From contig NZ_CP030139.2 in assembly GCF_003846445.2 (NCBI RefSeq), positions 1,963,223 to 2,027,222 of the forward strand: 64,000 nt of DNA. The letters are read 5' to 3'. Positions 1 through 64,000 of this stretch are shown here, one piece after another. This DNA is from Synechococcus elongatus PCC 11801 (GTDB lineage Bacteria; Cyanobacteriota; Cyanobacteriia; Synechococcales; Synechococcaceae). The position numbers and the translations under genes are program-made. The notes under the pieces were generated by a model. It had not been told where the DNA came from and searched no databases. It saw only the letters and a list, made by a program, of their open reading frames with translations. Positions within the stretch are counted from its first letter, which is position 1. Every line of letters begins with the position of its first letter.

Positions 1-491
1 GCGGTTACGGTGCATTGATCTGTCTGGCCACTGCTCTCTTGGCGCGATCGCTGGCTTCACTCTGGTCTGCCCCATTGCGTTATCGACGCTTTTGGGGTGT
101 TAGTGGCCTGACTCTCGCCATCCTCCACAGTGCCCAACAACTGGAGCATCGCTTTGGCTGGCGACCGGAGGCTTGGCAATTTCTCTCACCGCTGGCCCGC
201 TGGGGGCTGGGGGCTGGAGTCGTTGCGGTGCTGTTGCTGTTGCCACTGGGCATTACGAGCAGCGATCGCTGGCAACGTCGCTTGGGTGCATTGTGGGCAC
301 GTCTGCACCAACTGGCGATCCCTGCCTTTGGATTGTCGGCCTTGCACGCCAGCTTGCTGCTCTTGGGGGGTGGGGTTGCCGGTGACGCAGCAACTCAGCC
401 TTTCTTGGCGATCGCGATCGCGATCGCTGCTGTGAGTGTTTTGATTTTCCGTCGGCAACCCTTCTGGCAGGTGCATTCCAAGGAGTCTTGA
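1..491 (+). CDS. Ferric-reductase-like transmembrane protein (5' end outside window)
   Basis: Hydrophobic protein with about four membrane spans. The frame is open to the first base (the codons before the TTG at 15 read G-Y-G-A), so the gene almost certainly begins before the window. His residues inside the helices (LAILHSAQQLEH, LARLHQLAIP-type and LSALHASLL segments) resemble the heme-ligating helices of ferric reductase/MsrQ-like proteins, so a role in transmembrane electron transfer is inferred. Its TGA overlaps the ATG of the next gene, so the two are likely co-transcribed. The family assignment is tentative; the membrane nature is clear. Confidence 0.55.
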   Translation, partial: GYGALICLATALLARSLASLWSAPLRYRRFWGVSGLTLAILHSAQQLEHRFGWRPEAWQFLSPLARWGLGAGVVAVLLLLPLGITSSDRWQRRLGALWARLHQLAIPAFGLSALHASLLLLGGGVAGDAATQPFLAIAIAIAAVSVLIFRRQPFWQVHSKES

Positions 492-1063
492 TGCTGGATC
501 TACTCTTACTGCCCCCGCTGCTTGCCCATCAGCTCCAAATCGATCAAGCCATAGCCGGGACGCTACACCTTGAACCTAACGATCAGCCGCAAGCCGGTAT
601 CCCAACGCCGACTTGGATTGCACTCCGGCGAGCTGGAGGTGAACCGATTGTGGCGGCGGATTGTGACTGTCGCCTGCAATTGCTGAATGTTCAGGCTCAA
701 ACCACAACCGACCTGGTAATTCAGCCTCTGGAGAGTGCGCCAGGAGCTGTGGCGACCAAAATTGTGTTCCCAGCGGTGGGACGCTATGAGCTGATCCTGA
801 AGGGTCAGCCCCAAGCAACAGCTCAGATAGCCTTTGATCCGTTTCAAATCCGCTTTCCAGTCACTGTGGCGATCGCGGCACCACCTGCAGCAGAGCCTCC
901 AGCCGAGCCCGTAGCTTCACCAGACGAAACTGAAACCCCTGAGCCCCGTCCCCCACGACCTTGGCTGCGTGTCTGGATCTCCGTGGGGCTGGGCGTAGGA
1001 CTGTTGGTAGCCTTGGCTGCAGGGGTTTGGTTGATTTTGAAACGCGATCGCGAAGCCAGCTAA
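491..1063 (+). CDS. Hypothetical protein with C-terminal membrane anchor
   Basis: 190 aa starting at the ATG that overlaps the previous stop (TGATG). The N-terminus is hydrophobic (MLDLLLLPPLL), followed by a probable beta-rich domain to about residue 135, a Pro/Glu-rich linker (about 135-160) and one strong transmembrane helix (about 162-184) ending in KRDREAS. This suggests an exported domain tethered by a single C-terminal helix. No family is recognised. The overlap with the ferric-reductase-like gene suggests they work together, possibly as an accessory to a membrane redox protein, but that is inference. Confidence 0.6.
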   Translation: MLDLLLLPPLLAHQLQIDQAIAGTLHLEPNDQPQAGIPTPTWIALRRAGGEPIVAADCDCRLQLLNVQAQTTTDLVIQPLESAPGAVATKIVFPAVGRYELILKGQPQATAQIAFDPFQIRFPVTVAIAAPPAAEPPAEPVASPDETETPEPRPPRPWLRVWISVGLGVGLLVALAAGVWLILKRDREAS

Positions 1064-1070
1064 GCGTGCT

Positions 1071-1607
1071 CTAAAAGCTGGCAACGTAGGCGCTACCCAT
1101 TGGAACAGTCCAGCTCCAGCACAACCAACCTGCGAGCAAGAGAATGGGAATGGCGATCGCCAACATACCGTGATGACTTTGAATCACTCGTTGCTCATGT
1201 TGCAGAATGGCCTCGCGAATTTTGAGGTGCATCTCCAACTTCAGCCGTGCGAGTTCGGCCTCCAATGAGGATTCGTAGAGGAGTTTACTGAGGCGATCGC
1301 AATGGATCTTTCCCAAAACTGCTGTGGCTTGCCAAGAATCTTGAAGCAAGTTCAGCAATTCTGAACGCTGAATTTCAAGGAGGAGACATTCACTCCGTGC
1401 CTGAGCAGTTGCCGTTCGGGGGCGACCATCGACGAGTTCCATTTCTCCCAGTAACTGACCCGGTCTGAGCGTTTGCTCAACCACCTGTCCCGTCTCGGGA
1501 TAAAGACTGGTGACTTCAATCTCACCAGCTCGAACAAGATAGATAGAGTCGCTTATGTCACCCTCACGATAAATACAGGCACCAGCAGCAATCCGATGCT
1601 TTTCCAC
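1071..1607 (-). CDS. Cyclic-nucleotide-binding domain protein with C-terminal TM anchor
   Basis: 178 aa, GTG start. Residues 1-100 form a cNMP-binding (CAP_ED) beta-roll: YREGD near 13, then the phosphate-binding cassette GEMEL at 54-58 with R64-T-A matching the Glu...Arg-Thr-Ala signature. A charged helix (110-140) precedes a single transmembrane helix (about 147-167). There is no helix-turn-helix or enzymatic output. It is a paralogue of the gene at 2041-2556, with the same architecture and the same IREA.(IL/VI)QHE(Q/S)RV segment before the anchor. Likely a membrane-bound nucleotide sensor or scaffold; ligand unknown. Confidence 0.75.
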   Translation of the reverse strand: MEKHRIAAGACIYREGDISDSIYLVRAGEIEVTSLYPETGQVVEQTLRPGQLLGEMELVDGRPRTATAQARSECLLLEIQRSELLNLLQDSWQATAVLGKIHCDRLSKLLYESSLEAELARLKLEMHLKIREAILQHEQRVIQSHHGMLAIAIPILLLAGWLCWSWTVPMGSAYVASF

Positions 1608-2040
1608 AATATTGAGAACTCACGAAGCCGAAACAAGGAAGTAACTGGAAACTAACACAGCCTTTTTTCAGCGAAAAGATTTCAGTCACAAAGTGAATGT
1701 CTTTATGAAGTTTCCGTAATAAAACATGAGTGATTTCTGCCATCGGGCCTACTTCGCTACTTTCGGCTCTGATAACCGTGTCATTTGACACAGCGAATCC
1801 AAGCAACATAAGCCGTTAACCGAAGTCTAGATAAAGCTAATTCCGGTGCTTTTCTTGCAAGCTTTTATGCTCTGGAGTTGTTTTGGCTTTAGAAGATCGA
1901 TTAGCAGCGGGATAGAACAGTACAGTGAGGAACTGTCCCACATATTGCAGCAGCCGGGCGCTTAATTGCAGTTGGATGCTCTCTGGCTCCATAACACAGG
2001 ATTCAGTAGGCAGTCTTAGCGCAGGTCTAACCCGAATAGC
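1608..2040. other. 433-bp intergenic region, no convincing gene
   Basis: Lies between the two cyclic-nucleotide-binding paralogues, which are on the same strand. ORFs here are short and overlap the real gene's 5' end. The stretch is less GC-rich than its surroundings. It probably carries the promoter of the downstream paralogue (start at 1607) and the 3' end of the 2041-2556 transcript. I saw no RNA gene or strong terminator. Confidence 0.5.
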
Positions 2041-2556
2041 TCAGAGATTGACAAAGAAGTAAGCCCCGACTGCCAGCACAATCAGCACGACAACAGGAAC
2101 TGCGATCGCAGCCATGCCATTGTGACTACGCACGACCCGTGACTCATGTTGGATGACCGCCTCACGAATGCGAGCATTCATCTCCTCTTTCAAGCGAGCA
2201 AGATCGGCTTCCAAGCTGTCGTTGCTATAAATTCGTTTGAGATGATCAAAGACCGATTTGCCCAAGACCAAGCTATCCTCGGGGCGATTAAACAAAATAT
2301 CGAGAATTTCGTCTCGCTCAAAGCTCATCAGCAAGCAATCACTAGCAGCCTTTGCAGAGAGATCGCGAGGACGACCATCAATCAATTCCACTTCGCCAAA
2401 GACCCGACCGGGGCCTAGAACTTCTTCCGTCGCTTCGCCAGTTTCTGGATACAGGCTGGTTAAGGTAATTTGTCCTGACTTGATGAGATAGAGATGTTCA
2501 CTCGTCTCACCTTGGCGATAGATCACTTCTTCAGCTGAAAAATGACGCTTTTCCAT
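2041..2556 (-). CDS. Cyclic-nucleotide-binding domain protein with C-terminal TM anchor (paralogue)
   Basis: 171 aa, ATG start (MEKRHFSAEE). The cNMP-binding roll has GEVEL at 54-58 and GRPRDLSA at 61-68, keeping the cassette Arg with Ser-Ala after it. A charged helical segment (115-142) is followed by a transmembrane helix (about 149-169). Residues 35-64 nearly match the 1071-1607 protein (SLYPETG, then LIDGRPR versus LVDGRPR), so the two arose by duplication. The divergent position next to the hydrolase at 2652 suggests a shared promoter region but not a shared function. Confidence 0.75.
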   Translation of the reverse strand: MEKRHFSAEEVIYRQGETSEHLYLIKSGQITLTSLYPETGEATEEVLGPGRVFGEVELIDGRPRDLSAKAASDCLLMSFERDEILDILFNRPEDSLVLGKSVFDHLKRIYSNDSLEADLARLKEEMNARIREAVIQHESRVVRSHNGMAAIAVPVVVLIVLAVGAYFFVNL

Positions 2557-2651
2557 CGTTCAGGACACAGGGATAGCGGGGAACTTGGCTAGAGTACCGA
2601 CAACCGACGGTTGCAGGGACGCGACACTATAATGCGGCATCCCCGTTGGAG

Positions 2652-3554
2652 ATGGTAGTCGTGGTTCTGGCAGCACACGATCCAATCGATCGCTTTTGGG
2701 ATTGGCAAGGGCAGTCGATTCGCTATTGGCAGTTCGGCGATCGTGGGGCACCAGTCCTGCTAGTGCATGGTTTTGGAGCCTGTTGCGAACATTGGCGACA
2801 GAACATCGAGGCGATCGCGCAACAAGCGACTGTCTACGTCATTGACCTCTTGGGTTTTGGACAGTCAGCAAAGCCCGATCCAACAACAGTGCGCTACGGT
2901 ATTGAACTCTGGGCACAGCAGATTGAGGCATTTCGCCAGGCGGTGATTGGGCAGCCCGTGCGCCTCATCGCGAACTCGATCGGGTGTGTGGTTGCTCTCC
3001 AAGCTGCTGTCAATCAGCCGGAAGGGTATACAGGACTGCTGCTGATTGACTGTGCCCTGCGCCAGATTGATGACAAGAAATTGGCACAGCAACCGCTGGG
3101 ACGTCGCCTCGGGCGGCCACTCCTCAAGGCAGCAGTTCGCCAGCGGGGTCTGGCCGATTGGCTCTATCGCCAGCTCGCAAAGCCTTCGATTATTGAGCGC
3201 ATTCTTAAGCTGGCCTATCCCAGTAGCGATCGCATCGACCCAGAACTGGTCGAAGCCCTGTATACAGCAACCCAAGCACCGGGGGCCGGCGGTGTGTTTT
3301 GGGCGTTTATCAACCTGTTTGATGATCCGCTAGCAGAGCAACTATTGCCGCATGTTCAAGCACCAGTGACATTCTTCTGGGGCGATCGCGATCCTTGGGA
3401 ACCGATCGCGCTTGGACGTCAGCTTGCCGACTTCCCCTGCGTAAAAGCCTTCGTGCCGCTGGCAGGCTTGGGCCATTGCCCCCACGATGAAGCGCCCGAA
3501 CAGGTCAATCCCCAGATTGTTGAGTGGTTGAACAGCAGTCCAGATGCTGGCTAA
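2652..3554 (+). CDS. Alpha/beta hydrolase fold protein
   Basis: 300 aa with the complete alpha/beta-hydrolase layout: oxyanion loop HGFGACCEHW (39-48), DLLGFGQS (65-72), nucleophile elbow ANSIG with Ser109, acid region GDRDPWEP (about 246-253) and catalytic His in GLGHCPHD (about 273-280). The cap domain spans about 130-210. The ATG at 2652 is preferred to the in-frame TTG at 2646. The sequence style matches cyanobacterial and plastid hydrolases of the haloperoxidase/epoxide-hydrolase group. The elbow is N-S-I-G rather than the commoner G-x-S-x-G. Substrate unknown. Confidence 0.85.
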   Translation: MVVVVLAAHDPIDRFWDWQGQSIRYWQFGDRGAPVLLVHGFGACCEHWRQNIEAIAQQATVYVIDLLGFGQSAKPDPTTVRYGIELWAQQIEAFRQAVIGQPVRLIANSIGCVVALQAAVNQPEGYTGLLLIDCALRQIDDKKLAQQPLGRRLGRPLLKAAVRQRGLADWLYRQLAKPSIIERILKLAYPSSDRIDPELVEALYTATQAPGAGGVFWAFINLFDDPLAEQLLPHVQAPVTFFWGDRDPWEPIALGRQLADFPCVKAFVPLAGLGHCPHDEAPEQVNPQIVEWLNSSPDAG

Positions 3555-3652
3555 AGAGGGCTCTGCAACTCGGCCGCAGAACTGGATGCAAACGGTTCAA
3601 AATGAGGCCTGTGAGAGAATGAAGCCGAGATATCCCAGGAAGACTGGCCGCA

Positions 3653-4081
3653 ATGGGCAAAGCGAAACAGCTAATTTTGCTAGCAGAAGATCAGTTGACG
3701 GAATACAGCACTGAAGCTCGCAAAATTGAAAAGTTGCGCCGCAAGCTGGGCTTTATTGTTCCCTATCCCCAACAAGCCGCGATTCGCAAAGAGATTCTGG
3801 CAGAACTTCCGAACAACTTTTTAGCAAGAGCTGTTGAAGAAAATCGCCAAAATTTTGCGTTGCCCTTGTGGGGGATTGGTGGGCTTGGGCTGCTGCTCGG
3901 AATCTCTTGGCAACAACCCCTTGATTTTATTGCGACTGTTGTGGGTTTTTATGGGGCCTACCGCATTCAAAAGTGGGGCTGGGAAATGCAAGCAAAGCGA
4001 CTGGTGATCAAAACAATTGACAGCATTGAAACGGAATTTCAAGCGAGCCGAGCAGAAGTAAAATCAGTCAAAAACGAGTAA
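3653..4081 (+). CDS. Hypothetical protein with two central hydrophobic segments
   Basis: 142 aa. A charged N-terminal helix (1-40, Lys/Glu-rich) precedes a region with two hydrophobic stretches (about 72-88 and 94-106, possible membrane hairpin), then a charged C-terminal helix. It stands alone between the hydrolase and aroA with about 100 bp and 230 bp of flanking non-coding DNA. The family is not recognised; codon use matches its neighbours, so it is probably a real conserved gene. Confidence 0.6.
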   Translation: MGKAKQLILLAEDQLTEYSTEARKIEKLRRKLGFIVPYPQQAAIRKEILAELPNNFLARAVEENRQNFALPLWGIGGLGLLLGISWQQPLDFIATVVGFYGAYRIQKWGWEMQAKRLVIKTIDSIETEFQASRAEVKSVKNE

Positions 4082-4121
4082 TCGATCATCTGTTTTTTGA
4101 TTCATTTGAATATCGACAATC

Positions 4122-4140
4122 CTGTCAGTTTTCTTGACAG
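4122..4140. other. Small hairpin downstream of 3653-4081
   Basis: Perfect 6-bp inverted repeat CTGTCA/TGACAG around a 7-nt T-rich loop. There is no U-tract after it on the plus strand, so terminator function is uncertain. It lies in the AT-rich 234-bp gap before aroA, which should also hold the aroA promoter. Confidence 0.3.
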
Positions 4141-4315
4141 AGAATGATATCTAAAACATAAAAACTTCATATCCAGAAATTCTCATGACTTTAATAGAAA
4201 ACTCGCGAAATTATTGTTGCTTTTAGTCAAGTCATGCAGGAAGCGCTGAGATGCGTGTGTCTCGACGATGCAGGAGAGGCGCGATAATCGCCTAGGCACA
4301 CGTCTTGGAATTGGC

Positions 4316-5662
4316 ATGGCTCAGCCGTTCGTTTTGCTCCCTACTGAGGATTCTCATCAGACCTTGCAGATCCAACCTCCCAGCACTGGACTGGGGCTGC
4401 GGGGTCGGATTCGGGTGCCAGGCGACAAGTCCATTTCCCACCGAGCGTTGATGCTGGGCGCGATCGCCTCAGGCGAAACCACGATTGAAGGGTTGCTGCT
4501 GGGAGAAGACCCACTCAGTACTGCCGCCTGTTTTCGGGCGATGGGTGCTGAGATTTCGGAGCTGAACTCCGAGCGAGTGCGGGTCAAAGGCATCGGCCTT
4601 CAGAATCTGCAGGAGCCGATCGATGTCCTCAATGCGGGCAACAGCGGCACCACGATTCGCCTGATGATGGGGCTGCTCGCGGGTCAGCGCGATCGCTTTT
4701 TCTGTGTGACAGGCGATGAGTCGCTGCGCAGTCGACCGATGGCGCGGGTGATTCAGCCGCTTAGTCAGATGGGTGCTGAAATTCGCGGTCGGCAGGGCAA
4801 TACACGGGCACCGCTGGCGATTTCGGGGCGATCGCTGCAACCGATTCGCTACGTTTCCCCGATCGCCTCTGCCCAAGTGAAGTCGAGTATTTTGCTGGCA
4901 GGACTGACCTGTGAAGGGCAAACCACAGTGGTGGAACCGGCACTCTCGCGCGATCACAGCGAGCGGATGTTCCAAGCCTTTGGGGCAAAGCTGACGGTGA
5001 ATCCCGAGGAGATTAGCGTCACGGTGGAAGGCCCAGCAGAACTGACGGGTCAAGCAGTAGTTGTCCCCGGTGACATCAGTTCGGCGGCTTTCTGGTTAGT
5101 GGCAGGGGCGATCGTGCCGGACTCGGATTTGCTGATTGAGAATGTCGGCGTCAATCCTACCCGCACGGGCATCCTTGAAGCCCTGCAACAAATGGAAGCC
5201 CAAATCACGCTGGAAAATGAGCGGATTGTGGCGGGTGAACCGGTTGCCGATTTACGCGTGCGCAGCAGTAATCTCCAAGCGATCGAAATTGGCGGATCGC
5301 TGATTCCCCGCTTGATTGATGAGGTGCCAATTCTGGCGGTCGCAGCAGCTTTTGCCAAAGGCACAACGATTATTCGGGATGCCGAAGAACTGCGGGTGAA
5401 AGAGAGCGATCGCATTGCAGTGATGGCCAGTGAGCTGGGCCGCATGGGTGCAACGATCTCGGAGCGCCCGGATGGTCTGGAAATTACCGGTGGTGCCGCA
5501 CTACAAGGTGCCACGGTCGATAGCTATACTGATCACCGCATTGCCATGAGCTTGGCGATCGCGGCCTTGCAAGCGAAGGGTCAAACTCAGATCCAGCGGG
5601 CTGAAGCGGCAGCCGTTTCCTATCCGGATTTTGTACCAACCCTGCAACAGCTTTTGGGATAG
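4316..5662 (+). CDS. aroA: 5-enolpyruvylshikimate-3-phosphate synthase (EPSPS)
   Basis: 448 aa. Joins phosphoenolpyruvate to shikimate-3-phosphate in aromatic amino acid synthesis. Two-domain inside-out barrel with GDKSISHRA (36-44), the PEP site [10 protein letters not shown] (about 108-117) and a C-terminal [10 protein letters not shown] motif. It carries the motifs used to recognise class II EPSPS: RDHSE (R-x-H-x-E), GDKS, SAQVK and NPTR. The ATG at 4316 fits the family N-terminus; an in-frame start at 4268 would add 16 unconserved residues. Downstream is a separate acetyltransferase gene starting 7 bp later. Confidence 0.95.
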
Positions 5663-5669
5663 ATAGCCT

Positions 5670-6194
5670 GTGCATGAGGGAATCATCCGTCCGGCGATCG
5701 CAGCGGATTGGCCTGCCATTTGGGCGATTCTGAAGCCGATTTTTCGGGCGGGGGAAACCTATCCCTACCCCCCCGAGATTTCGGAAACAGAGGCTCAAAC
5801 AGTCTGGATGACGGTGCCGACGCAGACCTTTGTCTTTGAGGCAGGCGATCGCCAAATTCTAGGGACCTACTACCTCAAGCCCAATCAACCCGGACTGGGT
5901 TCTCACGTTTGCAACTGCGGCTTTGCTGTGGCTGCAGCTGCTCGAGGGCAGGGAATTGGTCAAGCACTGGGTCAGCATGCCCTGCAAGTTGCACCCTCGT
6001 TCGGCTTTCGAGCCATGCAATTCAATTTGGTCGTCGCCACCAACACAGCTTCGATTCGACTCTGGCAGCAGTTGGGCTTCACGACAATTGGTCAATTGCC
6101 TCAAGCCTTTCGTCACCCCCAACAAGGCTGGGTCGATGCGCTGATTTTCTACAAGTTGCTTGAGGATCCAGCCGAAGCGCCGCGCCCCGATTGA
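5670..6194 (+). CDS. GNAT family N-acetyltransferase
   Basis: 174 aa, GTG start 7 bp after the aroA stop, probably co-transcribed. The acetyl-CoA-binding motif A is ARGQGIGQAL (about 88-97), followed by the C-terminal GNAT strand-helix pair NTASIRLWQQLGF. The N-terminal IRPAIAADWPAIW is typical of single-domain GNATs. Substrate cannot be read from the sequence; adjacency to aroA does not by itself indicate a role in aromatic metabolism. Confidence 0.85.
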   Translation: MHEGIIRPAIAADWPAIWAILKPIFRAGETYPYPPEISETEAQTVWMTVPTQTFVFEAGDRQILGTYYLKPNQPGLGSHVCNCGFAVAAAARGQGIGQALGQHALQVAPSFGFRAMQFNLVVATNTASIRLWQQLGFTTIGQLPQAFRHPQQGWVDALIFYKLLEDPAEAPRPD

Positions 6195-6291
6195 GCGATC
6201 GCCTCACATTTGATTGCAGATAGTTTGTTCTGCAGTTGGTCACTGCTAGAAGCAGAAGAGAGTGTGACCCAGCAACCTTGAGGCATGACCC

Positions 6292-7332
6292 ATGATTCAG
6301 GTGCGATCGTCTTGGTGGGTGACGACGCGCTGGGGCTGTGCCCAAGCCTCCACGAGCCTGACTGCAGCAGCGGCGGGTTGGTTGCTGAGTGGTTTGACCG
6401 CTTCGCCCTTAATCAACGCGACACTACCAGTATTGCTGTTACTACCCGTGCTGCTGCCGTTGCCTTTGGCCGTCAGTGTTGGCTATGGCCTGCAATGGCT
6501 CTCCCTGCTGTTGCTGCTAGCGATTGCACTCAAGCTTGTTTCCGGTGTGTTTTGGGTATTGGTCGCCATGCTGCTCCTCAGTGTGGGACGTCAGCTCAGT
6601 CGTCTCCCACTCGAAGAACACTTTCTGCAGCAGTATCCGATTCCCCGCAAGACCCTCAACATTGGCACGGAACTGGGGCAGATTGCCGGTAACTTTTTAG
6701 CGGGTTTTTTGTTTCCGCTCGGGCAAGCGACACTGCAATTTCTGCAAGCTCTTGTCTTGCTCCTACCAATCGCGCCAACCATCCGCAAGGCCCAGCATCA
6801 TGCTCGTTCCGTGCCCCAGCCTCGGGTGTCTTTCTCTGGGCGATCGCTCCTGCAAGGTCTGTTATTTGGCGCTTTATTTGCGCTGCTCCCCCTCTGGGTT
6901 CGGCAAGTGGCTGCCGGACAGTGCCTCGACTTTGGCTTGGCTTTGACGGTCTACGGCATTGGCCGGATTTTGATGACTTGGCTTCCCGTAGTCCCGATCT
7001 GGCTGCCGTATGTGGGCCTCGCAAGCATTCTGGGACTGTTGCCGACATTACCCGGATGGCTGGCAATCGCTGGTTTCCTACCGCTGGGTATCCTCGCTGC
7101 GCGGGCTGACTTTAGCTTGGTCGATTGCCTAACAGGCCCTTCGGAAAGCGATCGCTGGCAACAATTTCTGCGGTTTGGGGCACTGGGTGGTGTGTTGGGG
7201 AGCCTCAGCATCGGTAGTTTGGCGCAGGTGCTGGGCCTAACGCGATCGCTGCCGCTCTTGGCGATCGCTTTTGTGCTCACGGGCCTATATTTCAGCTACA
7301 GCCAGCCGCGATCGCCTCGTCCCAATCATTAG
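6292..7332 (+). CDS. Polytopic membrane protein, MFS-like
   Basis: 346 aa with about ten hydrophobic helices, ending in a short basic tail (YSQPRSPRPNH). The distribution of helices, the charged cytoplasmic-type loop near residues 160-180 and the GxLGSLSIG segment near the C-terminus suggest a shortened major-facilitator-type transporter. No signature motif is strong enough to name a substrate. It is flanked by about 100 bp of non-coding DNA on the 5' side. Confidence 0.55.
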   Translation: MIQVRSSWWVTTRWGCAQASTSLTAAAAGWLLSGLTASPLINATLPVLLLLPVLLPLPLAVSVGYGLQWLSLLLLLAIALKLVSGVFWVLVAMLLLSVGRQLSRLPLEEHFLQQYPIPRKTLNIGTELGQIAGNFLAGFLFPLGQATLQFLQALVLLLPIAPTIRKAQHHARSVPQPRVSFSGRSLLQGLLFGALFALLPLWVRQVAAGQCLDFGLALTVYGIGRILMTWLPVVPIWLPYVGLASILGLLPTLPGWLAIAGFLPLGILAARADFSLVDCLTGPSESDRWQQFLRFGALGGVLGSLSIGSLAQVLGLTRSLPLLAIAFVLTGLYFSYSQPRSPRPNH

Positions 7333-7380
7333 CGAACAAGAGCGATCGCAAGCCAGCAGTTCATCCGTCGGATCCCTCAC

Positions 7381-7947
7381 CTAGAGGCGGGAACATTGGT
7401 CTTCTTTATCACCGCGGACCATATTGAAGCCACCAATCGGTTTGGGCCGATTCTCTTTGCACTGCAAATTACCGTTGACCACATTACTTTGTATCGAAAG
7501 CCCACCAAAATTCTGGAAGGCTTGCAAATTTCCATCAATTTGATTCTGAGTGGCAATCAGACGGCCTGAGTTCGACTCAAACTGGAGATCGCCATCAATT
7601 CGAGTGTTGGTGATCTGTGTAGCAGAGCCTTGCTTGACTTGAATATTGCCGCCAATCACTGAACCTTGGGAGACCTCAATATTCCGCGATCGATCTGCTT
7701 GAATATCCCCTTCAACTCGGACTCGATTGGCTTTTAGAATCGCTTGAGATTCAACCTTAATGTTGCCTTGAACGCGAGTGCCATTGAGGGTACAAGTCTT
7801 GCCGCTTGGAACCTTGAGGTTATCTACCGTGATTGCGCCGATCGTTCCCTGACAAACTTGTTCATCTGCCCAAGCTGCTGGAACTGATAGTGACAGTGAC
7901 CTCACAGCAACCAACGAAGCTATAAGGCTGGTGATCGTGAACTTCAT
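7381..7947 (-). CDS. Secreted repeat protein, bactofilin-like beta-helix
   Basis: 188 aa from the ATG giving MKFTITSLIA; a start five codons earlier is possible. A signal peptide (1-27, ending AWA) precedes six imperfect turns spaced about 20-25 residues, each with a V/I-x-G-(N/D)-(I/L)-x core: VQGNIK, VEGDIQ, IGGNIQ, IDGDLQ, IDGNLQ and VNGNLQ. Such periodic turns predict a right-handed parallel beta-solenoid. Two Cys near the N-terminus and two near the C-terminus could form disulfides. Probably periplasmic or cell-surface. No enzyme motif; function unknown. Confidence 0.65.
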   Translation of the reverse strand: MKFTITSLIASLVAVRSLSLSVPAAWADEQVCQGTIGAITVDNLKVPSGKTCTLNGTRVQGNIKVESQAILKANRVRVEGDIQADRSRNIEVSQGSVIGGNIQVKQGSATQITNTRIDGDLQFESNSGRLIATQNQIDGNLQAFQNFGGLSIQSNVVNGNLQCKENRPKPIGGFNMVRGDKEDQCSRL

Positions 7948-8104
7948 CGGAATCGAACTCAATCTTTAGTAGCCGAAGACTGCGATCGCAGTAGGAAGGT
8001 TGCATGGTCATCCCACCAGAGTCCGGCTTTTTAACTGGCACAGATTATTGATGCAATCACTGTGCCAATTCAGTCACCAGTGACTCCCCAATCAGGTCAG
8101 AAAG

Positions 8105-8365
8105 TCAGAAGTGTGCCCGCACCGTAAAGCTATAGTCACCGCCGGGTTCCAGTTGATAATCCTGCTGACAGAGGAACCGAAGCAGTGCATCCCGGATCAG
8201 GGCTCGCCCTAAGGAAGGCTCAACCGTCAGCTCGCCTTCTCGAAACCGCCAGATAAACGACCATTCAAATGCTGCTGCTCGCACTTCACCATCCAAACAG
8301 CCCTCTTCCCAAGACTGACGGGTGATGCGGACATGGGCAGTAGTCGTGGGCAGACGCTTGGCCAT
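8105..8365 (-). CDS. DUF3146-like conserved cyanobacterial protein
   Basis: 86 aa, taking the internal ATG (MAKRLPTTTAHV) as start. An upstream in-frame start would run into the 3' end of pth and adds unconserved sequence. The pattern TTAHVRITRQSW...GEVRA..FEW.F.WRF..GEL.V.PSLGRALI and the end GGDYSF.VRA match what I recall of the small cyanobacterial DUF3146 family, whose function is unknown. It lies 28 bp downstream of pth on the same strand and may be co-transcribed. Confidence 0.65.
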   Translation of the reverse strand: MAKRLPTTTAHVRITRQSWEEGCLDGEVRAAAFEWSFIWRFREGELTVEPSLGRALIRDALLRFLCQQDYQLEPGGDYSFTVRAHF

Positions 8366-8393
8366 GACAGGACAGCAGCGATCGGGACAAGCT

Positions 8394-9020
8394 CTAAGCA
8401 ACGGGGGCCGGTGCTTCAAGACTGCGGGCATTGTAGCGATTCATCGCTGTCTCGACGCCCGATCGCAGCGTAGTTTCTGTTGCTTCCTGCGCCAGATCCA
8501 ACACCTGTTTCAGCAACGGTTGCTCTGCTGCCGCAAACTTACCCAACACGTGGGAAACTGTCGCATCGTGGCGATCATTCGACTGCGATCGCGGCAGACT
8601 AATGCCCAAACGCAGGCGGGGAAAGTCCTTGCTGCTGAGGTGGGAAATAATTGACTTCATGCCGTTGTGGGTTCCGGCTGAGCCGGACTGCCGGAGGCGC
8701 AGCCGTCCCAGCGGCAGATCCATGTCGTCATAGATCACCAAGACCTGCTGGGGCATCAGCTTGTACCAATCCAGCACCGCCCGCAGCGATCGCCCGGAGT
8801 GGTTCATATAGGTCGTGGGTTTGAGTAGGCGAACCTTGCCAATGCCGGGCACAGCCCCTTCGCCGTACTCGCCCTGAAACTTGCGGTCCTCGCTCAGCTT
8901 GACGCCCCAGTCCTGCGCGAGGCGATCGATCAGCATGAAGCCGATGTTGTGCCGGGTATCTGCGTACTTCTGCCCCGGATTGCCCAAGCCCACGAGCAGC
9001 GTTGGACGGCCTTCACTCAC
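8394..9020 (-). CDS. pth: Peptidyl-tRNA hydrolase
   Basis: 208 aa, GTG start. Releases tRNA from peptidyl-tRNAs dropped by the ribosome. Signature GLGNPGQKYADTRHNIGF carries Asn14 and catalytic His24; KPTTYMNHSG, YDDMDLPLGRLRLR and GSAGTHNGMKSI complete the family core. Its start overlaps the tatA stop (GTGA), making a tatA-pth operon. Confidence 0.95.
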   Translation of the reverse strand: MSEGRPTLLVGLGNPGQKYADTRHNIGFMLIDRLAQDWGVKLSEDRKFQGEYGEGAVPGIGKVRLLKPTTYMNHSGRSLRAVLDWYKLMPQQVLVIYDDMDLPLGRLRLRQSGSAGTHNGMKSIISHLSSKDFPRLRLGISLPRSQSNDRHDATVSHVLGKFAAAEQPLLKQVLDLAQEATETTLRSGVETAMNRYNARSLEAPAPVA

Positions 9021-9292
9021 GCCTGCGTCTCCGTTTGTTTCTCAGCCGTGACTGCTTCCGTCGGAGCCGCATCTAGCACGGGCGGTTCTACCGTTGCTTC
9101 AGCCGGTGTGGCCGGTGTGCGATCGATCTCACGCTTCAGCTCCGACTCAAATTCCCGTGAGGCATCTTGGAAACCGCGCAGTGCTTTGCCTAAACTGCGA
9201 CCAATTTCGGGTAGTTTCTTGGGGCCAAACACCAACAGGGCGATCGCTAGGATCACCAGCATTTCGGGTAGACCAATACCGAAAAAGTTCAT
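9017..9292 (-). CDS. tatA: Twin-arginine translocase subunit TatA/E
   Basis: 91 aa. A short N-terminal transmembrane helix (about 7-22, LPEMLVILAIALLVFG) is followed by the FGPKKLPEIGRSLGKALRGF hinge and amphipathic helix that define TatA/E/Hcf106, then an acidic, disordered Pro/Ala/Thr-rich tail. It forms the pore for export of folded proteins across the thylakoid or plasma membrane. The stop overlaps the pth start by 4 bp. Confidence 0.93.
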   Translation of the reverse strand: MNFFGIGLPEMLVILAIALLVFGPKKLPEIGRSLGKALRGFQDASREFESELKREIDRTPATPAEATVEPPVLDAAPTEAVTAEKQTETQA

Positions 9293-9330
9293 GGCAGTAC
9301 ACCGGAGGAAAGAGCGAATAGAGCTTCAGA

Positions 9331-9358
9331 CACAAACGCCCCCGACAGAGCGGGGGCG
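9331..9358 (-). terminator. Candidate terminator after psbH
   Basis: Perfect 8-bp GC stem (CGCCCCCG/CGGGGGCG, loop ACAGAG) between psbH and tatA. On the minus strand it is followed by GTTTGTGT, a weak U-tract. It would end the psbH transcript before tatA, though read-through is plausible. Confidence 0.55.
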
Positions 9359-9385
9359 CAGCAGATCAGGGCGATCGCGCCGGCC

Positions 9386-9589
9386 TTAGAGACCGAGACT
9401 CCGCCAGTCGACCTTGAAGCTATCGAGCACGAGTGACGAGTTGTAGATCTGCAGAATAATCAGCAGAAACACGAAGAACAGCAGCATGAACACGCCCATG
9501 ACTGGGGTTGTTCCCCAGCCGGGTGCCACTTTGCCATATTCCGAGTTGAGCGGGCGGAGGATATCTCCAAGACGGGTCCGCTGTGCCAT
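9386..9589 (-). CDS. psbH: Photosystem II protein PsbH
   Basis: 67 aa single-span PSII phosphoprotein homologue. The N-terminal arm [20 protein letters not shown] leads into [10 protein letters not shown], then the transmembrane helix (about 29-50) and the C-terminal [10 protein letters not shown]. It sits beside CP47 in the PSII core and supports QA/QB function. Divergent from psbN on the opposite strand, an arrangement widespread in cyanobacteria and chloroplasts. Confidence 0.97.
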
Positions 9590-9688
9590 GACTTACCTAT
9601 CTCCAGGGCAATATTCTGGACGGCTTTTGCGATAGTGATATCATACCGCTCCCGGTTCACCACCTCGAGCTCTCCCCCAAGACAAATG

Positions 9689-9826
9689 ATGGAAGCTTCT
9701 CCTGGCCTTTCGATCGCCATCACCTTTGCGGTGATTTTGCTGGCACTGACTGGGTTTTCGATCTACACCTCCTTTGGCCCGCCCTCCAAGCAGCTGGAAG
9801 ATCCATTTGAAGATCACGAAGACTAA
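9689..9826 (+). CDS. psbN: PsbN, photosystem II assembly factor
   Basis: 45 aa from the ATG at 9689 (MEASPGLSIAITFAVI); the in-frame TTG/ATG codons upstream belong to the leader. A single N-terminal membrane helix is followed by the conserved GFSIYTSFGPPSKQLEDPFE tail. PsbN is a thylakoid assembly factor for PSII rather than a stable subunit. Transcribed divergently from psbH with 99 bp between the starts. Confidence 0.95.
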   Translation: MEASPGLSIAITFAVILLALTGFSIYTSFGPPSKQLEDPFEDHED

Positions 9827-9847
9827 GACACGCGGTCACAGTTGGTG

Positions 9848-10252
9848 ATGATTGCACTCAAGGCCGCCTTACAGGGGCTCGTCGAGCAGCATTTGCCACG
9901 CTGGCGCTACCTCGCGAACGAAGCCTGGCCCGCAGATGCCGAAAGTTGCTGCTTTTGGGCGGTTCAAGGTCATAGCAGTAGTTGGGGGCTGGCCGCACAG
10001 CCCCTCTGGGCCGCCCAAGCAGTCAGCTTTGGACAAGAACAGGGCGTCTTTCTCGCCTGTGGGCGCTGGGGAGAGTCGATTTGGGAATGTCGCTACGACC
10101 CAGTTCAAGAAACGCTGTTCTGGCGGCGTGATGATGGTTTTGAACCAGCTGCGAATGAGCTCAATTGGCCCGATCGCGAGCGGATTGAAGCGATCTTGCG
10201 GCAATTGCCAGCGGTGCTCGCAGCCCATCCGATCACCTCTGCCATGCCTTGA
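9848..10252 (+). CDS. Hypothetical protein, cytosolic
   Basis: 134 aa from the ATG at 9848. Trp-rich sequence with no signal peptide or membrane helix; motifs such as WRYLANEAWP, GHSSSWGLAA and ECRYDPVQETLFWRRDDG suggest a small folded domain. It lies 21 bp after psbN in the same direction and could be read from the psbN transcript. Family not recognised. Confidence 0.6.
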   Translation: MIALKAALQGLVEQHLPRWRYLANEAWPADAESCCFWAVQGHSSSWGLAAQPLWAAQAVSFGQEQGVFLACGRWGESIWECRYDPVQETLFWRRDDGFEPAANELNWPDRERIEAILRQLPAVLAAHPITSAMP

Positions 10253-10263
10253 AGTAGGCCGAC

Positions 10264-11112
10264 TCATGACTGCTCAGCAGTCCAGATTGCAGCGAGTCCC
10301 TCGCGGTAGCTGGGATAGCGTAGTTGCACGCCCAGCTCCTGTTTGAGGCGATCGTTGCGAACCCGTCGGCATTCACTCCAAAAAGAAGCCGCCATTGGAC
10401 TAAGCTCCACTGCATCAAAAGGCTGTGCCGGTGGGAGTTCAAGATCCATCAGCCGAGCAGCCTCTTCAATCAAAAGTGCGGGTTCGCAGGGGCAATCATC
10501 GCTGACGTTGTAGACACGGCCAGGGTTAGGGTGCTGCATGGATGCCCAGAGTGCTGCTGCAATGTCATCGACATGAATGCGGCAGAAAACATGCCCCGGT
10601 TTGAGTAGGCGCTGATTATCGCCCCGGCGTAGGCGATCGAAACTACTGCGTCCGGGACCATAGATGCCGGGGAGCCGAAAAATATGGGCCGGTAAGCCAC
10701 TGGCTTGCCACTGAGCTTCGATCGCAATCCGCTGCTGCGATCGCCGGTTCGTGGATTGTAAGGGCGACTCTTCATCAACCCAAGCACCCTGCGTATCGCC
10801 GTAGACTCCGGTCGTTGAGAGGTAACCGCACCATTGCAACGGCAGTTGCTGGAGGGTGGGCAGGAGTGTCGCAAGCACGGGATCGCGGCCGTCACTGAGT
10901 GGCGGAATCGTACTCAGCACATGAGTGACGCCTGCCAAGATATCTGGATTGGGCAGCAGCGGTGGCGTTGTACTCGCGTCAAACGTCAGGCAGGGTAAAT
11001 TGAGTGGCCACTGGCCCGATCGCGTAGTGGCCAGGACTGAAATCGCTTGCTCCGTCAGCAGCTGAGCAAGGTGCTGACCGGTGTAGCCGCCGCCCAGAAT
11101 CAGAACTTTCAT
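10264..11112 (-). CDS. NAD(P)-dependent epimerase/dehydratase (extended SDR)
   Basis: 282 aa. The Rossmann motif LILGGGYTGQHLA (about 4-16) is followed by an atypical SDR of the YeeZ type, with LSTTGVYGD (S-T-x-G-V-Y-G-D) near 105 and a substrate loop IFRLPGIYGPGRSSFDRLR. In YeeZ-like SDRs the classical Tyr-x-x-x-Lys is altered. The start overlaps the glk stop (ATGA), so it is translationally coupled to glucokinase; a sugar-nucleotide substrate is possible but not shown. Confidence 0.8.
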   Translation of the reverse strand: MKVLILGGGYTGQHLAQLLTEQAISVLATTRSGQWPLNLPCLTFDASTTPPLLPNPDILAGVTHVLSTIPPLSDGRDPVLATLLPTLQQLPLQWCGYLSTTGVYGDTQGAWVDEESPLQSTNRRSQQRIAIEAQWQASGLPAHIFRLPGIYGPGRSSFDRLRRGDNQRLLKPGHVFCRIHVDDIAAALWASMQHPNPGRVYNVSDDCPCEPALLIEEAARLMDLELPPAQPFDAVELSPMAASFWSECRRVRNDRLKQELGVQLRYPSYREGLAAIWTAEQS

Positions 11113-12146
11113 GACTGGGTCGCGATCGCAGCAGCATGCAATCCAGCACCGATCAGCCCTACTTCATGGTTAGTGACGATTGTCACAGGCATACGGGTCA
11201 GGAGTCCCTGCACCCGACCTTTGGCTTGGAAGGCACGCAGGAAAGTGCCATCGGTCAGCAGGGGCAGAATTTTGCCAGCAATGCCACCGGCCACATAGAC
11301 ACCGCCGTAGGAGAGTAATTTCAGAGCGAGGTTGCCAGCCTCTGCTCCATAGGCGCTGACAAAGATCCGCATGGCTTGCAGTGCCAAGGGATCGCGATCG
11401 CTCAGGGCTGCTTGGGATACAGCTGCTGCCAGATCGGGCGCTTGCTCATCCCCCAGCTGCCAAGCAGTCGCAATCGCCCCGAGTGCGGGATTTTCCTGTT
11501 CAGGCTGGCGATCGCGCAGGAAGGCATAGATGGCCGCAATCCCTTGACCGGAGACGACTCGCTCAACCGAAACATGCTCGATTTCGTAGAAGCCACGCAG
11601 AAAATGCAGCAGCTCTGACTCCAGTTCCGTCTGTGGGGCAAAGTCAGCATGGGAGCCTTCGCTGCTAAATACCTGACGACCTTGGGTAGTGGGAATGATG
11701 AAGCCTTCGCCCAGTCCTGTTCCCGCTCCCAGAATCGCGATCGGAGCCGCCGGATCCGCTTCTCCTGTCTGGATTACAACTTGATCTGCATCGGTTAATC
11801 CGGGCAATCCATAGGCGATCGCAGCAAAGTCATTGATCAAGGCAACCTTGGGAATGCCGAGTTCGGCAGCCAAACGCGTCTCAGAGAGATGCCAAGGTAG
11901 GTTGGTCAACTGGGCACGACCAGCTACCACGGGTCCCGCAATCCCAAAGCAAGCAACAACGGGCGATCTCGACTCTGTGGGCTGAGCTGCGGCCAAAAAT
12001 TCCTGCACCATCGGCACGAGATCGGAGTAGGCCGCACTGGCGAAACTGGCTTGATAAAGCGGCTGCAAGCGATCGGGTGCCTCAGCGATCGCCAGCAACA
12101 AATTGGTTTTGGTTCCGCCGATATCCCCGGCCAACAGCAAGGTCAT
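11109..12146 (-). CDS. glk: Glucokinase (ROK-independent, Glk type)
   Basis: 345 aa. Phosphorylates glucose to glucose-6-phosphate. ATP-binding phosphate-1 motif AGDIGGTKTNLLL (6-18), LINDFAAIAYGL with the catalytic Asp (about 103), GAGTGLGEGF (about 139-148), the glucose-contacting SSEGSHADFAP, and a C-terminal GGVYVAGGIAGKI. It is upstream of, and coupled to, the epimerase gene. Confidence 0.93.
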   Translation of the reverse strand: MTLLLAGDIGGTKTNLLLAIAEAPDRLQPLYQASFASAAYSDLVPMVQEFLAAAQPTESRSPVVACFGIAGPVVAGRAQLTNLPWHLSETRLAAELGIPKVALINDFAAIAYGLPGLTDADQVVIQTGEADPAAPIAILGAGTGLGEGFIIPTTQGRQVFSSEGSHADFAPQTELESELLHFLRGFYEIEHVSVERVVSGQGIAAIYAFLRDRQPEQENPALGAIATAWQLGDEQAPDLAAAVSQAALSDRDPLALQAMRIFVSAYGAEAGNLALKLLSYGGVYVAGGIAGKILPLLTDGTFLRAFQAKGRVQGLLTRMPVTIVTNHEVGLIGAGLHAAAIATQS

Positions 12147-12242
12147 AGCATCTGCAGCAGCATCCCGTTACCCTATAACAGTTTTGCGAAGGCGATCGCA
12201 GACAATAATGTCGTTCTGCTGACCCTGAACTCGGAATTGACC

Positions 12243-13001
12243 ATGACGCAGATTGTTTCCATACATTCGTTTCGGGGTGGCACCGGCAAGTCCAATATGA
12301 CCGCCAACCTCGCCACAACCTTGGCGCTGCAAGGACATCGGGTCGGTGTCGTCGATACAGATATTCAATCCCCGGGGATTCACGTCATTCTGGGACTGCG
12401 GGATGAAGACATTGATCAGTCGCTCAATGACTATCTCTGGGGACAGTGCTCAATCGAACAAGCCGTCTATGACGTCACACCGGCAGCGGTGGAGCAAGCA
12501 GGTGGGCGGATTCTGCTGTCTCCCTCCAGTCTCAATGCCTCCAAAATCGCCAAAATTTTGCGCGAGGGCTACGACGTCGGTAACCTCAACGATGGCTTTT
12601 TGGCCTTTGGGGATGCGCTCCAGCTCGATTTCCTCCTAATTGATACCCATCCAGGCATCAACGAAGAAACGCTCCTCTCGATCGCCATCTCGGATGCATT
12701 GGTGATGCTGATGCGGCCTGATCGTCAGGATTACCTCGGCACCGCTGTGGCCGTTCAGGTCGCCAAAAAGTTGGATGTGCCAAAGATGTTCATTGCTGTC
12801 AACAAAGTGCCCAGCTTTTTTGACTTTGCGGAAGTCCGTGCCAAAGTCGAGAGCAATTACGGGGTGCCGGTAGGAGCGCTCTTCCCGTTGGCCGATGAAG
12901 TACTGACCTTGGCAAGTCAAGGGCTACTCTGTATCGATCAACCGCAGCATCCAATCAGCGTCGAACTTCGTCAGTTGGCTACAGCCCTGACCAGTGACTA
13001 A
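12243..13001 (+). CDS. MinD/ParA-family ATPase
   Basis: 252 aa from the ATG at 12243. Deviant Walker A FRGGTGKSN (10-18), where the usual signature Lys of K-G-G-x-G-K is Arg; switch I region VVDTDIQSPG (about 38-47); Walker B-like FLLIDTHPG. The C-terminal part ends LASQGLFC-type (LASQGLLC), recalled from a cyanobacterial ParA-like family. It could position a cargo or act as a nucleotide switch. Followed after 2 bp by a small unknown gene and then a PCP_red gene, likely one operon. It is not obviously McdA, whose partner McdB would be expected next door. Confidence 0.8.
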   Translation: MTQIVSIHSFRGGTGKSNMTANLATTLALQGHRVGVVDTDIQSPGIHVILGLRDEDIDQSLNDYLWGQCSIEQAVYDVTPAAVEQAGGRILLSPSSLNASKIAKILREGYDVGNLNDGFLAFGDALQLDFLLIDTHPGINEETLLSIAISDALVMLMRPDRQDYLGTAVAVQVAKKLDVPKMFIAVNKVPSFFDFAEVRAKVESNYGVPVGALFPLADEVLTLASQGLLCIDQPQHPISVELRQLATALTSD

Positions 13002-13003
13002 CC

Positions 13004-13300
13004 ATGACCCGCGAGTCTGGCGGCCTGTCAATGACTCAATTGCTGCAGTTGCCCGAAGAGGAACGACTGTTGGTCAATCGAGCTTTGCGTCGCCGCGATT
13101 TGACGTTGGAACGGGCGATCGCCCTCGGTCGCGATCGCGGACAAGCGCAACCGGAAGTCTGGGCAAAAGTTCTGCTGCAACGCTTGACCGAGGCCGGCAT
13201 TCTGGAACTGCAAGCAGCTGACTCGGAGAGTCCGCTCTATTGCGTCAAGCTGGCGTGGCGTCGTCCCAGCGAGGGTGAGCTGCTGGGCTTGGATGAGTGA
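13004..13300 (+). CDS. Small hypothetical protein downstream of ParA-like ATPase
   Basis: 98 aa, ATG 2 bp after the ATPase stop. Helical, charged: MTQLLQLPEEERLLVNRALRR, then a segment AKVLLQRLTEAGILEL and a beta-like YCVKLAWRR. The layout (helices followed by a two-stranded wing) is compatible with a winged-helix fold but no family is recognised. Tight coupling suggests a partner of the ATPase. Confidence 0.6.
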   Translation: MTRESGGLSMTQLLQLPEEERLLVNRALRRRDLTLERAIALGRDRGQAQPEVWAKVLLQRLTEAGILELQAADSESPLYCVKLAWRRPSEGELLGLDE

Positions 13301-13368
13301 AGCTGTTCCTGCAGGCCAATCACCGACATCAGGCACAATCAAGAACAATCTTTGCTTCGGATCGACCC

Positions 13369-13530
13369 ATGAACTGGACAGCTGCTGCCGAACAACGCCT
13401 CAAGGAAATTCCCTTTTTCGTGCGCCCTGCGGCTCGCAAAAAGATCGAGAAATTTGCCAGCGATCGCGGTTTGACGGAAATTGATGAGACCGTCTATGAG
13501 CAAGCCAAAGCGCAGTTTGGCAGCCAGTGA
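13369..13530 (+). CDS. Small PCP_red-domain protein (protochlorophyllide-reductase C-terminal-like)
   Basis: 53 aa from the ATG at 13369 ([11 protein letters not shown]). The pattern [21 protein letters not shown]...G...I.E..Y..AK matches the PCP_red domain (PF08369) found at the C-terminus of light-independent protochlorophyllide reductase ChlB and as free-standing small proteins in phototrophs. An upstream in-frame start overlapping the previous gene is unlikely. Could bind a chlorophyll precursor or regulate a tetrapyrrole enzyme; inference only. Confidence 0.75.
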
Positions 13531-13552
13531 TTGAATAATTCAGTTGCATCAG

Positions 13553-13626
<74 letters not shown>

Positions 13627-13681
13627 ATGCACAGATTTTTATCGTAGCAGACAAGGAGGAGCCGATCCAGCCCTTGAATGG

Positions 13682-14446
13682 CTAGGCCGGCTGCAGCACC
13701 CGCAGTTGTTGATGACAGAAAATCAGTAAGTTGGGATAGATCGCGTCGGGTTCCAGCGTTTCCAAGTAGCGACGGCTGCGAATGCCACAGGTTAGTGCGA
13801 TCGCTGGCAGTGCATGGGTTTGTGCTGCCAAAATATCTGCTTCTGTGTCGCCGATCATGGCAAGACCCGGACGACCTGCTGCATTGGCCGCAGCGATCGC
13901 CTGTCCCAAAATCTCGCGCTTGATCGAAACGGGGTTATCGTAGGCCGTCAGATCCGAGTCGCCCCCAAAGATCTCTGTGACACAGTGATCAAGATGCTCC
14001 CGCTGCAGAATCTCTCGCACTTCTGCTTCTGGCCGCAACGTGACAATGCTGAGGTCGAGTTCTGCTTGCTGAATCAAGGAAAATGCCCAGCGAACACCCA
14101 GTTGCAGGCGATCGAGCTTGAGCAACTCAGGCTGGTTGACCCGCGATCGCACATGTTTGAGAAAGCGATCAAAATGCTCGGGGGCGAGCCCCGATCGCTG
14201 GGCGATCGCCGGATCCGGCAGGTGAGCTTGCTTCATGGACCAAAACTGCCGGAAGCTCAGTCGCCGGGGCCGCCAGACTTCGCCGAGTGCTGCGAGTTCC
14301 TTTTGGGTTTCGCGCAGGGCCAAGCTATAGGTACAGTAATAACGGCGCGAGACATCAAGCAAAGGCCCATCGAAATCGCAAAAAAGGGTGTGGCGATCGC
14401 GACAGCTACCGGTTTGAATCTCACTGAGCAACGTGAGCATGGGCAC
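13682..14446 (-). CDS. HAD-superfamily hydrolase
   Basis: 254 aa. Motif [11 protein letters not shown] (nucleophile and acid Asp pair), motif II Thr in SIVTLRP, a Lys region (SIKREIL) and motif [14 protein letters not shown] identify a phosphoglycolate-phosphatase-like HAD hydrolase with a helical cap. Substrate not evident. Monocistronic, downstream of tRNA-Pro on the same strand. Confidence 0.85.
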
Positions 14447-14585
14447 GGTTCTAGGAACCGCAGAATTGTTTAACCTTTCTTCACACTAGCAATTTTTCGA
14501 TAAGGGTGGCTGCTGTTTAGAGGTCGGGATTGATTTATTCTGCTTATCACAATGATCCCTGTCGATCCCGTGGTTGTCGGTGTTC

Positions 14586-15602
14586 ATGATGTCTGATTCC
14601 ATGCGAGCTGTTGTTTTAGAAACGCCGGGCGACCCTGGCCAACTGCGGCTTCAGTTCTTGCCGCAACCGGCGATCGTGCGTCCCACGCAGGTGTTAGTGC
14701 ATCTGCAGGCGGCGGGACTCAATCCGATTGATACCAAGCTGCGTCAGCGCGGAACCTTTGACCCCGATCGCCGACCGGCGATTCTCGGCTGTGATGGAGC
14801 TGGCTGGGTGGCTGCTGTTGGAAGTGCTGTCAATCGCTTTGCGGTTGGGGACGCTGTTTACTTCTGTCATGGCGGCCTTGGGTTAGAACCCGGCACCTAT
14901 GCTGATTACGCTGTTGTCGATCAAGCCTGGCTTGCACCCAAGCCACAGCAGTTGAGTTTTGTGGAAGCGGCGGGTGTGCCGCTGGCGCTGATTACAGCCT
15001 GGGAGTCCCTCTACGATCGCGGTCGTCTGCAGGCGGCGCAAACGGTGCTGATCCATGCCGGGGCTGGTGGCGTTGGTCATTTGGCGATTCAGTTAGCCAA
15101 GTTGCGCGGGGCACGAGTTGCCACCACCGTCAGCACACCCAAAAAAGCTGCGATCGCCCAGCACTGTGGTGCGGATCTCGTGATTCCTTACCGCGATCGC
15201 GATTGGGTGGCGGCGGTGCTTGACTGGACCGATGGCAAGGGCGTTGATCTGGCCTTCGATACCGTGGGTGGGTCGGTCTTGGAGCAGACGTTTCCGGCTG
15301 TCCGCCTCTATGGCGATCTGGTCACGATTTTGGCGCCTGATCCGGCAACAAACTGGAAAGTTGCCCGCGATCGCAATCTCCGCATCAGCCTGGAGCTGAT
15401 GTTGACGCCGCAACTGCAGTCGGTGACGGGCTTCAGTCACCATCAGACTCAAATCTTGGAAACGGCGAGCCGCTGGTTTGATCAGGGGCAACTGCAGATT
15501 CATATCAGTCAAGTGTTGCCAATCACGGAGATTGTCACCGCACATCAATTGCTGGAAAGCCAACAGGCCGCGGGCAAAATTGTGATTGATCTCGCTGCGT
15601 AA
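14586..15602 (+). CDS. Zinc-independent quinone oxidoreductase (MDR family)
   Basis: 338 aa from the ATG at 14586; ATG at 14589 or 14601 (MRAVVLETPG) is also possible. GroES-like N-terminal domain (HLQAAGLNPIDTKLR, GCDGAGWVAAVG), then an NADPH-binding Rossmann motif HAGAGGVGHLAIQLAK. The structural and catalytic zinc cysteines of alcohol dehydrogenases are missing, as in zeta-crystallin/quinone reductases. Likely reduces quinones or enones with NADPH. Confidence 0.85.
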   Translation: MMSDSMRAVVLETPGDPGQLRLQFLPQPAIVRPTQVLVHLQAAGLNPIDTKLRQRGTFDPDRRPAILGCDGAGWVAAVGSAVNRFAVGDAVYFCHGGLGLEPGTYADYAVVDQAWLAPKPQQLSFVEAAGVPLALITAWESLYDRGRLQAAQTVLIHAGAGGVGHLAIQLAKLRGARVATTVSTPKKAAIAQHCGADLVIPYRDRDWVAAVLDWTDGKGVDLAFDTVGGSVLEQTFPAVRLYGDLVTILAPDPATNWKVARDRNLRISLELMLTPQLQSVTGFSHHQTQILETASRWFDQGQLQIHISQVLPITEIVTAHQLLESQQAAGKIVIDLAA

Positions 15603-15736
15603 ATCTACCTAAATCTCCAGACAACTGCTTTAGGATTTTTCTGGATTTTCTTCGGCTTGCGCTAAATTTTGTACCGACTTTCCATCAGCTTCAGGGGGGC
15701 TTGTTAAGGTCAGGGGAGTTGCTGCCGAGTGGGTCG

Positions 15737-16123
15737 ATGTCCCTGCCCTTGCGTTATCCCCCTCAATGGATTGTGGATTGGTGCCAAGAGCACGGCTGGA
15801 CGGATCTGTTTGTTGAATGCCGCCAGTATTGGGCGTTTCCGCCAGGAGCGGTGCTGCCCCAGCCAATTCCGGCGGAAGTCCTGATTGCCATCAAGAAAGC
15901 GCAGGGACTCAGCCCGTTTGAGCAGCAGTCTTTTTCCATCTGGCTCGGCCTCTTCCTAGCTGCGATCGCGATCGCTTGGTACTGGACAACGCCTCTGCCG
16001 CTCCTTTCGCTATTTGCTGGCAGTGCTGGGCTCGTGGCTTGGCTAGATGATAGTGAGCTGCCAGCAGCGACCCCTCGTGTCTCGGAACCACCTGACTATG
16101 CGCAGTCGTTTTATTTAGACTGA
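15737..16123 (+). CDS. Hypothetical protein with central membrane segment
   Basis: 128 aa from the ATG at 15737 (MSLPLRYPP). N-terminal soluble region PQWIVDWCQEHGWTDLFVE..QYWAFPPGAVLP, then two adjacent hydrophobic stretches (about 72-104), then an acidic tail ending SFYLD. Looks like a conserved cyanobacterial membrane-associated protein of unknown role. Its 3' end overlaps the convergent permease gene by 9 bp. Confidence 0.6.
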   Translation: MSLPLRYPPQWIVDWCQEHGWTDLFVECRQYWAFPPGAVLPQPIPAEVLIAIKKAQGLSPFEQQSFSIWLGLFLAAIAIAWYWTTPLPLLSLFAGSAGLVAWLDDSELPAATPRVSEPPDYAQSFYLD

Positions 16124-17086
16124 CGTGCCAAACAGCCAGACCCACAGCGGCAGGGTCAGGAAGAGAGCGAGGGTCGAGAGCAGAATACTACTGGCGAGCA
16201 GCTCGCGATCAAGGTTGTATTCTTCTGCCAAGATCAGTCCTGCGAAACCACTGGGCATCCCCGCCTGAAGCACCATGGCGAGGCGGCTATCACCCTGCAG
16301 ACCAGCAAGGGTCAGCACTAAACCAGCCAGCAGTGGAATCACCAGCATCCGCACACAGACCGGCGGCAAGGCCAGCTGTAAACTCTGCCAACCATGTAGT
16401 TGCCGGAGCCGGAGGCCACCGAGAACTAGAGCAGCAGGAACGACGGCATGGGCTGCGGTTTGTACCGTTGTTTCAAGACCACCGGGAAGCGTTTGACCTT
16501 GCATCAGCGCTCCCAGTGCGATCGCCCAAATTGAAGGTAGGCGGAGCAAAGAGAAAAAGCGCGATCGCAGGCTATGAGTGATCTCATTGGGACTGAAATG
16601 GCTGGCTACTAAGACGCCAGCTCCGTAGGTTCCCGCAATGTTGTGGGCGACGCTGTAGAGTACGAGCCAGCCCAAATAGGGCGCACTAACGAGCGAGGGT
16701 GCAACGGCTAAACCGATAAAGCCGACATTGCCGAGCATGGCTGCAAGGGTAAAACTGCCTTGCCGTGCTGCTTGCGTTGCGGCATCGGCATCAGGGGCGA
16801 GACCAACCCATCGGGGCTGCCAGCGTCGCAGGATCGGAAAGAGGAGTGTTGCCAAGCCCAAGCCGGTGAGTAAGACCGCTAGCGTCACCAAAGAAGAAAT
16901 CGAAAGGGCTTGGGAGAAATCTGTATTGCGACAGAGCGCGAAAACTTGCAGCGGAATCCCTACCCAAAACAAAAAGCGGCCGAGGAGCTGCGGCAGCAAT
17001 TTGGGCAACCATCGACAGAGTGCTAGACCTGCGCCCATCCACACAACAAGAGGGCTATAGGCATGGAGCAAAATGTCGGATGACAA
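16115..17086 (-). CDS. AEC-family (auxin efflux carrier-like) permease
   Basis: 323 aa, TTG start. About ten transmembrane helices in two halves, with an N-terminal YSPLVVWMGAGLALC, a conserved GNVGFIGLAV segment mid-protein, and a C-terminal GMPSGFAGLILAEEYNLDRELLASSILLSTL typical of the AEC/malonate-malate permease fold. The mid-protein GN-x-G-F-x-G and the PSG-type motif are the family markers. Substrate unknown, probably an organic anion. The starts of this gene and of the plus-strand lyase at 17211 are divergent. Confidence 0.8.
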   Translation of the reverse strand: MSSDILLHAYSPLVVWMGAGLALCRWLPKLLPQLLGRFLFWVGIPLQVFALCRNTDFSQALSISSLVTLAVLLTGLGLATLLFPILRRWQPRWVGLAPDADAATQAARQGSFTLAAMLGNVGFIGLAVAPSLVSAPYLGWLVLYSVAHNIAGTYGAGVLVASHFSPNEITHSLRSRFFSLLRLPSIWAIALGALMQGQTLPGGLETTVQTAAHAVVPAALVLGGLRLRQLHGWQSLQLALPPVCVRMLVIPLLAGLVLTLAGLQGDSRLAMVLQAGMPSGFAGLILAEEYNLDRELLASSILLSTLALFLTLPLWVWLFGTSV

Positions 17087-17210
17087 GGGCGGTGCAGGTG
17101 TTGCAGATCACAGCTTTTGTATTCTGCCGCACAGGGCTGGAAACGACGCCATTTGCCCTAAGTTCAACTGGGATGGGAGACTCGAAAGGTCGATCACAAC
17201 AAGCGCTGCC

Positions 17211-17717
17211 GTGAGCCTGGCTGAATTTTTGGAATCTTGTGCGGGCAAGTGGTTTTCCCAGCGCACGAGCTATCGTCTGGGGGCATCCGAAAATTGGCAC
17301 CAGTCGGATAAGACGACTTTGTTTGTCGACTTTCTCGCGCCGGATGCACCGGAGCTGCAAGCTCTGACCGCGAGTCAAGGTACGGCGATCGCGGGTCTCC
17401 AAAGTCGCTGGGAAGCGACGCCGCTGCAAACTGCCAGTACAAGCCTCTTGGTGTTATTTGCCGAGGGCGATCGCTTGATCCATCAGCGAGGCGATCGGCT
17501 CTGGCAGGGACGCTATCACTTTGCCGGCAACCATCGCGGCTTAACCCTGCAGACCGAACAGCCAGAGGGGGCAGTGGAAGAGCGCTTTTGGTTTGCCCAT
17601 CCCAATCTGCGATTGCGTACCAGCTTAATTCGCGATCGCGACGGCCTAAGCCGTAGTTCCTTCTACTCGGAGATTCGGCTGGGCGTCAAACCGCCTGAGC
17701 CACCCGCAGAGGCATAA
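17211..17717 (+). CDS. Phycobiliprotein lyase, CpcS/CpeS family
   Basis: 168 aa from a GTG at 17211. The start motif SLAEFLESCAGKWFSQRTSYRL matches the family signature F..-.AG.W.SQRT.H/Y.L; later strands (TLFVDFLAP, GRYHFAGNHRGLTLQTE, EERFWFAHPNLRLRTS) fit the ten-stranded lipocalin-like barrel. These lyases attach phycocyanobilin to Cys84-type sites of phycobiliproteins. Reading the frame upstream to 17073 adds an unrelated leader, so it is not used. Which paralogue this is (CpcS, CpcU or another) cannot be settled here. Confidence 0.75.
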   Translation: MSLAEFLESCAGKWFSQRTSYRLGASENWHQSDKTTLFVDFLAPDAPELQALTASQGTAIAGLQSRWEATPLQTASTSLLVLFAEGDRLIHQRGDRLWQGRYHFAGNHRGLTLQTEQPEGAVEERFWFAHPNLRLRTSLIRDRDGLSRSSFYSEIRLGVKPPEPPAEA

Positions 17718-17812
17718 CGCCCGACACTGGACAAAGTGGCCATCTGGGTAGACAGCTCTCAAGTGGACTGTAGAGAATAGAGGTATCTCGGGAAACGGGT
17801 GAGGTCCGCATC

Positions 17813-18163
17813 ATGCGCCGCTACGCTGCTTGGCTACTGGGTCTCCTACCGCTGGGTCTACTCATTACACCAGCACAGGCCGAGAACTGGATTCGAGTCG
17901 CTTCGGTCAGCAATCCCGATCTGACGATTTTTGTAGAAGCGGCTGTTCAGCGGGACGGGAACGGACGCTATCGCCAAATGACCGTGCGCTGGGCCGAAGC
18001 AGGACAGCCCGCAGCCACCGTGCAATTGACGGTGGACTGCCAAGATCCCAACCAAGGACTGAGCTATGCCCTCAGGAGTAATGGAGCGATGGGCGATCGC
18101 TGGCAGGCCGTCAATGCCCGCACCAAAAGTGCAGCTCTGAAGTTTGTCTGTCGGGAGTATTAA
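17813..18163 (+). CDS. Secreted hypothetical protein
   Basis: 116 aa with a clear signal peptide (MRRYAAWLLGLLPLGLLITPAQA, cleavage after AQA at 23). The mature part is a small beta domain with two Cys (VDCQD and FVCREY), probably disulfide-linked in the periplasm. No family recognised. It ends 3 bp before the methyltransferase start. Confidence 0.7.
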   Translation: MRRYAAWLLGLLPLGLLITPAQAENWIRVASVSNPDLTIFVEAAVQRDGNGRYRQMTVRWAEAGQPAATVQLTVDCQDPNQGLSYALRSNGAMGDRWQAVNARTKSAALKFVCREY

Positions 18164-18166
18164 CAG

Positions 18167-18910
18167 GTGGTTGATTCTCAGCCCGACGCGTCTTTCGCCG
18201 CAGTGCAGACGACCTTCAGTCAAGGCTGGCAGGTCTACGACAAGATCCTGCAGCACGACTACATGGATCACCAGCAGGTCTACGGCATCCTGCGATCGCA
18301 CTATCAGTCTTTAACGGCGCCGTTTGATTTGCTGGAGCTGGGCTGCGGTGATGCCAGCCAATCGGTACTGGCCCTGAATGGGAGCTTGATCCGCAGCTAT
18401 CGCGGCGTTGATCTCTCGGCAGTTGCGCTCCAACTGGCCGAAGCTCACGTCAGTCAGTTGCGGGTGCCGGTGTTGCTGCAAGTGGGTGAATTGCTGGACT
18501 ATCTGCAAACTTGCCGCGATCGCTTTGACCAAATCCTGGTGGCTTTTGCCCTCCATCACCTCAGCGCTGAGCAAAAGCAAGCTTTCTGGCAAGCTGCGGC
18601 TCAATGCCTGCGGACTGGGGGGCAATTATTACTGGTGGATGTCTTCCGACTGCCGAACGAAAGCCGCGAACAGTACCTCGATCGCTATCAGCAATTCATG
18701 GTGAGTCAGTGGTCTGCTATGACTGCGACTGAGCAGGATTTTATTAATGCTCACATTCGCCAAAGTGATTTTCCAGAGACCGATGCCAGCATGCGCGACT
18801 GGGCAGTAGCCGCAGGGTTTACAGATCTCGACTGTCTCTATTTCGGCAATGCTGACACCCAAAAAATTTGGCGCTGTAGCCTTCCTAAGACAGCAAAAGG
18901 GCTGGGCTAG
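18167..18910 (+). CDS. SAM-dependent methyltransferase (class I)
   Basis: 247 aa, GTG start. Motif I LLELGCGDASQ (about 48-58), acidic motif YRGVDLSAVAL, a post-I segment and VAFALHHLSAEQKQAFWQ mark the Methyltransf_12/25 Rossmann fold. The substrate is not identifiable; the YxxV/GxDLS style is close to small-molecule methyltransferases. Possibly co-transcribed with the secreted protein 3 bp upstream. Confidence 0.85.
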   Translation: MVDSQPDASFAAVQTTFSQGWQVYDKILQHDYMDHQQVYGILRSHYQSLTAPFDLLELGCGDASQSVLALNGSLIRSYRGVDLSAVALQLAEAHVSQLRVPVLLQVGELLDYLQTCRDRFDQILVAFALHHLSAEQKQAFWQAAAQCLRTGGQLLLVDVFRLPNESREQYLDRYQQFMVSQWSAMTATEQDFINAHIRQSDFPETDASMRDWAVAAGFTDLDCLYFGNADTQKIWRCSLPKTAKGLG

Positions 18911-18952
18911 AATAAGCCTAACTTCTGTCCTCAGCGGTTTCACCGCGATCGC

Positions 18953-19372
18953 ATGACCTTGGCTTCTCCGTCTTTGCCTACGCTCACTGATGATTCAGCC
19001 TTGGCACTCACCTTGGCAGCGGCAACGGCAGCGGACGATCGCAAGGCAGGAGACATTGCCATTCTGCGGGTCTCTGAGGTTGCTTATCTGGCGGATTATT
19101 TCCTTATCTGCAGTGGTTTTTCCGTTACGCAAGTCCGCGCGATCGCCCGCTCGATTGAAGAAAAACTGGCTGAAGACTTTAATCGTTTGCCCCTGCGTAG
19201 TGAAGGGGTTGCGGAAGGCCGCTGGGTGTTGCTGGATTACGGCGATCTGATCGTCCATATCTTCTTGCCGCAAGAACGTGAGTTCTACGACCTTGAAGCG
19301 TTTTGGGGCCATGCGGAGCGGCTACCCTACAGTCCCCCCGCCCCTGTCAATCAGTCGTCGTTGAATCTGTAA
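18953..19372 (+). CDS. rsfS: Ribosome silencing factor RsfS (Iojap)
   Basis: 139 aa. The Iojap core [39 protein letters not shown] is followed by EG...[27 protein letters not shown]. RsfS binds ribosomal protein L14 and blocks subunit joining when cells starve. First gene of a run with the CGLD27 protein and asparaginase. Confidence 0.93.
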
Positions 19373-19390
19373 GCAAACTTGGGCGTAACG

Positions 19391-19891
19391 ATGCGATCCG
19401 TCTGTCCTGTTCCCGAAGAACAGCAGCCTCTCAACGAATATCAAACCCTCCAAGACTCCTGGTTCTTCAGTTGGGTCTGCCGTCCGGGCTTGGGCTATTA
19501 CCGACCGCTGCTCTGGATTTGGGGCTGGAGCTGGTTAATTGCAGCGCCTGTGGCAGCGGCGAGCTTTCGCCCATCGCGGGCGGGACTGGAATTTGTCTTA
19601 AGTGCAGCGGCTGGTGCAGCAGTCCCTGTTCTGTTTGCCCAAATTCAGCTCTACAGTGGGTGGCGGCATGTACGCGATCGCCTCGCTGCAGAGAGTGTGC
19701 CTTATGAGGAGTCGGGCTGGTACGATGGCCAGTTTTGGCAGAAGCCCTCGGAAGTCTTGGCCCGCGATCGCTTGCTGGCCAGCTACGAGGTTCAGCCTCT
19801 CCTCGATCGACTCAGACAGTCGATTGGCCGCTGTCTAGCATTTATTGGGATCAGTGCCTTGCTAATTGTGCTGTTGAGGGCAGGATTGTGA
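19391..19891 (+). CDS. CGLD27-like membrane protein (DUF1230)
   Basis: 166 aa from the ATG at 19391. CPVP.EQQPLNEYQ.L..SWFF is the recalled signature of the CGLD27 family, conserved in cyanobacteria, algae and plants. Two membrane helices (about 42-60 and 66-82) and a third near the C-terminus; YEESGWYDGQFWQKP...RDRLL lies in the soluble loop. Plant homologues are plastid proteins with an iron-related role reported; the cyanobacterial function is not established. The stop overlaps the asparaginase GTG. Confidence 0.85.
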   Translation: MRSVCPVPEEQQPLNEYQTLQDSWFFSWVCRPGLGYYRPLLWIWGWSWLIAAPVAAASFRPSRAGLEFVLSAAAGAAVPVLFAQIQLYSGWRHVRDRLAAESVPYEESGWYDGQFWQKPSEVLARDRLLASYEVQPLLDRLRQSIGRCLAFIGISALLIVLLRAGL

Positions 19892-20841
19892 GCTTAACCA
19901 AACGGGTACAGACCGCCCCGATCGCGGTACGACTGCTGCGCGAGGGCATTTTGGAATCCTCTCATTTGGTTGAGGCTGTGGTCTGCGATCGCCGGGGTCG
20001 CACCCTGTTCATTGCTGGCAATCCCGAGCACAGCAGCTTTATCCGCTCGGCGCTTAAGCCCTTGCAAGCCCTTGTCGTGCTCAAAACCGGCACGATGGAG
20101 CGCTTTGGACTGAGCGATCGCGATTTGGCGATTATCTGTAGCTCTCACAAAGGCTCGGTAGAGCAAGCGCGGCAGGCTTTCAACATCCTCTGGAAGGCGG
20201 ATATCGATCAAGCTGCGCTGCAGTGCCCGACCCCTGCAGGTCGCCGCAGTCCTCTGGAGTACAACTGCTCGGGTAAACATGCCGGTATGTTGGCAGCCTC
20301 TAAACAGCAGAATTGGCCGCTAGAAGGCTACATGCGGCGATCGCATCCCGTGCAGCAAGCGATTCTTGAGATCGTGGGTGACTTGCTGGGTATTCCAGCT
20401 GCGGAATTTATTGTTGCCCGCGACGACTGTGGCGTGCCCACGGTCTCGATGGAACTGCAACAGATGGCGACGCTCTACGCCCATCTCAGCTCTGGCGATA
20501 GCCCCGAGCTGGAGCGGATTCAGCGGGCGATGACTTACCACCCCGACTTGATCGCTGGCGAGGGTGAGTTTGATACGGAGCTGATGCGCCTCACGGAAGG
20601 CCGCCTGGTCAGTAAAACCGGTGCCGAAGGCGTGCAATGTATCGGTCAGGTTGGCGAAGGATTAGGGCTTGCCATCAAGGTGCAGGATGGGGCCAAACGC
20701 GCCAAAATTGCAGTCGCCATTCAGTCACTGCGCCAAATCGGCTGGATCAGCCCGGCGATCGCCGATCTCTTGGCGGAGCAATTCATGGTCATTGCGCCTT
20801 GCAAACGGCTGGAGGTGGATGGGGAATTGACCTTGCTATGA
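19888..20841 (+). CDS. L-asparaginase II family protein
   Basis: 317 aa, GTG start overlapping the CGLD27 stop (GTGA). Family PF06089: LLREGILES.H...AVV.D..G......GNPE...F.RS..KP.QAL, then CSSHKGS, YNCSGKHAGML and DDCGVPT.S. This asparaginase group is distinct from the E. coli AnsA/AnsB fold. Presumed to hydrolyse asparagine to aspartate and ammonia. Confidence 0.88.
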   Translation: MSLTKRVQTAPIAVRLLREGILESSHLVEAVVCDRRGRTLFIAGNPEHSSFIRSALKPLQALVVLKTGTMERFGLSDRDLAIICSSHKGSVEQARQAFNILWKADIDQAALQCPTPAGRRSPLEYNCSGKHAGMLAASKQQNWPLEGYMRRSHPVQQAILEIVGDLLGIPAAEFIVARDDCGVPTVSMELQQMATLYAHLSSGDSPELERIQRAMTYHPDLIAGEGEFDTELMRLTEGRLVSKTGAEGVQCIGQVGEGLGLAIKVQDGAKRAKIAVAIQSLRQIGWISPAIADLLAEQFMVIAPCKRLEVDGELTLL

Positions 20842-20936
20842 GCGACCTAAAGCCTCAAACCATCCTCTGAAGACTTTAGTTGTCATCTGAGGCTTGACAG
20901 CAGTGGATAACTCTGACATAGTAGAAATCTGGCTGA

Positions 20937-21013
<77 letters not shown>

Positions 21014-21019
21014 AATGAA

Positions 21020-21046
21020 GAGTCGCTCACTGAGCGGCTCTTTTTT
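21020..21046 (+). terminator. Terminator after initiator tRNA
   Basis: Stem GAGTCGCT/AGCGGCTC (one T-G pair) followed directly by six T residues, 6 bp after the tRNA CCA. A strong intrinsic terminator. Confidence 0.85.
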
Positions 21047-21094
21047 ATTGCTTTCAAGGCTAAATGCTGCAGACAGCACATCCTGAGCCTGTTT

Positions 21095-21325
21095 CTAGGT
21101 TTCCTCTTCCAGATCATCGGGATAAAGCTGAGCGTAGGCTGGCAGTTCTTCTGGATCGACGAGATGCTTCAGAGCCTCTTGCCGTGAGAGCAACACCCGC
21201 TGGGCCAAACGGGCAGCATCGCCATCTCGCAGTTCGGCATCCGCTAGGCGATCAAAAAAGTCGCGATAGAGCGCCACTAATTGATGGTGTAGTTCAAATC
21301 GCAGCTCATGGGTGTCCTTGGGCAC
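21095..21325 (-). CDS. Small helical hypothetical protein
   Basis: 76 aa, very acidic C-terminus (YPDDLEEET). The run LRFELHHQLVALYRDFFDRLADAELRDGDAARLAQRVLLSRQEALKHL is predicted all-helical. Codon use is normal for this genome. No recognised family. Confidence 0.55.
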   Translation of the reverse strand: MPKDTHELRFELHHQLVALYRDFFDRLADAELRDGDAARLAQRVLLSRQEALKHLVDPEELPAYAQLYPDDLEEET

Positions 21326-21465
21326 AGGCTTCGCAGGCAGAACGCTTGCAGCTATCCTACGCTCTCCTGTGACTCAGAACTTGTCGTCTGTTAGAGTTTC
21401 AGCTTCTATAAAGCAATGAGAAAGTCTGGGGCGATCGCAGACCGTTCCATCAGGGAGTGAGCACC

Positions 21466-22152
21466 ATGCACGTTCAAAGATTGCAGCGCTGGGCGATCGC
21501 CAGTTTGCCCCTATTCTTGGTGGCTTGCGGGGGCGGCCAAAACAGTGACACAGCTGTCACCCCTCCAGTGCCAACGCCACCCCCAGAGTTGCCTCCAGTC
21601 GCAACAACGCCTCCTGCTGCACCACCTCAGGGACTTCAGCCTCCGATCACCCCCCAACAGCGCCTGCAAACAGTGGTGACTGGCCGGACAGATCCTTTTG
21701 GTAGCCTGCAGACTGCAGCGGTTGTTCAGCTGCCTACCCCCCCTCGGCCGACAACTCCTCCCGGTGGTCCAACCGGTCCAGGGGGAACCCCCACCGCTGG
21801 GGGGCAACCGAGCGGTCCTGGCGGTATTCTGTTGCCTCCGGTGCCCTTTGCAGAACAAGTTGCTGTGACTGGCGTACTCGTTGCTGCGGGACAACCCTTT
21901 GCAGTTGTGGAGGTGCCTGGAGCCTTTGGTGGATCCCAGCAAGTACGTGTTGGATCCACGTTGGCTGGCGGACGACTCACGGTTGCCCGTATTGATGCTT
22001 TTGGGCCTGATCCGGTTGTCTACTTCCGTGAGCGTGGGATTCGCCAGCTCGTTTCACGTCGGGTTGGTCAGCCTGTTGCAACTGGTAATTCAGGAGTTGA
22101 TACGGTGACTGAGCAGATCTTGCAAGCTCCGCCACCACCGACTGGCATTTAG
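21466..22152 (+). CDS. Proline-rich lipoprotein
   Basis: 228 aa from the ATG at 21466, preceded by AGGGAG. A signal peptide ends in lipobox LVAC (Cys about 22), so a lipid anchor is predicted. Residues 23-125 are Pro/Thr/Gly-rich and disordered. The C-terminal half (VAVTGVLVAAGQPFAVVEVPG...QQVRVGSTL...DPVVYFRERGIRQLV) looks like a small beta domain, reminiscent of pilus- or transport-assembly accessory domains. Function unknown. Confidence 0.7.
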   Translation: MHVQRLQRWAIASLPLFLVACGGGQNSDTAVTPPVPTPPPELPPVATTPPAAPPQGLQPPITPQQRLQTVVTGRTDPFGSLQTAAVVQLPTPPRPTTPPGGPTGPGGTPTAGGQPSGPGGILLPPVPFAEQVAVTGVLVAAGQPFAVVEVPGAFGGSQQVRVGSTLAGGRLTVARIDAFGPDPVVYFRERGIRQLVSRRVGQPVATGNSGVDTVTEQILQAPPPPTGI

Positions 22153-22345
22153 AGCTACGGATTGAATCATTCTCACGCTTGCGCTTGGGGAGCGTTGGTA
22201 CTTGCGTGGCAGGCGATCGCGATTACCTCTTCTGAATTGAGGATGGGGATGGGTGACACTAGTACATCCTGCGGCTCATCCTCACGATTCTTGGGCTATT
22301 CGAGAGCCGGCTGTATGACCTGCATCGCAAGATCAAAGGGGCTGA

Positions 22346-22390
22346 AATAAAAGCTTCAAAGGCATAGAATTCAGTGGCTTTTATTTTTTC
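22346..22390 (+). terminator. Candidate terminator, long-loop hairpin
   Basis: Perfect 9-bp inverted repeat AATAAAAGC/GCTTTTATT followed by more T residues. The loop is about 22 nt, longer than usual, so efficiency is uncertain. It would separate the lipoprotein from glnN. Confidence 0.45.
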
Positions 22391-22391
22391 T

Positions 22392-22432
22392 GTAGAGAAA
22401 ATTAAGCCCCTAAAAAATCTGTCAACTACTCT
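22392..22432 (+). promoter_or_regulatory. Candidate NtcA-activated promoter of glnN
   Basis: GTA-N8-TAA at 22392-22405 (NtcA consensus GTA-N8-TAC) lies 21 nt before TACTCT (22427-22432), which fits the TAN3T -10 box. That spacing equals the canonical NtcA-dependent (class II) layout. It predicts a leader of roughly 175 nt before the glnN ATG. It fits known nitrogen control of glnN but is a motif match only. Confidence 0.5.
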
Positions 22433-22613
22433 TTGGCTCAATGCCAGTCTGGACTGGCGATATGACGGGCTACTGATGCGGTTGTGCGGATGATTTGAAG
22501 CCTAGAAACTGCTGAGTTTTTGCCAAATAGCTGATCTTCTTTCTGTATCTTTTCTAGCGAACTGGCCGGTTGGCATTGAGTACGATCGACAGATTAGCTT
22601 TTTGGAAAAATCC

Positions 22614-24788
22614 ATGAGCGGCAATGCAGCCCGGGTTAGCGCCGTCCACCAGATCATCAATCGGGAGCCGCTACCTTCCAAGCCTCCGGTCTCCCTCGAA
22701 GCAATCTGGGCAGAGAACGTCTTCGATCTCAGCAAAATGCAAGCGCGGCTCCCCAAAGCCGTTTTCAAATCGATCAAAAACACGATCGTCACTGGTCAAA
22801 AACTCGATCCTTCGGTCGCTGATGCTGTTGCCACGGCGATGAAAGACTGGGCGATGTCGAAAGGGGCGCTCTACTATGCCCACGTCTTCTACCCGATGAC
22901 CAACGTCACCGCCGAGAAGCATGATGGCTTCATCTCGGTGCAGGGCGACGGCAAAGTCATCTCTGAGTTTTCTGGCAAGGTACTGGTTCAGGGTGAACCG
23001 GATGGTTCTTCCTTCCCCAATGGCGGCATCCGCGACACCTTTGAAGCGCGAGGCTACACCGGCTGGGATGTAACCAGTCCTGCCTACATTATGGAAACCG
23101 ATAACGGTTCCACCCTTTGCATTCCGACGGTCTTCGTCTCTTGGACCGGAGAGGCGCTCGATAAGAAAGTGCCGTTGCTGCGATCGATCGCAGCCATGGA
23201 TAAAGCAGCTCGCAAAGTCTTGACCTTGTTGGGCAATACCGAAGTTGCTCCGGTCAACTCCAGCTGCGGTGCTGAGCAAGAGTACTTCTTGGTCGACGCC
23301 AACTTTGCCAGCCAGCGCCCCGACTTGCTGTTGGCGGGTCGCACCCTGTTTGGCCGCCCCTCGGCTAAGGGTCAGGAGTTTGACGACCACTACTTCGGCG
23401 CGATTCCGGAGCGGGTACAAGTCTTCATGCAAGATGTCGAAGAAACCCTGTACAAGCTCGGCATTCCCGCCAAAACCCGCCACAACGAAGTGGCCCCAGG
23501 TCAGTTTGAAATTGCTCCGTTTTTTGAATCAGCCAACGTTGCCAGCGACCACCAGCAGCTGATCATGACGGTGCTGAAGCAGACTGCCAAGAAGCATGGC
23601 TTCATGTGCCTGCTCCATGAAAAACCCTTCGCAGGCATCAACGGTTCTGGTAAGCACGTCAACTGGTCGGTCGGCAATGCGACCCAAGGCAACCTGCTCG
23701 ATCCGGGTGATTCGCCCCACGACAATGCTCAATTCTTGGTCTTCTGTGGCGCGGTGATTCGCGGCGTTCACAAGTATGGGCCGCTGATGCGGGCTGCGAT
23801 CGCGACGGCTAGCAATGATCACCGTTTGGGGGCTAACGAAGCGCCGCCGGCGATCATGTCAGTCTACTTGGGCACCCAGTTGGAAGAGGTGTTTGAGCAG
23901 ATCAAGACCGGCACTGTCACCGAGTCCAAACAGAAAGGAATCATGGACTTAGGCGTTGATGTGCTGCCCTATTTGACCAAGGACGCTGGCGATCGCAACC
24001 GGACCTCGCCCTTTGCCTTCACCGGCAACCGCTTTGAGTTCCGTGCGGTCGGTGCCAGCCAATCGGTATCGGGGCCATTGATCGTGCTGAACACGATTTT
24101 GGCGGACTCGCTCGACTGGATGGCCAATCGCCTTGAGCACGAGTTCTCGAAAGGGCTCGATGAAAACACCGCCATCCTCACTGTCCTCAAAGAAGTGATG
24201 GAAGAGCATGGCGACGTGATCTTTGGTGGCAACGGCTACTCCGAAGAATGGCACCGTGAAGCGGTTGAAAAACGTGGTCTGGCTAACCTGCCGACAACGG
24301 CGGATGCGCTGCCGGTGCTCAAAGAAGAGTATGTGGAAGACCTGTTCAAAAAAACGGGTGTTCTAACGCCGGTGGAGCTGGAAAGTCGCTTTGAGGTCTA
24401 CGCCGAGCAATACATCCTCTCGATCGAGGTGGAAGCGAAGTTGGCCGTCAACATTGCTAAGACGATCATCTACCCTGCAGCCGTTGAATATCTGTCGAAG
24501 CTGTCTACCACGATCGCCAGTCTCGGCAGTCTTGGCATTGACTTTGAAAAAGCCAGTGCCAAGAAAATCGCAGACCTAACCAGTGCTTTAGTGGCTGCTG
24601 CAACGGAACTCAGTGAAGCCCTTGAGAAAGAAGACTTTGCTGATACCGTTGAGCACCTGCAGTACTGTGCGAAAACGCTGCGTCCGCTGATGGATAACGT
24701 CCGGACCTATGCCGATGCCCTGGAAGCGGAAGTGGCAGATAGCTTCTGGCCGCTGCCGACCTACCAAGAGATGCTGTTTATCAAATAG
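22614..24788 (+). CDS. glnN: Glutamine synthetase type III
   Basis: 724 aa, far longer than the 470-aa type I enzyme. Makes glutamine from glutamate, ammonia and ATP. GSIII landmarks: the beta-grasp start with SFPNGG and ARGYTGWD, active-site [40 protein letters not shown] and a C-terminal helical extension. ATG at 22614; an upstream TTG would add four residues. In S. elongatus the enzyme is linked to recovery from nitrogen chlorosis (established knowledge). Followed by a strong terminator. Confidence 0.96.
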
Positions 24789-24842
24789 GCGCTGCTGAGG
24801 TCGAAGTCCTCGGTCTGTAATCACAATCAAGCTCTGGATGAG

Positions 24843-24876
24843 GTGTTGGGGGTCGTCTGGCCTCCAACACTTTTTT
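24843..24876 (+). terminator. Terminator of glnN
   Basis: 10-bp stem GTGTTGGGGG/CCTCCAACAC (one G-T pair) with an 8-nt loop and six T residues. Confidence 0.88.
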
Positions 24877-24939
24877 AATTTGGGACGACCTGAAAGTGGC
24901 TTCTCTACACTCAAAGCAGGAACGCTCTGGAAAACTCAA

Positions 24940-25194
24940 ATGTTGAATGATCGCGATCGCGCCAAACTGAAGCAACTCAAGCAGCAACTGCAAGAACCAC
25001 CGCCACCACCGGCGATCGAAGAAGACCCGGAAGCAGCGCTACGCCAAGAATTTGATGACTTGCTGAAAGGGCGAAAACGGATCAAGCCCAAGACGCAAGG
25101 CCAAGCCAAGGCCGCTCCAGCTCCTGCTGATGATTATGTAGAGTTCCGTAAATTACTGCTGGAAGATTCAGGCGATCGCCGGCAACAAGGTTGA
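24940..25194 (+). CDS. Small charged hypothetical protein
   Basis: 84 aa from the ATG at 24940 (MLNDRDRAK). Lys/Gln helix, then a Pro run (PPPPPA), then EEDPEAALRQEFDDLLKGRKRIKPK and a final VEFRKLLLED motif. Looks disordered with short helices. The longer ORF upstream crosses the glnN terminator, so the internal start is preferred. Family not recognised. Confidence 0.55.
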   Translation: MLNDRDRAKLKQLKQQLQEPPPPPAIEEDPEAALRQEFDDLLKGRKRIKPKTQGQAKAAPAPADDYVEFRKLLLEDSGDRRQQG

Positions 25195-25282
25195 AGAGTT
25201 CCTTAAATTTGGCGATCGCCTCCCCGAAATTCCTGACAATGGCGGCGCGAGATATCCACTTCGCTAATCGTGACAGGAGACC

Positions 25283-25306
25283 AAGCCCCCTCGTTGGGGC
25301 TTTTTT
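25283..25306 (+). terminator. Terminator before cysK
   Basis: AAGCCCC, loop CTCGTT, GGGGCTT, then a T-run: compact intrinsic terminator ending the 24940-25194 transcript. Confidence 0.8.
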
Positions 25307-25370
25307 GTGGTCTGTGAGGGAACCAAAGCGACTTGGTAGGATCAAACCCGGCCGCCCCACCGACAAACTC

Positions 25371-26357
25371 ATGGATATCCGCAACGGCTTTATCGACACG
25401 ATTGGGAACACGCCGCTGATTCGCCTCAACAGTCTGAGCGAAGCCACCGGCTGCAATATTTTGGGCAAAGCCGAGTTTCTCAACCCTGGTGGATCGGTCA
25501 AAGACCGGGCTGCGCTGTTCATCATCGAAGATGCCGAACGGCAAGGCAAGCTGCGTCCGGGCGGGACGGTCGTCGAGGGAACGGCGGGCAATACGGGCAT
25601 TGGGCTAGCGCATATCTGTAATGCCAAGGGCTATCGCTGCCTGATTGTGATTCCCGAGACCCAATCGCAGGAAAAGATTGACCTGCTGCGGACCTTGGGT
25701 GCGGAAGTACGGACAGTACCTGCTGTCCCCTATCGCGATCCCAACAACTACGTCAAAGTGTCAGGCCGCCTGGCGGAAGAACTGGACAACGCCATTTGGG
25801 CGAATCAATTCGATAACCTCGCGAATCGCCAAGCCCACTATGCCACCACGGGCCCTGAAATTTGGCAGCAGACTGAAGGCACCGTTGATGCATGGGTGGC
25901 GGCAACGGGAACGGGTGGCACCTATGCGGGTGTTGCCCTCTACCTGAAGGAACAAAGCTCCAACGTGCGTTGCGTCGTCGCTGACCCGATGGGGAGTGGC
26001 CTCTACAGCTGGGTGAAGACCGGCGAGATTTATCTGGAAGGTAGCTCCGTCACCGAGGGCATCGGCAACAGCCGGATTACCGCCAACATGCAGGATGTGC
26101 CGGTCGACGATGCCATCCAAATTGGCGATCCTGAAGCGCTGGAAATCATCTATCAACTGCTGCACCACGATGGTCTGTTCATGGGCGGTTCGGTCGGGAT
26201 CAATGTCGCTGCTGCCTATCGCCTTGCCAAGGAAATGGGGCCAGGCCACACGATCGTGACTGTTCTCTGCGACGGCGGAGCTCGCTATCAATCGCGGCTA
26301 TTCAATGCAGAATGGCTGGCCTCGAAAGGACTGCAAATGCCGCAGGTGAACCGATGA
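25371..26357 (+). CDS. cysK: Cysteine synthase (O-acetylserine sulfhydrylase)
   Basis: 328 aa from the ATG at 25371. PLP enzyme combining O-acetylserine and sulfide. GNTPLIRLNSLSE, then FLNPGGSVKDRAA with the Schiff-base Lys (about 43), substrate loop EGTAGNTGIG, and phosphate-binding GTGGTYAG. The GTAGNTGIG loop differs slightly from the TSGNTG of E. coli CysK, so close relatives such as another PLP beta-replacement enzyme cannot be fully excluded. Stop overlaps the next start (ATGA). Confidence 0.88.
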   Translation: MDIRNGFIDTIGNTPLIRLNSLSEATGCNILGKAEFLNPGGSVKDRAALFIIEDAERQGKLRPGGTVVEGTAGNTGIGLAHICNAKGYRCLIVIPETQSQEKIDLLRTLGAEVRTVPAVPYRDPNNYVKVSGRLAEELDNAIWANQFDNLANRQAHYATTGPEIWQQTEGTVDAWVAATGTGGTYAGVALYLKEQSSNVRCVVADPMGSGLYSWVKTGEIYLEGSSVTEGIGNSRITANMQDVPVDDAIQIGDPEALEIIYQLLHHDGLFMGGSVGINVAAAYRLAKEMGPGHTIVTVLCDGGARYQSRLFNAEWLASKGLQMPQVNR

Positions 26358-26647
26358 AACGCGATCGCCTACCGGCACTGCTGGCTTGGATTGCCGCCAA
26401 ATGCGCAGAAGAACTGGACGTCCGTCTGCTTGCGACTCCAACAGAAGAACTCTGGGGGCGCCACATCATCTGGCTATTTTTGCTGACGCGCAGCGAGCAG
26501 GAAGATCCGAGCGATCGCCAAGCCGTCAATGACTTCCTCGCGGAACTAGCCGATGAGGAAATGGCAGCTGCTCGGCAAATCTTCTTCCAGATTGTTGAGC
26601 AGAGACGAGCTGCCAACCCTGTAGCTTCAACGCCAGATCTGGGTTAG
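26354..26647 (+). CDS. Small hypothetical protein coupled to cysK
   Basis: 97 aa, ATG overlapping the cysK stop by 4 bp, so translationally coupled. All-helical appearance: RDRLPALLAWIAAKCAEELDVRL, ELWGRHIIWLFLLTRSEQ, DFLAELADEEMAAARQIFFQIVEQ. No family recognised. The 3' end overlaps the convergent cysQ by 4 bp. Confidence 0.65.
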   Translation: MKRDRLPALLAWIAAKCAEELDVRLLATPTEELWGRHIIWLFLLTRSEQEDPSDRQAVNDFLAELADEEMAAARQIFFQIVEQRRAANPVASTPDLG

Positions 26648-27513
26648 TCCAAACTGGCAAGAAGATCGGCGGCTTCTTGGCAGAGGCGATCGTGGGCGGG
26701 GCCGTTGCTAGCGATCAGGCAACCCCATTGGCTGATGTCGCCAGTGTTGTAGCGCAGGGCTGAACCGTCGGCATGACTGAAGCGCCCACAGGCTTCGAGC
26801 AATAGCAACTCGGGGGCAGCCATATCCCAATCCTTGGGCGCTGACTTGCCGGAGAGTGACAGGTAAACATCGGCGCGTTGCTCCGCGATTGCCACAATCT
26901 TGACGCCGACGCTGCCGACATAGATCTGCTGCTGCAAGGAAAGGCGATCGAGCAATTGCTGGAAGCGATCGCCCCGATGGGTGCGGCTGGCAACCAGAAT
27001 CAAATCGTCTTGGCGATCGGAAACGGTCAGCTTGGTCTGAGTCCCATCTTGCGTTTCTCGGTAGCAGCCTTGGCCTTGCACTGCCCAATAAAGAGTCTGC
27101 TGAGCCGGAATTGCAACGACGGCTAGGACAGGACGCTGCTGGTAGGTCAGGGCAATCTGCACGGCAAATTCGCCCGTGCGATCGATGAAATCGCGGGTGC
27201 CATCCAGCGGATCGATGATCCAAACCCAGTCTTGCGGTAGCGGCAAGGTTAGTGCCGTGCGATCGCTTTCTTCGCTGAGGTAGCCAAATGGCATATCGCT
27301 AAAAGCGGTTTGCAGCCGCTCCAAAACGTGTCGATGAATCGCTAAATCTGCGGCCGTAACTGGATCGTCACCCTCCTGCCACAGCTTCGGTGCTGCCTCA
27401 GCTTGAGCCGCATAGAACTGCAGTGCAATATTCGCTGCTTCCCAGCCCACTTGACGGGCGATCGCCAACACGGCATCGACTGGTTGACCGGCGATCGCAT
27501 GGAGAGGGGACAT
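26644..27513 (-). CDS. cysQ: 3'(2'),5'-bisphosphate nucleotidase CysQ-like
   Basis: 289 aa of the inositol-monophosphatase superfamily. Metal-binding motifs: DPVTAADLAIH (about 50-60), LSEES (79-83), DPLDGTRDFIDR (about 101-112) and WDMAAPELLLLEACG. CysQ-type enzymes convert phosphoadenosine phosphate to AMP, protecting sulfate assimilation, which suits the neighbouring cysK. An inositol phosphatase role cannot be excluded. Confidence 0.85.
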   Translation of the reverse strand: MSPLHAIAGQPVDAVLAIARQVGWEAANIALQFYAAQAEAAPKLWQEGDDPVTAADLAIHRHVLERLQTAFSDMPFGYLSEESDRTALTLPLPQDWVWIIDPLDGTRDFIDRTGEFAVQIALTYQQRPVLAVVAIPAQQTLYWAVQGQGCYRETQDGTQTKLTVSDRQDDLILVASRTHRGDRFQQLLDRLSLQQQIYVGSVGVKIVAIAEQRADVYLSLSGKSAPKDWDMAAPELLLLEACGRFSHADGSALRYNTGDISQWGCLIASNGPAHDRLCQEAADLLASLD

Positions 27514-27552
27514 AGCACTCTAGACTCGGCATGGAGATTCTACCCCTGCACT

Positions 27553-28431
27553 GTGACTGAGCCTTGCCCTAGCACGCTCTACCTCGTGGGTACGCCGCTC
27601 GGCAACCTCGAAGACATCAGCTATCGTGCCGTCAAAATTTTGCGCGGGGTGGATGCGATCGCGGCGGAAGATACCCGACGCACGGGGCGTCTGTTGCAGG
27701 CATTGGGTATCGATCGCCCCCAGGTGAGCTATCACGAGCACAACCGCCAGCAGCGGGGGCCAGAGCTGATTACTCGCCTGCAAGCCGGTCAGAGCATCGC
27801 CTTGGTCAGTGATGCTGGGATGCCCGCGATCGCTGATCCGGGGCAGGAGTTGGTGCAAGCGGCGATCGCCGCCGGATTAACGGTGGTGCCGATCGCTGGC
27901 CCCAGTGCGGTGATTGCAGCCCTCTGCGCTTCGGGGCTAGCGAGCGATCGCTTTGCCTTTGAAGGCTTTTTGCCCGCCAAACGCAAGGCGCGGCGAGATG
28001 TTTTGCAATCGCTCAGTCAGGAAGCTCGAACGCTGATCTTCTATGAGTCGCCTCATCGCTTGCGGGACACGCTGGAGGATCTCGCAGCTGTTTTTGGGGG
28101 CGATCGCGCGATCGTGCTGGCACGAGAGCTGACCAAGCTGCATGAGGAGTTTTGGCGTGGCAGTGTGGCGGAGGCGATCGCCGAATTTGAGCGGCGGGAA
28201 CCTCAAGGTGAATTTACGCTGGTGGTCGCGGGGGCTGTTGTCCAAACCCAAGCCCTCAGCGAAGAGACACTCCGGCAAGAGCTAGCGACGCTGTTGGCAG
28301 CGGGTGTCTCCCGTTCTGAAGCCAGTCGAACCCTCGCAGCTCAAACCGGCACCCCCAAGCGGCGACTCTATCAACTTGCTCTCGAAGTGCCGCTGCCCGA
28401 AGATGAAGGCGCTACCTCCTCAGAGCCATGA
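27553..28431 (+). CDS. rsmI: 16S rRNA 2'-O-methyltransferase RsmI
   Basis: 292 aa, GTG start (MTEPCPSTLYLVGTPLGN); the ATG at 27531 is out of frame. Modifies C1402 of 16S rRNA. TP-methylase fold: LVGTPLGNLEDIS, AEDTRRTGRLL, ALVSDAGMPAIADPG, GPSAVIAALCASGL and FYESPHRL are all present in order. Stop overlaps the lapA-like start by 4 bp. Confidence 0.94.
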   Translation: MTEPCPSTLYLVGTPLGNLEDISYRAVKILRGVDAIAAEDTRRTGRLLQALGIDRPQVSYHEHNRQQRGPELITRLQAGQSIALVSDAGMPAIADPGQELVQAAIAAGLTVVPIAGPSAVIAALCASGLASDRFAFEGFLPAKRKARRDVLQSLSQEARTLIFYESPHRLRDTLEDLAAVFGGDRAIVLARELTKLHEEFWRGSVAEAIAEFERREPQGEFTLVVAGAVVQTQALSEETLRQELATLLAAGVSRSEASRTLAAQTGTPKRRLYQLALEVPLPEDEGATSSEP

Positions 28432-28640
28432 AAGGACTCGTCACTTTTTTAATCTGCCTGATTTGCACCCTCTGGTTGGGGGCGATCGCGGCTTTGACGG
28501 CGCAAAATCCAAGCTTGGTCAGTGTGCGCTTGCTGGTGCTCGAAAGTGTGCGGATTCCACTCGGACTCGCGATCGCTGGAGGTGTGGGAGTAGGGCTAAT
28601 GGCAGGCGCGCTGCTTCAACTTTTTGTGCGTCGTCCCTAG
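28428..28640 (+). CDS. LapA/DUF1049-like small membrane protein
   Basis: 70 aa, overlapping rsmI by ATGA. Two hydrophobic helices (about 5-24 and 43-64) joined by AQNPSLVSVRLLVLESVRIPLGL, the Q-N-x-x-x-V-x-(L/V) pattern of LapA-domain proteins. In E. coli LapA helps regulate lipopolysaccharide synthesis with LapB; the cyanobacterial role is unknown. Confidence 0.75.
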   Translation: MKGLVTFLICLICTLWLGAIAALTAQNPSLVSVRLLVLESVRIPLGLAIAGGVGVGLMAGALLQLFVRRP

Positions 28641-28698
28641 CCGCAAGGGCAGTTGGTTCAGATCAGTCACAGACAAAAGGGATCGTTAAACTGGGGCC

Positions 28699-29133
28699 AT
28701 GCTGAGTTTTTTAGCGATTCTGCCGCGATCGCTAGTGACGTTTTTCTATGCGGCAGCGGCTTTATTGAGGTTTTATGGCGATGCCGAAACCATCCCCTTC
28801 GAACAATACGGATTCACCTACACCGTCCTCGACTGGAGCCTCGTGGCTTTCCTCGCTGCGTCAGTCCTGCTACTGGTGGCTATCGGCATTGAGTGGCACG
28901 GTGGAAACCGAAGAAGAGATCAAGAGGCTGAGGACAGAGCGGCTACGGCTGAAGCAAGAGACCGAGCAGTTGCGGCAGCAGAACGCGAAGCTCGACGAGA
29001 TTATCTTGCAGCGAGAGAAGCAGAACGCCAAAATCGACGCGATATTCTCCAAATACGACATCAACTCGACCCCAGCCCCGAAAACCGAGCAGCCCTAAGG
29101 GATTTCTTGGCGATTCTGGAAGAAGACCGCTAA
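28699..29133 (+). CDS. Membrane protein with coiled-coil tail, reading frame possibly disturbed
   Basis: 144 aa. Two hydrophobic segments (about 8-24 and 46-64) then a charged tail rich in Ala, Arg and Glu. In the tail (28921-29100) a hand count gives G+C of about 83/53/33% at codon positions 1/2/3, wrong for this genome. The +1 frame gives about 53/33/83% and reads as a clean Leu/Lys/Glu/Gln coiled coil (EEEIKRLRTERLRLKQETEQ), ending at 29098. The last 24 codons of the long ORF look normal again. A frameshift, two compensating frameshifts or a separate +1-frame gene from GTG 28901 are all possible. Confidence 0.5.
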   Translation: MLSFLAILPRSLVTFFYAAAALLRFYGDAETIPFEQYGFTYTVLDWSLVAFLAASVLLLVAIGIEWHGGNRRRDQEAEDRAATAEARDRAVAAAEREARRDYLAAREAERQNRRDILQIRHQLDPSPENRAALRDFLAILEEDR

Positions 29134-29918
29134 GCACCCATGGCTGAGTAGTGGCGCAGACCCCGCCGCCAGAGCCAACGATTCAGGAGCCAAAAGAGCC
29201 CCATCCAGCCGGACAGAATGGCAAAACCGGGGGCGATCGCGACGGGCAAGTCCAGCAGAATCGCCACAGGAAAATAGATCAGATAAGGAAAGGGTGTCCA
29301 GATTACGATCGCCTGCAACTGCTCTGGAAAAACGGAGAGCGGCGCGACCATACCCGACAGGAAGAGGTAGGCCAGAAACCAAAACTGCTCAAGGGCACTG
29401 GCTCGCTCAATCCAAAAGCTGAGCATGGCGAAGGTGTACTGGATCAAAAAGCGTAGGCAAAACGCCGCCGCGATCGCCACCAGAAAGAGCAACAGACGCC
29501 AGAGCGACGGCAGTACCCAAGCGGCGGGATAGAGCCAGATCGCCAGTCCTAGCAGCAGCACAATAAACGGTAGGCGGGCTAGGCGCTCGGCTATGTGCGA
29601 GGCAAAGTGGTGCCAGCCCGGATCGAGCGGTTGCAACAGTCGAAAGGAAAGCTGGCCTTTGACGACTTCTTTTTCGAACTCCCAAATCACCCAGACGACG
29701 GTGAGCTGGCGAGCTAGAAAAACGGCCAAAAAGTACTGAACTACGGCTTGCGTGGAGAGGCCAAAGTCGCCGCTGCGCACGGCCTCATCCCAGACGCCCA
29801 TCATGATCAGTGGCAGCGAGCCGGAGAGCACCCAGAGGATCAGCTCGGCGCGATACTCGACCATGTAGTCGTAGTAGGTCTTGAGCAGTGTTGCTGGCAG
29901 CCGCCATCCCCGCTTCAT
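29130..29918 (-). CDS. ABC-2 type permease (DUF990 group)
   Basis: 262 aa, six or more transmembrane helices. N-terminal YYDYMVEYRAELILWVLSG and VVWVIWEFEKEVVKGQLSFRLLQPLDP resemble the ABC2_membrane_6/DUF990 permeases. Second gene of an operon: its start overlaps the ATPase stop (ATGA). In many cyanobacteria these ATPases work with two related permeases; only one is here, so the partner is elsewhere or it forms a homodimer. Confidence 0.82.
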   Translation of the reverse strand: MKRGWRLPATLLKTYYDYMVEYRAELILWVLSGSLPLIMMGVWDEAVRSGDFGLSTQAVVQYFLAVFLARQLTVVWVIWEFEKEVVKGQLSFRLLQPLDPGWHHFASHIAERLARLPFIVLLLGLAIWLYPAAWVLPSLWRLLLFLVAIAAAFCLRFLIQYTFAMLSFWIERASALEQFWFLAYLFLSGMVAPLSVFPEQLQAIVIWTPFPYLIYFPVAILLDLPVAIAPGFAILSGWMGLFWLLNRWLWRRGLRHYSAMGA

Positions 29919-30892
29919 GCCACCACTCCTGCACTGAAGACGCGACCAATCACTTCTTCGACGGGCGGATCTTCAACGCGCAAGTCACTGACGGGCAAAT
30001 CGGCCAAGAGCCGCGTCACGGTTTCTGTCAGGTGCGATCGCTTCACCAGTAACCGCACCGAAAGGCCATCACAGCTTTCGACTTCGCCATAGCGACTCAG
30101 GTCGTCAGGCGATCGCGGACTCTCGAGATCAATTTGAATTTGGCGATAGGGGGCAAAGCGATCGAGCAAGCCGTCTAGGCCGCCGTCGTAGATCAGGCTG
30201 CCGTAGTGAATGACAATGACGCGTTCGCAGAGGCGCGTGATGTCGGCCATGTAGTGGGAGGTCAGCAGAATCGTGGCGCGATAACGTTCGTTGTAGGTCG
30301 CCAAAAACTCCCGCACTGCCGTCTGAGCATTGACATCCAGCCCCAGCGTTGGCTCATCGAGAAATAAGACTTTCGGACCATGCAGTAATGCGGCCAGGAG
30401 TTCGGCCTTCATCCGTTCGCCCAGCGAGAGCTTGCGCACCGGCTGCCGCAGTTGCTGTTGCAGGGACAGCATTTCCGCGAGCTCGCCAATACGGTGATCG
30501 AGGTCGCGATCGCTGATGCCATAGACTGCGCCATTGATCCGCAGCGAGTCTAGAGCGGGCAAGTCCCAGATCAGTTGCTGCTTTTGGCCCATGACCAGAC
30601 TGATCTGTTTGAGGAAGGCCGGTTCCCGCCGAAACGGCACAGACCCTGCGACTCGGCAGGAGCCACTGGAAGGCCGAATCAAGCCGGTCAGCATTTTCAG
30701 CGTTGTGGTTTTGCCTGCGCCATTTGGCCCCAAGAAACCAACCACTTCGCCGGGTTCGATCCGAAAGCTGACGCCTTTGACGGCTTCGATGTCGCGGAAA
30801 CGCCGCTTGAAGAAATGGCGGACGCTGCCCATCAAGCCCGGATCTTTGAGCGCTACAGGATAGACCTTGCGCAGTTGTTCAGCTTCAATCAC
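29915..30892 (-). CDS. ABC transporter ATP-binding protein
   Basis: 325 aa. Walker A GPNGAGKTT (about 55-63), Q-loop VMGQKQQL, ABC signature LSLGERMK, Walker B VLFLDEPTLGLD and switch His in LLTSHYM. The long N-terminal lead (KDPGLMGSVRHFFKRRFRD) is typical of the group paired with DUF990 permeases. Directly upstream lies repeat copy A (30916-31030), so its promoter may be within that repeat. Confidence 0.92.
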   Translation of the reverse strand: MIEAEQLRKVYPVALKDPGLMGSVRHFFKRRFRDIEAVKGVSFRIEPGEVVGFLGPNGAGKTTTLKMLTGLIRPSSGSCRVAGSVPFRREPAFLKQISLVMGQKQQLIWDLPALDSLRINGAVYGISDRDLDHRIGELAEMLSLQQQLRQPVRKLSLGERMKAELLAALLHGPKVLFLDEPTLGLDVNAQTAVREFLATYNERYRATILLTSHYMADITRLCERVIVIHYGSLIYDGGLDGLLDRFAPYRQIQIDLESPRSPDDLSRYGEVESCDGLSVRLLVKRSHLTETVTRLLADLPVSDLRVEDPPVEEVIGRVFSAGVVA

Positions 30893-30915
30893 GCTCTACC
30901 CCACGGTTCGCCGCG

Positions 30916-31030
30916 ATCGCGGCAGCTTAGCAGTGCCCCTGATCCTAGACGTTTCTGGGTTGCCACAGCCGGTTGGCGGATGGGTGTGAAGTTAGCCGGT
31001 TGATGGCGGTTTATATCCGCACGCTTGTTG
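30916..31030. repeat. Direct repeat, copy A
   Basis: The first 48 bp (30916-30963) match 31630-31677 exactly; similarity continues with mismatches and small gaps for about 65 bp more (shared ACAGCCGGTTGGC, ATGGGTGTGA and CCGGTTGATGGC blocks). It contains the last part of the final HIP1 site before the HIP1-free zone. Confidence 0.9.
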
Positions 31031-31109
31031 CCAGCACCACACAGTTAAATGGTCATTGTGTAGATGCAGCGCGTAAACAGGATTGTTCGGTTCATAGGAG
31101 GTGTATTGC

Positions 31110-31448
31110 ATGGAAACCATTACCTTCGATGAGTTTCTGAAGGTTGAGCTGCGTGTCGGAAAGATTGTTGATGCGACTGAGTTCGTTGGGGCGCGGAAGC
31201 CAGCCTACATCCTGCATGTCGACTTTGGCGAAGAGATTGGTGTCAAGAAATCCAGTGCACAGATTACTGCGCTCTACAAGCCGGAAGAGCTGATTGGTCG
31301 GCTGGTCGTAGCGGTCGTCAATTTTCCACCGAAGCAAATTGGTCCGCTCATGTCTGAGTGCCTTATAACGGGCTTCCACAACGAGAATGGAGAGGTGGCG
31401 CTGTGTGTCCCTGACAAGTCCGTTCCACTTGGCACGAAGTTGCTTTGA
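31110..31448 (+). CDS. csaA: CsaA-like tRNA-binding domain protein
   Basis: 112 aa from the ATG at 31110, preceded 8 bp earlier by a perfect AGGAGG. Complete OB-fold tRNA-binding domain: FLKVELRVGKIVDAT, ARKPAYILHVDFGEEIG.KKSSAQIT, LIGRLVVAVVNFPPKQIG, MSECLITGF and a VPLGTKL end. CsaA is described in Bacillus as a secretion-related chaperone; the domain also occurs in free-standing tRNA-binding proteins. The gene lies between the two direct repeats, without any HIP1 site, so it may have been acquired. Confidence 0.88.
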   Translation: METITFDEFLKVELRVGKIVDATEFVGARKPAYILHVDFGEEIGVKKSSAQITALYKPEELIGRLVVAVVNFPPKQIGPLMSECLITGFHNENGEVALCVPDKSVPLGTKLL

Positions 31449-31961
31449 TTCAGTCCGTTCGTTCAGATGTTAGCTAGCTAGATTATCTGTTGGCGTGCAC
31501 TTGAAAAGCTGTTGCTAAAGTTTTTGGAGGTGGAAAGAGAGTTGATTGGCCAGTGAGTCTATGCAGTGAGAACCAAATCTCTGTATGGCTGTCGTACATT
31601 CTCTAGCTCATTAAAAGTCTGTTCGGCCCATCGCGGCAGCTTAGCAGTGCCCCTGATCCTAGACGTTTCTGGGTTGCTACAGCCGGTTGGCTAATGGGTG
31701 TGATGTCAGTGATAATCCGGTTGATGGCAGCTTATCCCTTACTTGGTTGCTGCAATCGGATATGGAAAATAGAGAATTTCTCAGTTTTGAGGCTGAAATG
31801 ACACAAATGAATCGCCTTGTAAACTTAGATCCAGCAATTGGGGTAGATTGTGATGCTACTGCAGATTAGTACTAGACGATACTCTAAGTTTCTACGAATA
31901 ACATGTAGACTTGTTAGATAATCAAAAAAACTTCAGGGCGTGTTAAGTAGATCTAAGACCT
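31449..31961. other. Non-coding stretch holding repeat copy B
   Basis: 513 bp, increasingly AT-rich. Apart from the repeat it holds only a weak ORF (31762-31869, 35 aa from ATG; 60 aa from an earlier start) without recognisable features. Likely contains the promoter of the 31962 gene. Confidence 0.5.
31630..31745. repeat. Direct repeat, copy B
   Basis: Same orientation as copy A, 714 bp away, on the other side of csaA. 48 bp are identical, then a diverging tail. No inverted ends or transposase ORF is attached. Confidence 0.9.
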
Positions 31962-32927
31962 ATGAGCAATTGGCTTACTCCCATATCTGAGACAGCAAAG
32001 AGTACATTAAACATAATTAAATCTATTGGTCCATTGCTTATCTCACAATCTAACTTTGCATCTGAAGCCTATGCACGACACCTATTACGCTTAGCAAGCG
32101 TAGAAGCAGCTAAAGAATTAGTGAATCAAGAAATTGATATTTATTCCAAGGCTAAAGAGCAATTAATACAGCGATATATTGATGCAGATCAAGTAGAGCG
32201 CATCCGAATAAAACGTGATCTTGAAGATATAGAATCTAATGTTAGGAGCTTGAATATTGCAGCTACAGCTATGAATTATTTATCTTTAGAACAGAATTCA
32301 GCTGAAAAGGTTTCTGATAGTCAAGAAACCTCTAGCTTAGATCAGAAAGAAATCTCACCCCATTGGCTGGATAAATTTAATGAGTTATCACGATCAAGGA
32401 ATGAAGATTGGAGAGCCAATCTTTTGTCATGCGCTCTAGCAGTAGAATCAAGAAGACCTGGCACTGTAAGCCCACGCGCACTTTGGTTGCTAGGCACTTT
32501 AGAAGAGCCCATATTTAAAGCATTCGCTACTATTCTTGATTTGAGTTCCTTTATAGGATCTGGCTTGATGATTCCAGACTCAGAAGTAACTCTTCTGCAA
32601 AAACCAGTCCCCAATTGTGAACTTGGGGACACAGTTTCAATTGGACGATTGGTATATCTTCTGAGTGATATTGGGGTTTTAGCAGAATCATTAACAACGC
32701 AACGTTCTTTTCCACAGGGCTCTAAATTCTCTGTTAAATACCATTCTTTTCATTATTGTATAGAGTGCCTTAGTAATCCCTTAACTGTAGAAGGTGTAAT
32801 CCTTACACCTCTGGGCTCGTCTCTTGCTTCGTTTTATAGTCGAAACTTTAATCCACTTGGAGCAGAAATATTCCAAGCTTGGATTAATAGTCTTGATAGG
32901 AACCATTTCTTAGTAACCAAGTTATAG
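31962..32927 (+). CDS. AT-rich hypothetical protein, DUF2806-like
   Basis: 321 aa. Codon use is AT-ending (many TTA, AAA, GAA, AAT), unlike surrounding genes. Helical N-terminus (EAYARHLLRLASVEAAKELVNQ, then Lys/Arg/Glu-rich helices to about 100). A central segment HWLDKFNELSRSRNEDWRAN...SRRPGTVSPRALWLLGTLEEPIFKAF matches my memory of DUF2806/TIGR03899-type proteins, where W..F...S...(M/D)...LA.E...PG..S.R.L..L precedes a C-terminal region. Function unknown; such proteins are sporadically distributed and a role in defence is only speculative. Confidence 0.55.
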   Translation: MSNWLTPISETAKSTLNIIKSIGPLLISQSNFASEAYARHLLRLASVEAAKELVNQEIDIYSKAKEQLIQRYIDADQVERIRIKRDLEDIESNVRSLNIAATAMNYLSLEQNSAEKVSDSQETSSLDQKEISPHWLDKFNELSRSRNEDWRANLLSCALAVESRRPGTVSPRALWLLGTLEEPIFKAFATILDLSSFIGSGLMIPDSEVTLLQKPVPNCELGDTVSIGRLVYLLSDIGVLAESLTTQRSFPQGSKFSVKYHSFHYCIECLSNPLTVEGVILTPLGSSLASFYSRNFNPLGAEIFQAWINSLDRNHFLVTKL

Positions 32928-33261
32928 ATATCACAAAATTTTTAATTCCTAAAAAATTCTATGAATATTAACTTTCTCAAGCCTAATTTTGCAGGTCTAG
33001 AAAATTATTTTTGTCTATTTACGGTCGATCACAGGAAATATCAGATGATTCTGTAGAAGAGCTTGAGATACCCTAGGTTGAACGTTTAAAACAAACGTTT
33101 TTATAAGATATTTGGCAATTTTAGAGATGAATTTTTGGATTGATTTTGTCTAGATTGAGATTGATTTTAGATATAGCATCTTACATCTAACAACATCTGC
33201 CTAATACAAGTCTACATGAATTATATTGTTGTCAAATCGATAAAATTCTGTATCTAAATTG
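32928..33261. other. AT-rich non-coding stretch
   Basis: About 334 bp after the DUF2806-like gene with stop codons in every frame. It contains one terminator-like hairpin (33081-33102) and no other feature I can support. Confidence 0.5.
33081..33102 (+). terminator. Candidate terminator in AT-rich islet
   Basis: AACGTTT, loop AAAAC, AAACGTT, then T residues. A 7-bp AT-rich stem, 154 bp after the stop of the 31962 gene. Confidence 0.4.
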
Positions 33262-33993
33262 CTACAGTTTTAGGTGATCGGCAATCAAGCGCAGCATGCC
33301 TCTCGGTGCTGCCTCTATCTTTGCTATAAAGCCTTTGTCTGCAAACATCTGGCGGACTACTTCAGGTGCCAGTCGCAGCTTCAGGTAGTGACTGACTTGC
33401 ATTTTCCATTGGTCCCCCTGCCGTTCATGGAGGATGTCATGCACACAGATGCGATCGCCTTGTTCTTCCAGAAAGCAGGTGAGAATTCGAGACTGATCCG
33501 ATCGCACAGAAATAAAGCGGCGATCGCCCTGTAGCGGTTGCGAATAGTCGCGGAACGTCGCTAGAAAACGCCCGCCCGGCGCAAGATGCTCGTGAGCTAG
33601 ACTCGCGAGGCGATCGACTTCCTCAGGACTGCTGAGATGAGTCAGAGTATCGCCCATGCAAACAATCAGCGTTGCCTTAGTGCCCGTTGGTAGATGCTTA
33701 GGAAAATCCAGCAAATCGCCACAAACAGACTGGATGGGCAGAGAACCCGCCAACTCCTGCAACCGCGCCAATAGGTAAGTAGAAGAATCGATCGCGATTA
33801 CCTCAAAGCCTGCCTTTGCCAAAGGAATCGCGTGCATCCCAAAGCCTGCACCCAAATCCAAACACAGCCCCGGTGAGGGTAAGAGTCCGGCTAAGTCTGC
33901 GGCTCCCGCTGCCAGTGCGGCCTCCGCGCCACCGGCCATCCATTCATAAATAAGTGCAAGCAATTGCTCGTAGTGTTGGGCTGTGGCGGTCAT
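33262..33993 (-). CDS. SAM-dependent methyltransferase (class I)
   Basis: 243 aa. Motif I LCLDLGAGFGMHAIPLAKAG (about 42-61), VIAIDSS (motif II), VCGDLLDF and LIVCMGDTLTHL. Substrate unclear. Its ATG overlaps the stop of the GrpB gene (TGATG), forming a two-gene operon beside the AT-rich islet; HIP1 sites resume inside this gene, at 33451. Confidence 0.85.
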   Translation of the reverse strand: MTATAQHYEQLLALIYEWMAGGAEAALAAGAADLAGLLPSPGLCLDLGAGFGMHAIPLAKAGFEVIAIDSSTYLLARLQELAGSLPIQSVCGDLLDFPKHLPTGTKATLIVCMGDTLTHLSSPEEVDRLASLAHEHLAPGGRFLATFRDYSQPLQGDRRFISVRSDQSRILTCFLEEQGDRICVHDILHERQGDQWKMQVSHYLKLRLAPEVVRQMFADKGFIAKIEAAPRGMLRLIADHLKL

Positions 33994-34640
33994 CAGCTTA
34001 TTGATGCAGATGTGGATGAGTGTTGGGCGATCGCCGCTCGAAAGATCTCATTCTCGGGCTGCTCTAAAAACCACGCGATCGCCTTGGCTTGAACCTCCAG
34101 GATAAAAGCCTCTTTGTGACTGTTGTAGTCCAGTAGATCCTCAAAATCGATTGCAGAAATTCTCTGCTTGAGCGCTTGGTAAGCCTCACGCATCTCTGGA
34201 TGAGCGATCAAGTAATCCCGAAAGGCTACATGCCGAACCCAATGATAGGTGCCATAGGTGATGACATGGATATTGACTGTGGAAAGGTAATCCTGACCAA
34301 AAGCTAAGGGTTGATCAGGTTTCAGGATTGTCGGTAATTCTGCATCTGAAAGTGCTTTCAATTGCACATAAAAGCGACGGTAGGGCATCGCCTGATTAAA
34401 GGCTTCGACGTAGGCATAGCCTGCTGCCAGCATTGGTGCGATCGTGGCATCTAGCGAATGCGAGTCACGTAGGCCAACCAAGATATCAATGATGGGTTTG
34501 GCAACAAGATTCCCAATCGCTGTGCTGCCAATATGCTCAATCACCGGATTGAGAGGGGCGATCGCTTGATTAATCCGCGATCGCTGCTGTTGAAATTGCT
34601 CTTTCCAAGCCGGTGTGTAGGGCTCCAGCGTAATTTTCAC
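33993..34640 (-). CDS. GrpB family protein (UPF0157, nucleotidyltransferase-like)
   Basis: 215 aa. Signature IEHIGSTAIGNLVAKPIIDILVG (split here: IEHIGSTAI, then GNLVAKPIIDILVG) gives the GS...D-x-D nucleotidyltransferase-like active site. Later HWVRHVAFRDYLIAHP is conserved in the family. Function of GrpB proteins is unproven. Upstream of and overlapping the methyltransferase. Confidence 0.9.
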   Translation of the reverse strand: MKITLEPYTPAWKEQFQQQRSRINQAIAPLNPVIEHIGSTAIGNLVAKPIIDILVGLRDSHSLDATIAPMLAAGYAYVEAFNQAMPYRRFYVQLKALSDAELPTILKPDQPLAFGQDYLSTVNIHVITYGTYHWVRHVAFRDYLIAHPEMREAYQALKQRISAIDFEDLLDYNSHKEAFILEVQAKAIAWFLEQPENEIFRAAIAQHSSTSASIS

Positions 34641-34804
34641 GATCGCTGACGGTCACTCAAAATCAGAAAATGCTGATGAATCACATCTTCTAATAACCCC
34701 TTCCCATAAAACAAGCGATCGCAAAATCGAACGGTAGAACCAAGGCTGCTCCGCGAGGGTCAAGCAGCCGCAGCGTATGATCCGGAAAGCGATGGGTTGG
34801 GTCG

Positions 34805-35194
34805 ATGCAGACTCCCGAAGAACGCCAGCGATCGCTGGCTGGAACTGCGATTTGGATTGCAGTTTTGTTTAACCTGACCTGTAACGGCGGCGGCTATGTC
34901 TATCAACGACGCTGGAAAGCCTACTGGCTCGGTGCATTAATTGCCTTTCTCGCCGCACTGGGTAGCGGGAGTGTGGCGGGGGCGATCGCTTGGGCCAGAA
35001 CGCCGTCTGTCAGCTTTGAAGACCGCGCCACTAATTTTGCTTGGGCGGCGCTGGGAACGGGCAGTGTGGGCTGGTTGGCCGTGGGCTTTGGATCGGCGAT
35101 CGAAGCGGGAATTACTGTGCAGCGCCTGCGTCGGCGCTTGGCTCGCCAACCGGAAAAAGTTGCTGTTTCCGAGTCCATTCCTCCCAGTTCATGA
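34805..35194 (+). CDS. Small membrane protein upstream of phosphate transporter
   Basis: 129 aa with three hydrophobic segments (about 12-30, 39-62 and 78-96) and a basic tail (QRLRRRLARQPEK). The first segment contains FNLTCNGGGYVYQRRWKAYW, resembling the start of TM2-like membrane proteins. The stop overlaps the PiT start (ATGA), suggesting co-translation and possibly a partner role. Confidence 0.6.
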   Translation: MQTPEERQRSLAGTAIWIAVLFNLTCNGGGYVYQRRWKAYWLGALIAFLAALGSGSVAGAIAWARTPSVSFEDRATNFAWAALGTGSVGWLAVGFGSAIEAGITVQRLRRRLARQPEKVAVSESIPPSS

Positions 35195-36282
35195 TCGCCG
35201 CCCTGTTGGAACTGAGCAGCAGCGATCGCAGTTGGCTGATCTTGGGGGTGCTGCTCTGTTTGCTGTTTGAGTTAATCAACGGCTTCCACGACAGTGCCAA
35301 CACGATCGCGCCGCTGATTTACAGTCGCGTCCTGACGCCTCTGGCAGCTGTGGTTTGGAGTAGTGTCTGGAATCTGGTGGGGGCGATCGCCTCTTCCGGT
35401 GCAGTCGCCTTTGGGATTGTGGCGCTCTTGCCACCTACAGCAGCAGGGCAGTCGCCGGACTGGTGGGCCGTAGCAGCGCTGTTATTGGTGGCGATCGCCT
35501 GGAACTGGGTGACGTGGTGGCGGGGTATTCCGCTCTCCAGTTCGCAAACCCTGATTGGGGCATTGATTGGTGTCCACTGGGGACAACTGTGGAGTGAGCA
35601 GGCCTGGACTTGGCAGGCTTTGACGGTGCCGCCGCTCCCCGCCACGGTGGAGGCGCTGTTGCTCTCGCCGTTGCTGGGCTTTGCTCTGGCCTATGGATTG
35701 CTGAGTCTGGTGCGATCGCGCTTACAGTCCCGGTTGGACCCGTTGGAAGCTCCAAGTGAGCCACCGCTGTCATGGCGAGTGCGCGGTAGTCTCTTGCTGG
35801 CTTCAGCCGGAATGAGCTTGAGTCACGGCACCAATGATGGTCAAAAGGGCATGGGTCTGCTGCTCTTGATTCTGGCGACGGCATTGCCCGATCGCTTTGC
35901 GACGGCATTGGATCAGCACTACTTACCCCTCGGCATCAAAGCAATCGTTGCCCTCAGCTTGGCGATTGGCACCCTGATTGGCTGGCAACGGATCACCCAC
36001 ACCCTCGGCGAAGCAATGGGCGATCGCCCGCTGACTACCGCTCAAGCCCTATCAGCCTCTACGGTGACGACTGCGACGATTCTGACGGCCAGTGCTTGGG
36101 GACTGCCGATCAGCACCACGCAAGTCCTGACGGCGGGCATTGCTGGCAGCACGCTCGCCACTCAAATAGCCCTCAACCGCCAGACAATTCGACGTTTGCT
36201 CTGGACTTGGCTGATTACCCTGCCGATCGCCATTGGCTCGGCGCTGTTGCTCTACAGTCTCGGACGCGTGATTGGGGCTTGA
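35191..36282 (+). CDS. Inorganic phosphate transporter, PiT family
   Basis: 363 aa. The two duplicated signature segments are both present: GFHDSANTIAP (about 30-40) and SHGTNDGQKGMG (about 212-223), with about ten transmembrane helices. Low-affinity, cation-coupled phosphate uptake. Start chosen at the ATG overlapping the previous stop. Confidence 0.92.
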   Translation: MIAALLELSSSDRSWLILGVLLCLLFELINGFHDSANTIAPLIYSRVLTPLAAVVWSSVWNLVGAIASSGAVAFGIVALLPPTAAGQSPDWWAVAALLLVAIAWNWVTWWRGIPLSSSQTLIGALIGVHWGQLWSEQAWTWQALTVPPLPATVEALLLSPLLGFALAYGLLSLVRSRLQSRLDPLEAPSEPPLSWRVRGSLLLASAGMSLSHGTNDGQKGMGLLLLILATALPDRFATALDQHYLPLGIKAIVALSLAIGTLIGWQRITHTLGEAMGDRPLTTAQALSASTVTTATILTASAWGLPISTTQVLTAGIAGSTLATQIALNRQTIRRLLWTWLITLPIAIGSALLLYSLGRVIGA

Positions 36283-36346
36283 CGTTCGTTGTTGTTGTCA
36301 GGCTCTCGGCAAGCTGCGACGATCGCGGCAGTCTCTGAGGACCAGC

Positions 36347-37873
36347 ATGGCTAAGCGGGGGGCGATCGCCGCCGGACATCCACAGACCGTTGCGGCTGGC
36401 TTGGTGGCCTTGGAAGCAGGGGGTAATGCCTTTGATGCTGCGATCGCGGCGTTGGCAGCTTCGTGGATCACTGAGCCCCTGCTGACCTCACCGGCGGGAG
36501 GTGGCTTTCTGCTCGCAGCACAGCCCCACCAAAGCCCTCGCCTCTATGACTTCTTTTGCCAGACTCCCAGTCAGCGATCGTCAGAACCGCAGGATTTCTA
36601 TCCCGTTGGGGTGGATTTTGGCGATGCGATTCAGGAATTTCACATCGGCTTAGGCTCCGTCGCCGTCCCCGGATTGCTGGCTGGACTGCTGAGGGTGCAG
36701 GCCGAACTGGGACGATTACCGCTTTCTGTCGTCTTGGAACCGGCGATCATCTTAGGCCGCGAGGGTGTGGAAATCAATGCCTTTGGTGAATACTGCTTTC
36801 GGCTGCTGGACCCAATCGTGACTGTAACGCCGGGAGCTCGATCGCTCTATCAGCCCCAGGGGCAACCGCTGCGATCGGGCGATCGCTTCACCAATTCCGA
36901 CCTTGCTGCGGTCTTAGAGGAACTAGCAACGGCCCATGGTAGCCGTTTCTATCAGAAAGAACTGTTGCCTGCCCTAGCGAACTACTGCGCTGCTGGCGGC
37001 AACCTGCAACTGGCGGATTTGCAGCAGTATCCCGTCGCTGTGCGATCGCCCCTCGCCATCCCCTTTGGTCGCTATCGGCTGTTGACCAACCCACCGCCCA
37101 GTAGTGGCGGGCTGCTGATTGCCTTTGCCCTGTCGCTGCTCAATCAATCCGCGATTAGCCTCGACCCGCAGCGGCATCCGCAGGATCTCGTGCAATTGAT
37201 GCGGTTGACCAATGCGGCTCGCCGTGACTTTCTCGATGGGGCACTGCAACAAGCCGGAATCGATCGCCAATTCCTGCAAGGTGCGGCTTTTGAACAAGCT
37301 GCTGCTGGCTGGCTAAATCGACTGGGCAGCACCACCCACATCAGCGTCATTGATGCCGAAGGCAACGCTGCCAGTCTCACCAGTTCCAATGGCGAGGGCT
37401 GTGGTCATGTCCTGCCGGGCACCGGCATCATGCTCAACAACATGCTGGGTGAAGCTGATCTGCATCCCTTGGGCTTCCATCGCTGGCCGCTGGGGCAACG
37501 CCTCGGATCGATGATGTCACCCAGCCTGCTCTGGGGCGAAGACGATCGTCCGCATTTAGTGCTGGGTTCCGGCGGCTCCAACCGGATTCGCACGGCCATT
37601 CTGCAGGTGATTCATCGCTGGGCCGTGGAAGGCTACGCACTCGCTGAGGCGATCGCAGCTCCTCGGCTGCATTGGGAGGCCGGAGTGCTGAACTGGGAAC
37701 CCGGCTGGGATCCTGCGGGGATTGAAGCAGCGAGTCAACCCCCTGAAACTGCGATCGCTTGGACGGCTCCCAATATGTTCTTTGGCGGCGTGCATGCCGT
37801 GGGACTGACAGCGACTGGTGAATTTTGTGGGGCAGGAGATCCGCGGCGATCGGGCGCCTATGGTTGCTGTTGA
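36347..37873 (+). CDS. Gamma-glutamyltransferase-family protein
   Basis: 508 aa from the ATG at 36347. Ntn-hydrolase with N-terminal HPQTVAAGLVALEAGGNAFDAAIA and autoprocessing/catalytic Thr region GSTTHISVIDAEGNAASLTSSN (about 325-346), then GIMLNNMLGE and GQRLGSMMSPSL. No signal peptide is visible, so this is a cytosolic GGT-like enzyme; it may act on glutathione or another gamma-glutamyl compound. Confidence 0.88.
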   Translation: MAKRGAIAAGHPQTVAAGLVALEAGGNAFDAAIAALAASWITEPLLTSPAGGGFLLAAQPHQSPRLYDFFCQTPSQRSSEPQDFYPVGVDFGDAIQEFHIGLGSVAVPGLLAGLLRVQAELGRLPLSVVLEPAIILGREGVEINAFGEYCFRLLDPIVTVTPGARSLYQPQGQPLRSGDRFTNSDLAAVLEELATAHGSRFYQKELLPALANYCAAGGNLQLADLQQYPVAVRSPLAIPFGRYRLLTNPPPSSGGLLIAFALSLLNQSAISLDPQRHPQDLVQLMRLTNAARRDFLDGALQQAGIDRQFLQGAAFEQAAAGWLNRLGSTTHISVIDAEGNAASLTSSNGEGCGHVLPGTGIMLNNMLGEADLHPLGFHRWPLGQRLGSMMSPSLLWGEDDRPHLVLGSGGSNRIRTAILQVIHRWAVEGYALAEAIAAPRLHWEAGVLNWEPGWDPAGIEAASQPPETAIAWTAPNMFFGGVHAVGLTATGEFCGAGDPRRSGAYGCC

Positions 37874-37886
37874 TGGAGGTCAGTCG

Positions 37887-38138
37887 ATGTCGAGCACAAC
37901 AGCACCAATCCTTAAGGCCAAACTGTTGGAATTCCTCAAGTTCCGTGTTCTCGCTGCCCAAGAGGAATTTTTTGATCCCTTTCTGAGCCAAGCTGCACTC
38001 CAAACCGGAACGCGATCGCCACTCGATGCCGCACGCTTGCGCCAGTATTTGCAGACTGCTGCACCTAGTTCCCTACAGCTATCAGATACCGAGCTGCTTC
38101 AGGTGTTTGAACAGGCTCGCACCCTCTACGTCAACTAG
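37887..38138 (+). CDS. Small hypothetical protein after GGT
   Basis: 83 aa from the ATG at 37887, 13 bp after the GGT stop. Helical: LKAKLLEFLKFRVLAAQEEFFDPFLSQAAL, then SPLDAARLRQYLQTAAPSSLQLSDTELLQVFEQARTLYV. Likely co-transcribed. Family not recognised. Confidence 0.6.
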   Translation: MSSTTAPILKAKLLEFLKFRVLAAQEEFFDPFLSQAALQTGTRSPLDAARLRQYLQTAAPSSLQLSDTELLQVFEQARTLYVN

Positions 38139-38231
38139 AGCTTCCCAGCAGGGACTCAAAACCGACTGGTTTTACCAAAAGCGATCGCAACTTCACCGGC
38201 ATGCCTTACCTGCAATCTTGTTGCGGGGGGA

Positions 38232-38286
38232 CTGGGGGAGTCGAGTCCCCCAGTGCGTGGGGGTGGGGGTGCGCAATCACCCCCAC
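38232..38286. other. Two adjacent G-rich hairpins
   Basis: First: CTGGGGGA/TCCCCCAG around GTCGAG (38232-38253). Second: GTGGGGGT/ACCCCCAC (38257-38264 with 38279-38286) enclosing a further GGGGGT. The plus strand has at least four runs of five G residues, so G-quadruplex formation is conceivable. No U-tract follows, so this is not a standard terminator. Confidence 0.6.
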
Positions 38287-38366
38287 GGACAGAAGCCTTG
38301 AATGCTCAGCCCAAGGCACCCAAGCCAATATTTTTCTCTCTCAATTTCAGCTTGTAATGGCAAACA

Positions 38367-39410
38367 TCAAGCCTCATCCAAGCCGCGTTGATGCAGAATC
38401 TGCCGCCGCCGGAAGCGAGCGATCGCCCGCAGATCGACATTGCGATCGGTTTCATCAACAATCTCGCCCGTCAGCACTTCCAGCACATCTTCCAGCGTGA
38501 CAACACCCGCAACGCCCCCATATTCATCCAGCACGATAAACAAATGCTCCCGTACCTTTTGGAACGTCTTGAGCAACTTATCAGCCCGCACCGTCTCAGG
38601 CACAAAGTGGGCGGGACGCGCCAACGCTGACAGTGGTAAATTCCCCTGACCGGCCAGCAAAGCCGCCAACAGTTCTGTTTTCAGGGCAATGCCACTGACG
38701 GCATCGATACTGTCATCAACAATGACAATGCGGCTGTGTTGTGAGGCCAGAATTTCTGCCTTGACCGTCTCCAGTTGATCCTCGCCCCAGAGATAGGTAA
38801 TCGCGACTCGGGGCGTCATCACATCCGATGCATTCAGGTCATTGAGCTGAAACACGCGCTGAATCATCTCCAGCTCATCCTGCTCGATCGCCCCTTCCTG
38901 ATGACCGATGCTGGCGAGCAGTTGAATTTCCTGCTCGTCCGTCGTCAGTTGCGGACTGCCCTCATTGAACGGTGCTGTGAAATGCTCCAGCAGCCAGATA
39001 ATCGGCAGCAACAAACGGGTGAGCCAGCGTAGCGGCTGAGCGGAGATCAGGGAGAGGGTTTGTGCGAAACGGGTGCCCAAGGTCTTGGGAACAATCTCGC
39101 CAAACAAAATGATCAGCAGGGTCAGGACAGCGGAAAACACGCCAATCCAAGCCGACTGCAGGACTTGCGCTGCCAAGCTACCGATAATGATGCTGCCCAG
39201 GATGTTGAACAGGTTGTTGAGCACCACCAAGGTGGCGAGAGGGCGGCTGATCTGCTCTTTGATCGCCAGTAAAGCGAGGGCTGCAGGGCGACGCGACTCC
39301 GCCAGTTGACGCACCCGAATTAGCGGGAGCGAGAGCAGAGCAGCTTCACTCGCTGAGCAGAGAGCTGAACCAATTAGGACAACGAGCGTAGCGATCGCAA
39401 GGGACAGCAT
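38367..39410 (-). CDS. CNNM/CorC (HlyC) family membrane protein
   Basis: 347 aa from the ATG giving MLSLAIATLVVL; an earlier start adds 18 unconserved residues. DUF21 membrane domain with three or four helices (ALCSASEAALLSLP), GEIVPKTLG, then two CBS domains including DVMTPRVAITYL and GVAGVVTLEDVLEVLTGEIVDE. The third, CorC_HlyC ending is nearly absent, so the protein is short for the family. Probably magnesium or cobalt efflux/homeostasis. Confidence 0.88.
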   Translation of the reverse strand: MLSLAIATLVVLIGSALCSASEAALLSLPLIRVRQLAESRRPAALALLAIKEQISRPLATLVVLNNLFNILGSIIIGSLAAQVLQSAWIGVFSAVLTLLIILFGEIVPKTLGTRFAQTLSLISAQPLRWLTRLLLPIIWLLEHFTAPFNEGSPQLTTDEQEIQLLASIGHQEGAIEQDELEMIQRVFQLNDLNASDVMTPRVAITYLWGEDQLETVKAEILASQHSRIVIVDDSIDAVSGIALKTELLAALLAGQGNLPLSALARPAHFVPETVRADKLLKTFQKVREHLFIVLDEYGGVAGVVTLEDVLEVLTGEIVDETDRNVDLRAIARFRRRQILHQRGLDEA

Positions 39411-39667
39411 GTCGGGGACAGGCAAGGATTGTTTTATGTGACATCTTCCCGCCCTTGATTGCAAGCGATCCGCAATGAGAACAGCCCTTCACGGCTCGTT
39501 AGGAGGGTTGGATGGCTTGGGATGGAGTAAACGACTGCAAGACAGCGATCGCCGCATGATCTTGCACCCATGTGATCGGCTGAGGTTTGAGCTGGGGTTG
39601 CAAAACCTTAAAAGAAACTTAACCTCGACCCTCTAGTCTGAGGGCGGAATCAAAGCCGCAATTCACG

Positions 39668-41404
39668 ATGATTGCTCGCCCTATGGTGCCAATAACCGAT
39701 CAGTTTGCAACGGATGATTTAGGGCTGGCTGACCGATCGCGATTTTGGCTAGCGGCTTTAGAAGCGACGGGTCAGGGCGTAGCGATCGCCGATGCTAACC
39801 ACCCAGACCTGATCCTGACCTACGTCAATTCAGCCTTCAAAAAGCTGACGGGCTATAACGCCGCTGAAGCCTTGGGCAAAAGTTGTCGATTTTTGCAGGG
39901 GAGCGATCGCGCCCAACCGGGGATTGCCACCCTGCGTCAGGCGATTCAGAGCGGCAAGAGCTGCGAAGTCGTGCTGCGCAATTATCGGAAGGATGGCTCG
40001 CTGTTTTGGAACCAGTTAGCGATCGCGCCAATTACTGATAGTCAAGGCAAGGTTTCCCACTATGTTGCCCTGCAGCGCGATATCACAGCCCTTAAAGAAC
40101 AAGAGCAGGCTATTCAGCGCCAAGGGATCTATGACGATCGCACCACGCTTCCCAAGCGCCAGCTCTTCCTTGATCGCCTCAATCAGGCACTGGCTTGGAG
40201 TCAGTTCAGTGGCATCCCTGGAGCGCTGCTATTAGTTGATCTGGGGACACCGACGCACCTCGATGGCAGTCCGGTCCTAAGTCCCGAAGCTGAAGAGAAT
40301 CTCGAAGTCATTGCCAATCGCCTTCAGGCCTACGTTCGTCCCCACGAAACGCTGGCGCACCTCAGCCACTATCAGTTTGGTTTGCTGTTGCTGGATCCGA
40401 ACGTGCAGTTGCGGGCGGAGGAACGCGCCCATGGCATTCAAGCGGTGATTCGCGATCGCCTAGAGGGATTTGAAGGGGGCGTTCATATTGGCATCGTGCC
40501 CTTTGTGACTAAGACACCGGCGACTGTCTTGCTTCAAGCTGCAGAAGCGGCAGCACAGAAGGCGCGATCGCAGCAGCAAAGCTACCTCAGCCTTGAGTCC
40601 AGTACAGTTCAAGAGGCTCCCGTTCAACACTCCCGCGATCGCGATTGGCAACAGGCGATCGATGCTGGCGAATTGACGCTCGCGCTCCAGCCCCAGATGG
40701 GTCTGCGCAATCGCCAACTGCGTGGCTTTGAAGTGCAACTACGCTGGCAGCATCCGCAGCAAGGGATGTTGCTGGCCTCACAGCTACTAGATCACCTAGA
40801 GGAATCGCCCCATCGGGAAGCCGTGGGTCGCTGGTTCTTGGATCAAGCCGGTCAGCTCCTGAGTCAATGGCGAACTGGCGCTCAGTTCAGCGGGCTGTTT
40901 GCAATTCCGCTGCTGCCGCAACAATGGCAATCACCCACCTTTCTCAGTGACCTGCGCACGTTGCTCGAGACCTATCAAATTCCGCCAGAGCAGCTGGAAC
41001 TGGATGTGCCAGCCCAAGGGCTCGTGGATGGGTCTGCGGAATCTTGGGCCTGGATCCATGAGGTTCGCGCCTTGGGCATCGGCGTCAGCTTGGCTGATTT
41101 TGGGAGTCGCACTGTCGGCCTCTATGACCTCCGCGATTTACCCCTAACGACGCTCAAGCTCGAACGACGCTTTGTGCGTGGGTTGCCTGATGACGCGAAC
41201 GACCGAGCGATCGTGCGTGGGGTGATGGCGATGTCCCAAGCCCTCAAGGTCCGGGTTGTTGCACGGGGTGTTGATACGGTAGAGCAGGCTAAATTTTTGG
41301 CGCGGGCAGAATGCGATGCGATGCAGGGTCTCGCCTACTCCGCTCCGCTGAACATTGAAGAAGCCCTGCAAGTCGCGCGATCGCCCCAAGCTCCCGCTTG
41401 GTAG
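39668..41404 (+). CDS. LOV-GGDEF-EAL protein with degenerate output domains
   Basis: 578 aa. LOV domain (about 25-155): NSAFKKLTGY, GKSCRFLQGSDR with the adduct Cys and the flavin-contacting Gln, NYRKDGSLFWNQL and a Q-R-D-I-T end. The GGDEF-like domain has SHYQF in place of GGDEF. The EAL-like domain has EVQL, lacks the N in the FAIPLL region, has LADFG instead of DDFG and ARG instead of AEG, so metal-binding residues are missing. Predicted flavin-binding blue-light sensor with non-catalytic output, perhaps binding c-di-GMP or a partner. A light-activated S. elongatus LOV phosphodiesterase has been described; these residues argue this may be a different protein. Confidence 0.85.
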   Translation: MIARPMVPITDQFATDDLGLADRSRFWLAALEATGQGVAIADANHPDLILTYVNSAFKKLTGYNAAEALGKSCRFLQGSDRAQPGIATLRQAIQSGKSCEVVLRNYRKDGSLFWNQLAIAPITDSQGKVSHYVALQRDITALKEQEQAIQRQGIYDDRTTLPKRQLFLDRLNQALAWSQFSGIPGALLLVDLGTPTHLDGSPVLSPEAEENLEVIANRLQAYVRPHETLAHLSHYQFGLLLLDPNVQLRAEERAHGIQAVIRDRLEGFEGGVHIGIVPFVTKTPATVLLQAAEAAAQKARSQQQSYLSLESSTVQEAPVQHSRDRDWQQAIDAGELTLALQPQMGLRNRQLRGFEVQLRWQHPQQGMLLASQLLDHLEESPHREAVGRWFLDQAGQLLSQWRTGAQFSGLFAIPLLPQQWQSPTFLSDLRTLLETYQIPPEQLELDVPAQGLVDGSAESWAWIHEVRALGIGVSLADFGSRTVGLYDLRDLPLTTLKLERRFVRGLPDDANDRAIVRGVMAMSQALKVRVVARGVDTVEQAKFLARAECDAMQGLAYSAPLNIEEALQVARSPQAPAW

Positions 41405-41456
41405 TCCTGCCGCGATCGCCTAATTCTTCACTGCTAACTTCTCTGTCGTTATCCCT

Positions 41457-41492
41457 AAAAACAACGCTCCCTAGGGCTGGCTAGAGAGCGTT
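41457..41492 (-). terminator. Terminator of guaA
   Basis: Stem AACGCTCCCTAG/CTAGAGAGCGTT with one mismatch and loop GGCTGG. On the minus strand it is followed by GTTTTTA, so it best serves the guaA transcript, perhaps acting in both directions. Confidence 0.7.
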
Positions 41493-41523
41493 CATTCAAC
41501 AACTTATGGAGCGGTGATGGTGA

Positions 41524-43128
41524 TCATTCCCACTCAATCGTTCCAGGCGGCTTGGAGGTAATGTCGTAGACGACGCGGTTGACGCCCTTGACCTCATTGA
41601 CGATTCGATTGGAGATCGTTTCCAGCAGATCGTATGGGGCTCGCGACCAATCTGCCGTCATGCCATCTTCACTGCTGACAAATCGCAGCACAATCGGATA
41701 AGCATAGGTGCGTTTGTCGCCCATGACGCCAACGCTCTTGACTGGCAGGAGCACTGCAAAGGCTTGCCAAAATTCGTCGTAATAACCCTGACGGTTGACT
41801 TCTTGACGAACGATCAAGTCAGCATCGCGCAGGATGTTTAGCTTCTCAGCGGTGACTTCACCCAAAATCCGAATCGCGAGGCCAGGACCCGGGAAAGGAT
41901 GGCGCTTGACGATTTCTTCCGGTAGACCCAGCGATCGCCCGACCTGACGTACTTCATCTTTGAACAGACGCCGCAGCGGTTCAACCAGCTTGAACTGGAG
42001 GTCTTTGGGCAGACCACCGACGTTGTGGTGGCTCTTGATCTTGACCGCCACCCGCTCGCCGGTTTTCGGATCGACGTTGGTATCCGCCGACTCAATCACA
42101 TCGGGATAGAGAGTGCCTTGAGCCAAATAGTCGAAGGGGCCAAGGCGGCGCGATTCTTCTTCAAAAACGCGAATGAATTCGTGACCAATCCGTTTACGTT
42201 TCTCTTCCGGATCGGTGATGCCTTCTAGCTTTTGCAAGAAGCGATCGCGGGCTTGGATATATTCCACGTGAATCTTGAATTTCTCGCGGAACAGCTCCAT
42301 CAAGCGCTCTGGTTCGCCCTTACGCATGAAGCCCTGGTCGATGAACATGCAGGTCAGCTGATCACCGATCGCCCGATGCAGCAAGAAGGCCAGCGTTGAG
42401 GAATCGACACCGCCCGAGAGTGCAAGCAGAACGCGCTTGTCGCCAACACGGGCGCGCACTTCGCGAATTGCCTCTTCAACAAAGGTTTCAGTTGTCCACG
42501 TCGGCTCGCAATCGCAGATGTGATAGACGAAGTTGCGAATCAGCGCCATGCCATGGACGGAGTGCACCACCTCGGGGTGGAATTGCACGCCGTAAAACTT
42601 GCGCTGGTGATCCGCGATCGCGGCGCAAGGCGTGTTGTCAGTATGAGCCAGCAGCTCAAAGCCCTCGGGCATGACTTTGACTGAGTCGCCATGGCTCATC
42701 CACATGGTCGAGCCGGGTTCGACATTGGTCAGCAGATCGGTCGGATCATCAATGACGATCGCAGCTTTGCCATACTCGCCGCGCTCTGCCCGCTCAACTT
42801 GTCCGCCCAGCTGCTGCACCATCAGCTGCATGCCATAGCAGACGCCCAGCACGGGAATACCCAAGTTCCAGATTTCTGGATCGCAAACAGGGGCGTAGTC
42901 GTCGTAGACCGAATTGGGGCCGCCCGAGAGAATAATGCCCTTGGGAGACAGCTGCCGGATTTGTTCCGCTGTCGTGCGGTAGGACAGCACTTCTGAATAA
43001 ACTTGCGTCTCGCGAATACGCCGCGCAATCAGCTCCGAGTACTGCGACCCGAAGTCCAGAATGATCAGCATTTCTCGATTGAGGGCTGCAACCTCGAGGG
43101 CAGCATCCATTTCTGTCTGGAGCGTCAC
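41524..43128 (-). CDS. guaA: GMP synthase (glutamine-hydrolysing)
   Basis: 534 aa from a GTG at 43128 ([12 protein letters not shown]), which fits the usual cyanobacterial N-terminus; the longer reading adds 44 unconserved residues. Converts XMP to GMP. Class I amidotransferase: [17 protein letters not shown], nucleophile GVCYGMQ, and [11 protein letters not shown]-pyrophosphatase P-loop [10 protein letters not shown], then the dimerisation domain with [17 protein letters not shown] and a Glu-Trp-Glu end. Confidence 0.96.
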
Positions 43129-43266
43129 GGCAGGGCTCGTCAAAAGGGCAGAAACAACCGGGAAACGCAGAACCGGAGGCCGCGATCGCGGGGTGAACAA
43201 GCCATCGTCCGCAGACGCTGATATTCGGTTTCCGGGCTGAAGATTCCCCCAATTTATCACGGGGAT

Positions 43267-44391
43267 TTAGGCACCGGGGTAGCGCAGCGAATAGGCGATC
43301 GCTCGGTCCGCCAACCAAGTCTGTGCTTGCGGCGAGGCCGTGAGCAACTGGCGATCGCGCCCAAATAGCACCACGCCAATCTCAGGGATTTGCTCGCTGT
43401 AGCGACGAATGTAGGCTTGACTGCGATTGGCGATCGCTGCGGCGATTTGTGGCCACAAACGACCAGCCAGCACTGGATCGGACTGATCCAAATACTGAGC
43501 AGCCGCATCCACCGTCGGGAACTCCAGCAGCGATCGCAATTGCTCGACTGAAGCTCCGGCCGCGATCGCATTAGCAGCCAAAATTTCACGGCGGGCATCC
43601 GCAACATGGTGATGGGTATGGAAAATGCTGCCCGCTAGCTTGAGGAGTTTGCCGTGGTAGCCAAACAGCAAAATGTGTGGAATTCCCAACAAGCCGGCTT
43701 CCACCAGCAATGGCCCCAACCAGTTCGCCGTTTTCAGTTGGCGATCGCGAGGCAGGCCAATCTTTTGCGAGAGATCCAGACCGTTTTCGCCGATGCAAAA
43801 GATGACGAGATCGGGATCAGTGGCTAATTGACGGAGGCGATCGCGGAAGACTTGTAGTTGCTCCGGCGCACTCAGGGCTTCGGCCACGCCATGCGTCCCT
43901 AACAGAGAGAGACCTTCGACCACACCAAAAGCAGCATTGGCTGTACGCTCCGCCAGTCGTCGTCCTTCCGGCAGAATCAGCCGAACGGTTAAATGCTCCT
44001 CAGCTTGTAGAAGCGGCAGCAGATTTGCCCGCAATAGTCGTTGGGCGTAGTCATAAATTGCGGGTCCTGCTTCGCTATGGCCAATGCCTTCTCCGGCTTC
44101 TATTGCCAGTGAATCTTGATCCGGCGATCGCGGACTGAGTTGCACTTCTGCCCAGATGGGTGTGCCCCGCGTCAAATCGAGGTTATCGCCCGGATCACTG
44201 CGGCAAATGGCCAAGGCGCGATCGCGCCCCAAAGGCGCAACCTGTTCAATCGCGATCGCCACCGTTTGGGCGGGATCAATCAAGTCACAATCCACACTTT
44301 GAATGCTCGCCGCGGGTTGGCGTAGTCGTTGTAAAGCCGCGATCGCAGCCGCGCAGGCAAACACGGGCAAGGTATACCCCGAACGAGCCAT
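43267..44391 (-). CDS. cbiD: Cobalt-precorrin-5B C1-methyltransferase CbiD
   Basis: 374 aa. Anaerobic-type cobalamin (pseudocobalamin) ring synthesis. N-terminal GYTLPVFACAAAIAAL, GIGHSEAGPAI, RLAERTANAAFGVVEGLSLLGTHGVAEALS and GYHGKLLKLAGSIFHTHHHVAD match CbiD. It is upstream of guaA on the same strand with about 139 bp between. Confidence 0.93.
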   Translation of the reverse strand: MARSGYTLPVFACAAAIAALQRLRQPAASIQSVDCDLIDPAQTVAIAIEQVAPLGRDRALAICRSDPGDNLDLTRGTPIWAEVQLSPRSPDQDSLAIEAGEGIGHSEAGPAIYDYAQRLLRANLLPLLQAEEHLTVRLILPEGRRLAERTANAAFGVVEGLSLLGTHGVAEALSAPEQLQVFRDRLRQLATDPDLVIFCIGENGLDLSQKIGLPRDRQLKTANWLGPLLVEAGLLGIPHILLFGYHGKLLKLAGSIFHTHHHVADARREILAANAIAAGASVEQLRSLLEFPTVDAAAQYLDQSDPVLAGRLWPQIAAAIANRSQAYIRRYSEQIPEIGVVLFGRDRQLLTASPQAQTWLADRAIAYSLRYPGA

Positions 44392-44465
44392 CCCAGAATC
44401 TTTCCGATCGCCAAGTGCAGATCGTAGGCTAGTAGTTTCTGGACGATCAACGCGAAGCTGGCCCC

Positions 44466-45614
44466 ATGGAAGACAAATTGATGCTGATGATTCCTGGCCC
44501 GACCCCGGTGCCGGAGCAGGTCTTGCTAGCGATGGCCAAGCACCCGATTGGACACCGCAGCGCTGACTTTAGTCGCCTAGTAGCCGACACCACCGCTGGC
44601 CTGAAGTGGCTGCACCAAACCACGGGCGATGTGCTGGTGCTCTGCAGCAGTGGCACGGGTGCCATGGAAGCCGGCATTATCAACTTCCTCAGTGCAGGCG
44701 ATCGCGTTCTCTGCTGCGAAAACGGCAAGTTTGGTGAGCGCTGGGTCAAGCTGGCGCAAGCCTTTGGGCTGGACGTGGATCTCGTGCAAGCGCCTTGGGG
44801 CAAGCCGCTCGATCCAGAAGCGATTCGCGCCAAGTTGGAAGCAGATACCGACAAGCAAATCAAAGCGGTCATCCTTACCCACAGCGAAACCTCAACTGGG
44901 GTGATCAACGACCTCGAAACGATCAGTGGCTACATTCGTGCCCACGGTGCGCTCAGTATCGTTGATGCGGTCACAAGCTTGGGTGCGGCCAATGTCCCGA
45001 TCGATGCTTGGGGCTTGGATGTTGTGGCTTCAGGTTCGCAAAAAGGCTACATGATTCCGCCCGGGCTGGGCTTTGTGGCGGTTAGCGATCGCGCATGGCA
45101 AGCCTACGCAACAGCGACGCTGCCCAAGTTCTATCTCGACCTTGGTAAGTACCGTAAAGCGGCTCAAAAGGACTCAAATCCGTTCACGCCGCCGGTCAAC
45201 CTCTACTACGCCCTTGATGCGGCGCTGAAAATCATGCAGCGCGAAGGTCTGGAGAATATCTTTGCTCGCCACACCAAGCTGACTCGGGCGACTCGGGCTG
45301 CCATCAAAGCGCTCAACCTGCCGCTCTACGCAGCTGATGAAGCAGCCAGCCCCGCCATTACGGCGGTGGCACCTGTTGAGGTTGGAGCTGAAGATATCCG
45401 CAGCTACACCAAGAAGCACTTCGACATCTTGCTAGCAGGTGGTCAGGATGACCTGAAGGGCAAAATCTTCCGCATCGGCCACTTGGGCTTTGTCTCAGGT
45501 CGTGACTTGCTAACGGCGATCGCGGCGATCGAAGCGGCGTTGACTGGTCTGGGTTACAGCAACTTCACACCGGGTGCTGGGGTCGCTGCTGCCGCTACTG
45601 AATTGGCAAAGTAG
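44466..45614 (+). CDS. Alanine/serine-glyoxylate aminotransferase family protein
   Basis: 382 aa class V PLP aminotransferase. MIPGPTPVPEQVL at the N-terminus, GTGAMEAGIINFL, HSETSTGV, DAVTSLGA with the pyridine-nitrogen Asp, and the Schiff-base Lys in SGSQKGYMIPPG. Probably converts glyoxylate to glycine in photorespiration. Homologues are often mislabelled soluble-hydrogenase small subunit. Confidence 0.92.
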   Translation: MEDKLMLMIPGPTPVPEQVLLAMAKHPIGHRSADFSRLVADTTAGLKWLHQTTGDVLVLCSSGTGAMEAGIINFLSAGDRVLCCENGKFGERWVKLAQAFGLDVDLVQAPWGKPLDPEAIRAKLEADTDKQIKAVILTHSETSTGVINDLETISGYIRAHGALSIVDAVTSLGAANVPIDAWGLDVVASGSQKGYMIPPGLGFVAVSDRAWQAYATATLPKFYLDLGKYRKAAQKDSNPFTPPVNLYYALDAALKIMQREGLENIFARHTKLTRATRAAIKALNLPLYAADEAASPAITAVAPVEVGAEDIRSYTKKHFDILLAGGQDDLKGKIFRIGHLGFVSGRDLLTAIAAIEAALTGLGYSNFTPGAGVAAAATELAK

Positions 45615-45643
45615 TCGATTAGGCTGCGATCGCAAGCGCAATA

Positions 45644-45678
45644 AAAAAGGGCTTCATGACTCGCATGAGGCCCTTTTT
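45644..45678. terminator. Bidirectional terminator between aminotransferase and Tic20
   Basis: AAAAAGGGC-T-TCATG, loop ACTCG, CATGA-G-GCCCTTTTT. The A-tract and T-tract on the two sides let it act for both convergent genes. Confidence 0.88.
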
Positions 45679-45693
45679 GTTAGTCAGGATTGT

Positions 45694-46170
45694 TTAGCGA
45701 ACTTGCATATAAACCGCATCGGAAATCGTTGGGATCTCAGCATAGCGACCCAAAATCGATTGAATGATCGAATAGAAGCAGCCCACTAGCGTTGCCAAGA
45801 AGATAGTGTTATTTAGCGTTTCCAAGATAAAACCACCGCCCAAAGTCGGCCGGAGCACCATCTGGAAAATAATGTTCGCTAAGATCAACAAAATATCAAT
45901 CAAGATCGCCTGCATGGCATTGAAGCGAATGAAGTGATTGATTTTTTCATTGCGAACGACTAAGAAGAAGAGCAAGAAGAAAATAATCAAACCTGCAAAC
46001 GGAATCTGAAAGAGCTGAAGGACAGGAACGAGCGGCAGAATTAAATACTGAAGAACAGGGAATTGATTGAATAAAGCAAAGCCAAAGCCCACGCCTTCTG
46101 CCAGTGGCAACAGGTAGGGCAGGCAGGCAAAAAAGCGATCGGCAGGTGAGGCAGAACCGCGCCAAGTCAT
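45694..46170 (-). CDS. Tic20-like membrane protein
   Basis: 158 aa from ATG (MTWRGSASPADRFFACLPYLLPL). Four transmembrane helices; RFFACLPYLLPLAEGVGFG, then FLVVRNEKINHFIRFNAMQAILIDILL and a GCFYSIIQSILGRYAEIPTISDAVYMQV end are the conserved Tic20 pattern. Chloroplast Tic20 is in the inner-envelope import channel; the bacterial role is unknown. Confidence 0.93.
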   Translation of the reverse strand: MTWRGSASPADRFFACLPYLLPLAEGVGFGFALFNQFPVLQYLILPLVPVLQLFQIPFAGLIIFFLLFFLVVRNEKINHFIRFNAMQAILIDILLILANIIFQMVLRPTLGGGFILETLNNTIFLATLVGCFYSIIQSILGRYAEIPTISDAVYMQVR

Positions 46171-46238
46171 GGGTAGTTGCAGGCTGAGTCGTCTTGCCCA
46201 GTGTAGCGACAGAACCCTGAAATCACGGACGTGGTCAA

Positions 46239-46439
46239 TTAACCATCGATATTGGCTAAGCGAAAGCCCATGGTGCAACGGAATTGATCGGCTTGTTGAG
46301 CATTTTGCTTCGCTAAACCATGGCCACAGCGCAGACGACCGGCTTGCCAGCGCGGATGCCCACTACCATCCGCTAGTGGACAGTTTTGGCAGACACAATC
46401 TGTGGCCAACACATGCTGGTCGGTTAAGACAACAAGCAT
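46239..46439 (-). CDS. Small Cys-containing conserved hypothetical protein
   Basis: 66 aa. TDCVCQNCPLAD (Cys15, 17, 20), LRCGHG (Cys-Gly-His) and FRCTMGFRLANID at the C-terminus. I recall near-identical spacing in other cyanobacterial hypotheticals. Five Cys and a His suggest metal or Fe-S binding, but this is not the SmtA metallothionein. Antisense ORFs here are shadows. Confidence 0.65.
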   Translation of the reverse strand: MLVVLTDQHVLATDCVCQNCPLADGSGHPRWQAGRLRCGHGLAKQNAQQADQFRCTMGFRLANIDG

Positions 46440-46626
46440 ACGGACCTCCTGCTCAGGCGTTTGCCCCCAGTCTAGACATGCCAGTCCCTCCGTAATGTTC
46501 GGTGCGCAACGAATTGCGGGACTTATTCACAAATGGGTCATTAACGCACGTCTGTTGTCTTGGTCTTTGCTGCTTGTCCTCAAGATTCAGAGAAGACAAA
46601 AAATCGTGGGCGATCGCGCCTAGGGT

Positions 46627-47424
46627 CTACAGCGCAAGAGACAGTTGAATTCGGCGATCGCTCGACGATGTAATCGTTTCGGGAATCGGTTCAGCTTCTG
46701 CATTGACGGCAGGACAATAGCGCCGATAGCCACAACTGCGACATTGTTCCCCGACCTGTGGTTGCCATTGCTGGTCTGAGCGAATCTGCTGGGCCAGCGT
46801 GGCAATTTGTGCCAAGACGGCCTCTCGTTGCTGGGTTGTACAGCCGTAACAATAGGCTTGGCCGCTGCGTAGATGCACGAGGCTCAAGCTCTTGAGCTGA
46901 CCATAGCGTTGCTCTAACGCCAGTTGATAGAGCCCAAGTTGCACATCAATTTGCTCAGGTCGGGGTGGCTCTAGTCGTTTGGCCGATTTGTAATCTACTA
47001 GATGCAAGCCATCCTCTCGAAGGTCGAGGCGGTCGTAGCGACCACTGACCAAAAATTCAATGCCTTCTAAAACCAGCGTGGCTTGAATGCGCCCTTCGAT
47101 TGCGAGAGGCCGCTGCCAAGTCGCTTGCGGCTGGATCTGCTCTCGGTAGTAGGTTTCGAGAAGCTGCCAGCCTTCGTGTTGCTGTTCTTGATTGAGATCA
47201 GTGGCGATCGCGTGCCAACACTGGGCAAGCCAGGCGCGGCTGGGTTGAGGATCTTGGGCGTCCCAGTCGCCATGGAATTGAGCCAGACAGCGATGCAAGC
47301 TGGTGCCTAATGCTGTGCCACCAAACCCTGCGGGTCCAGGCAAGCGTTTCTCGTAGCGCCAGTAATAGGCTTGGGCACAGCGGCGATAGGTCTGTAGCCG
47401 CGTTGCACTCAACCGATAGGCCAT
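46627..47424 (-). CDS. PD-(D/E)XK nuclease with Fe-S cluster (Cas4/RecB-like)
   Basis: 265 aa. Cys16 in YRRCAQAYYW and C-terminal CRSCGYRRYCP give the four-Cys Fe-S arrangement of Cas4/AddB-type nucleases. GTSLHRCLAQF (His), SGRYDRLDL (Asp) and LVDYKSAK (D-x-K) supply the nuclease core. No CRISPR array or cas gene is near, so it is likely a stand-alone PDDEXK_1 nuclease with a DNA-repair role. Confidence 0.85.
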   Translation of the reverse strand: MAYRLSATRLQTYRRCAQAYYWRYEKRLPGPAGFGGTALGTSLHRCLAQFHGDWDAQDPQPSRAWLAQCWHAIATDLNQEQQHEGWQLLETYYREQIQPQATWQRPLAIEGRIQATLVLEGIEFLVSGRYDRLDLREDGLHLVDYKSAKRLEPPRPEQIDVQLGLYQLALEQRYGQLKSLSLVHLRSGQAYCYGCTTQQREAVLAQIATLAQQIRSDQQWQPQVGEQCRSCGYRRYCPAVNAEAEPIPETITSSSDRRIQLSLAL

Positions 47425-47548
47425 AGCGACTCTCCTTTGCCAGAGACTAGCAAGTCCACAACGCTTTTAGGAACGAGGCTCGGCTGCCGAGAGGCTTTCA
47501 GTGTTTCCTGAGTAATGCGAGCGGATGTTCGCGTGGTTGCCAGCCCTG

Positions 47549-48724
47549 TTAAGGCGATCGCAGCAGTAGGCCATGTAAGCCCCCCATGGCGATCGCCAGC
47601 GGCAGAATCAGCAGCGGTACCACTTCTAAGCCAGCGCCACTAGCCACCCAGCCGATTCCAGCCGGAATCAGCGCTGACCCCACACTGGCTGCACTGGTTG
47701 CAAAACCAACCGTTGCCGGCACCATGCCTTCCGGTAGACGTTTGGGAATCAGCCAGATAATCGTGGGGAAAATCGCAGCCAGCGCAAAGCCAATCAACGG
47801 CAGACTGATCAGCGATTGAGGCTGCTGCCACCAGCCAATCAGCCCGATCATCAGCAAGCCCAGCGAGAGGGTAATGGTGCGGAGTCCGCCCAGCGATCGC
47901 AGACTGTAGCTCAGCAAGAATCGACCGGCTGTCAACCCTAACCAGTAGGCACTGAGACCATAGCCCGCCCAAAGGGGCGGCGTGGCCCGAGCAATCGTTT
48001 GGACGCTGTAGGCCCAGTGGCTCACCGAGGCTTCGATGCCGACATAGATCAGCAGAAATGCCCCAAACAAAAACACGATCGGGGTACGCAGCGATCGCCG
48101 GAGCTGCACATCAGCAGCACTAGCAAGCGGATTTGGATCCTTGAGGAGGGGTGGGTAGCGATAGAGCAAGGCTGTAAACACGCCAATCAATAGCAAGCTC
48201 GTGAGCGTGGCGAGAACGCCGTAGACTTGTCGCCACTCCAAACCCAAAGCCAAGAGTGTGGTCGCGATCGCTGGTCCCGCAAAAGCGCCAATGCCATAGA
48301 AGCCGTGCAGCGCTCCCAGCAAATGAGCCGTGCGATCGTCCTGCACCAGTGTGGTGTTGATGCCTGCATCAATTAGCCCAATGCCCATGCCCAGCAGTGG
48401 CCCCGCCAGCACCATCAGCAACCAAGTTGGAACGAGGGCATAAATCAGTAGTGCGGCAGTTAGCAGACCAGCGGCCAAGACCAACAACCGTCCTAGCCCC
48501 AGTCGTGCCATGACCAAACTGCTGGTGATCGCCGCGAGGATGTAGCCACAGATTTGACTGATAAACAGCAGCGTGATTGTGGCTGAGGTCAGCCCATACT
48601 CCGCCAGAATCGAGGGCAACAGCACACCAAGGCTGGCTTCCGCTAAACCGATGCTGATGAAGGCATAGAAGGCGACCGCCACACTGATCCAAAGTGGTGG
48701 TGATGACTGGGCAACGAGGCGCAT
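47549..48724 (-). CDS. MFS transporter
   Basis: 391 aa, twelve predicted helices. GLAEASLGVLLPSILAEYGLT in helix 1, MARLGLGRLLVLAAGLL in the loop 2-3 region, and GLIDAGINTTLVQ fit the FucP/YbjJ-like MFS subgroup. It is the last gene of a four-gene minus-strand operon (16 bp from the gene before it) that faces a MarR regulator, so efflux of a toxic compound is likely. Confidence 0.85.
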   Translation of the reverse strand: MRLVAQSSPPLWISVAVAFYAFISIGLAEASLGVLLPSILAEYGLTSATITLLFISQICGYILAAITSSLVMARLGLGRLLVLAAGLLTAALLIYALVPTWLLMVLAGPLLGMGIGLIDAGINTTLVQDDRTAHLLGALHGFYGIGAFAGPAIATTLLALGLEWRQVYGVLATLTSLLLIGVFTALLYRYPPLLKDPNPLASAADVQLRRSLRTPIVFLFGAFLLIYVGIEASVSHWAYSVQTIARATPPLWAGYGLSAYWLGLTAGRFLLSYSLRSLGGLRTITLSLGLLMIGLIGWWQQPQSLISLPLIGFALAAIFPTIIWLIPKRLPEGMVPATVGFATSAASVGSALIPAGIGWVASGAGLEVVPLLILPLAIAMGGLHGLLLRSP

Positions 48725-48739
48725 GGCTCCAACTCCGGC

Positions 48740-49195
48740 TTAGCGATCGCGGTCTAAATGGGTCAGCGTAACGGCAACCAGGAGTAGGCCGATCGCAACA
48801 ACGCGAGACGGGCTGATCGGTTGAGGTGTGAGGCCAAACCAACCCCATTGGTCAATGACGAGGGACATCAGCAACTGACTGCAGACCACCGCGAGCATCG
48901 TGGTCGTGAGCCCTAGCCTGCCAATGACCAGCGTATTTAGGGTCACGTAAACGGCTCCCAGTCCGCCTCCACAAAATGCCCAGATGGGCACCTGTCCGAG
49001 GCGATCGAGGGGTTGAGCGCCAAACACACCCAGCGCTAAGAGCAGCGCCAGGGTACTGGAACCCACGATGAAGTTGATGGCTGTTGCAGCGATGGGAGAT
49101 CGCAGCGTTTGCTTCAGTCGGGCGTTGGCTGCGGCTCCTATGGATAGCAACCCACCTCCCGATCCAGCACCCAGTAACGCAATCAAAACATCCAT
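48740..49195 (-). CDS. DMT-superfamily transporter, DUF606/YdcZ type (second copy)
   Basis: 151 aa, five transmembrane helices. LLGAGSGGGLLSIGAAANARLKQTL..P..A..INF.VG and CSQLLMSLVIDQWGWFGL are the DUF606 pattern. It starts 3 bp after the stop of a homologous gene (49199-49693), so the two probably form a heterodimeric carrier. Confidence 0.85.
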   Translation of the reverse strand: MDVLIALLGAGSGGGLLSIGAAANARLKQTLRSPIAATAINFIVGSSTLALLLALGVFGAQPLDRLGQVPIWAFCGGGLGAVYVTLNTLVIGRLGLTTTMLAVVCSQLLMSLVIDQWGWFGLTPQPISPSRVVAIGLLLVAVTLTHLDRDR

Positions 49196-49198
49196 GAC

Positions 49199-49693
49199 TT
49201 AAGCCCTCGGTTGCAGGAGAAAGAACAGAGCGATCGCGAACAGTCCCAAAGCCGCCCGCCGCAAGGGAGTTAGGCGATGCCGAGGCACATTGAGCCAGCC
49301 GTAGTGATCCGTGATGACGCTGACGATCGCCTGCCCACTGACCACTAGCCCGAGCGTCAGGGTAGTGCCCAGAACAGAGACAAAGTGCGTACTAGAAAGG
49401 ACATACCAAGGTCCCATCACGCCCCCAATCAAGCTCCAGCGCGGCGCTTGGGCGATCGCGGACCAGCGAGGGCGTTCAAACCGACCGCTCAGCAGCAGGC
49501 CGATGAGCACCACACTGCCCGTGAGGTAGGACAGTGTTGCGGCGAGGGGCACAGAGTCGAGCGATCGCGCGAGCTGAGCATTGCAACTGACCTGAATCGG
49601 CAGGATGGCTCCACTAAGCAGAGCCAGCCCCAGAAACAGACAGGCTTGGCAGCGGGCAACAACCTGCCGCCAACTGGAACGAAGCGAAATCAT
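49199..49693 (-). CDS. DMT-superfamily transporter, DUF606/YdcZ type (first copy)
   Basis: 164 aa. SGAILPIQVSCNAQLARSLDSVPLAATLSYLTGS and SGQAIVSVITDHYGWLNVP match the adjacent copy position by position, showing ancient duplication. The tandem arrangement lets the two half-sized proteins assemble with opposite topology, as in small multidrug carriers. Confidence 0.85.
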   Translation of the reverse strand: MISLRSSWRQVVARCQACLFLGLALLSGAILPIQVSCNAQLARSLDSVPLAATLSYLTGSVVLIGLLLSGRFERPRWSAIAQAPRWSLIGGVMGPWYVLSSTHFVSVLGTTLTLGLVVSGQAIVSVITDHYGWLNVPRHRLTPLRRAALGLFAIALFFLLQPRA

Positions 49694-49741
49694 TGAGGTC
49701 TGGCCTCTGAATTGGCTGCGACTGAATCAATGCCGGTTGCT

Positions 49742-50644
49742 CTAGGCTGCGATCGCCTTAGCCGCGTAAGAGCCTTGGGTCAATTCCTGAAACACCCAAG
49801 GGGCAACGGGCTGCCAATTCAGCTGTTGTTGGGCGCGAGCGCCTGAAACCCGTTGATCGAGGGCAAGCGCATCCGCTAAATCTCCCCAGATAGCCCGAGC
49901 TTCCTCCAGCGTCAGGTGCTGCAAGCGATGACCCATCCCTAGGGTCTTGGCGATCGTGAGTGCCACTTGTTGCATGGAAATGGACTCGCCACTGGCGCCA
50001 ATTAGCAGGGTTCCAGCCGGTGCCTGCTCCAGCGCCGCCACGTAGAGTGCTGCCAGATCATCGATGTGAATGAAAGACCAAGCATTGTCTCCCGCACCGA
50101 TCACAGGAACCGCCCCTTGGCGTTGGCCTGCTTGCATTAGCAGGGAGAGCAAGCCACCACCCCGCCCATAGACCAGTGCAGGCCGAATCACGATCGATCG
50201 CACCCCTCGATCAGCAGCCGACAAAACCAGCGCTTCCACGGCGGGTCGCCAAGCCACTAGCGCTGGCGGATTAAGCGGGAACGTTTCATCCGCAACCGTT
50301 GCGCCGGTGTTACCTATCACCCAAAGACCGCTGGTGTAGAGGAAGGGCTTGTGAGTGCCCGCGATCGCTGCCAGTAAGGTTTCCACAGCCTGCCGATCCA
50401 CCAGCCCCATGGCTGCATCGTTGGTGGCCGCGGTGTGAATGACCGCGTCAACTTGAGCCGCAGCTTTTTGCAAGGCGATGGTGTCCGTGAGGTCGCCGCG
50501 ATAGGACTGAATTCCCGCAGCTTCCAGTCGTTGGACAGTTGCTGCCGATCGCGCCAAGGCAGTCACCCGATGACCTTTGGCCTGAAGAGCAGCCGCGATC
50601 GCCTGCCCTAAATAACCGGTTGCACTCGTGAGGAGGACGTTCAT
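49742..50644 (-). CDS. NAD(P)-dependent SDR/epimerase-like protein
   Basis: 300 aa from the ATG at 50644. Rossmann TSATGYLGQAIA (7-18), TSGLWVIG in place of the typical Y-x-x-x-K region, and RPALVYGRGGG. Atypical SDR similar to NmrA/dihydroflavonol-type enzymes. First gene of the putative MarR-controlled operon; may modify or detoxify the compound that the transporters export. Confidence 0.82.
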   Translation of the reverse strand: MNVLLTSATGYLGQAIAAALQAKGHRVTALARSAATVQRLEAAGIQSYRGDLTDTIALQKAAAQVDAVIHTAATNDAAMGLVDRQAVETLLAAIAGTHKPFLYTSGLWVIGNTGATVADETFPLNPPALVAWRPAVEALVLSAADRGVRSIVIRPALVYGRGGGLLSLLMQAGQRQGAVPVIGAGDNAWSFIHIDDLAALYVAALEQAPAGTLLIGASGESISMQQVALTIAKTLGMGHRLQHLTLEEARAIWGDLADALALDQRVSGARAQQQLNWQPVAPWVFQELTQGSYAAKAIAA

Positions 50645-50679
50645 CAACGATCCTTCGGGCTGTCACTCGCCCAGAAACT

Positions 50680-50695
50680 ATCTTGACATCAAGAT
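50680..50695. promoter_or_regulatory. Palindromic operator 1 (putative MarR site)
   Basis: Perfect 16-bp palindrome ATCTTGA-CA-TCAAGAT in the 104-bp gap between the SDR and marR starts, 36 bp upstream of the SDR ATG. Confidence 0.75.
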
Positions 50696-50721
50696 AATCA
50701 AGATAAAGATGACTGTCAAGA

Positions 50722-50737
50722 ATCTCGACGTCAAGAT
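50722..50737. promoter_or_regulatory. Palindromic operator 2 (putative MarR site)
   Basis: ATCTCGA-CG-TCAAGAT, one mismatch to the same palindrome, 42 bp centre-to-centre from operator 1 (about four helical turns) and 11 bp before the marR ATG. Binding here would block translation-start access or the marR promoter. Confidence 0.72.
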
Positions 50738-50748
50738 ATAGTGAAGCC

Positions 50749-51249
50749 ATGGCTTCAGACAAAATCGATCGCATTCTTGAGCAGTGGCAGCAGGAACTGC
50801 CCCAGGTCAACGTTGCTCCGTTGGCTGTGACGGGTCGGTTGTTGCGCATTGCTCGATTGCTCGAAAAGCAGCGTGAGACCTTGCTGGCCAAGTACGGTCT
50901 CAGCGTTTGGTCCTTTGATGTGCTGGCGACGCTGCGCCGTCAGGGGCCGCCCTATCAGCTCAAACCGACGGATCTCTACAGTCTGTTGATGCTCTCCTCG
51001 GGAGCGATGACCAACCGCATCGATCGCCTAGAGCAGGATGGAATCGTGGTGCGATCGCGAGATGGCAGCGATCGCCGCAGCGTGATTGTGCAACTGACGC
51101 CGAAAGGCATTGCGCTAGCAGATGAAGTGATGCCTGTTCTTTTTGCTCAAGAAGGGGCACTGCTCTCCGAATTTGCCACTCCAGAGGAGTTGGAGAGGTT
51201 GGTGCCACTGCTGAGACGATTACTGCTGTCTTTGGAAGAGATAGCTTAG
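50749..51249 (+). CDS. MarR family transcriptional regulator
   Basis: 166 aa. Winged helix with SVWSFDVLATLRRQG, LYSLLMLSSGAMTNRIDRLEQDGIVVRSRDGSDRRSVIVQLTPKG covering recognition helix and wing. Divergent from the SDR-transporter operon with two palindromes between, so likely autorepressor and operon repressor released by a small ligand. Confidence 0.92.
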   Translation: MASDKIDRILEQWQQELPQVNVAPLAVTGRLLRIARLLEKQRETLLAKYGLSVWSFDVLATLRRQGPPYQLKPTDLYSLLMLSSGAMTNRIDRLEQDGIVVRSRDGSDRRSVIVQLTPKGIALADEVMPVLFAQEGALLSEFATPEELERLVPLLRRLLLSLEEIA

Positions 51250-51413
51250 GCCTGCCCCATGACTGTCCTTGTCCTCCTACAGCAATTGCATGAGGATGTC
51301 TCAGCCCTGTTTCTCTGCAGATGGCTGCTCTAGTGAGTGGATGGACTCAGCTTCAGTAGCTACATCCTTGCGGTCATCCCACGCCTTCTAAATCGTGGAG
51401 ATCTGGTCGTGAA

Positions 51414-51776
51414 TCACGGGCGCGATCGCCGCAAGACCAAGCTGACATCTCCGCTGAAGTCGGGAATTGGGGGCGCGAGCTTCCGCAGCGTCAACTCTAG
51501 TTCTGACAAACTCGGGAAGTGCTGAAACAGGCGATCGCAGAGATCGGCGGCGAGCCGCTCGATCGTGCGGAAACGACTCTGACGAATCCCCGTTTGCACA
51601 ACCTGCACGGCTTGGCTGTAGTCCAAGGTGTCGCCGAGCTGATCACTGGTTCCAGCAGGCTGAAGATCGACCCAGACACGCATGTCGACTTCAAACCACT
51701 GACCCAGTTCTTGCTCGGCATCAAAGAACCCTGTGTAGCCGTAGGCACGGATGCCCCGCACCACTAACTCATCCAT
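51414..51776 (-). CDS. folB: Dihydroneopterin aldolase
   Basis: 120 aa from the ATG giving MDELVVRGIRAYGYTGFF; an earlier in-frame start is unneeded. Folate pathway: cleaves dihydroneopterin. GYTGFFDAEQELGQWFEVD with the substrate Glu, LDYSQAVQ, IERLAADLCDRLF and the catalytic Lys in TLRKLAPPIP. The gene lies 85 bp downstream of gnd on the same strand. Confidence 0.92.
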   Translation of the reverse strand: MDELVVRGIRAYGYTGFFDAEQELGQWFEVDMRVWVDLQPAGTSDQLGDTLDYSQAVQVVQTGIRQSRFRTIERLAADLCDRLFQHFPSLSELELTLRKLAPPIPDFSGDVSLVLRRSRP

Positions 51777-51860
51777 GCCTGACTCCGATCGCCTCGCCAG
51801 TCCTGATTGTCCCAAACGAGTCGATCCGTCTGCCTCGCGCAAGGATGGCAGGTTGCCGGC

Positions 51861-53276
51861 CTAGAACCACTGGGCGTGGAACGTGCCTGAGCGATCGGTA
51901 CGTTCGTAGGTGTGAGCCCCAAAGTAGTCGCGCTGCGCTTGCGTGAGGTTTTGGGGTAGGCGATCGCGCCGGTAGCTATCGAAGTAATCCAGCGAAGCAC
52001 TGAAGGCAGGAACTGGAATGCCACGCTCGGCCGCGATCGCAATCACACGCCGCCAAGCGACTTGGCGATCGAGAATCGTCTGCCGAAACTCGGGTGCCAG
52101 CAACAGATTAGCGAGAGTCGGGTCGGCGTCGTAGGCCTGCTTAATCTTGTTCAGAAAACCAGCGCGAATAATGCAACCGCCTTTCCAAATCCGTGCCAGT
52201 TCACCCAGATTGAGGCTGTAGTTGTAGACCTGTGAGGCTTTGGCAAGGAGTGCCATGCCTTGGGCATAGGAACAGATTTTCGAGCAGTACAGCGCATCCC
52301 GAATGCTGTCGATCAAGGCTTGGCGATCGCCACTAAAGGGTTCTGCGATCGGTCCTGAAAGAATTTCAGAAGCCGCCTGACGCTCGGTTTTGATCGAGGA
52401 CAGAATGCGCGCATTGACCGCCGCAATAATGGTTGGAATGGCTACGCCGATCTCCAACGCCGTTTCCACCGTCCAGCGACCAGTTCCTTTTTGACCAGCG
52501 GCATCTAAAATCAGCTCAACCAGTGGCTGACCGGTGCCTAAGTCATCCAGCTTGGTGAAGATATCTGCCGTGATCTCAATCAGAAAGGAGTTGAGTTCCG
52601 GCGTTTCATTCCAAGCCGAAAAGACCTGGTGCAGTTCGCTGGCATTCAATCCGACCACTGATTTGAGCAGGTCATAGGCTTCGGCGATCAACTGCATATC
52701 GCCGTATTCAATGCCGTTGTGCACCATCTTGACGTAGTGCCCCGATCCGCCCGGCCCGATGTAGGTAACGCAGGGGCCATCATCGACTTGAGCGGCAATG
52801 CTGCGCACGATTGGTTCAACAGCTTCGTAAGCAGCTTGTGTCCCCCCCGGCATCAAGCTGGGGCCATTCAGCGCCCCTTCTTCACCGCCACTGACGCCCA
52901 TGCCCATGAAGCCGAGGCCGAGAGCTTCGAGGTCTTTGACGCGGCGCTCGGTGTCCGTAAACAGGGAGTTCCCCCCATCAATGATCAAGTCACCGGGATC
53001 CAGCAGGGGTTTCAGTTGCTCTACGACAGCATCAACTGGCCCACCCGCCTTGACCATGACTAAAATGCGGCGCGGTCGTTCCAAACTAGCGACAAAATCT
53101 TCGAGGCTATAGGCCGGCACAATGTTCTTGCCTTGGGCGCGATCGGCCATGAAGGCTTCCGTTTTCTCGGCGGTGCGGTTGTAGACCGTCAGAGAGAAGC
53201 CATGCCGCTCGATGTTCAGGGCGAGATTCTCACCCATCACTGCCAGCCCGATGAGGCCGAACTGTTGCAGTGCCAT
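51861..53276 (-). CDS. gnd: 6-phosphogluconate dehydrogenase, decarboxylating
   Basis: 471 aa. Oxidative pentose phosphate pathway, makes NADPH and ribulose-5-phosphate; in cyanobacteria central to dark metabolism. NADP-binding GLAVMGENLALNIERHGF (8-25) and NRT, MGVSGGEEGALNGPSLMPGG, HYVKMVHNGIEYGDMQLIAE with the catalytic Lys, and C-terminal YFDSYRRDRLPQNLTQAQRDYFGAHTYER. All family blocks are intact. Confidence 0.97.
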   Translation of the reverse strand: MALQQFGLIGLAVMGENLALNIERHGFSLTVYNRTAEKTEAFMADRAQGKNIVPAYSLEDFVASLERPRRILVMVKAGGPVDAVVEQLKPLLDPGDLIIDGGNSLFTDTERRVKDLEALGLGFMGMGVSGGEEGALNGPSLMPGGTQAAYEAVEPIVRSIAAQVDDGPCVTYIGPGGSGHYVKMVHNGIEYGDMQLIAEAYDLLKSVVGLNASELHQVFSAWNETPELNSFLIEITADIFTKLDDLGTGQPLVELILDAAGQKGTGRWTVETALEIGVAIPTIIAAVNARILSSIKTERQAASEILSGPIAEPFSGDRQALIDSIRDALYCSKICSYAQGMALLAKASQVYNYSLNLGELARIWKGGCIIRAGFLNKIKQAYDADPTLANLLLAPEFRQTILDRQVAWRRVIAIAAERGIPVPAFSASLDYFDSYRRDRLPQNLTQAQRDYFGAHTYERTDRSGTFHAQWF

Positions 53277-53420
53277 AGGAAAATTCCTGCTAGGACAACG
53301 AATGACCTCAGGTTAGCCTGCCAATTTAGGGTTCTCTGGCAACCTCTTTAGACTTTCTTTGCGGGGATCACTCGATTTGAGGTCAAGCCAGAGAAAAATC
53401 GGAATGGCGCGTTGCGATCG

Positions 53421-53906
53421 CTATTGCACTTCTGTCTTGCGATCGCCGTTCAGCAGGTATGAATAGTTGGCCTGGAAGCGCTGCAAGATTTTGTAGTGCG
53501 GTGCGCCGATCGCCCGTTGCTGCTGGATGCGAGCTGAATAGACGGCGCCTTGGGCGATCGCAGCCGGATCGACGAGGTGGAAGTCTTGACCCTCTCCCAG
53601 TTGCAAAGCCCAGAGATCAACCTCTAGCAGCACATGAAACAGATGACGGGTCACAGTTGGTTCTGCTTCGCTCCAGAGAAACGTCGCTGTCTGCGGCGAA
53701 TAGCCAATTTCTTCTTGGAGTTCGCGCTGCAGGGCTTGCCAAGGCGTTTCACCAGGTTCAATATGGCCCCCAAACAAGCCCCACTGGCCGGGATAGAGAA
53801 TCCAGTCCAAGTCATCGCGCAGTTGCAGCAAGTATTGACGACCTTGGGTGATGACAGCCAACGCAACTTCTGGAGCCGGTTCTGGGGCAGCAGGAGGAAT
53901 AGACAT
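53421..53906 (-). CDS. NUDIX hydrolase
   Basis: 161 aa from the ATG giving [10 protein letters not shown]. Nudix box [22 protein letters not shown] matches G-x5-E-x7-RE-x-x-EE-x-G. An earlier TTG start would add 19 residues. Substrate (a nucleoside diphosphate derivative or dNTP) not identifiable. Confidence 0.9.
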
Positions 53907-54056
53907 CGCGATCGCAGCTTCAGCCTCGACGGGAAAAGAACCGACTAGTTCTGCTTTTGACAACCTCGGAGGCTACTCTAAGCCAGATCGTGATCTAAGT
54001 AACGATTTTCTGGCTTTTCCTTCGCTACTTTAAGCTGAAATTCACTTGTCTTTCTT

Positions 54057-54260
54057 ATGGAAACCCAACGACAACATATCGGGCGCTGGATCGTAATTCT
54101 CAGCCCTGCAGTTGCCAATATTGAAGACCATCAAGTTCGGGTATTGGATTGCCGGAGCGATCAGCTTTCGGTGAAATCTTTTCCCCAGTTAGAGTTGGCT
54201 CGCCACTATTTTGACCAACTCCTGCATCTCTATCGCTGTTGGGATCAACAAGTGGCTTAG
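54057..54260 (+). CDS. Small hypothetical protein
   Basis: 67 aa, ATG start. GRWIVILSPAVANIEDHQVRVLDCRSDQLSVKSFPQLELARHYFDQLLHLY appears to be a strand-rich half followed by a helix. Ends 4 bp into the convergent ferritin-like gene. Unrecognised; probably real because its base composition fits the genome. Confidence 0.5.
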   Translation: METQRQHIGRWIVILSPAVANIEDHQVRVLDCRSDQLSVKSFPQLELARHYFDQLLHLYRCWDQQVA

Positions 54261-55042
54261 GCCCGTTGTTTTTGTCTGGGTTGGTGAGCATTTGTGGGTA
54301 ACAAAGTGGCCTGTAGCGTGGCGATCGCCGCTTGTTCAACAGTGCTAAACGACCAGCCTGCAGCCAAAAAGATTGCACGATGATCGGGCCAAATGGCACG
54401 GAGGGTTCCCCATAGTAAGCAGTGTTGCAACCACTGGCTGAGACGATTGCGCCAAGGCGATCGCGGCTGACGGAGTTGTTGGAGCCAAACTGCTTGGAAG
54501 CAGAGATGCTGGCTTTCGTCCCATTCAATTTGGCGACCCACGGTTTGAATTAGGGGTGAGGCGATAGCTCGTTGTAGGGCTTGGGCATAGAGGAAGCCGA
54601 TGATTTCAGCATTGAGTAAGACACTCAGTGCCGTATCAAGGTTGAGATTTTGTCGCCGCAAGTGCCGAAAGGTGTGATCGAGCCAGTGCGATCGCATGGA
54701 GGGTTGATCGACGGCTTTGAGGCAACGACCCAGATCGGCGGCGTGACGCTGTTCTTCGCGAATGAACCACTGCATCGCTGGCGCTAAGTCGGGGTCACCG
54801 CCTTTGGCGATCCACTGATGGGTGGCCCGCATCAGGTTGTGCCCTTCGGAGTATTCACCCAGTTGAAACATGGCGAGCGATCGCCAAAATGTGGCTGGGT
54901 AATCTGCTGCTGTGATCTGAACCTCCGAGGGTAGAGGTAAGAGCTGCCCGTGGTTGTGCTGAAAGTAGGCTAGCCAGTCCGCCGCTGTTCGGCGTTGGTC
55001 TTGCCACAGTGGCGTTTGTGGCACCGTGGGGGGAGAAGCCAT
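54257..55042 (-). CDS. Ferritin-like di-iron protein
   Basis: 261 aa, all-helical. Metal-ligand pairs E-x-x-H occur twice: REEQRHAADL (about 95-104) and WDESQHLCF (about 174-182), with further Glu in LGEYSEGHNL and LLNAEIIGF. This fits a four-helix ferritin-like bundle with a di-iron site, perhaps a hydroxylase or oxidase. Exact family not recognised. Confidence 0.7.
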   Translation of the reverse strand: MASPPTVPQTPLWQDQRRTAADWLAYFQHNHGQLLPLPSEVQITAADYPATFWRSLAMFQLGEYSEGHNLMRATHQWIAKGGDPDLAPAMQWFIREEQRHAADLGRCLKAVDQPSMRSHWLDHTFRHLRRQNLNLDTALSVLLNAEIIGFLYAQALQRAIASPLIQTVGRQIEWDESQHLCFQAVWLQQLRQPRSPWRNRLSQWLQHCLLWGTLRAIWPDHRAIFLAAGWSFSTVEQAAIATLQATLLPTNAHQPRQKQRA

Positions 55043-55100
55043 CAGTCGTGACCATCGTGAGGCTGCAACGCTCGAAGGGGTATGTCCCTGCTGAATCGCA

Positions 55101-55610
55101 TTAAGTTTGACTCGAGACAGTGCGGAGATATTGCTGCAACACTTTCATCTGGGCATCCGTGGGCCGGGTGGGATTATGCACCTGCTGTAGATGGCTCAAC
55201 GCCTCCCAAAAGTCTAGGCTGCGATGGCGACAGAGGTAGGCCAACGTGATCAGGGGCGATCGCTCGATCGAGGCAATGCAGTGGATGTAGACAGGTGTTG
55301 CCACTTGGAGCAGCTGGTGGAGTTGCTCGACGGCCTGCTCAATTTCTGAAACTGTAATCAAGCGATTGCAGTGACTGTCTGGCAGAACACAGCGTTGCCA
55401 CTGCAAAGCCTGTATCCAAGCGGGAATGGGACCTTCGTGGGGGGCGCAAAGTGACAAAACGGCTTGAATCTGAGCCTGCTCAAATTGCGATCGCTGCTGG
55501 TCGTGGGGCAGGGGTCCGATCGCCAACCGCCCAGGGATCACCCAATCAATGGTTAGCTTGGCTGCAGATGCTTTTCTGGAACGACGAGCTTTGCGCGGAA
55601 AAAGAAACAT
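55101..55610 (-). CDS. Dual-specificity protein phosphatase
   Basis: 169 aa. Basic N-terminus (RKARRSRKASAAK) and the Cys-based signature VYIHCIASIERSP (H-C-x5-R-S) at about 108-120, with general acid Asp in the VLPDSHCN loop. Dephosphorylates Ser/Thr/Tyr or possibly a non-protein phosphate. No kinase lies nearby. Confidence 0.82.
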   Translation of the reverse strand: MFLFPRKARRSRKASAAKLTIDWVIPGRLAIGPLPHDQQRSQFEQAQIQAVLSLCAPHEGPIPAWIQALQWQRCVLPDSHCNRLITVSEIEQAVEQLHQLLQVATPVYIHCIASIERSPLITLAYLCRHRSLDFWEALSHLQQVHNPTRPTDAQMKVLQQYLRTVSSQT

Positions 55611-55755
55611 AGGAACGGGAACAAACAGATGGGGATTCGGTCAGTTGTTCGGGCGTCAGCACGGGGCTGACTGCAAACTGTCAGTTTAAAAAAGATGCAG
55701 TATACTTAACGCACTTTGATGATTTCCGATTTAAACCGCCTTGGTATTTCTTATG

Positions 55756-56055
55756 AGTAATCGGCAAAAATCTCTAGCGATCGCACTCAGCTTAACTCTA
55801 GTCAGCCTCGGCGATGGAATGCTTTATGCTGCGATCGCGGCTCCAACGCTGGTGCCACTTTCTGGCAGCAATCCAGCCAATGATTTATCGACTGAAGTGC
55901 CGGTAGATTTGCCGTCAGTCCAACCCAGCAGCCATAAATCAGCTGGAGAGTTGGCAATAATCGCTGAGATCCCAGCGCCAAAACTCCTAACAGCGGCAGA
56001 ACACTTAAAAGTGGAGCTCCTTGCTGTCCCAACACCAATACGGTCAGGGCAATGA
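55756..56055 (+). pseudogene. Signal-peptide ORF fragment fused across a junction
   Basis: Starts with a convincing signal peptide (MSNRQKSLAIALSLTLVSLGDGMLYAAIAAP) but from about residue 35 reads the antisense of the truncated ABC gene as low-complexity Pro/Leu/Ser text. It looks like the 5' end of a secreted-protein gene joined by deletion to the 3' end of the ABC transporter. Confidence 0.4.
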
Positions 56056-56899
56056 GAGCTATGCCAACCGCCTCTAATCCATAACGGGGCGCAAGAGCCA
56101 GCACTTGGCTCATCCCTCGATCGCGTCGCAGACGGCGATCGGCACGGCGATAACTATCGACAAACAGTGGTTGACTGCCATCTAGCAAAACATCTCGAAT
56201 TGCACCGAGTCCTTCTTGTAGAAGCCGAATCAGTCGGGTCTCATCCTCAACAATCCGTCGTCCTAAGAGTGCTAGCTGGAGACGATTGCGATGAATGATC
56301 ACGGCATAGATCAATCCCACTCCGATCGCCAGCCCCAAAGTAACCTGGGGGTTGATAGCGACCAACGTCAGGATTAAGCCTAGGCTGATTAAGAGTCCAG
56401 TCAGTAACTGCAGGAGACCAGTCAAGATTGAAATAACCGCACCCACTTGATTGGAAATTGCGGTAATCACTTCACTGCTGTTGCGGCTTACCTGCACCGT
56501 ATAGGGTTGATAAAGTGTGCGGCGATAGACTTCGCTACTCAAGTCCGAGCCGACAGCGTTAGCCAGCCGTATATTCATCTGCAACGACAGAATTCGCACT
56601 CCACCTGAAATTAGTGCTGTCAGTGCGAAGAGCAGGCAGATGGGAATCACGAGATCACTGGCGCGCGTCCAGCCGAGAGTTGGGGCTAGGTATTGCACCC
56701 AAGGATTGCTCCAAAGCCGTTCCGGTTGGGCTAACACTGCCAAGAACGGCACAATAGCCCCCAAGCTCAGCATCTCTGCCAGAGAGCTGAGCACCATGAC
56801 CCCTACTACGAGCCCCAATTGGCGACGTCGACGAGCACTGAGGAAACGGCACAACTGTCGTAAGTTAGCCAGCAGCGATTTGGAAGTAGCAGAAGTCAC
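55802..56899 (-). pseudogene. ABC exporter missing its ATP-binding domain
   Basis: 365 aa. Residues 1-330 are a type IV ABC exporter membrane domain (six helices, RRTLYQPYTVQVSRNSSEVI coupling region). It stops at about the linker (SINHWLDCCQKVAPALEP) where the nucleotide-binding domain normally begins, and nothing downstream to 55610 encodes one. A 3' deletion is the likely cause; a deliberately split transporter is less likely. Confidence 0.6.
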
Positions 56900-57223
56900 A
56901 GAAAGCAGTTGAGAGATAAAAATGTTACTTCACATCATTTCTGGAGCCCACTCCCGATCGCTTCGTCTCATCCAGCGCGATCGCAGGAAGTGCGACCCTA
57001 GTCCCTAGGGAGCATGCTGTCTTGGGCAGGGCGATCGTCCTTGCAATCTGGCCGATTTATAGTCCGGGAATCCCTTTTTATTGTTGGAGAGTTCCTGACG
57101 ACTGTTTTAGAGCCTCTATTTATAGCCTGGAAGTATCCAGTTATTGTTTAGGAATAACTGGCGGCGGCTCTCAAAGATAAACCAACGACTCTCAAAGATG
57201 CGCGAATTACTCTTGCAGAGTAT
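56900..57223. other. Non-coding stretch with small repeats
   Basis: 324 bp, no gene. Contains a 9-bp perfect hairpin CCAGTTATT/AATAACTGG (57137-57161) and two direct copies of CTCTCAAAGAT (57168-57178 and 57189-57199). Probably debris at the end of the Rpn-like gene, which stops at 57224. Confidence 0.5.
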
Positions 57224-58024
57224 CTAGAGCTCTCCGCGACACTTCAAGCACTCGAATCGGGGTGGTGTCGCTTGGGAGCGATCGCCCTTACCCATCGGCG
57301 AATCACGCTTACCAGGCTTCCTCTCGGCCAATGCGTGAGTGCTGGTGATGGTGAGCATCCGCCGCTCCTGTTCATAGGCCGACAGCTCACTCTTGAACTG
57401 TAGCTCAAGTCCTTGGGGCAGGCTCATTAGCCAGTCAATGCACTTGAAAAGTCCAATAATGCGATCGCGATCGAAGCCCCGTTCATAAAGCAACTTCAGC
57501 AATTCGAGCTTCCATTGCTTGCGCAGCCGTCGATCCTTCTTGGTCTGAATTGCCCGCAGATGAGCCACTACCGCGATCGCAAACGGATTACCTTGACCAG
57601 ATTGAAGAGCTGCCCCACAAGCTTTCCTCGAAGGACTCGGGTCGCCAAGTCGGAGATTCATCGGCAAGGATGGCGACAGGCGGCGGAAGCGATCGCGAGT
57701 CCGATAGCGATAGACAAACATCCGCTCTTCAAAGGCCGTCTCTTTCGCACCCTGCACCTCCACATGGACCAACACCCAAGTCTCAGTCCCTGCTGTAGTC
57801 CAAACCTTGACCAGCTTATCGGCGTAGCGACGACTCACTTCCGCATCAGCGGTGATCTGCTGCAACTCCTTATCGAGAAATTCGTAGCCACGCTCCCAAT
57901 CAATTTCAGGGTCGGCAACGGGCAGAAAGAAGCGGATGAACTCTGGGAAGAACGCCTCAATCAGTTCCTTCCAAGGGGAGTCGCTATCCGTGTAAGGCAG
58001 CGACTCAATCTCTGGATCCTGCAT
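57224..58024 (-). pseudogene. Rpn-family nuclease/transposase-like gene, frameshifted and deleted
   Basis: The first 110 residues (DSPWKELIEAFFPEFIRFF, DKELQQI, VHVEVQGAKETAFEERMFVYRYRTRDRFRR) and the tail (GNPFAIAVVAHLRAIQTKKD...LLKLLYERGFDRDRIIGLFKCIDWLMSLP) match the cyanobacterial Rpn/DUF4351 family. Between them the ORF reads unconserved text, while another frame of the same strand reads PPVAILADESPTWRPESFEESLWGS, the expected family sequence. So one frameshift in and one out, plus a small deletion, have damaged the gene. ATG at 58024 chosen. Confidence 0.7.
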
Positions 58025-58026
58025 CC

Positions 58027-58170
58027 TCAAATCACATCAGCAAACTGCTTTTCCATCCGCCGAAACTGGCGCACGCTCGTTAGGGCTAGCAGCGCCACGA
58101 TTGCCATCGACAAGCTGAATCCCAAGTCGGTTAATCCAAGCCCCTCAGCCCCACAACCACGCAGGGACAT
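58027..58170 (-). CDS. 47-aa single-span membrane protein upstream of the Rpn-like gene
   Basis: ATG at 58170: a Gly-rich start, then LTDLGFSLSMAIVALLALTSV (one membrane helix) and a basic/acidic tail QFRRMEKQFADVI. The stop lies 3 bp before the Rpn-like ATG, suggesting coupling. I recall similar short SLS.AIV..LALT..R.F..M..Q.A proteins in cyanobacteria, possibly the 3' end of a longer gene. Confidence 0.45.
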   Translation of the reverse strand: MSLRGCGAEGLGLTDLGFSLSMAIVALLALTSVRQFRRMEKQFADVI

Positions 58171-58248
58171 CCCTCAATGATGCTCATGATCAAGCTCAGA
58201 GCATAGAGCAAATGCCACTTGACCGGCATGGTCATAGACAGACGAAGC

Positions 58249-58680
58249 TTAAGCCAGCTGCCGGAATCCCCTGAGACCCGCCGCATAGCCCCCGCGACCA
58301 CGGGCGGCCCGATCGCTAAACTCACTGACGCTTGGATTGCGATGCGGATCGATTACCCCACTCACTTGACGCCAGAGTGCAATAGGGGCGACTTGCGTAT
58401 CGTACTGGCGATCGCCCAGCTTCCGCACATGATGCCACCGCTGGGTCTGACACTGATTGCACCAAAAGGCTTCTAGCCACTCGTCCTGCAAGGGCACCGT
58501 GCCATGGGTGTGAATCACGAGCTTGGCTGTCTTGGCACCCATCCCACGCACTTGGAGCTGTCCCGCCGAATCAGCAAATAACGGGAACTTGGGGCTGACA
58601 CTATCGAGGTATCAGCCATGCTCAGGGCAGAAAATCGCACGTCGCTGCGATCGCTTCCGATTTCGGGCACACCGCTTCTG
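58249..58680 (-). pseudogene. Conserved cyanobacterial gene interrupted by UGA
   Basis: The intact part (58249-58551) reads MGAKTAKLVIHTHGTVPLQDEWLEAFWCNQCQ, then ALWRQVSGVIDPHRNPSVSEFSDRAARG, which I recall from cyanobacterial hypotheticals with a zinc-ribbon-like CNQC. Extending the frame upstream gives KRCARNRKRSQRRAIFCPEHG, a UGA at 58612-58614, then YLDSVSPKFPLFADSAGQLQ. The homology-like text continues through the stop, so a nonsense mutation is likely. Confidence 0.45.
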
Positions 58681-58921
58681 CACTCGGCCTCCTCGTCCAC
58701 ACCAGACTTGTACAAAGGCTGCGTTGGAGAGACTGAGATCCGTAGACCATCAAAGCCCAACTCCGAACAAACTCCACGAATTGAAGTTTTTATATTTGAT
58801 ATCAGCATTAATGTGAATGCCGTCTGAAGGTTAGCACAGAAACTAGGCGTGGCTGTGTCATGACAGACAGTCTTGCCTAAGGCTGCTTATGCTATGAGGC
58901 CTTAGTGGAGCGGCACCGAGA
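58681..58921. other. Non-coding stretch before polA 3' end
   Basis: Holds the degraded upstream remainder of the interrupted gene and about 100 bp without features. Apparent ORFs are short and unconserved. Confidence 0.4.
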
Positions 58922-61783
58922 CTACTTAGCGGCCATCCAGTTATGCCCAGCATGGAGTTCTGCCACTAAGGGCACACTCAAGCTGACAGACTGCTCCATC
59001 GTTTGCTGAATTTGCGGTGCGAGCATGTCCCATTCTTCGGGCGGTAGCTCCAACACCAATTCGTCATGAACTTGCAGCAGCATCCGCGCTTGGTAGGGCT
59101 GGAGTAAAGCCTGTAACTGCACCATTGCCACTTTGATGATGTCGGCGCTGGAGCCTTGAATCGGAGCGTTGGCGGCAGCTCGCAGTGATTGCGCCTCGAA
59201 GCGACTCGGACGTAGCTTATCAAGATCAATACTGTCGGGATCCGCGCCGCGTAGTTTGTTCAACCCCGTTTCCTCGAAATCGAAGTAGCGACGGCGACCC
59301 AACACAGTTTCGACATAGCCTTGGGCGATCGCCTGCCGCTCCAAACTTTGCAGATAGGCAAAGACACGGGGATAGCGATCGTAGAAGCGATCGATAAAGC
59401 CCTGCGCTTCTTTATTGCTGGTGCCGGTTTCGCGGGCGAAGCGCTGAGCTCCCATGCCGTAGATGACGCCAAAGTTGATGATCTTGCCGATGCGCCGTTC
59501 TTCTGAGGTAATTTCCTCGCGATCGAAGAGTAGGCTCGCCGTTAAACGGTGGACATCGTCGCCTTGGCGATAAGCCTCCAGCAGCACTGGCTCTTGGCTG
59601 AGATGTGCCAAAATCCGCAGCTCGATTTGCGAATAGTCCGCCGCCGCCAGCAACCAACCTTCTTGCGGCAGAAATGCCTTGCGAATTTGACGACTGAACT
59701 CGGTGCGAATGGGGATGTTTTGCAGGTTGGGATTCGAGGAGGAGAGCCGTCCCGTCGCCGTCACCGCTTGGTTGAAGTCCGTGTGAATACGGCCGTCGGC
59801 TGCGACCAGACTGGGCAGCGCATCCACATAGGTCGATTTCAACTTGGCAAGGGTGCGATGCTCCAGAATCAGGTCGACGATTGGGTGATCGCCCTGGAGT
59901 TTCTCCAGCACTGCCGCATCGGTGGAATAGCCGGTTTTGGTCTTGCGCGACTTCTTGACGTTCAGCCCGAGCTTTTCAAACAGCAGTTCGCTCAGCTGCT
60001 TGGGCGAGCCGAGATTAAAGCGATCGCCCGCCACCTCATAGGCTTCCACTTCAATGCGATCGAGTTCACCTTTGAGATGCTCCGACAGTTCCGCCAGATA
60101 GGCTTCATCAATGCGGATGCCGCTATCTTCCATCTCCGCAAGAATGGCTTCCAGCGGCAGTTCCACGGTTTCCAGCAAGGATTTCAGGGCAGGTGATTCC
60201 GCGATCGCCGCTTTCAGCAAGGGAATCAACCGCTGCACCACATGAACATCGCTGCCGCAGTATTGCGCCACTTCTGCGATCGCAACGTCAGCAATCGTTT
60301 TGCCTTTGGGGACCAGGTCGCTGTAGCTGCGCGTCTGCACCTTCAGCCAGCGATCGGCTAAGGCATCGAGGTTATGGCTGAGGCTGGGGTTAAGTACATA
60401 GCTGGCCAGCATCGTGTCGAAGACCACGCCTGCTAGCTCAATGCCTTGGTGCCGCAGAATCAGGCGATCGAACTTGGCATTTTGGAAGGCTTTCGGATAG
60501 CGATCGCTCTCTAAAATCGGTCGCAGTGCTGTGAGTACAGTTTCCAGCGGTAACTGCTCCCCTTCGGTATGTCCGAGGGGAATATAGGCCAGTTGATCCG
60601 GCTCTTCACCCCACGCACAGCCAATTCCCACCAGTTGCGCCTTACGCGGATCGAGATCGGTTGTCTCGGTATCCCAAGCCGCGATCGCCTCAGGATCAGT
60701 CCGTTGTTCTAGCAGAGCTACCAATTCAGTAAGCGCTGCCTCGGTTGTAATGATTCGCGGCTGCAGTTGTGGCCAACGGGGTTGCTGAGCAGCAGTTTCT
60801 TCCGCGGTCCAAAAGTCCAGCGATTCATCGCCCAGATCTTCGACTGTTGTCGGTTGTCCTCCGAATAGCTGCTGCAGGCGATCGACCTGTCGCCGGAACG
60901 CTTGCAGTTCCAGCTTTTCCAGCCAAGGCAAAACAGCCTGTTCATCGAACCCTGTCAGGGCATAGTGATCCCAGTCGATCGCCAGCGGAATATCAGTAAC
61001 GATTTGCGCCAGTTTGCGGGAGTGGTAAGCCGCTTCGCGATCGCTTTCTAATTTCTTGCGGACTGCCGGTTTGATCGCCTCAAGATTTTCATAAATGCGA
61101 TCGAGATCGCCCCAAGCTTGCAATAACTCCACCGCTGTTTTGGGGCCAATCCCTTTCACGCCGGGAATATTGTCTGAGCTGTCGCCACAGAGCGCCTTGA
61201 AATCGATCACCTGCTCCGGCGGCACTCCTAGCTTGTCGATTACTGCTGCCGGATCAATCTCACGGGCCGCTTCTCGATTAGCGCTGCGACCAAAGGTATT
61301 GCCCAAATAGAGCACACGGATCGCACCGTCGGGGTCAACGAGCTGGAAGAGATCGCGATCGCCGCTGAGAATTCGCACCCGGTAGCCAGACTGGGCAGCA
61401 CGATGAGCGACCGTCCCTAGCAGGTCATCCGCCTCATAGCCCGGCTCCACCAGAATTGGCAGATTCAGACTCTGCAACAGGGCGACGAGGTTATCGGTAT
61501 CAGTCTTAAAGTCCTCGGGGGCTTCGTCGCGGTTGGCCTTGTAGTTTTCGTCCGCTTCGTGGCGAAAGGTCGGGCCGCCCAGATCAAAGGCGATCGCCAG
61601 TGCCTGCGGTTGCTGCTGCTCCATCACCTCCAGCAGCGCTTTCAAAAAGCCGAAGCAAACGCTGGTGGGAATGCCGGTGCGCGTACGGAGGCCACCATCA
61701 CGCCCTTTGGCAAAGGCATAGTAGCTGCGGAAGGCCAAGGAGTGGCCATCCACGAGAAGCAAGAGGGGAGAGTCTGCAGACAT
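58922..61783 (-). CDS. polA: DNA polymerase I
   Basis: 953 aa from the ATG giving MSADSPLLLLVDGHSLAFRSYYAF. 5'-nuclease domain with DGHSLAFRSYYAF, GYEADDLLGT, LSGDRDLFQL and GDSSDNIPGVKGIGPKTA. The 3'-5' exonuclease is intact: WDTETTDLDP, NAKFDRLIL and the YCGSD region. Polymerase motifs A (ADYSQIELRILAHLS), B (RRIGKIINFGVIYGMG) and C (LLQVHDELVLE). The longer reading to 61882 is unneeded. Okazaki fragment processing and repair. Confidence 0.97.
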   Translation of the reverse strand: MSADSPLLLLVDGHSLAFRSYYAFAKGRDGGLRTRTGIPTSVCFGFLKALLEVMEQQQPQALAIAFDLGGPTFRHEADENYKANRDEAPEDFKTDTDNLVALLQSLNLPILVEPGYEADDLLGTVAHRAAQSGYRVRILSGDRDLFQLVDPDGAIRVLYLGNTFGRSANREAAREIDPAAVIDKLGVPPEQVIDFKALCGDSSDNIPGVKGIGPKTAVELLQAWGDLDRIYENLEAIKPAVRKKLESDREAAYHSRKLAQIVTDIPLAIDWDHYALTGFDEQAVLPWLEKLELQAFRRQVDRLQQLFGGQPTTVEDLGDESLDFWTAEETAAQQPRWPQLQPRIITTEAALTELVALLEQRTDPEAIAAWDTETTDLDPRKAQLVGIGCAWGEEPDQLAYIPLGHTEGEQLPLETVLTALRPILESDRYPKAFQNAKFDRLILRHQGIELAGVVFDTMLASYVLNPSLSHNLDALADRWLKVQTRSYSDLVPKGKTIADVAIAEVAQYCGSDVHVVQRLIPLLKAAIAESPALKSLLETVELPLEAILAEMEDSGIRIDEAYLAELSEHLKGELDRIEVEAYEVAGDRFNLGSPKQLSELLFEKLGLNVKKSRKTKTGYSTDAAVLEKLQGDHPIVDLILEHRTLAKLKSTYVDALPSLVAADGRIHTDFNQAVTATGRLSSSNPNLQNIPIRTEFSRQIRKAFLPQEGWLLAAADYSQIELRILAHLSQEPVLLEAYRQGDDVHRLTASLLFDREEITSEERRIGKIINFGVIYGMGAQRFARETGTSNKEAQGFIDRFYDRYPRVFAYLQSLERQAIAQGYVETVLGRRRYFDFEETGLNKLRGADPDSIDLDKLRPSRFEAQSLRAAANAPIQGSSADIIKVAMVQLQALLQPYQARMLLQVHDELVLELPPEEWDMLAPQIQQTMEQSVSLSVPLVAELHAGHNWMAAK

Positions 61784-61896
61784 GATTCGTATTCTCCCAC
61801 CTGCGTTCAACCGCACTGGAAGCGATCGCCGAGGGAACACTAACACTAAGGCTCCAGCCTCCTTCCTCACCCGCTGCTCCATTTCGGAGAGTCATC

Positions 61897-62325
61897 ATGA
61901 AAGCTTCTATCCTCCTAGGGTCTGCCCTCGCCCTCCTCTTGATTGCGCCGCCACTCCGAGCCGAGAATCCGGCTCATGTTCGCCAGCTTCTAGAAACCGG
62001 AGCCTGCGCTGGCTGCGATCTTCAGGATGCAGATTTGACAGGTGCTCACTTGATTGGTGCGGACCTGCGCAATGCGGATCTCAGCGGTGCCAACCTAACC
62101 GAGGTCAACCTCGAAGGAGCTGATCTCACCGGTGCTGATTTAACGGGTGCCAACCTCAGTCAGGCTTATCTAACGAACGCAGTCTTTGCAGACGCAGATC
62201 TCCGGAATGCCAACCTCAGCGGCGTCACCATGTATCACGCTGATGTCAGCGGGGCACAACTGTCGGGCATCAACCTTGCCGGTGCCACAATCGGTGGTAC
62301 TGCTATCAACATCGGCGGCCAATAG
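61897..62325 (+). CDS. Secreted pentapeptide-repeat protein
   Basis: 142 aa. Signal peptide (MKASILLGSALALLLIAPPLRA) followed by about 16 A(D/N)L-x-x repeats (ADLTGAHLIGADLRNADLSG), forming a right-handed quadrilateral beta-helix. CGACxxC-type Cys pair (GACAGCDL) sits at the start. Divergent from polA with about 113 bp between starts. Confidence 0.88.
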   Translation: MKASILLGSALALLLIAPPLRAENPAHVRQLLETGACAGCDLQDADLTGAHLIGADLRNADLSGANLTEVNLEGADLTGADLTGANLSQAYLTNAVFADADLRNANLSGVTMYHADVSGAQLSGINLAGATIGGTAINIGGQ

Positions 62326-62393
62326 CAATCGCGAGATCACATGTCCAGAATGGGGCAAGTGCCACAATTGCAGCTAAAGACTCGTCCTAGGCC

Positions 62394-62828
62394 ATGGCCA
62401 CGCTTGCCCCGCCCCGACAGCTCTTATTCAGGATCTTGCATGCTGATTCCAGTCAGTCAGCGCTGGTGGATCTCGTGATGGCTCGCGTGCAGTCCCTGGT
62501 GCTCTCACTGCCCTACGAGTGGGCTGTCCTGACGGCCGAGGAACAAGAAGAACTCTACGCTGTCGCTTGGAGCTTGGTGGATTTCAACGGGGTCAATCTA
62601 CTGACGCAGGCGCGATCGCAGCACCCAACACTGGTCGAAGCTCTGCAGTCCCTCGTGAATCTGATCGAAGACTTGAATGCTCCTTCGCCCGCACATCAGT
62701 TATCCCGCTATCGCATCCGCCGGCCAATTTCAGAGGAGGACTGGGAGACTTGGGCGCCGTCAGCTACTGCACAGATCAATGAAGCGCAGTTGCAGCAACG
62801 TCTAGCCAAATATGCCCAAAGTTTTTGA
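62394..62828 (+). CDS. Hypothetical protein, helical
   Basis: 144 aa, ATG start. Mostly helical: SALVDLVMARVQSLVLSLPYEWAVL, EEQEELYAVAWSLVDF, TLVEALQSLVNLIEDL and an acidic-basic tail. Overlaps the DUF4160 gene by 17 bp, indicating translational coupling. Family not recognised. Confidence 0.6.
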   Translation: MATLAPPRQLLFRILHADSSQSALVDLVMARVQSLVLSLPYEWAVLTAEEQEELYAVAWSLVDFNGVNLLTQARSQHPTLVEALQSLVNLIEDLNAPSPAHQLSRYRIRRPISEEDWETWAPSATAQINEAQLQQRLAKYAQSF

Positions 62829-63060
62829 GGAAGCTGGGATTGTTGCGCGGGTCTATCCGCAAGATCACTATCCTGCACATGTACATGTTGAAACGGGCAA
62901 TCATACTGGCCGAATCTGTATTGATGGCACTGTTAGAGTGATCGGCAAGACTACACTAACGTCTCGAGAACTCAAAAAAGCTTTGGTGCTCGTTCAGCGT
63001 TATCAACAGCGCTGTCTGGCTGTTTGGGAGGCCATTCATGGAGAATCTTCGTCCCGTTGA
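62812..63060 (+). CDS. DUF4160 protein
   Basis: 82 aa. Small fold with PKVFEEAGIVARVYPQDHYPAHVHVE, GRICIDGTVRV and LTSRELKKALVLVQRYQQRCLAVWEAIHG, matching DUF4160. DUF4160 genes are often next to a DUF2442 gene in pairs considered toxin-antitoxin-like. Overlaps both neighbours. Confidence 0.8.
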   Translation: MPKVFEEAGIVARVYPQDHYPAHVHVETGNHTGRICIDGTVRVIGKTTLTSRELKKALVLVQRYQQRCLAVWEAIHGESSSR

Positions 63061-63265
63061 TCAGATGACAGATGCTGAATTGTTGGCAGAGCTAGGATTC
63101 TCTGAGGCAGAGTTTCAGCAGCAGTGGCTGGAGTCACAACTCCTCAACCTCTTACCTCTATCAGAAGAAGAGGCTTTTCGTTTGCATGCTTATTGCCAAG
63201 ACCATGGCCTAACAGTTCAAGAATTTATTCGACACGCGATCGCGGCTTCCCTATCAGCGGCTTAG
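63038..63265 (+). CDS. Small partner of DUF4160 protein
   Basis: 75 aa, overlapping the DUF4160 gene by 23 bp. Acidic N-terminus (MTDAELLAELGFSEAEFQQQW) and a C-terminal helix pair (AFRLHAYCQDHGLTVQEFIRHAIAASL) resembling a ribbon-helix-helix or short antitoxin region. Not clearly DUF2442. Likely forms a two- or three-gene module. Confidence 0.6.
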   Translation: MENLRPVDQMTDAELLAELGFSEAEFQQQWLESQLLNLLPLSEEEAFRLHAYCQDHGLTVQEFIRHAIAASLSAA

Positions 63266-63455
63266 CTGACGGATGTTGGACAGCCAACGTTGCAACCGAC
63301 AACTGCCTGGTTGAGCTGGATGCCACGATCGCCTCTCAGCTCGTGTGCCTAGCTCAGCTGCTAGTGACGGGGTGATTGCTCACCCCTATCAACCACAAGC
63401 GTGAAGCCGCCAGTCAATCTATCGACAGCTGGACTCGTCCAAATTCAACAGAGAC

Positions 63456-64000
63456 TCAGTCTTCAGGGCCGAAATAGTGCGGCGTGAAGCAACCGTGCAA
63501 AGGGTAGGGAATGTGCTGCTTGAGGTTCAGCCGTGCCACCGGTTCCAGCGTTTGCGCGGCCAAAATCACCAGTGCGGAACGATGTTGGGCGGCATCGTAG
63601 ACCAAGCTCAAGACCCAGCCATCATCTTCTGCTTCGCCATTAGGACGCGGCACAAAGAGCGGTTCTCCGACAAAGCCACGCGGTGCGACCGTCCAGAGCT
63701 TGCGATCGCCGGTTTCCAGATCGATTTTCAGCAAGCTTTGCAGCGGTGCATTGCCCGTCGGAGCTGCTGCCGCGCCGATGTAGTAGTAGCGAGCGTCTTG
63801 CCCAACAGTACTGGGATGCTGAACCGGAAACTCACAGGTGCGGCTTTCAATCAGTTGCCGCTCAGCACGGGGTTGACCGGGGCGCAGTGTGAAGCGGAAC
63901 AGCTCACCGCGGGGATAGCTCTCAAAATCAACTTCCTTAAAGTTGCGATCGGGTTCCAGCATCGGAAATGAGTCGTAGCAGACCGAATCAACCACGATCG
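63456..64000 (-). CDS. Carotenoid oxygenase family protein (5' end outside window)
   Basis: The C-terminal 179 residues or more of a carotenoid cleavage dioxygenase; the frame is open to the window end. IVVDSVCYDSFPML, LFRFTLRPG, CEFPVQHPSTVGQDARYYYIGAA, EPLFVPRPNGEAEDDGWVLSLVYDA and HGCFTPHYFG (last iron-ligand His) fit the beta-propeller family that makes apocarotenals such as retinal. Substrate range unknown. Confidence 0.88.
   Translation of the reverse strand, partial: IVVDSVCYDSFPMLEPDRNFKEVDFESYPRGELFRFTLRPGQPRAERQLIESRTCEFPVQHPSTVGQDARYYYIGAAAAPTGNAPLQSLLKIDLETGDRKLWTVAPRGFVGEPLFVPRPNGEAEDDGWVLSLVYDAAQHRSALVILAAQTLEPVARLNLKQHIPYPLHGCFTPHYFGPED

Follow-up and report, generated by a model that had tools for sequence, protein, structure and literature searches.

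A conserved pair of predicted palindromic operators between a UrtR/PecS-type marR gene and its divergent operon in Synechococcus elongatus PCC 11801

The window analysed here, a stretch of 64,000 nucleotides from the genome of Synechococcus elongatus PCC 11801, contains a gene predicted to encode a regulator of the MarR family (marR). Divergently oriented to it, nearly contiguous genes were detected which putatively encode an SDR-type oxidoreductase, two YdcZ-type membrane proteins and an MFS transporter. Two palindromic operators, two weaker sites and the predicted promoter elements of both transcription units are located as follows:

47549..48724, minus strand: MFS transporter, following a 15-nt gap
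48740..49195, minus strand: YdcZ-type DMT membrane protein 2
49199..49693, minus strand: YdcZ-type DMT membrane protein 1
49742..50644, minus strand: NAD(P)-dependent epimerase/SDR-type oxidoreductase, first divergent gene
50679..50696: operator 1 (O1), TATCTTGA-CA-TCAAGATA, palindromic over 18 bp, both 8-bp arms being perfect
50691..50719, minus strand: predicted sigma-70-type promoter of the divergent operon, TTGACA (50719-50714), 17 nt, TATCTT (50696-50691)
50694..50711: O1', a degenerate operator that overlaps O1 and lies 15 bp further inward, ATAATCAA-GA-TAAAGATG
50706..50723: O2', a possible second weak site located 15 bp from O2 on its inward side, AAGATGAC-TG-TCAAGAAT
50721..50738: operator 2 (O2), AATCTCGA-CG-TCAAGATA
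50737..50742, plus strand: predicted -10 element of marR, TATAGT, separated from the ATG by six bases
50749..51249, plus strand: UrtR/PecS-type MarR regulator, 166 aa

The divergent operon probably ends with the MFS transporter gene, whose membership is suggested by the spacing of the genes.

An earlier, sequence-only reading had described two matching 16-bp palindromes spaced 42 bp from centre to centre in the intergenic region. Both palindromes were recovered, ATCTTGACATCAAGAT at 50680-50695 without mismatch to ATCTTGA-N2-TCAAGAT and ATCTCGACGTCAAGAT at 50722-50737 with one mismatch, but their description as matching 16-bp palindromes had to be slightly amended, since the first site extends to 18 bp and the left arm of the second carries one mismatch (ATCTCGA). 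The spacing itself proved exact, with the centres at 50687.5 and 50729.5 lying 42.0 bp apart, which corresponds to four turns at 10.5 bp. According to the base composition of the given sequence, chance would yield about 0.0001 perfect sites and 0.005 sites with at most one mismatch per 64 kb. With expected counts as low as these, chance falls far short of explaining two sites less than 60 bp apart between divergent genes.

In the whole 2.8-Mb genome a scan for the 18-mer TATCTTGA-N2-TCAAGATA in which two mismatches were allowed detected O1 and O2 only and no further sites for a wider regulon, and with up to three mismatches the number of matches was at background level (11 compared to 12 for the reversed control). 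Frequent occurrence of the palindrome elsewhere in the genome, which the earlier reading had named as a potential refutation, was not observed: apart from O1 and O2 there are two perfect 12-bp cores (TCTTGA-N2-TCAAGA), both within reading frames. A wider regulon was therefore rejected for lack of sequence support in the genome, and a single target locus is visible.

The repeat search additionally revealed a perfect palindrome with 8-bp arms, TGAAGCCA/TGGCTTCA, at 50742-50757 which spans the start codon of marR and is not conserved in other genera.

The conservation of the operator pair was analysed in 80 homologous loci from one-per-species genomes. The 40 cyanobacterial loci among them, together with the present genome and its congener, made up a cyanobacterial set of 42 loci. 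Within this set O1 and O2 are 42 bp apart in 40 loci, 43 bp apart in one and 58 bp apart in one. In the cyanobacterial orthologues O1 is kept at -70 to -53 and O2 at -28 to -11 relative to the ATG, within a conserved block that extends from -74 to -7 from the marR ATG, and conservation is near zero upstream. When 386 cyanobacterial genomes were searched for pairs of near-perfect sites separated by 12-40 bp, three matches were obtained, all with the 42-bp spacing, and none for the control. The autoregulatory divergent MarR layout proposed by the sequence-only reading is thus strongly supported by the presence of the same two sites at the same distance in front of orthologous marR genes in 40 of the 42 cyanobacterial loci. 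A second cyanobacterial group (L136-L138) has its main sites 41-44 bp apart, its site 2 being located around -57 relative to the ATG instead of -28.

Several loci deviate from this arrangement. In L022, whose divergent partner is an MFS gene, the sites lie about 100 bases ahead of marR at a distance of 58 bp, which corresponds to 5.5 turns and opposite faces; this locus is a natural spacing mutant. The orthologue L130 (75% identical) retains a weak site 2, and there is no recognisable site 1 upstream of its marR gene. The clostridial loci L055-L057, L059, L060, L065 and L067 possess two variant operators TATCTTAA-N2-TTAAGATA spaced 53 bp, or five turns, apart. Searching the classes of L059 and L074 provided few extra loci. 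Across the lineages spacings of 22, 27, 31, 33, 34, 35, 37, 42, 43, 48, 53, 55, 57, 58 and 65 bp were observed. The first impression of a universal helical phasing at three, four and five whole turns was dropped because these spacings show no significant phasing (Rayleigh R 0.36, p about 0.13). No account of the present operator in cyanobacteria was found in the papers searched.

The -35 regions of the two predicted promoters overlap in a back-to-back arrangement, and the promoter on the divergent strand is the better match; the -35 match of marR is weak (CTGTCA, 18-bp spacer). The -10 element of the divergent operon is the right half of O1, which overlaps this element and the predicted start of the operon, while O2 spans the spacer of the marR promoter and reaches two bases into its -10 element. 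In 30 of the 42 cyanobacterial loci the divergent -35 element in reverse (GTCAA) adjoins O2. The motif TAnnnT was found six bases ahead of the marR ATG in all 42 loci, with the ATG shifted to an in-frame upstream start in two loci whose match set in at residue 3 or 4. Since the -10 element lies so close to the ATG, transcription presumably starts at or next to the ATG, and the marR mRNA is probably leaderless.

The footprint between the main sites reads cTtaA-NN-tAAAGATA and represents a degenerate copy (O1') whose centre is displaced inward from site 1 by 15 bp. Its mean score in 40 loci was 16.35 compared to 5.92 in column permutations of the inter-site sequence, none of the 400 permutations scoring as high, and it is not accounted for by the -10 or -35 boxes. 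In the present genome only the right half of O1' is good (score 14.5 of 25.4). For O2' (offset 27) the score was 14.06 compared to 7.15, with one of 400 permutations as high; this signal is partly due to the -35 box inside O2'. The second cyanobacterial group L136-L138 also has a weak site 15 bp inward. O1' fits the pair described for PecS of A. fabrum, which has "two overlapping sites" in the pecM promoter.

The regulator matches PF01047 (E 1.3e-12), and its nearest solved relatives are 8ylh (E 2.6e-33, residues 4-162) and 8ylf (7.8e-31), followed by HucR. PMC12893000 refers to the entries 8YLI and 8YLJ, which share a sequence group with 8ylh, as PecS of Pectobacterium atrosepticum, and 8ylf appears to be an MftR-type chain. 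PecS, MftR and HucR are described as members of the UrtR family (PMC12893000). Among 37 homologues of the regulator W13, R90 and R102 are invariant and D57 is nearly so. The last three residues align with R106, R118 and D73, respectively, of HucR (structure 5dd8), which we take to be its urate-pocket residues; the position of HucR H142 is occupied by E126. W13 was aligned with the tryptophan of the N-terminal extra helix of PecS, and such a helix with a conserved tryptophan is a feature of UrtR proteins (PMC6391409). The UrtR motif of the allosteric alpha3-alpha4 loop has the core T/S-S-G-T (PMC12893000). In the regulator this loop reads S83-S84-G85-A86, the last residue being Ala instead of Thr, and A86 is invariant in the 37 sequences. 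Divergent genes with 16-18-bp palindromic operators between them, a UrtR trait, are present at the locus. Based on the PecS- and MftR-type nearest solved relatives and on the conserved W13, D57, R90 and R102, the protein sequence identifies the regulator as UrtR-like and not as a generic MarR protein. This grouping with PecS and MftR, together with the identical core in the footprinted PecS operator of V. vulnificus, lends additional support to the autoregulatory layout.

The xanthine dehydrogenase-type molybdopterin domain PF02738 was not detected in the genome by a search that was positive in five of 14 control genomes, and urate is therefore not obviously made inside the cell. Homologues of the regulator with E <1e-30 occur in 12 of the 386 cyanobacterial genomes, which characterises the system as patchy. 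L014 (genome contig C1:925495-925719, minus strand) is a shortened second copy of the regulator gene covering approximately residues 89-163 with 72% identity. It adjoins a ketol-acid reductoisomerase-like reading frame, was not found in the congener G001 and looks like a decayed duplicate.

The gene adjacent to marR on the divergent side varies among the relatives. In cyanobacteria it encodes a YdcZ protein in 18 of 37 cases, an SDR in eight (window included), a glyoxalase-type protein in four and an MFS transporter in two. EamA as divergent partner is confined to the non-cyanobacterial set, where EamA/PecM-like genes are the commonest partners (15 of 26 in other phyla); at the present locus SDR, YdcZ and MFS genes take the place of an EamA-type PecM. 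Export may be the common theme of the divergent partners, and their varying content (SDR, YdcZ, glyoxalase, MFS) indicates that the substrate is not fixed.

We propose that a dimer on O1 would cover the -10 element and the start of the oxidoreductase-YdcZ-YdcZ-MFS operon and that a dimer on O2 would cover the spacer and the edge of the marR -10 element, so that both promoters would be shut by occlusion. The weak overlapping sites 15 bp inward may fill when the repressor is more abundant. Binding of a small ligand, which may resemble urate or xanthine, in the UrtR pocket would reduce the affinity for DNA, and the release by the ligand would induce the efflux and oxidoreductase operon. Judged from the sequence evidence, it is very probable that the regulator acts as a UrtR/PecS-type autorepressor occluding both divergent promoters until released by a small ligand. 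Against this reading stand the missing PF02738 domain, the weak -35 match of marR, E126 at the position of HucR H142 and the varying content of the divergent genes. The operator pair is real and well conserved, but it basically belongs to a familiar PecS/UrtR-type self-regulating switch.

A 64-kb sequence is expected to contain about four palindromes whose 7-bp arms may have any sequence, and O1 and O2 might be regarded as chance or non-functional. However, the same sequence occurs twice, is unique in the genome and lies in a divergent intergenic region, its spacing is the same in 40 of 42 relatives and there is hardly any conservation just upstream; chance palindromes are already refuted by this conservation and their probability is negligible. 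It also seems very unlikely that the regulator is an MhqR-like quinone sensor, that is, a quinone-responsive repressor of oxidoreductases and not a member of UrtR. The operator of S. aureus MhqR, TATCTCGAA-ATCGAAATA, is indeed similar to O1 and O2 (PMC12893000), MhqR also has a serine-rich alpha3-alpha4 loop (PMC12893000), and the first divergent gene encodes an oxidoreductase. Nevertheless, PecS and MftR-type proteins are the closest solved chains, with an alignment that covers the N-terminal helix including W13, and the pocket residues of MhqR are not conserved in UrtR (PMC12893000).

For the UrtR/PecS-type autorepressor itself, independent occlusion and cooperative pairing are weighted equally, each having slightly less than an even chance, and neither competes with the autorepressor reading, of which both are variants. 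The two operators may act without contact, the 42 bp being set solely by the geometry of the -10 and -35 elements of the overlapping back-to-back promoters. This would agree with the right half of O1 serving as divergent -10, with O2 abutting the marR -10 and with the -35 box GTCAA/TTGAC between them, as well as with the PecS sites of Vibrio, which are 57 bp apart and predicted to lie on opposite faces (PMC6391409), and with the spacings in other phyla, which are not in phase overall. However, the Cyanobium-type loci L042, L044, L049-L051 and L053 lack GTCAA at the -35 position yet have spacings of 42 or 43 bp, and L136-L138 keep 41-44 bp despite the shifted position of site 2. Both observations speak against operators without contact. 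In a same-face cooperative pair, as predicted by the sequence-only reading, the dimers would touch or bridge over four turns and form a sharp joint switch, possibly in a variant in which O1 and O2 nucleate an array of three to four dimers over the inward weak sites, with centres 15, 12 and 15 bp apart. The exact 42 bp in 40 of the 42 loci, the conserved offset-15 site, which is present also in L136-L138, and the behaviour of V. vulnificus PecS, which has a Hill coefficient of 2.7 and in excess occupies the whole intergenic region (PMC6391409), are in favour of such a pair, whereas the 58-bp spacing of L022, the loss of a recognisable site 1 in L130 and the erosion of the inward site in the present genome argue against it. 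A more specific scenario, a fixed cyanobacterial multi-dimer switch (15-12-15) that would close both promoters as a unit and control a leaderless regulator mRNA, its target being an exporter of the YdcZ type and its ligand a cyanobacterial metabolite other than urate, seems rather unlikely.

With this analysis a generic "MarR" gene of a cyanobacterium and its relatives is given a subfamily, an operator, predicted promoters and a target operon. An efflux operon induced by a ligand and a leaderless regulator transcript are testable predictions. The near-invariant 42 bp, compared with the other spacings in the family, provide a natural system for the question of same-face phasing in PecS-type repressors. 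Details of note are the fixed 42-bp spacing, the weak sites 15 bp inward, the predicted leaderless regulator mRNA and the YdcZ partners.

Among the known systems, MhqR of Bacillus and Staphylococcus (pocket F11, F39, E43, H111; quinone response) was compared by operator similarity only: its half-sites are similar, its ligand pocket is different and it is not among the closest sequences. HucR of Deinococcus radiodurans shares the pocket positions D73, R106 and R118 with the regulator, except for H142, and controls uricase from a single site (PMC5487221), whereas two sites are present here. MftR of Burkholderia thailandensis (mftR/mftP-fenI) belongs to the UrtR subfamily, is encoded divergently from an efflux operon and represses both transcription units (PMC6963729). 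Mutation of mftR changes about 400 genes in that species, whereas the site search revealed one target locus here. The PecS systems of Vibrio vulnificus, Agrobacterium fabrum and Pectobacterium resemble the present one in sequence family and in the N-terminal helix with its tryptophan, and the core of their operator, TATCTT..A-N2-T..AAGATA, equals that of O1 and O2. PecS of V. vulnificus was footprinted on TATCTTTATATTAAGATA-type sites, one by each start of the divergent pecS-pecM genes (PMC6391409), and the divergent membrane transporter with one site by each gene start is likewise found here, although the EamA-type PecM is replaced by SDR-YdcZ-YdcZ-MFS. Binding of V. vulnificus PecS is cooperative, with the two sites on predicted opposite faces (PMC6391409), in contrast to the same-face spacing of 42 bp at the present locus, and unlike in the PecS systems the regulator mRNA is predicted to be leaderless.
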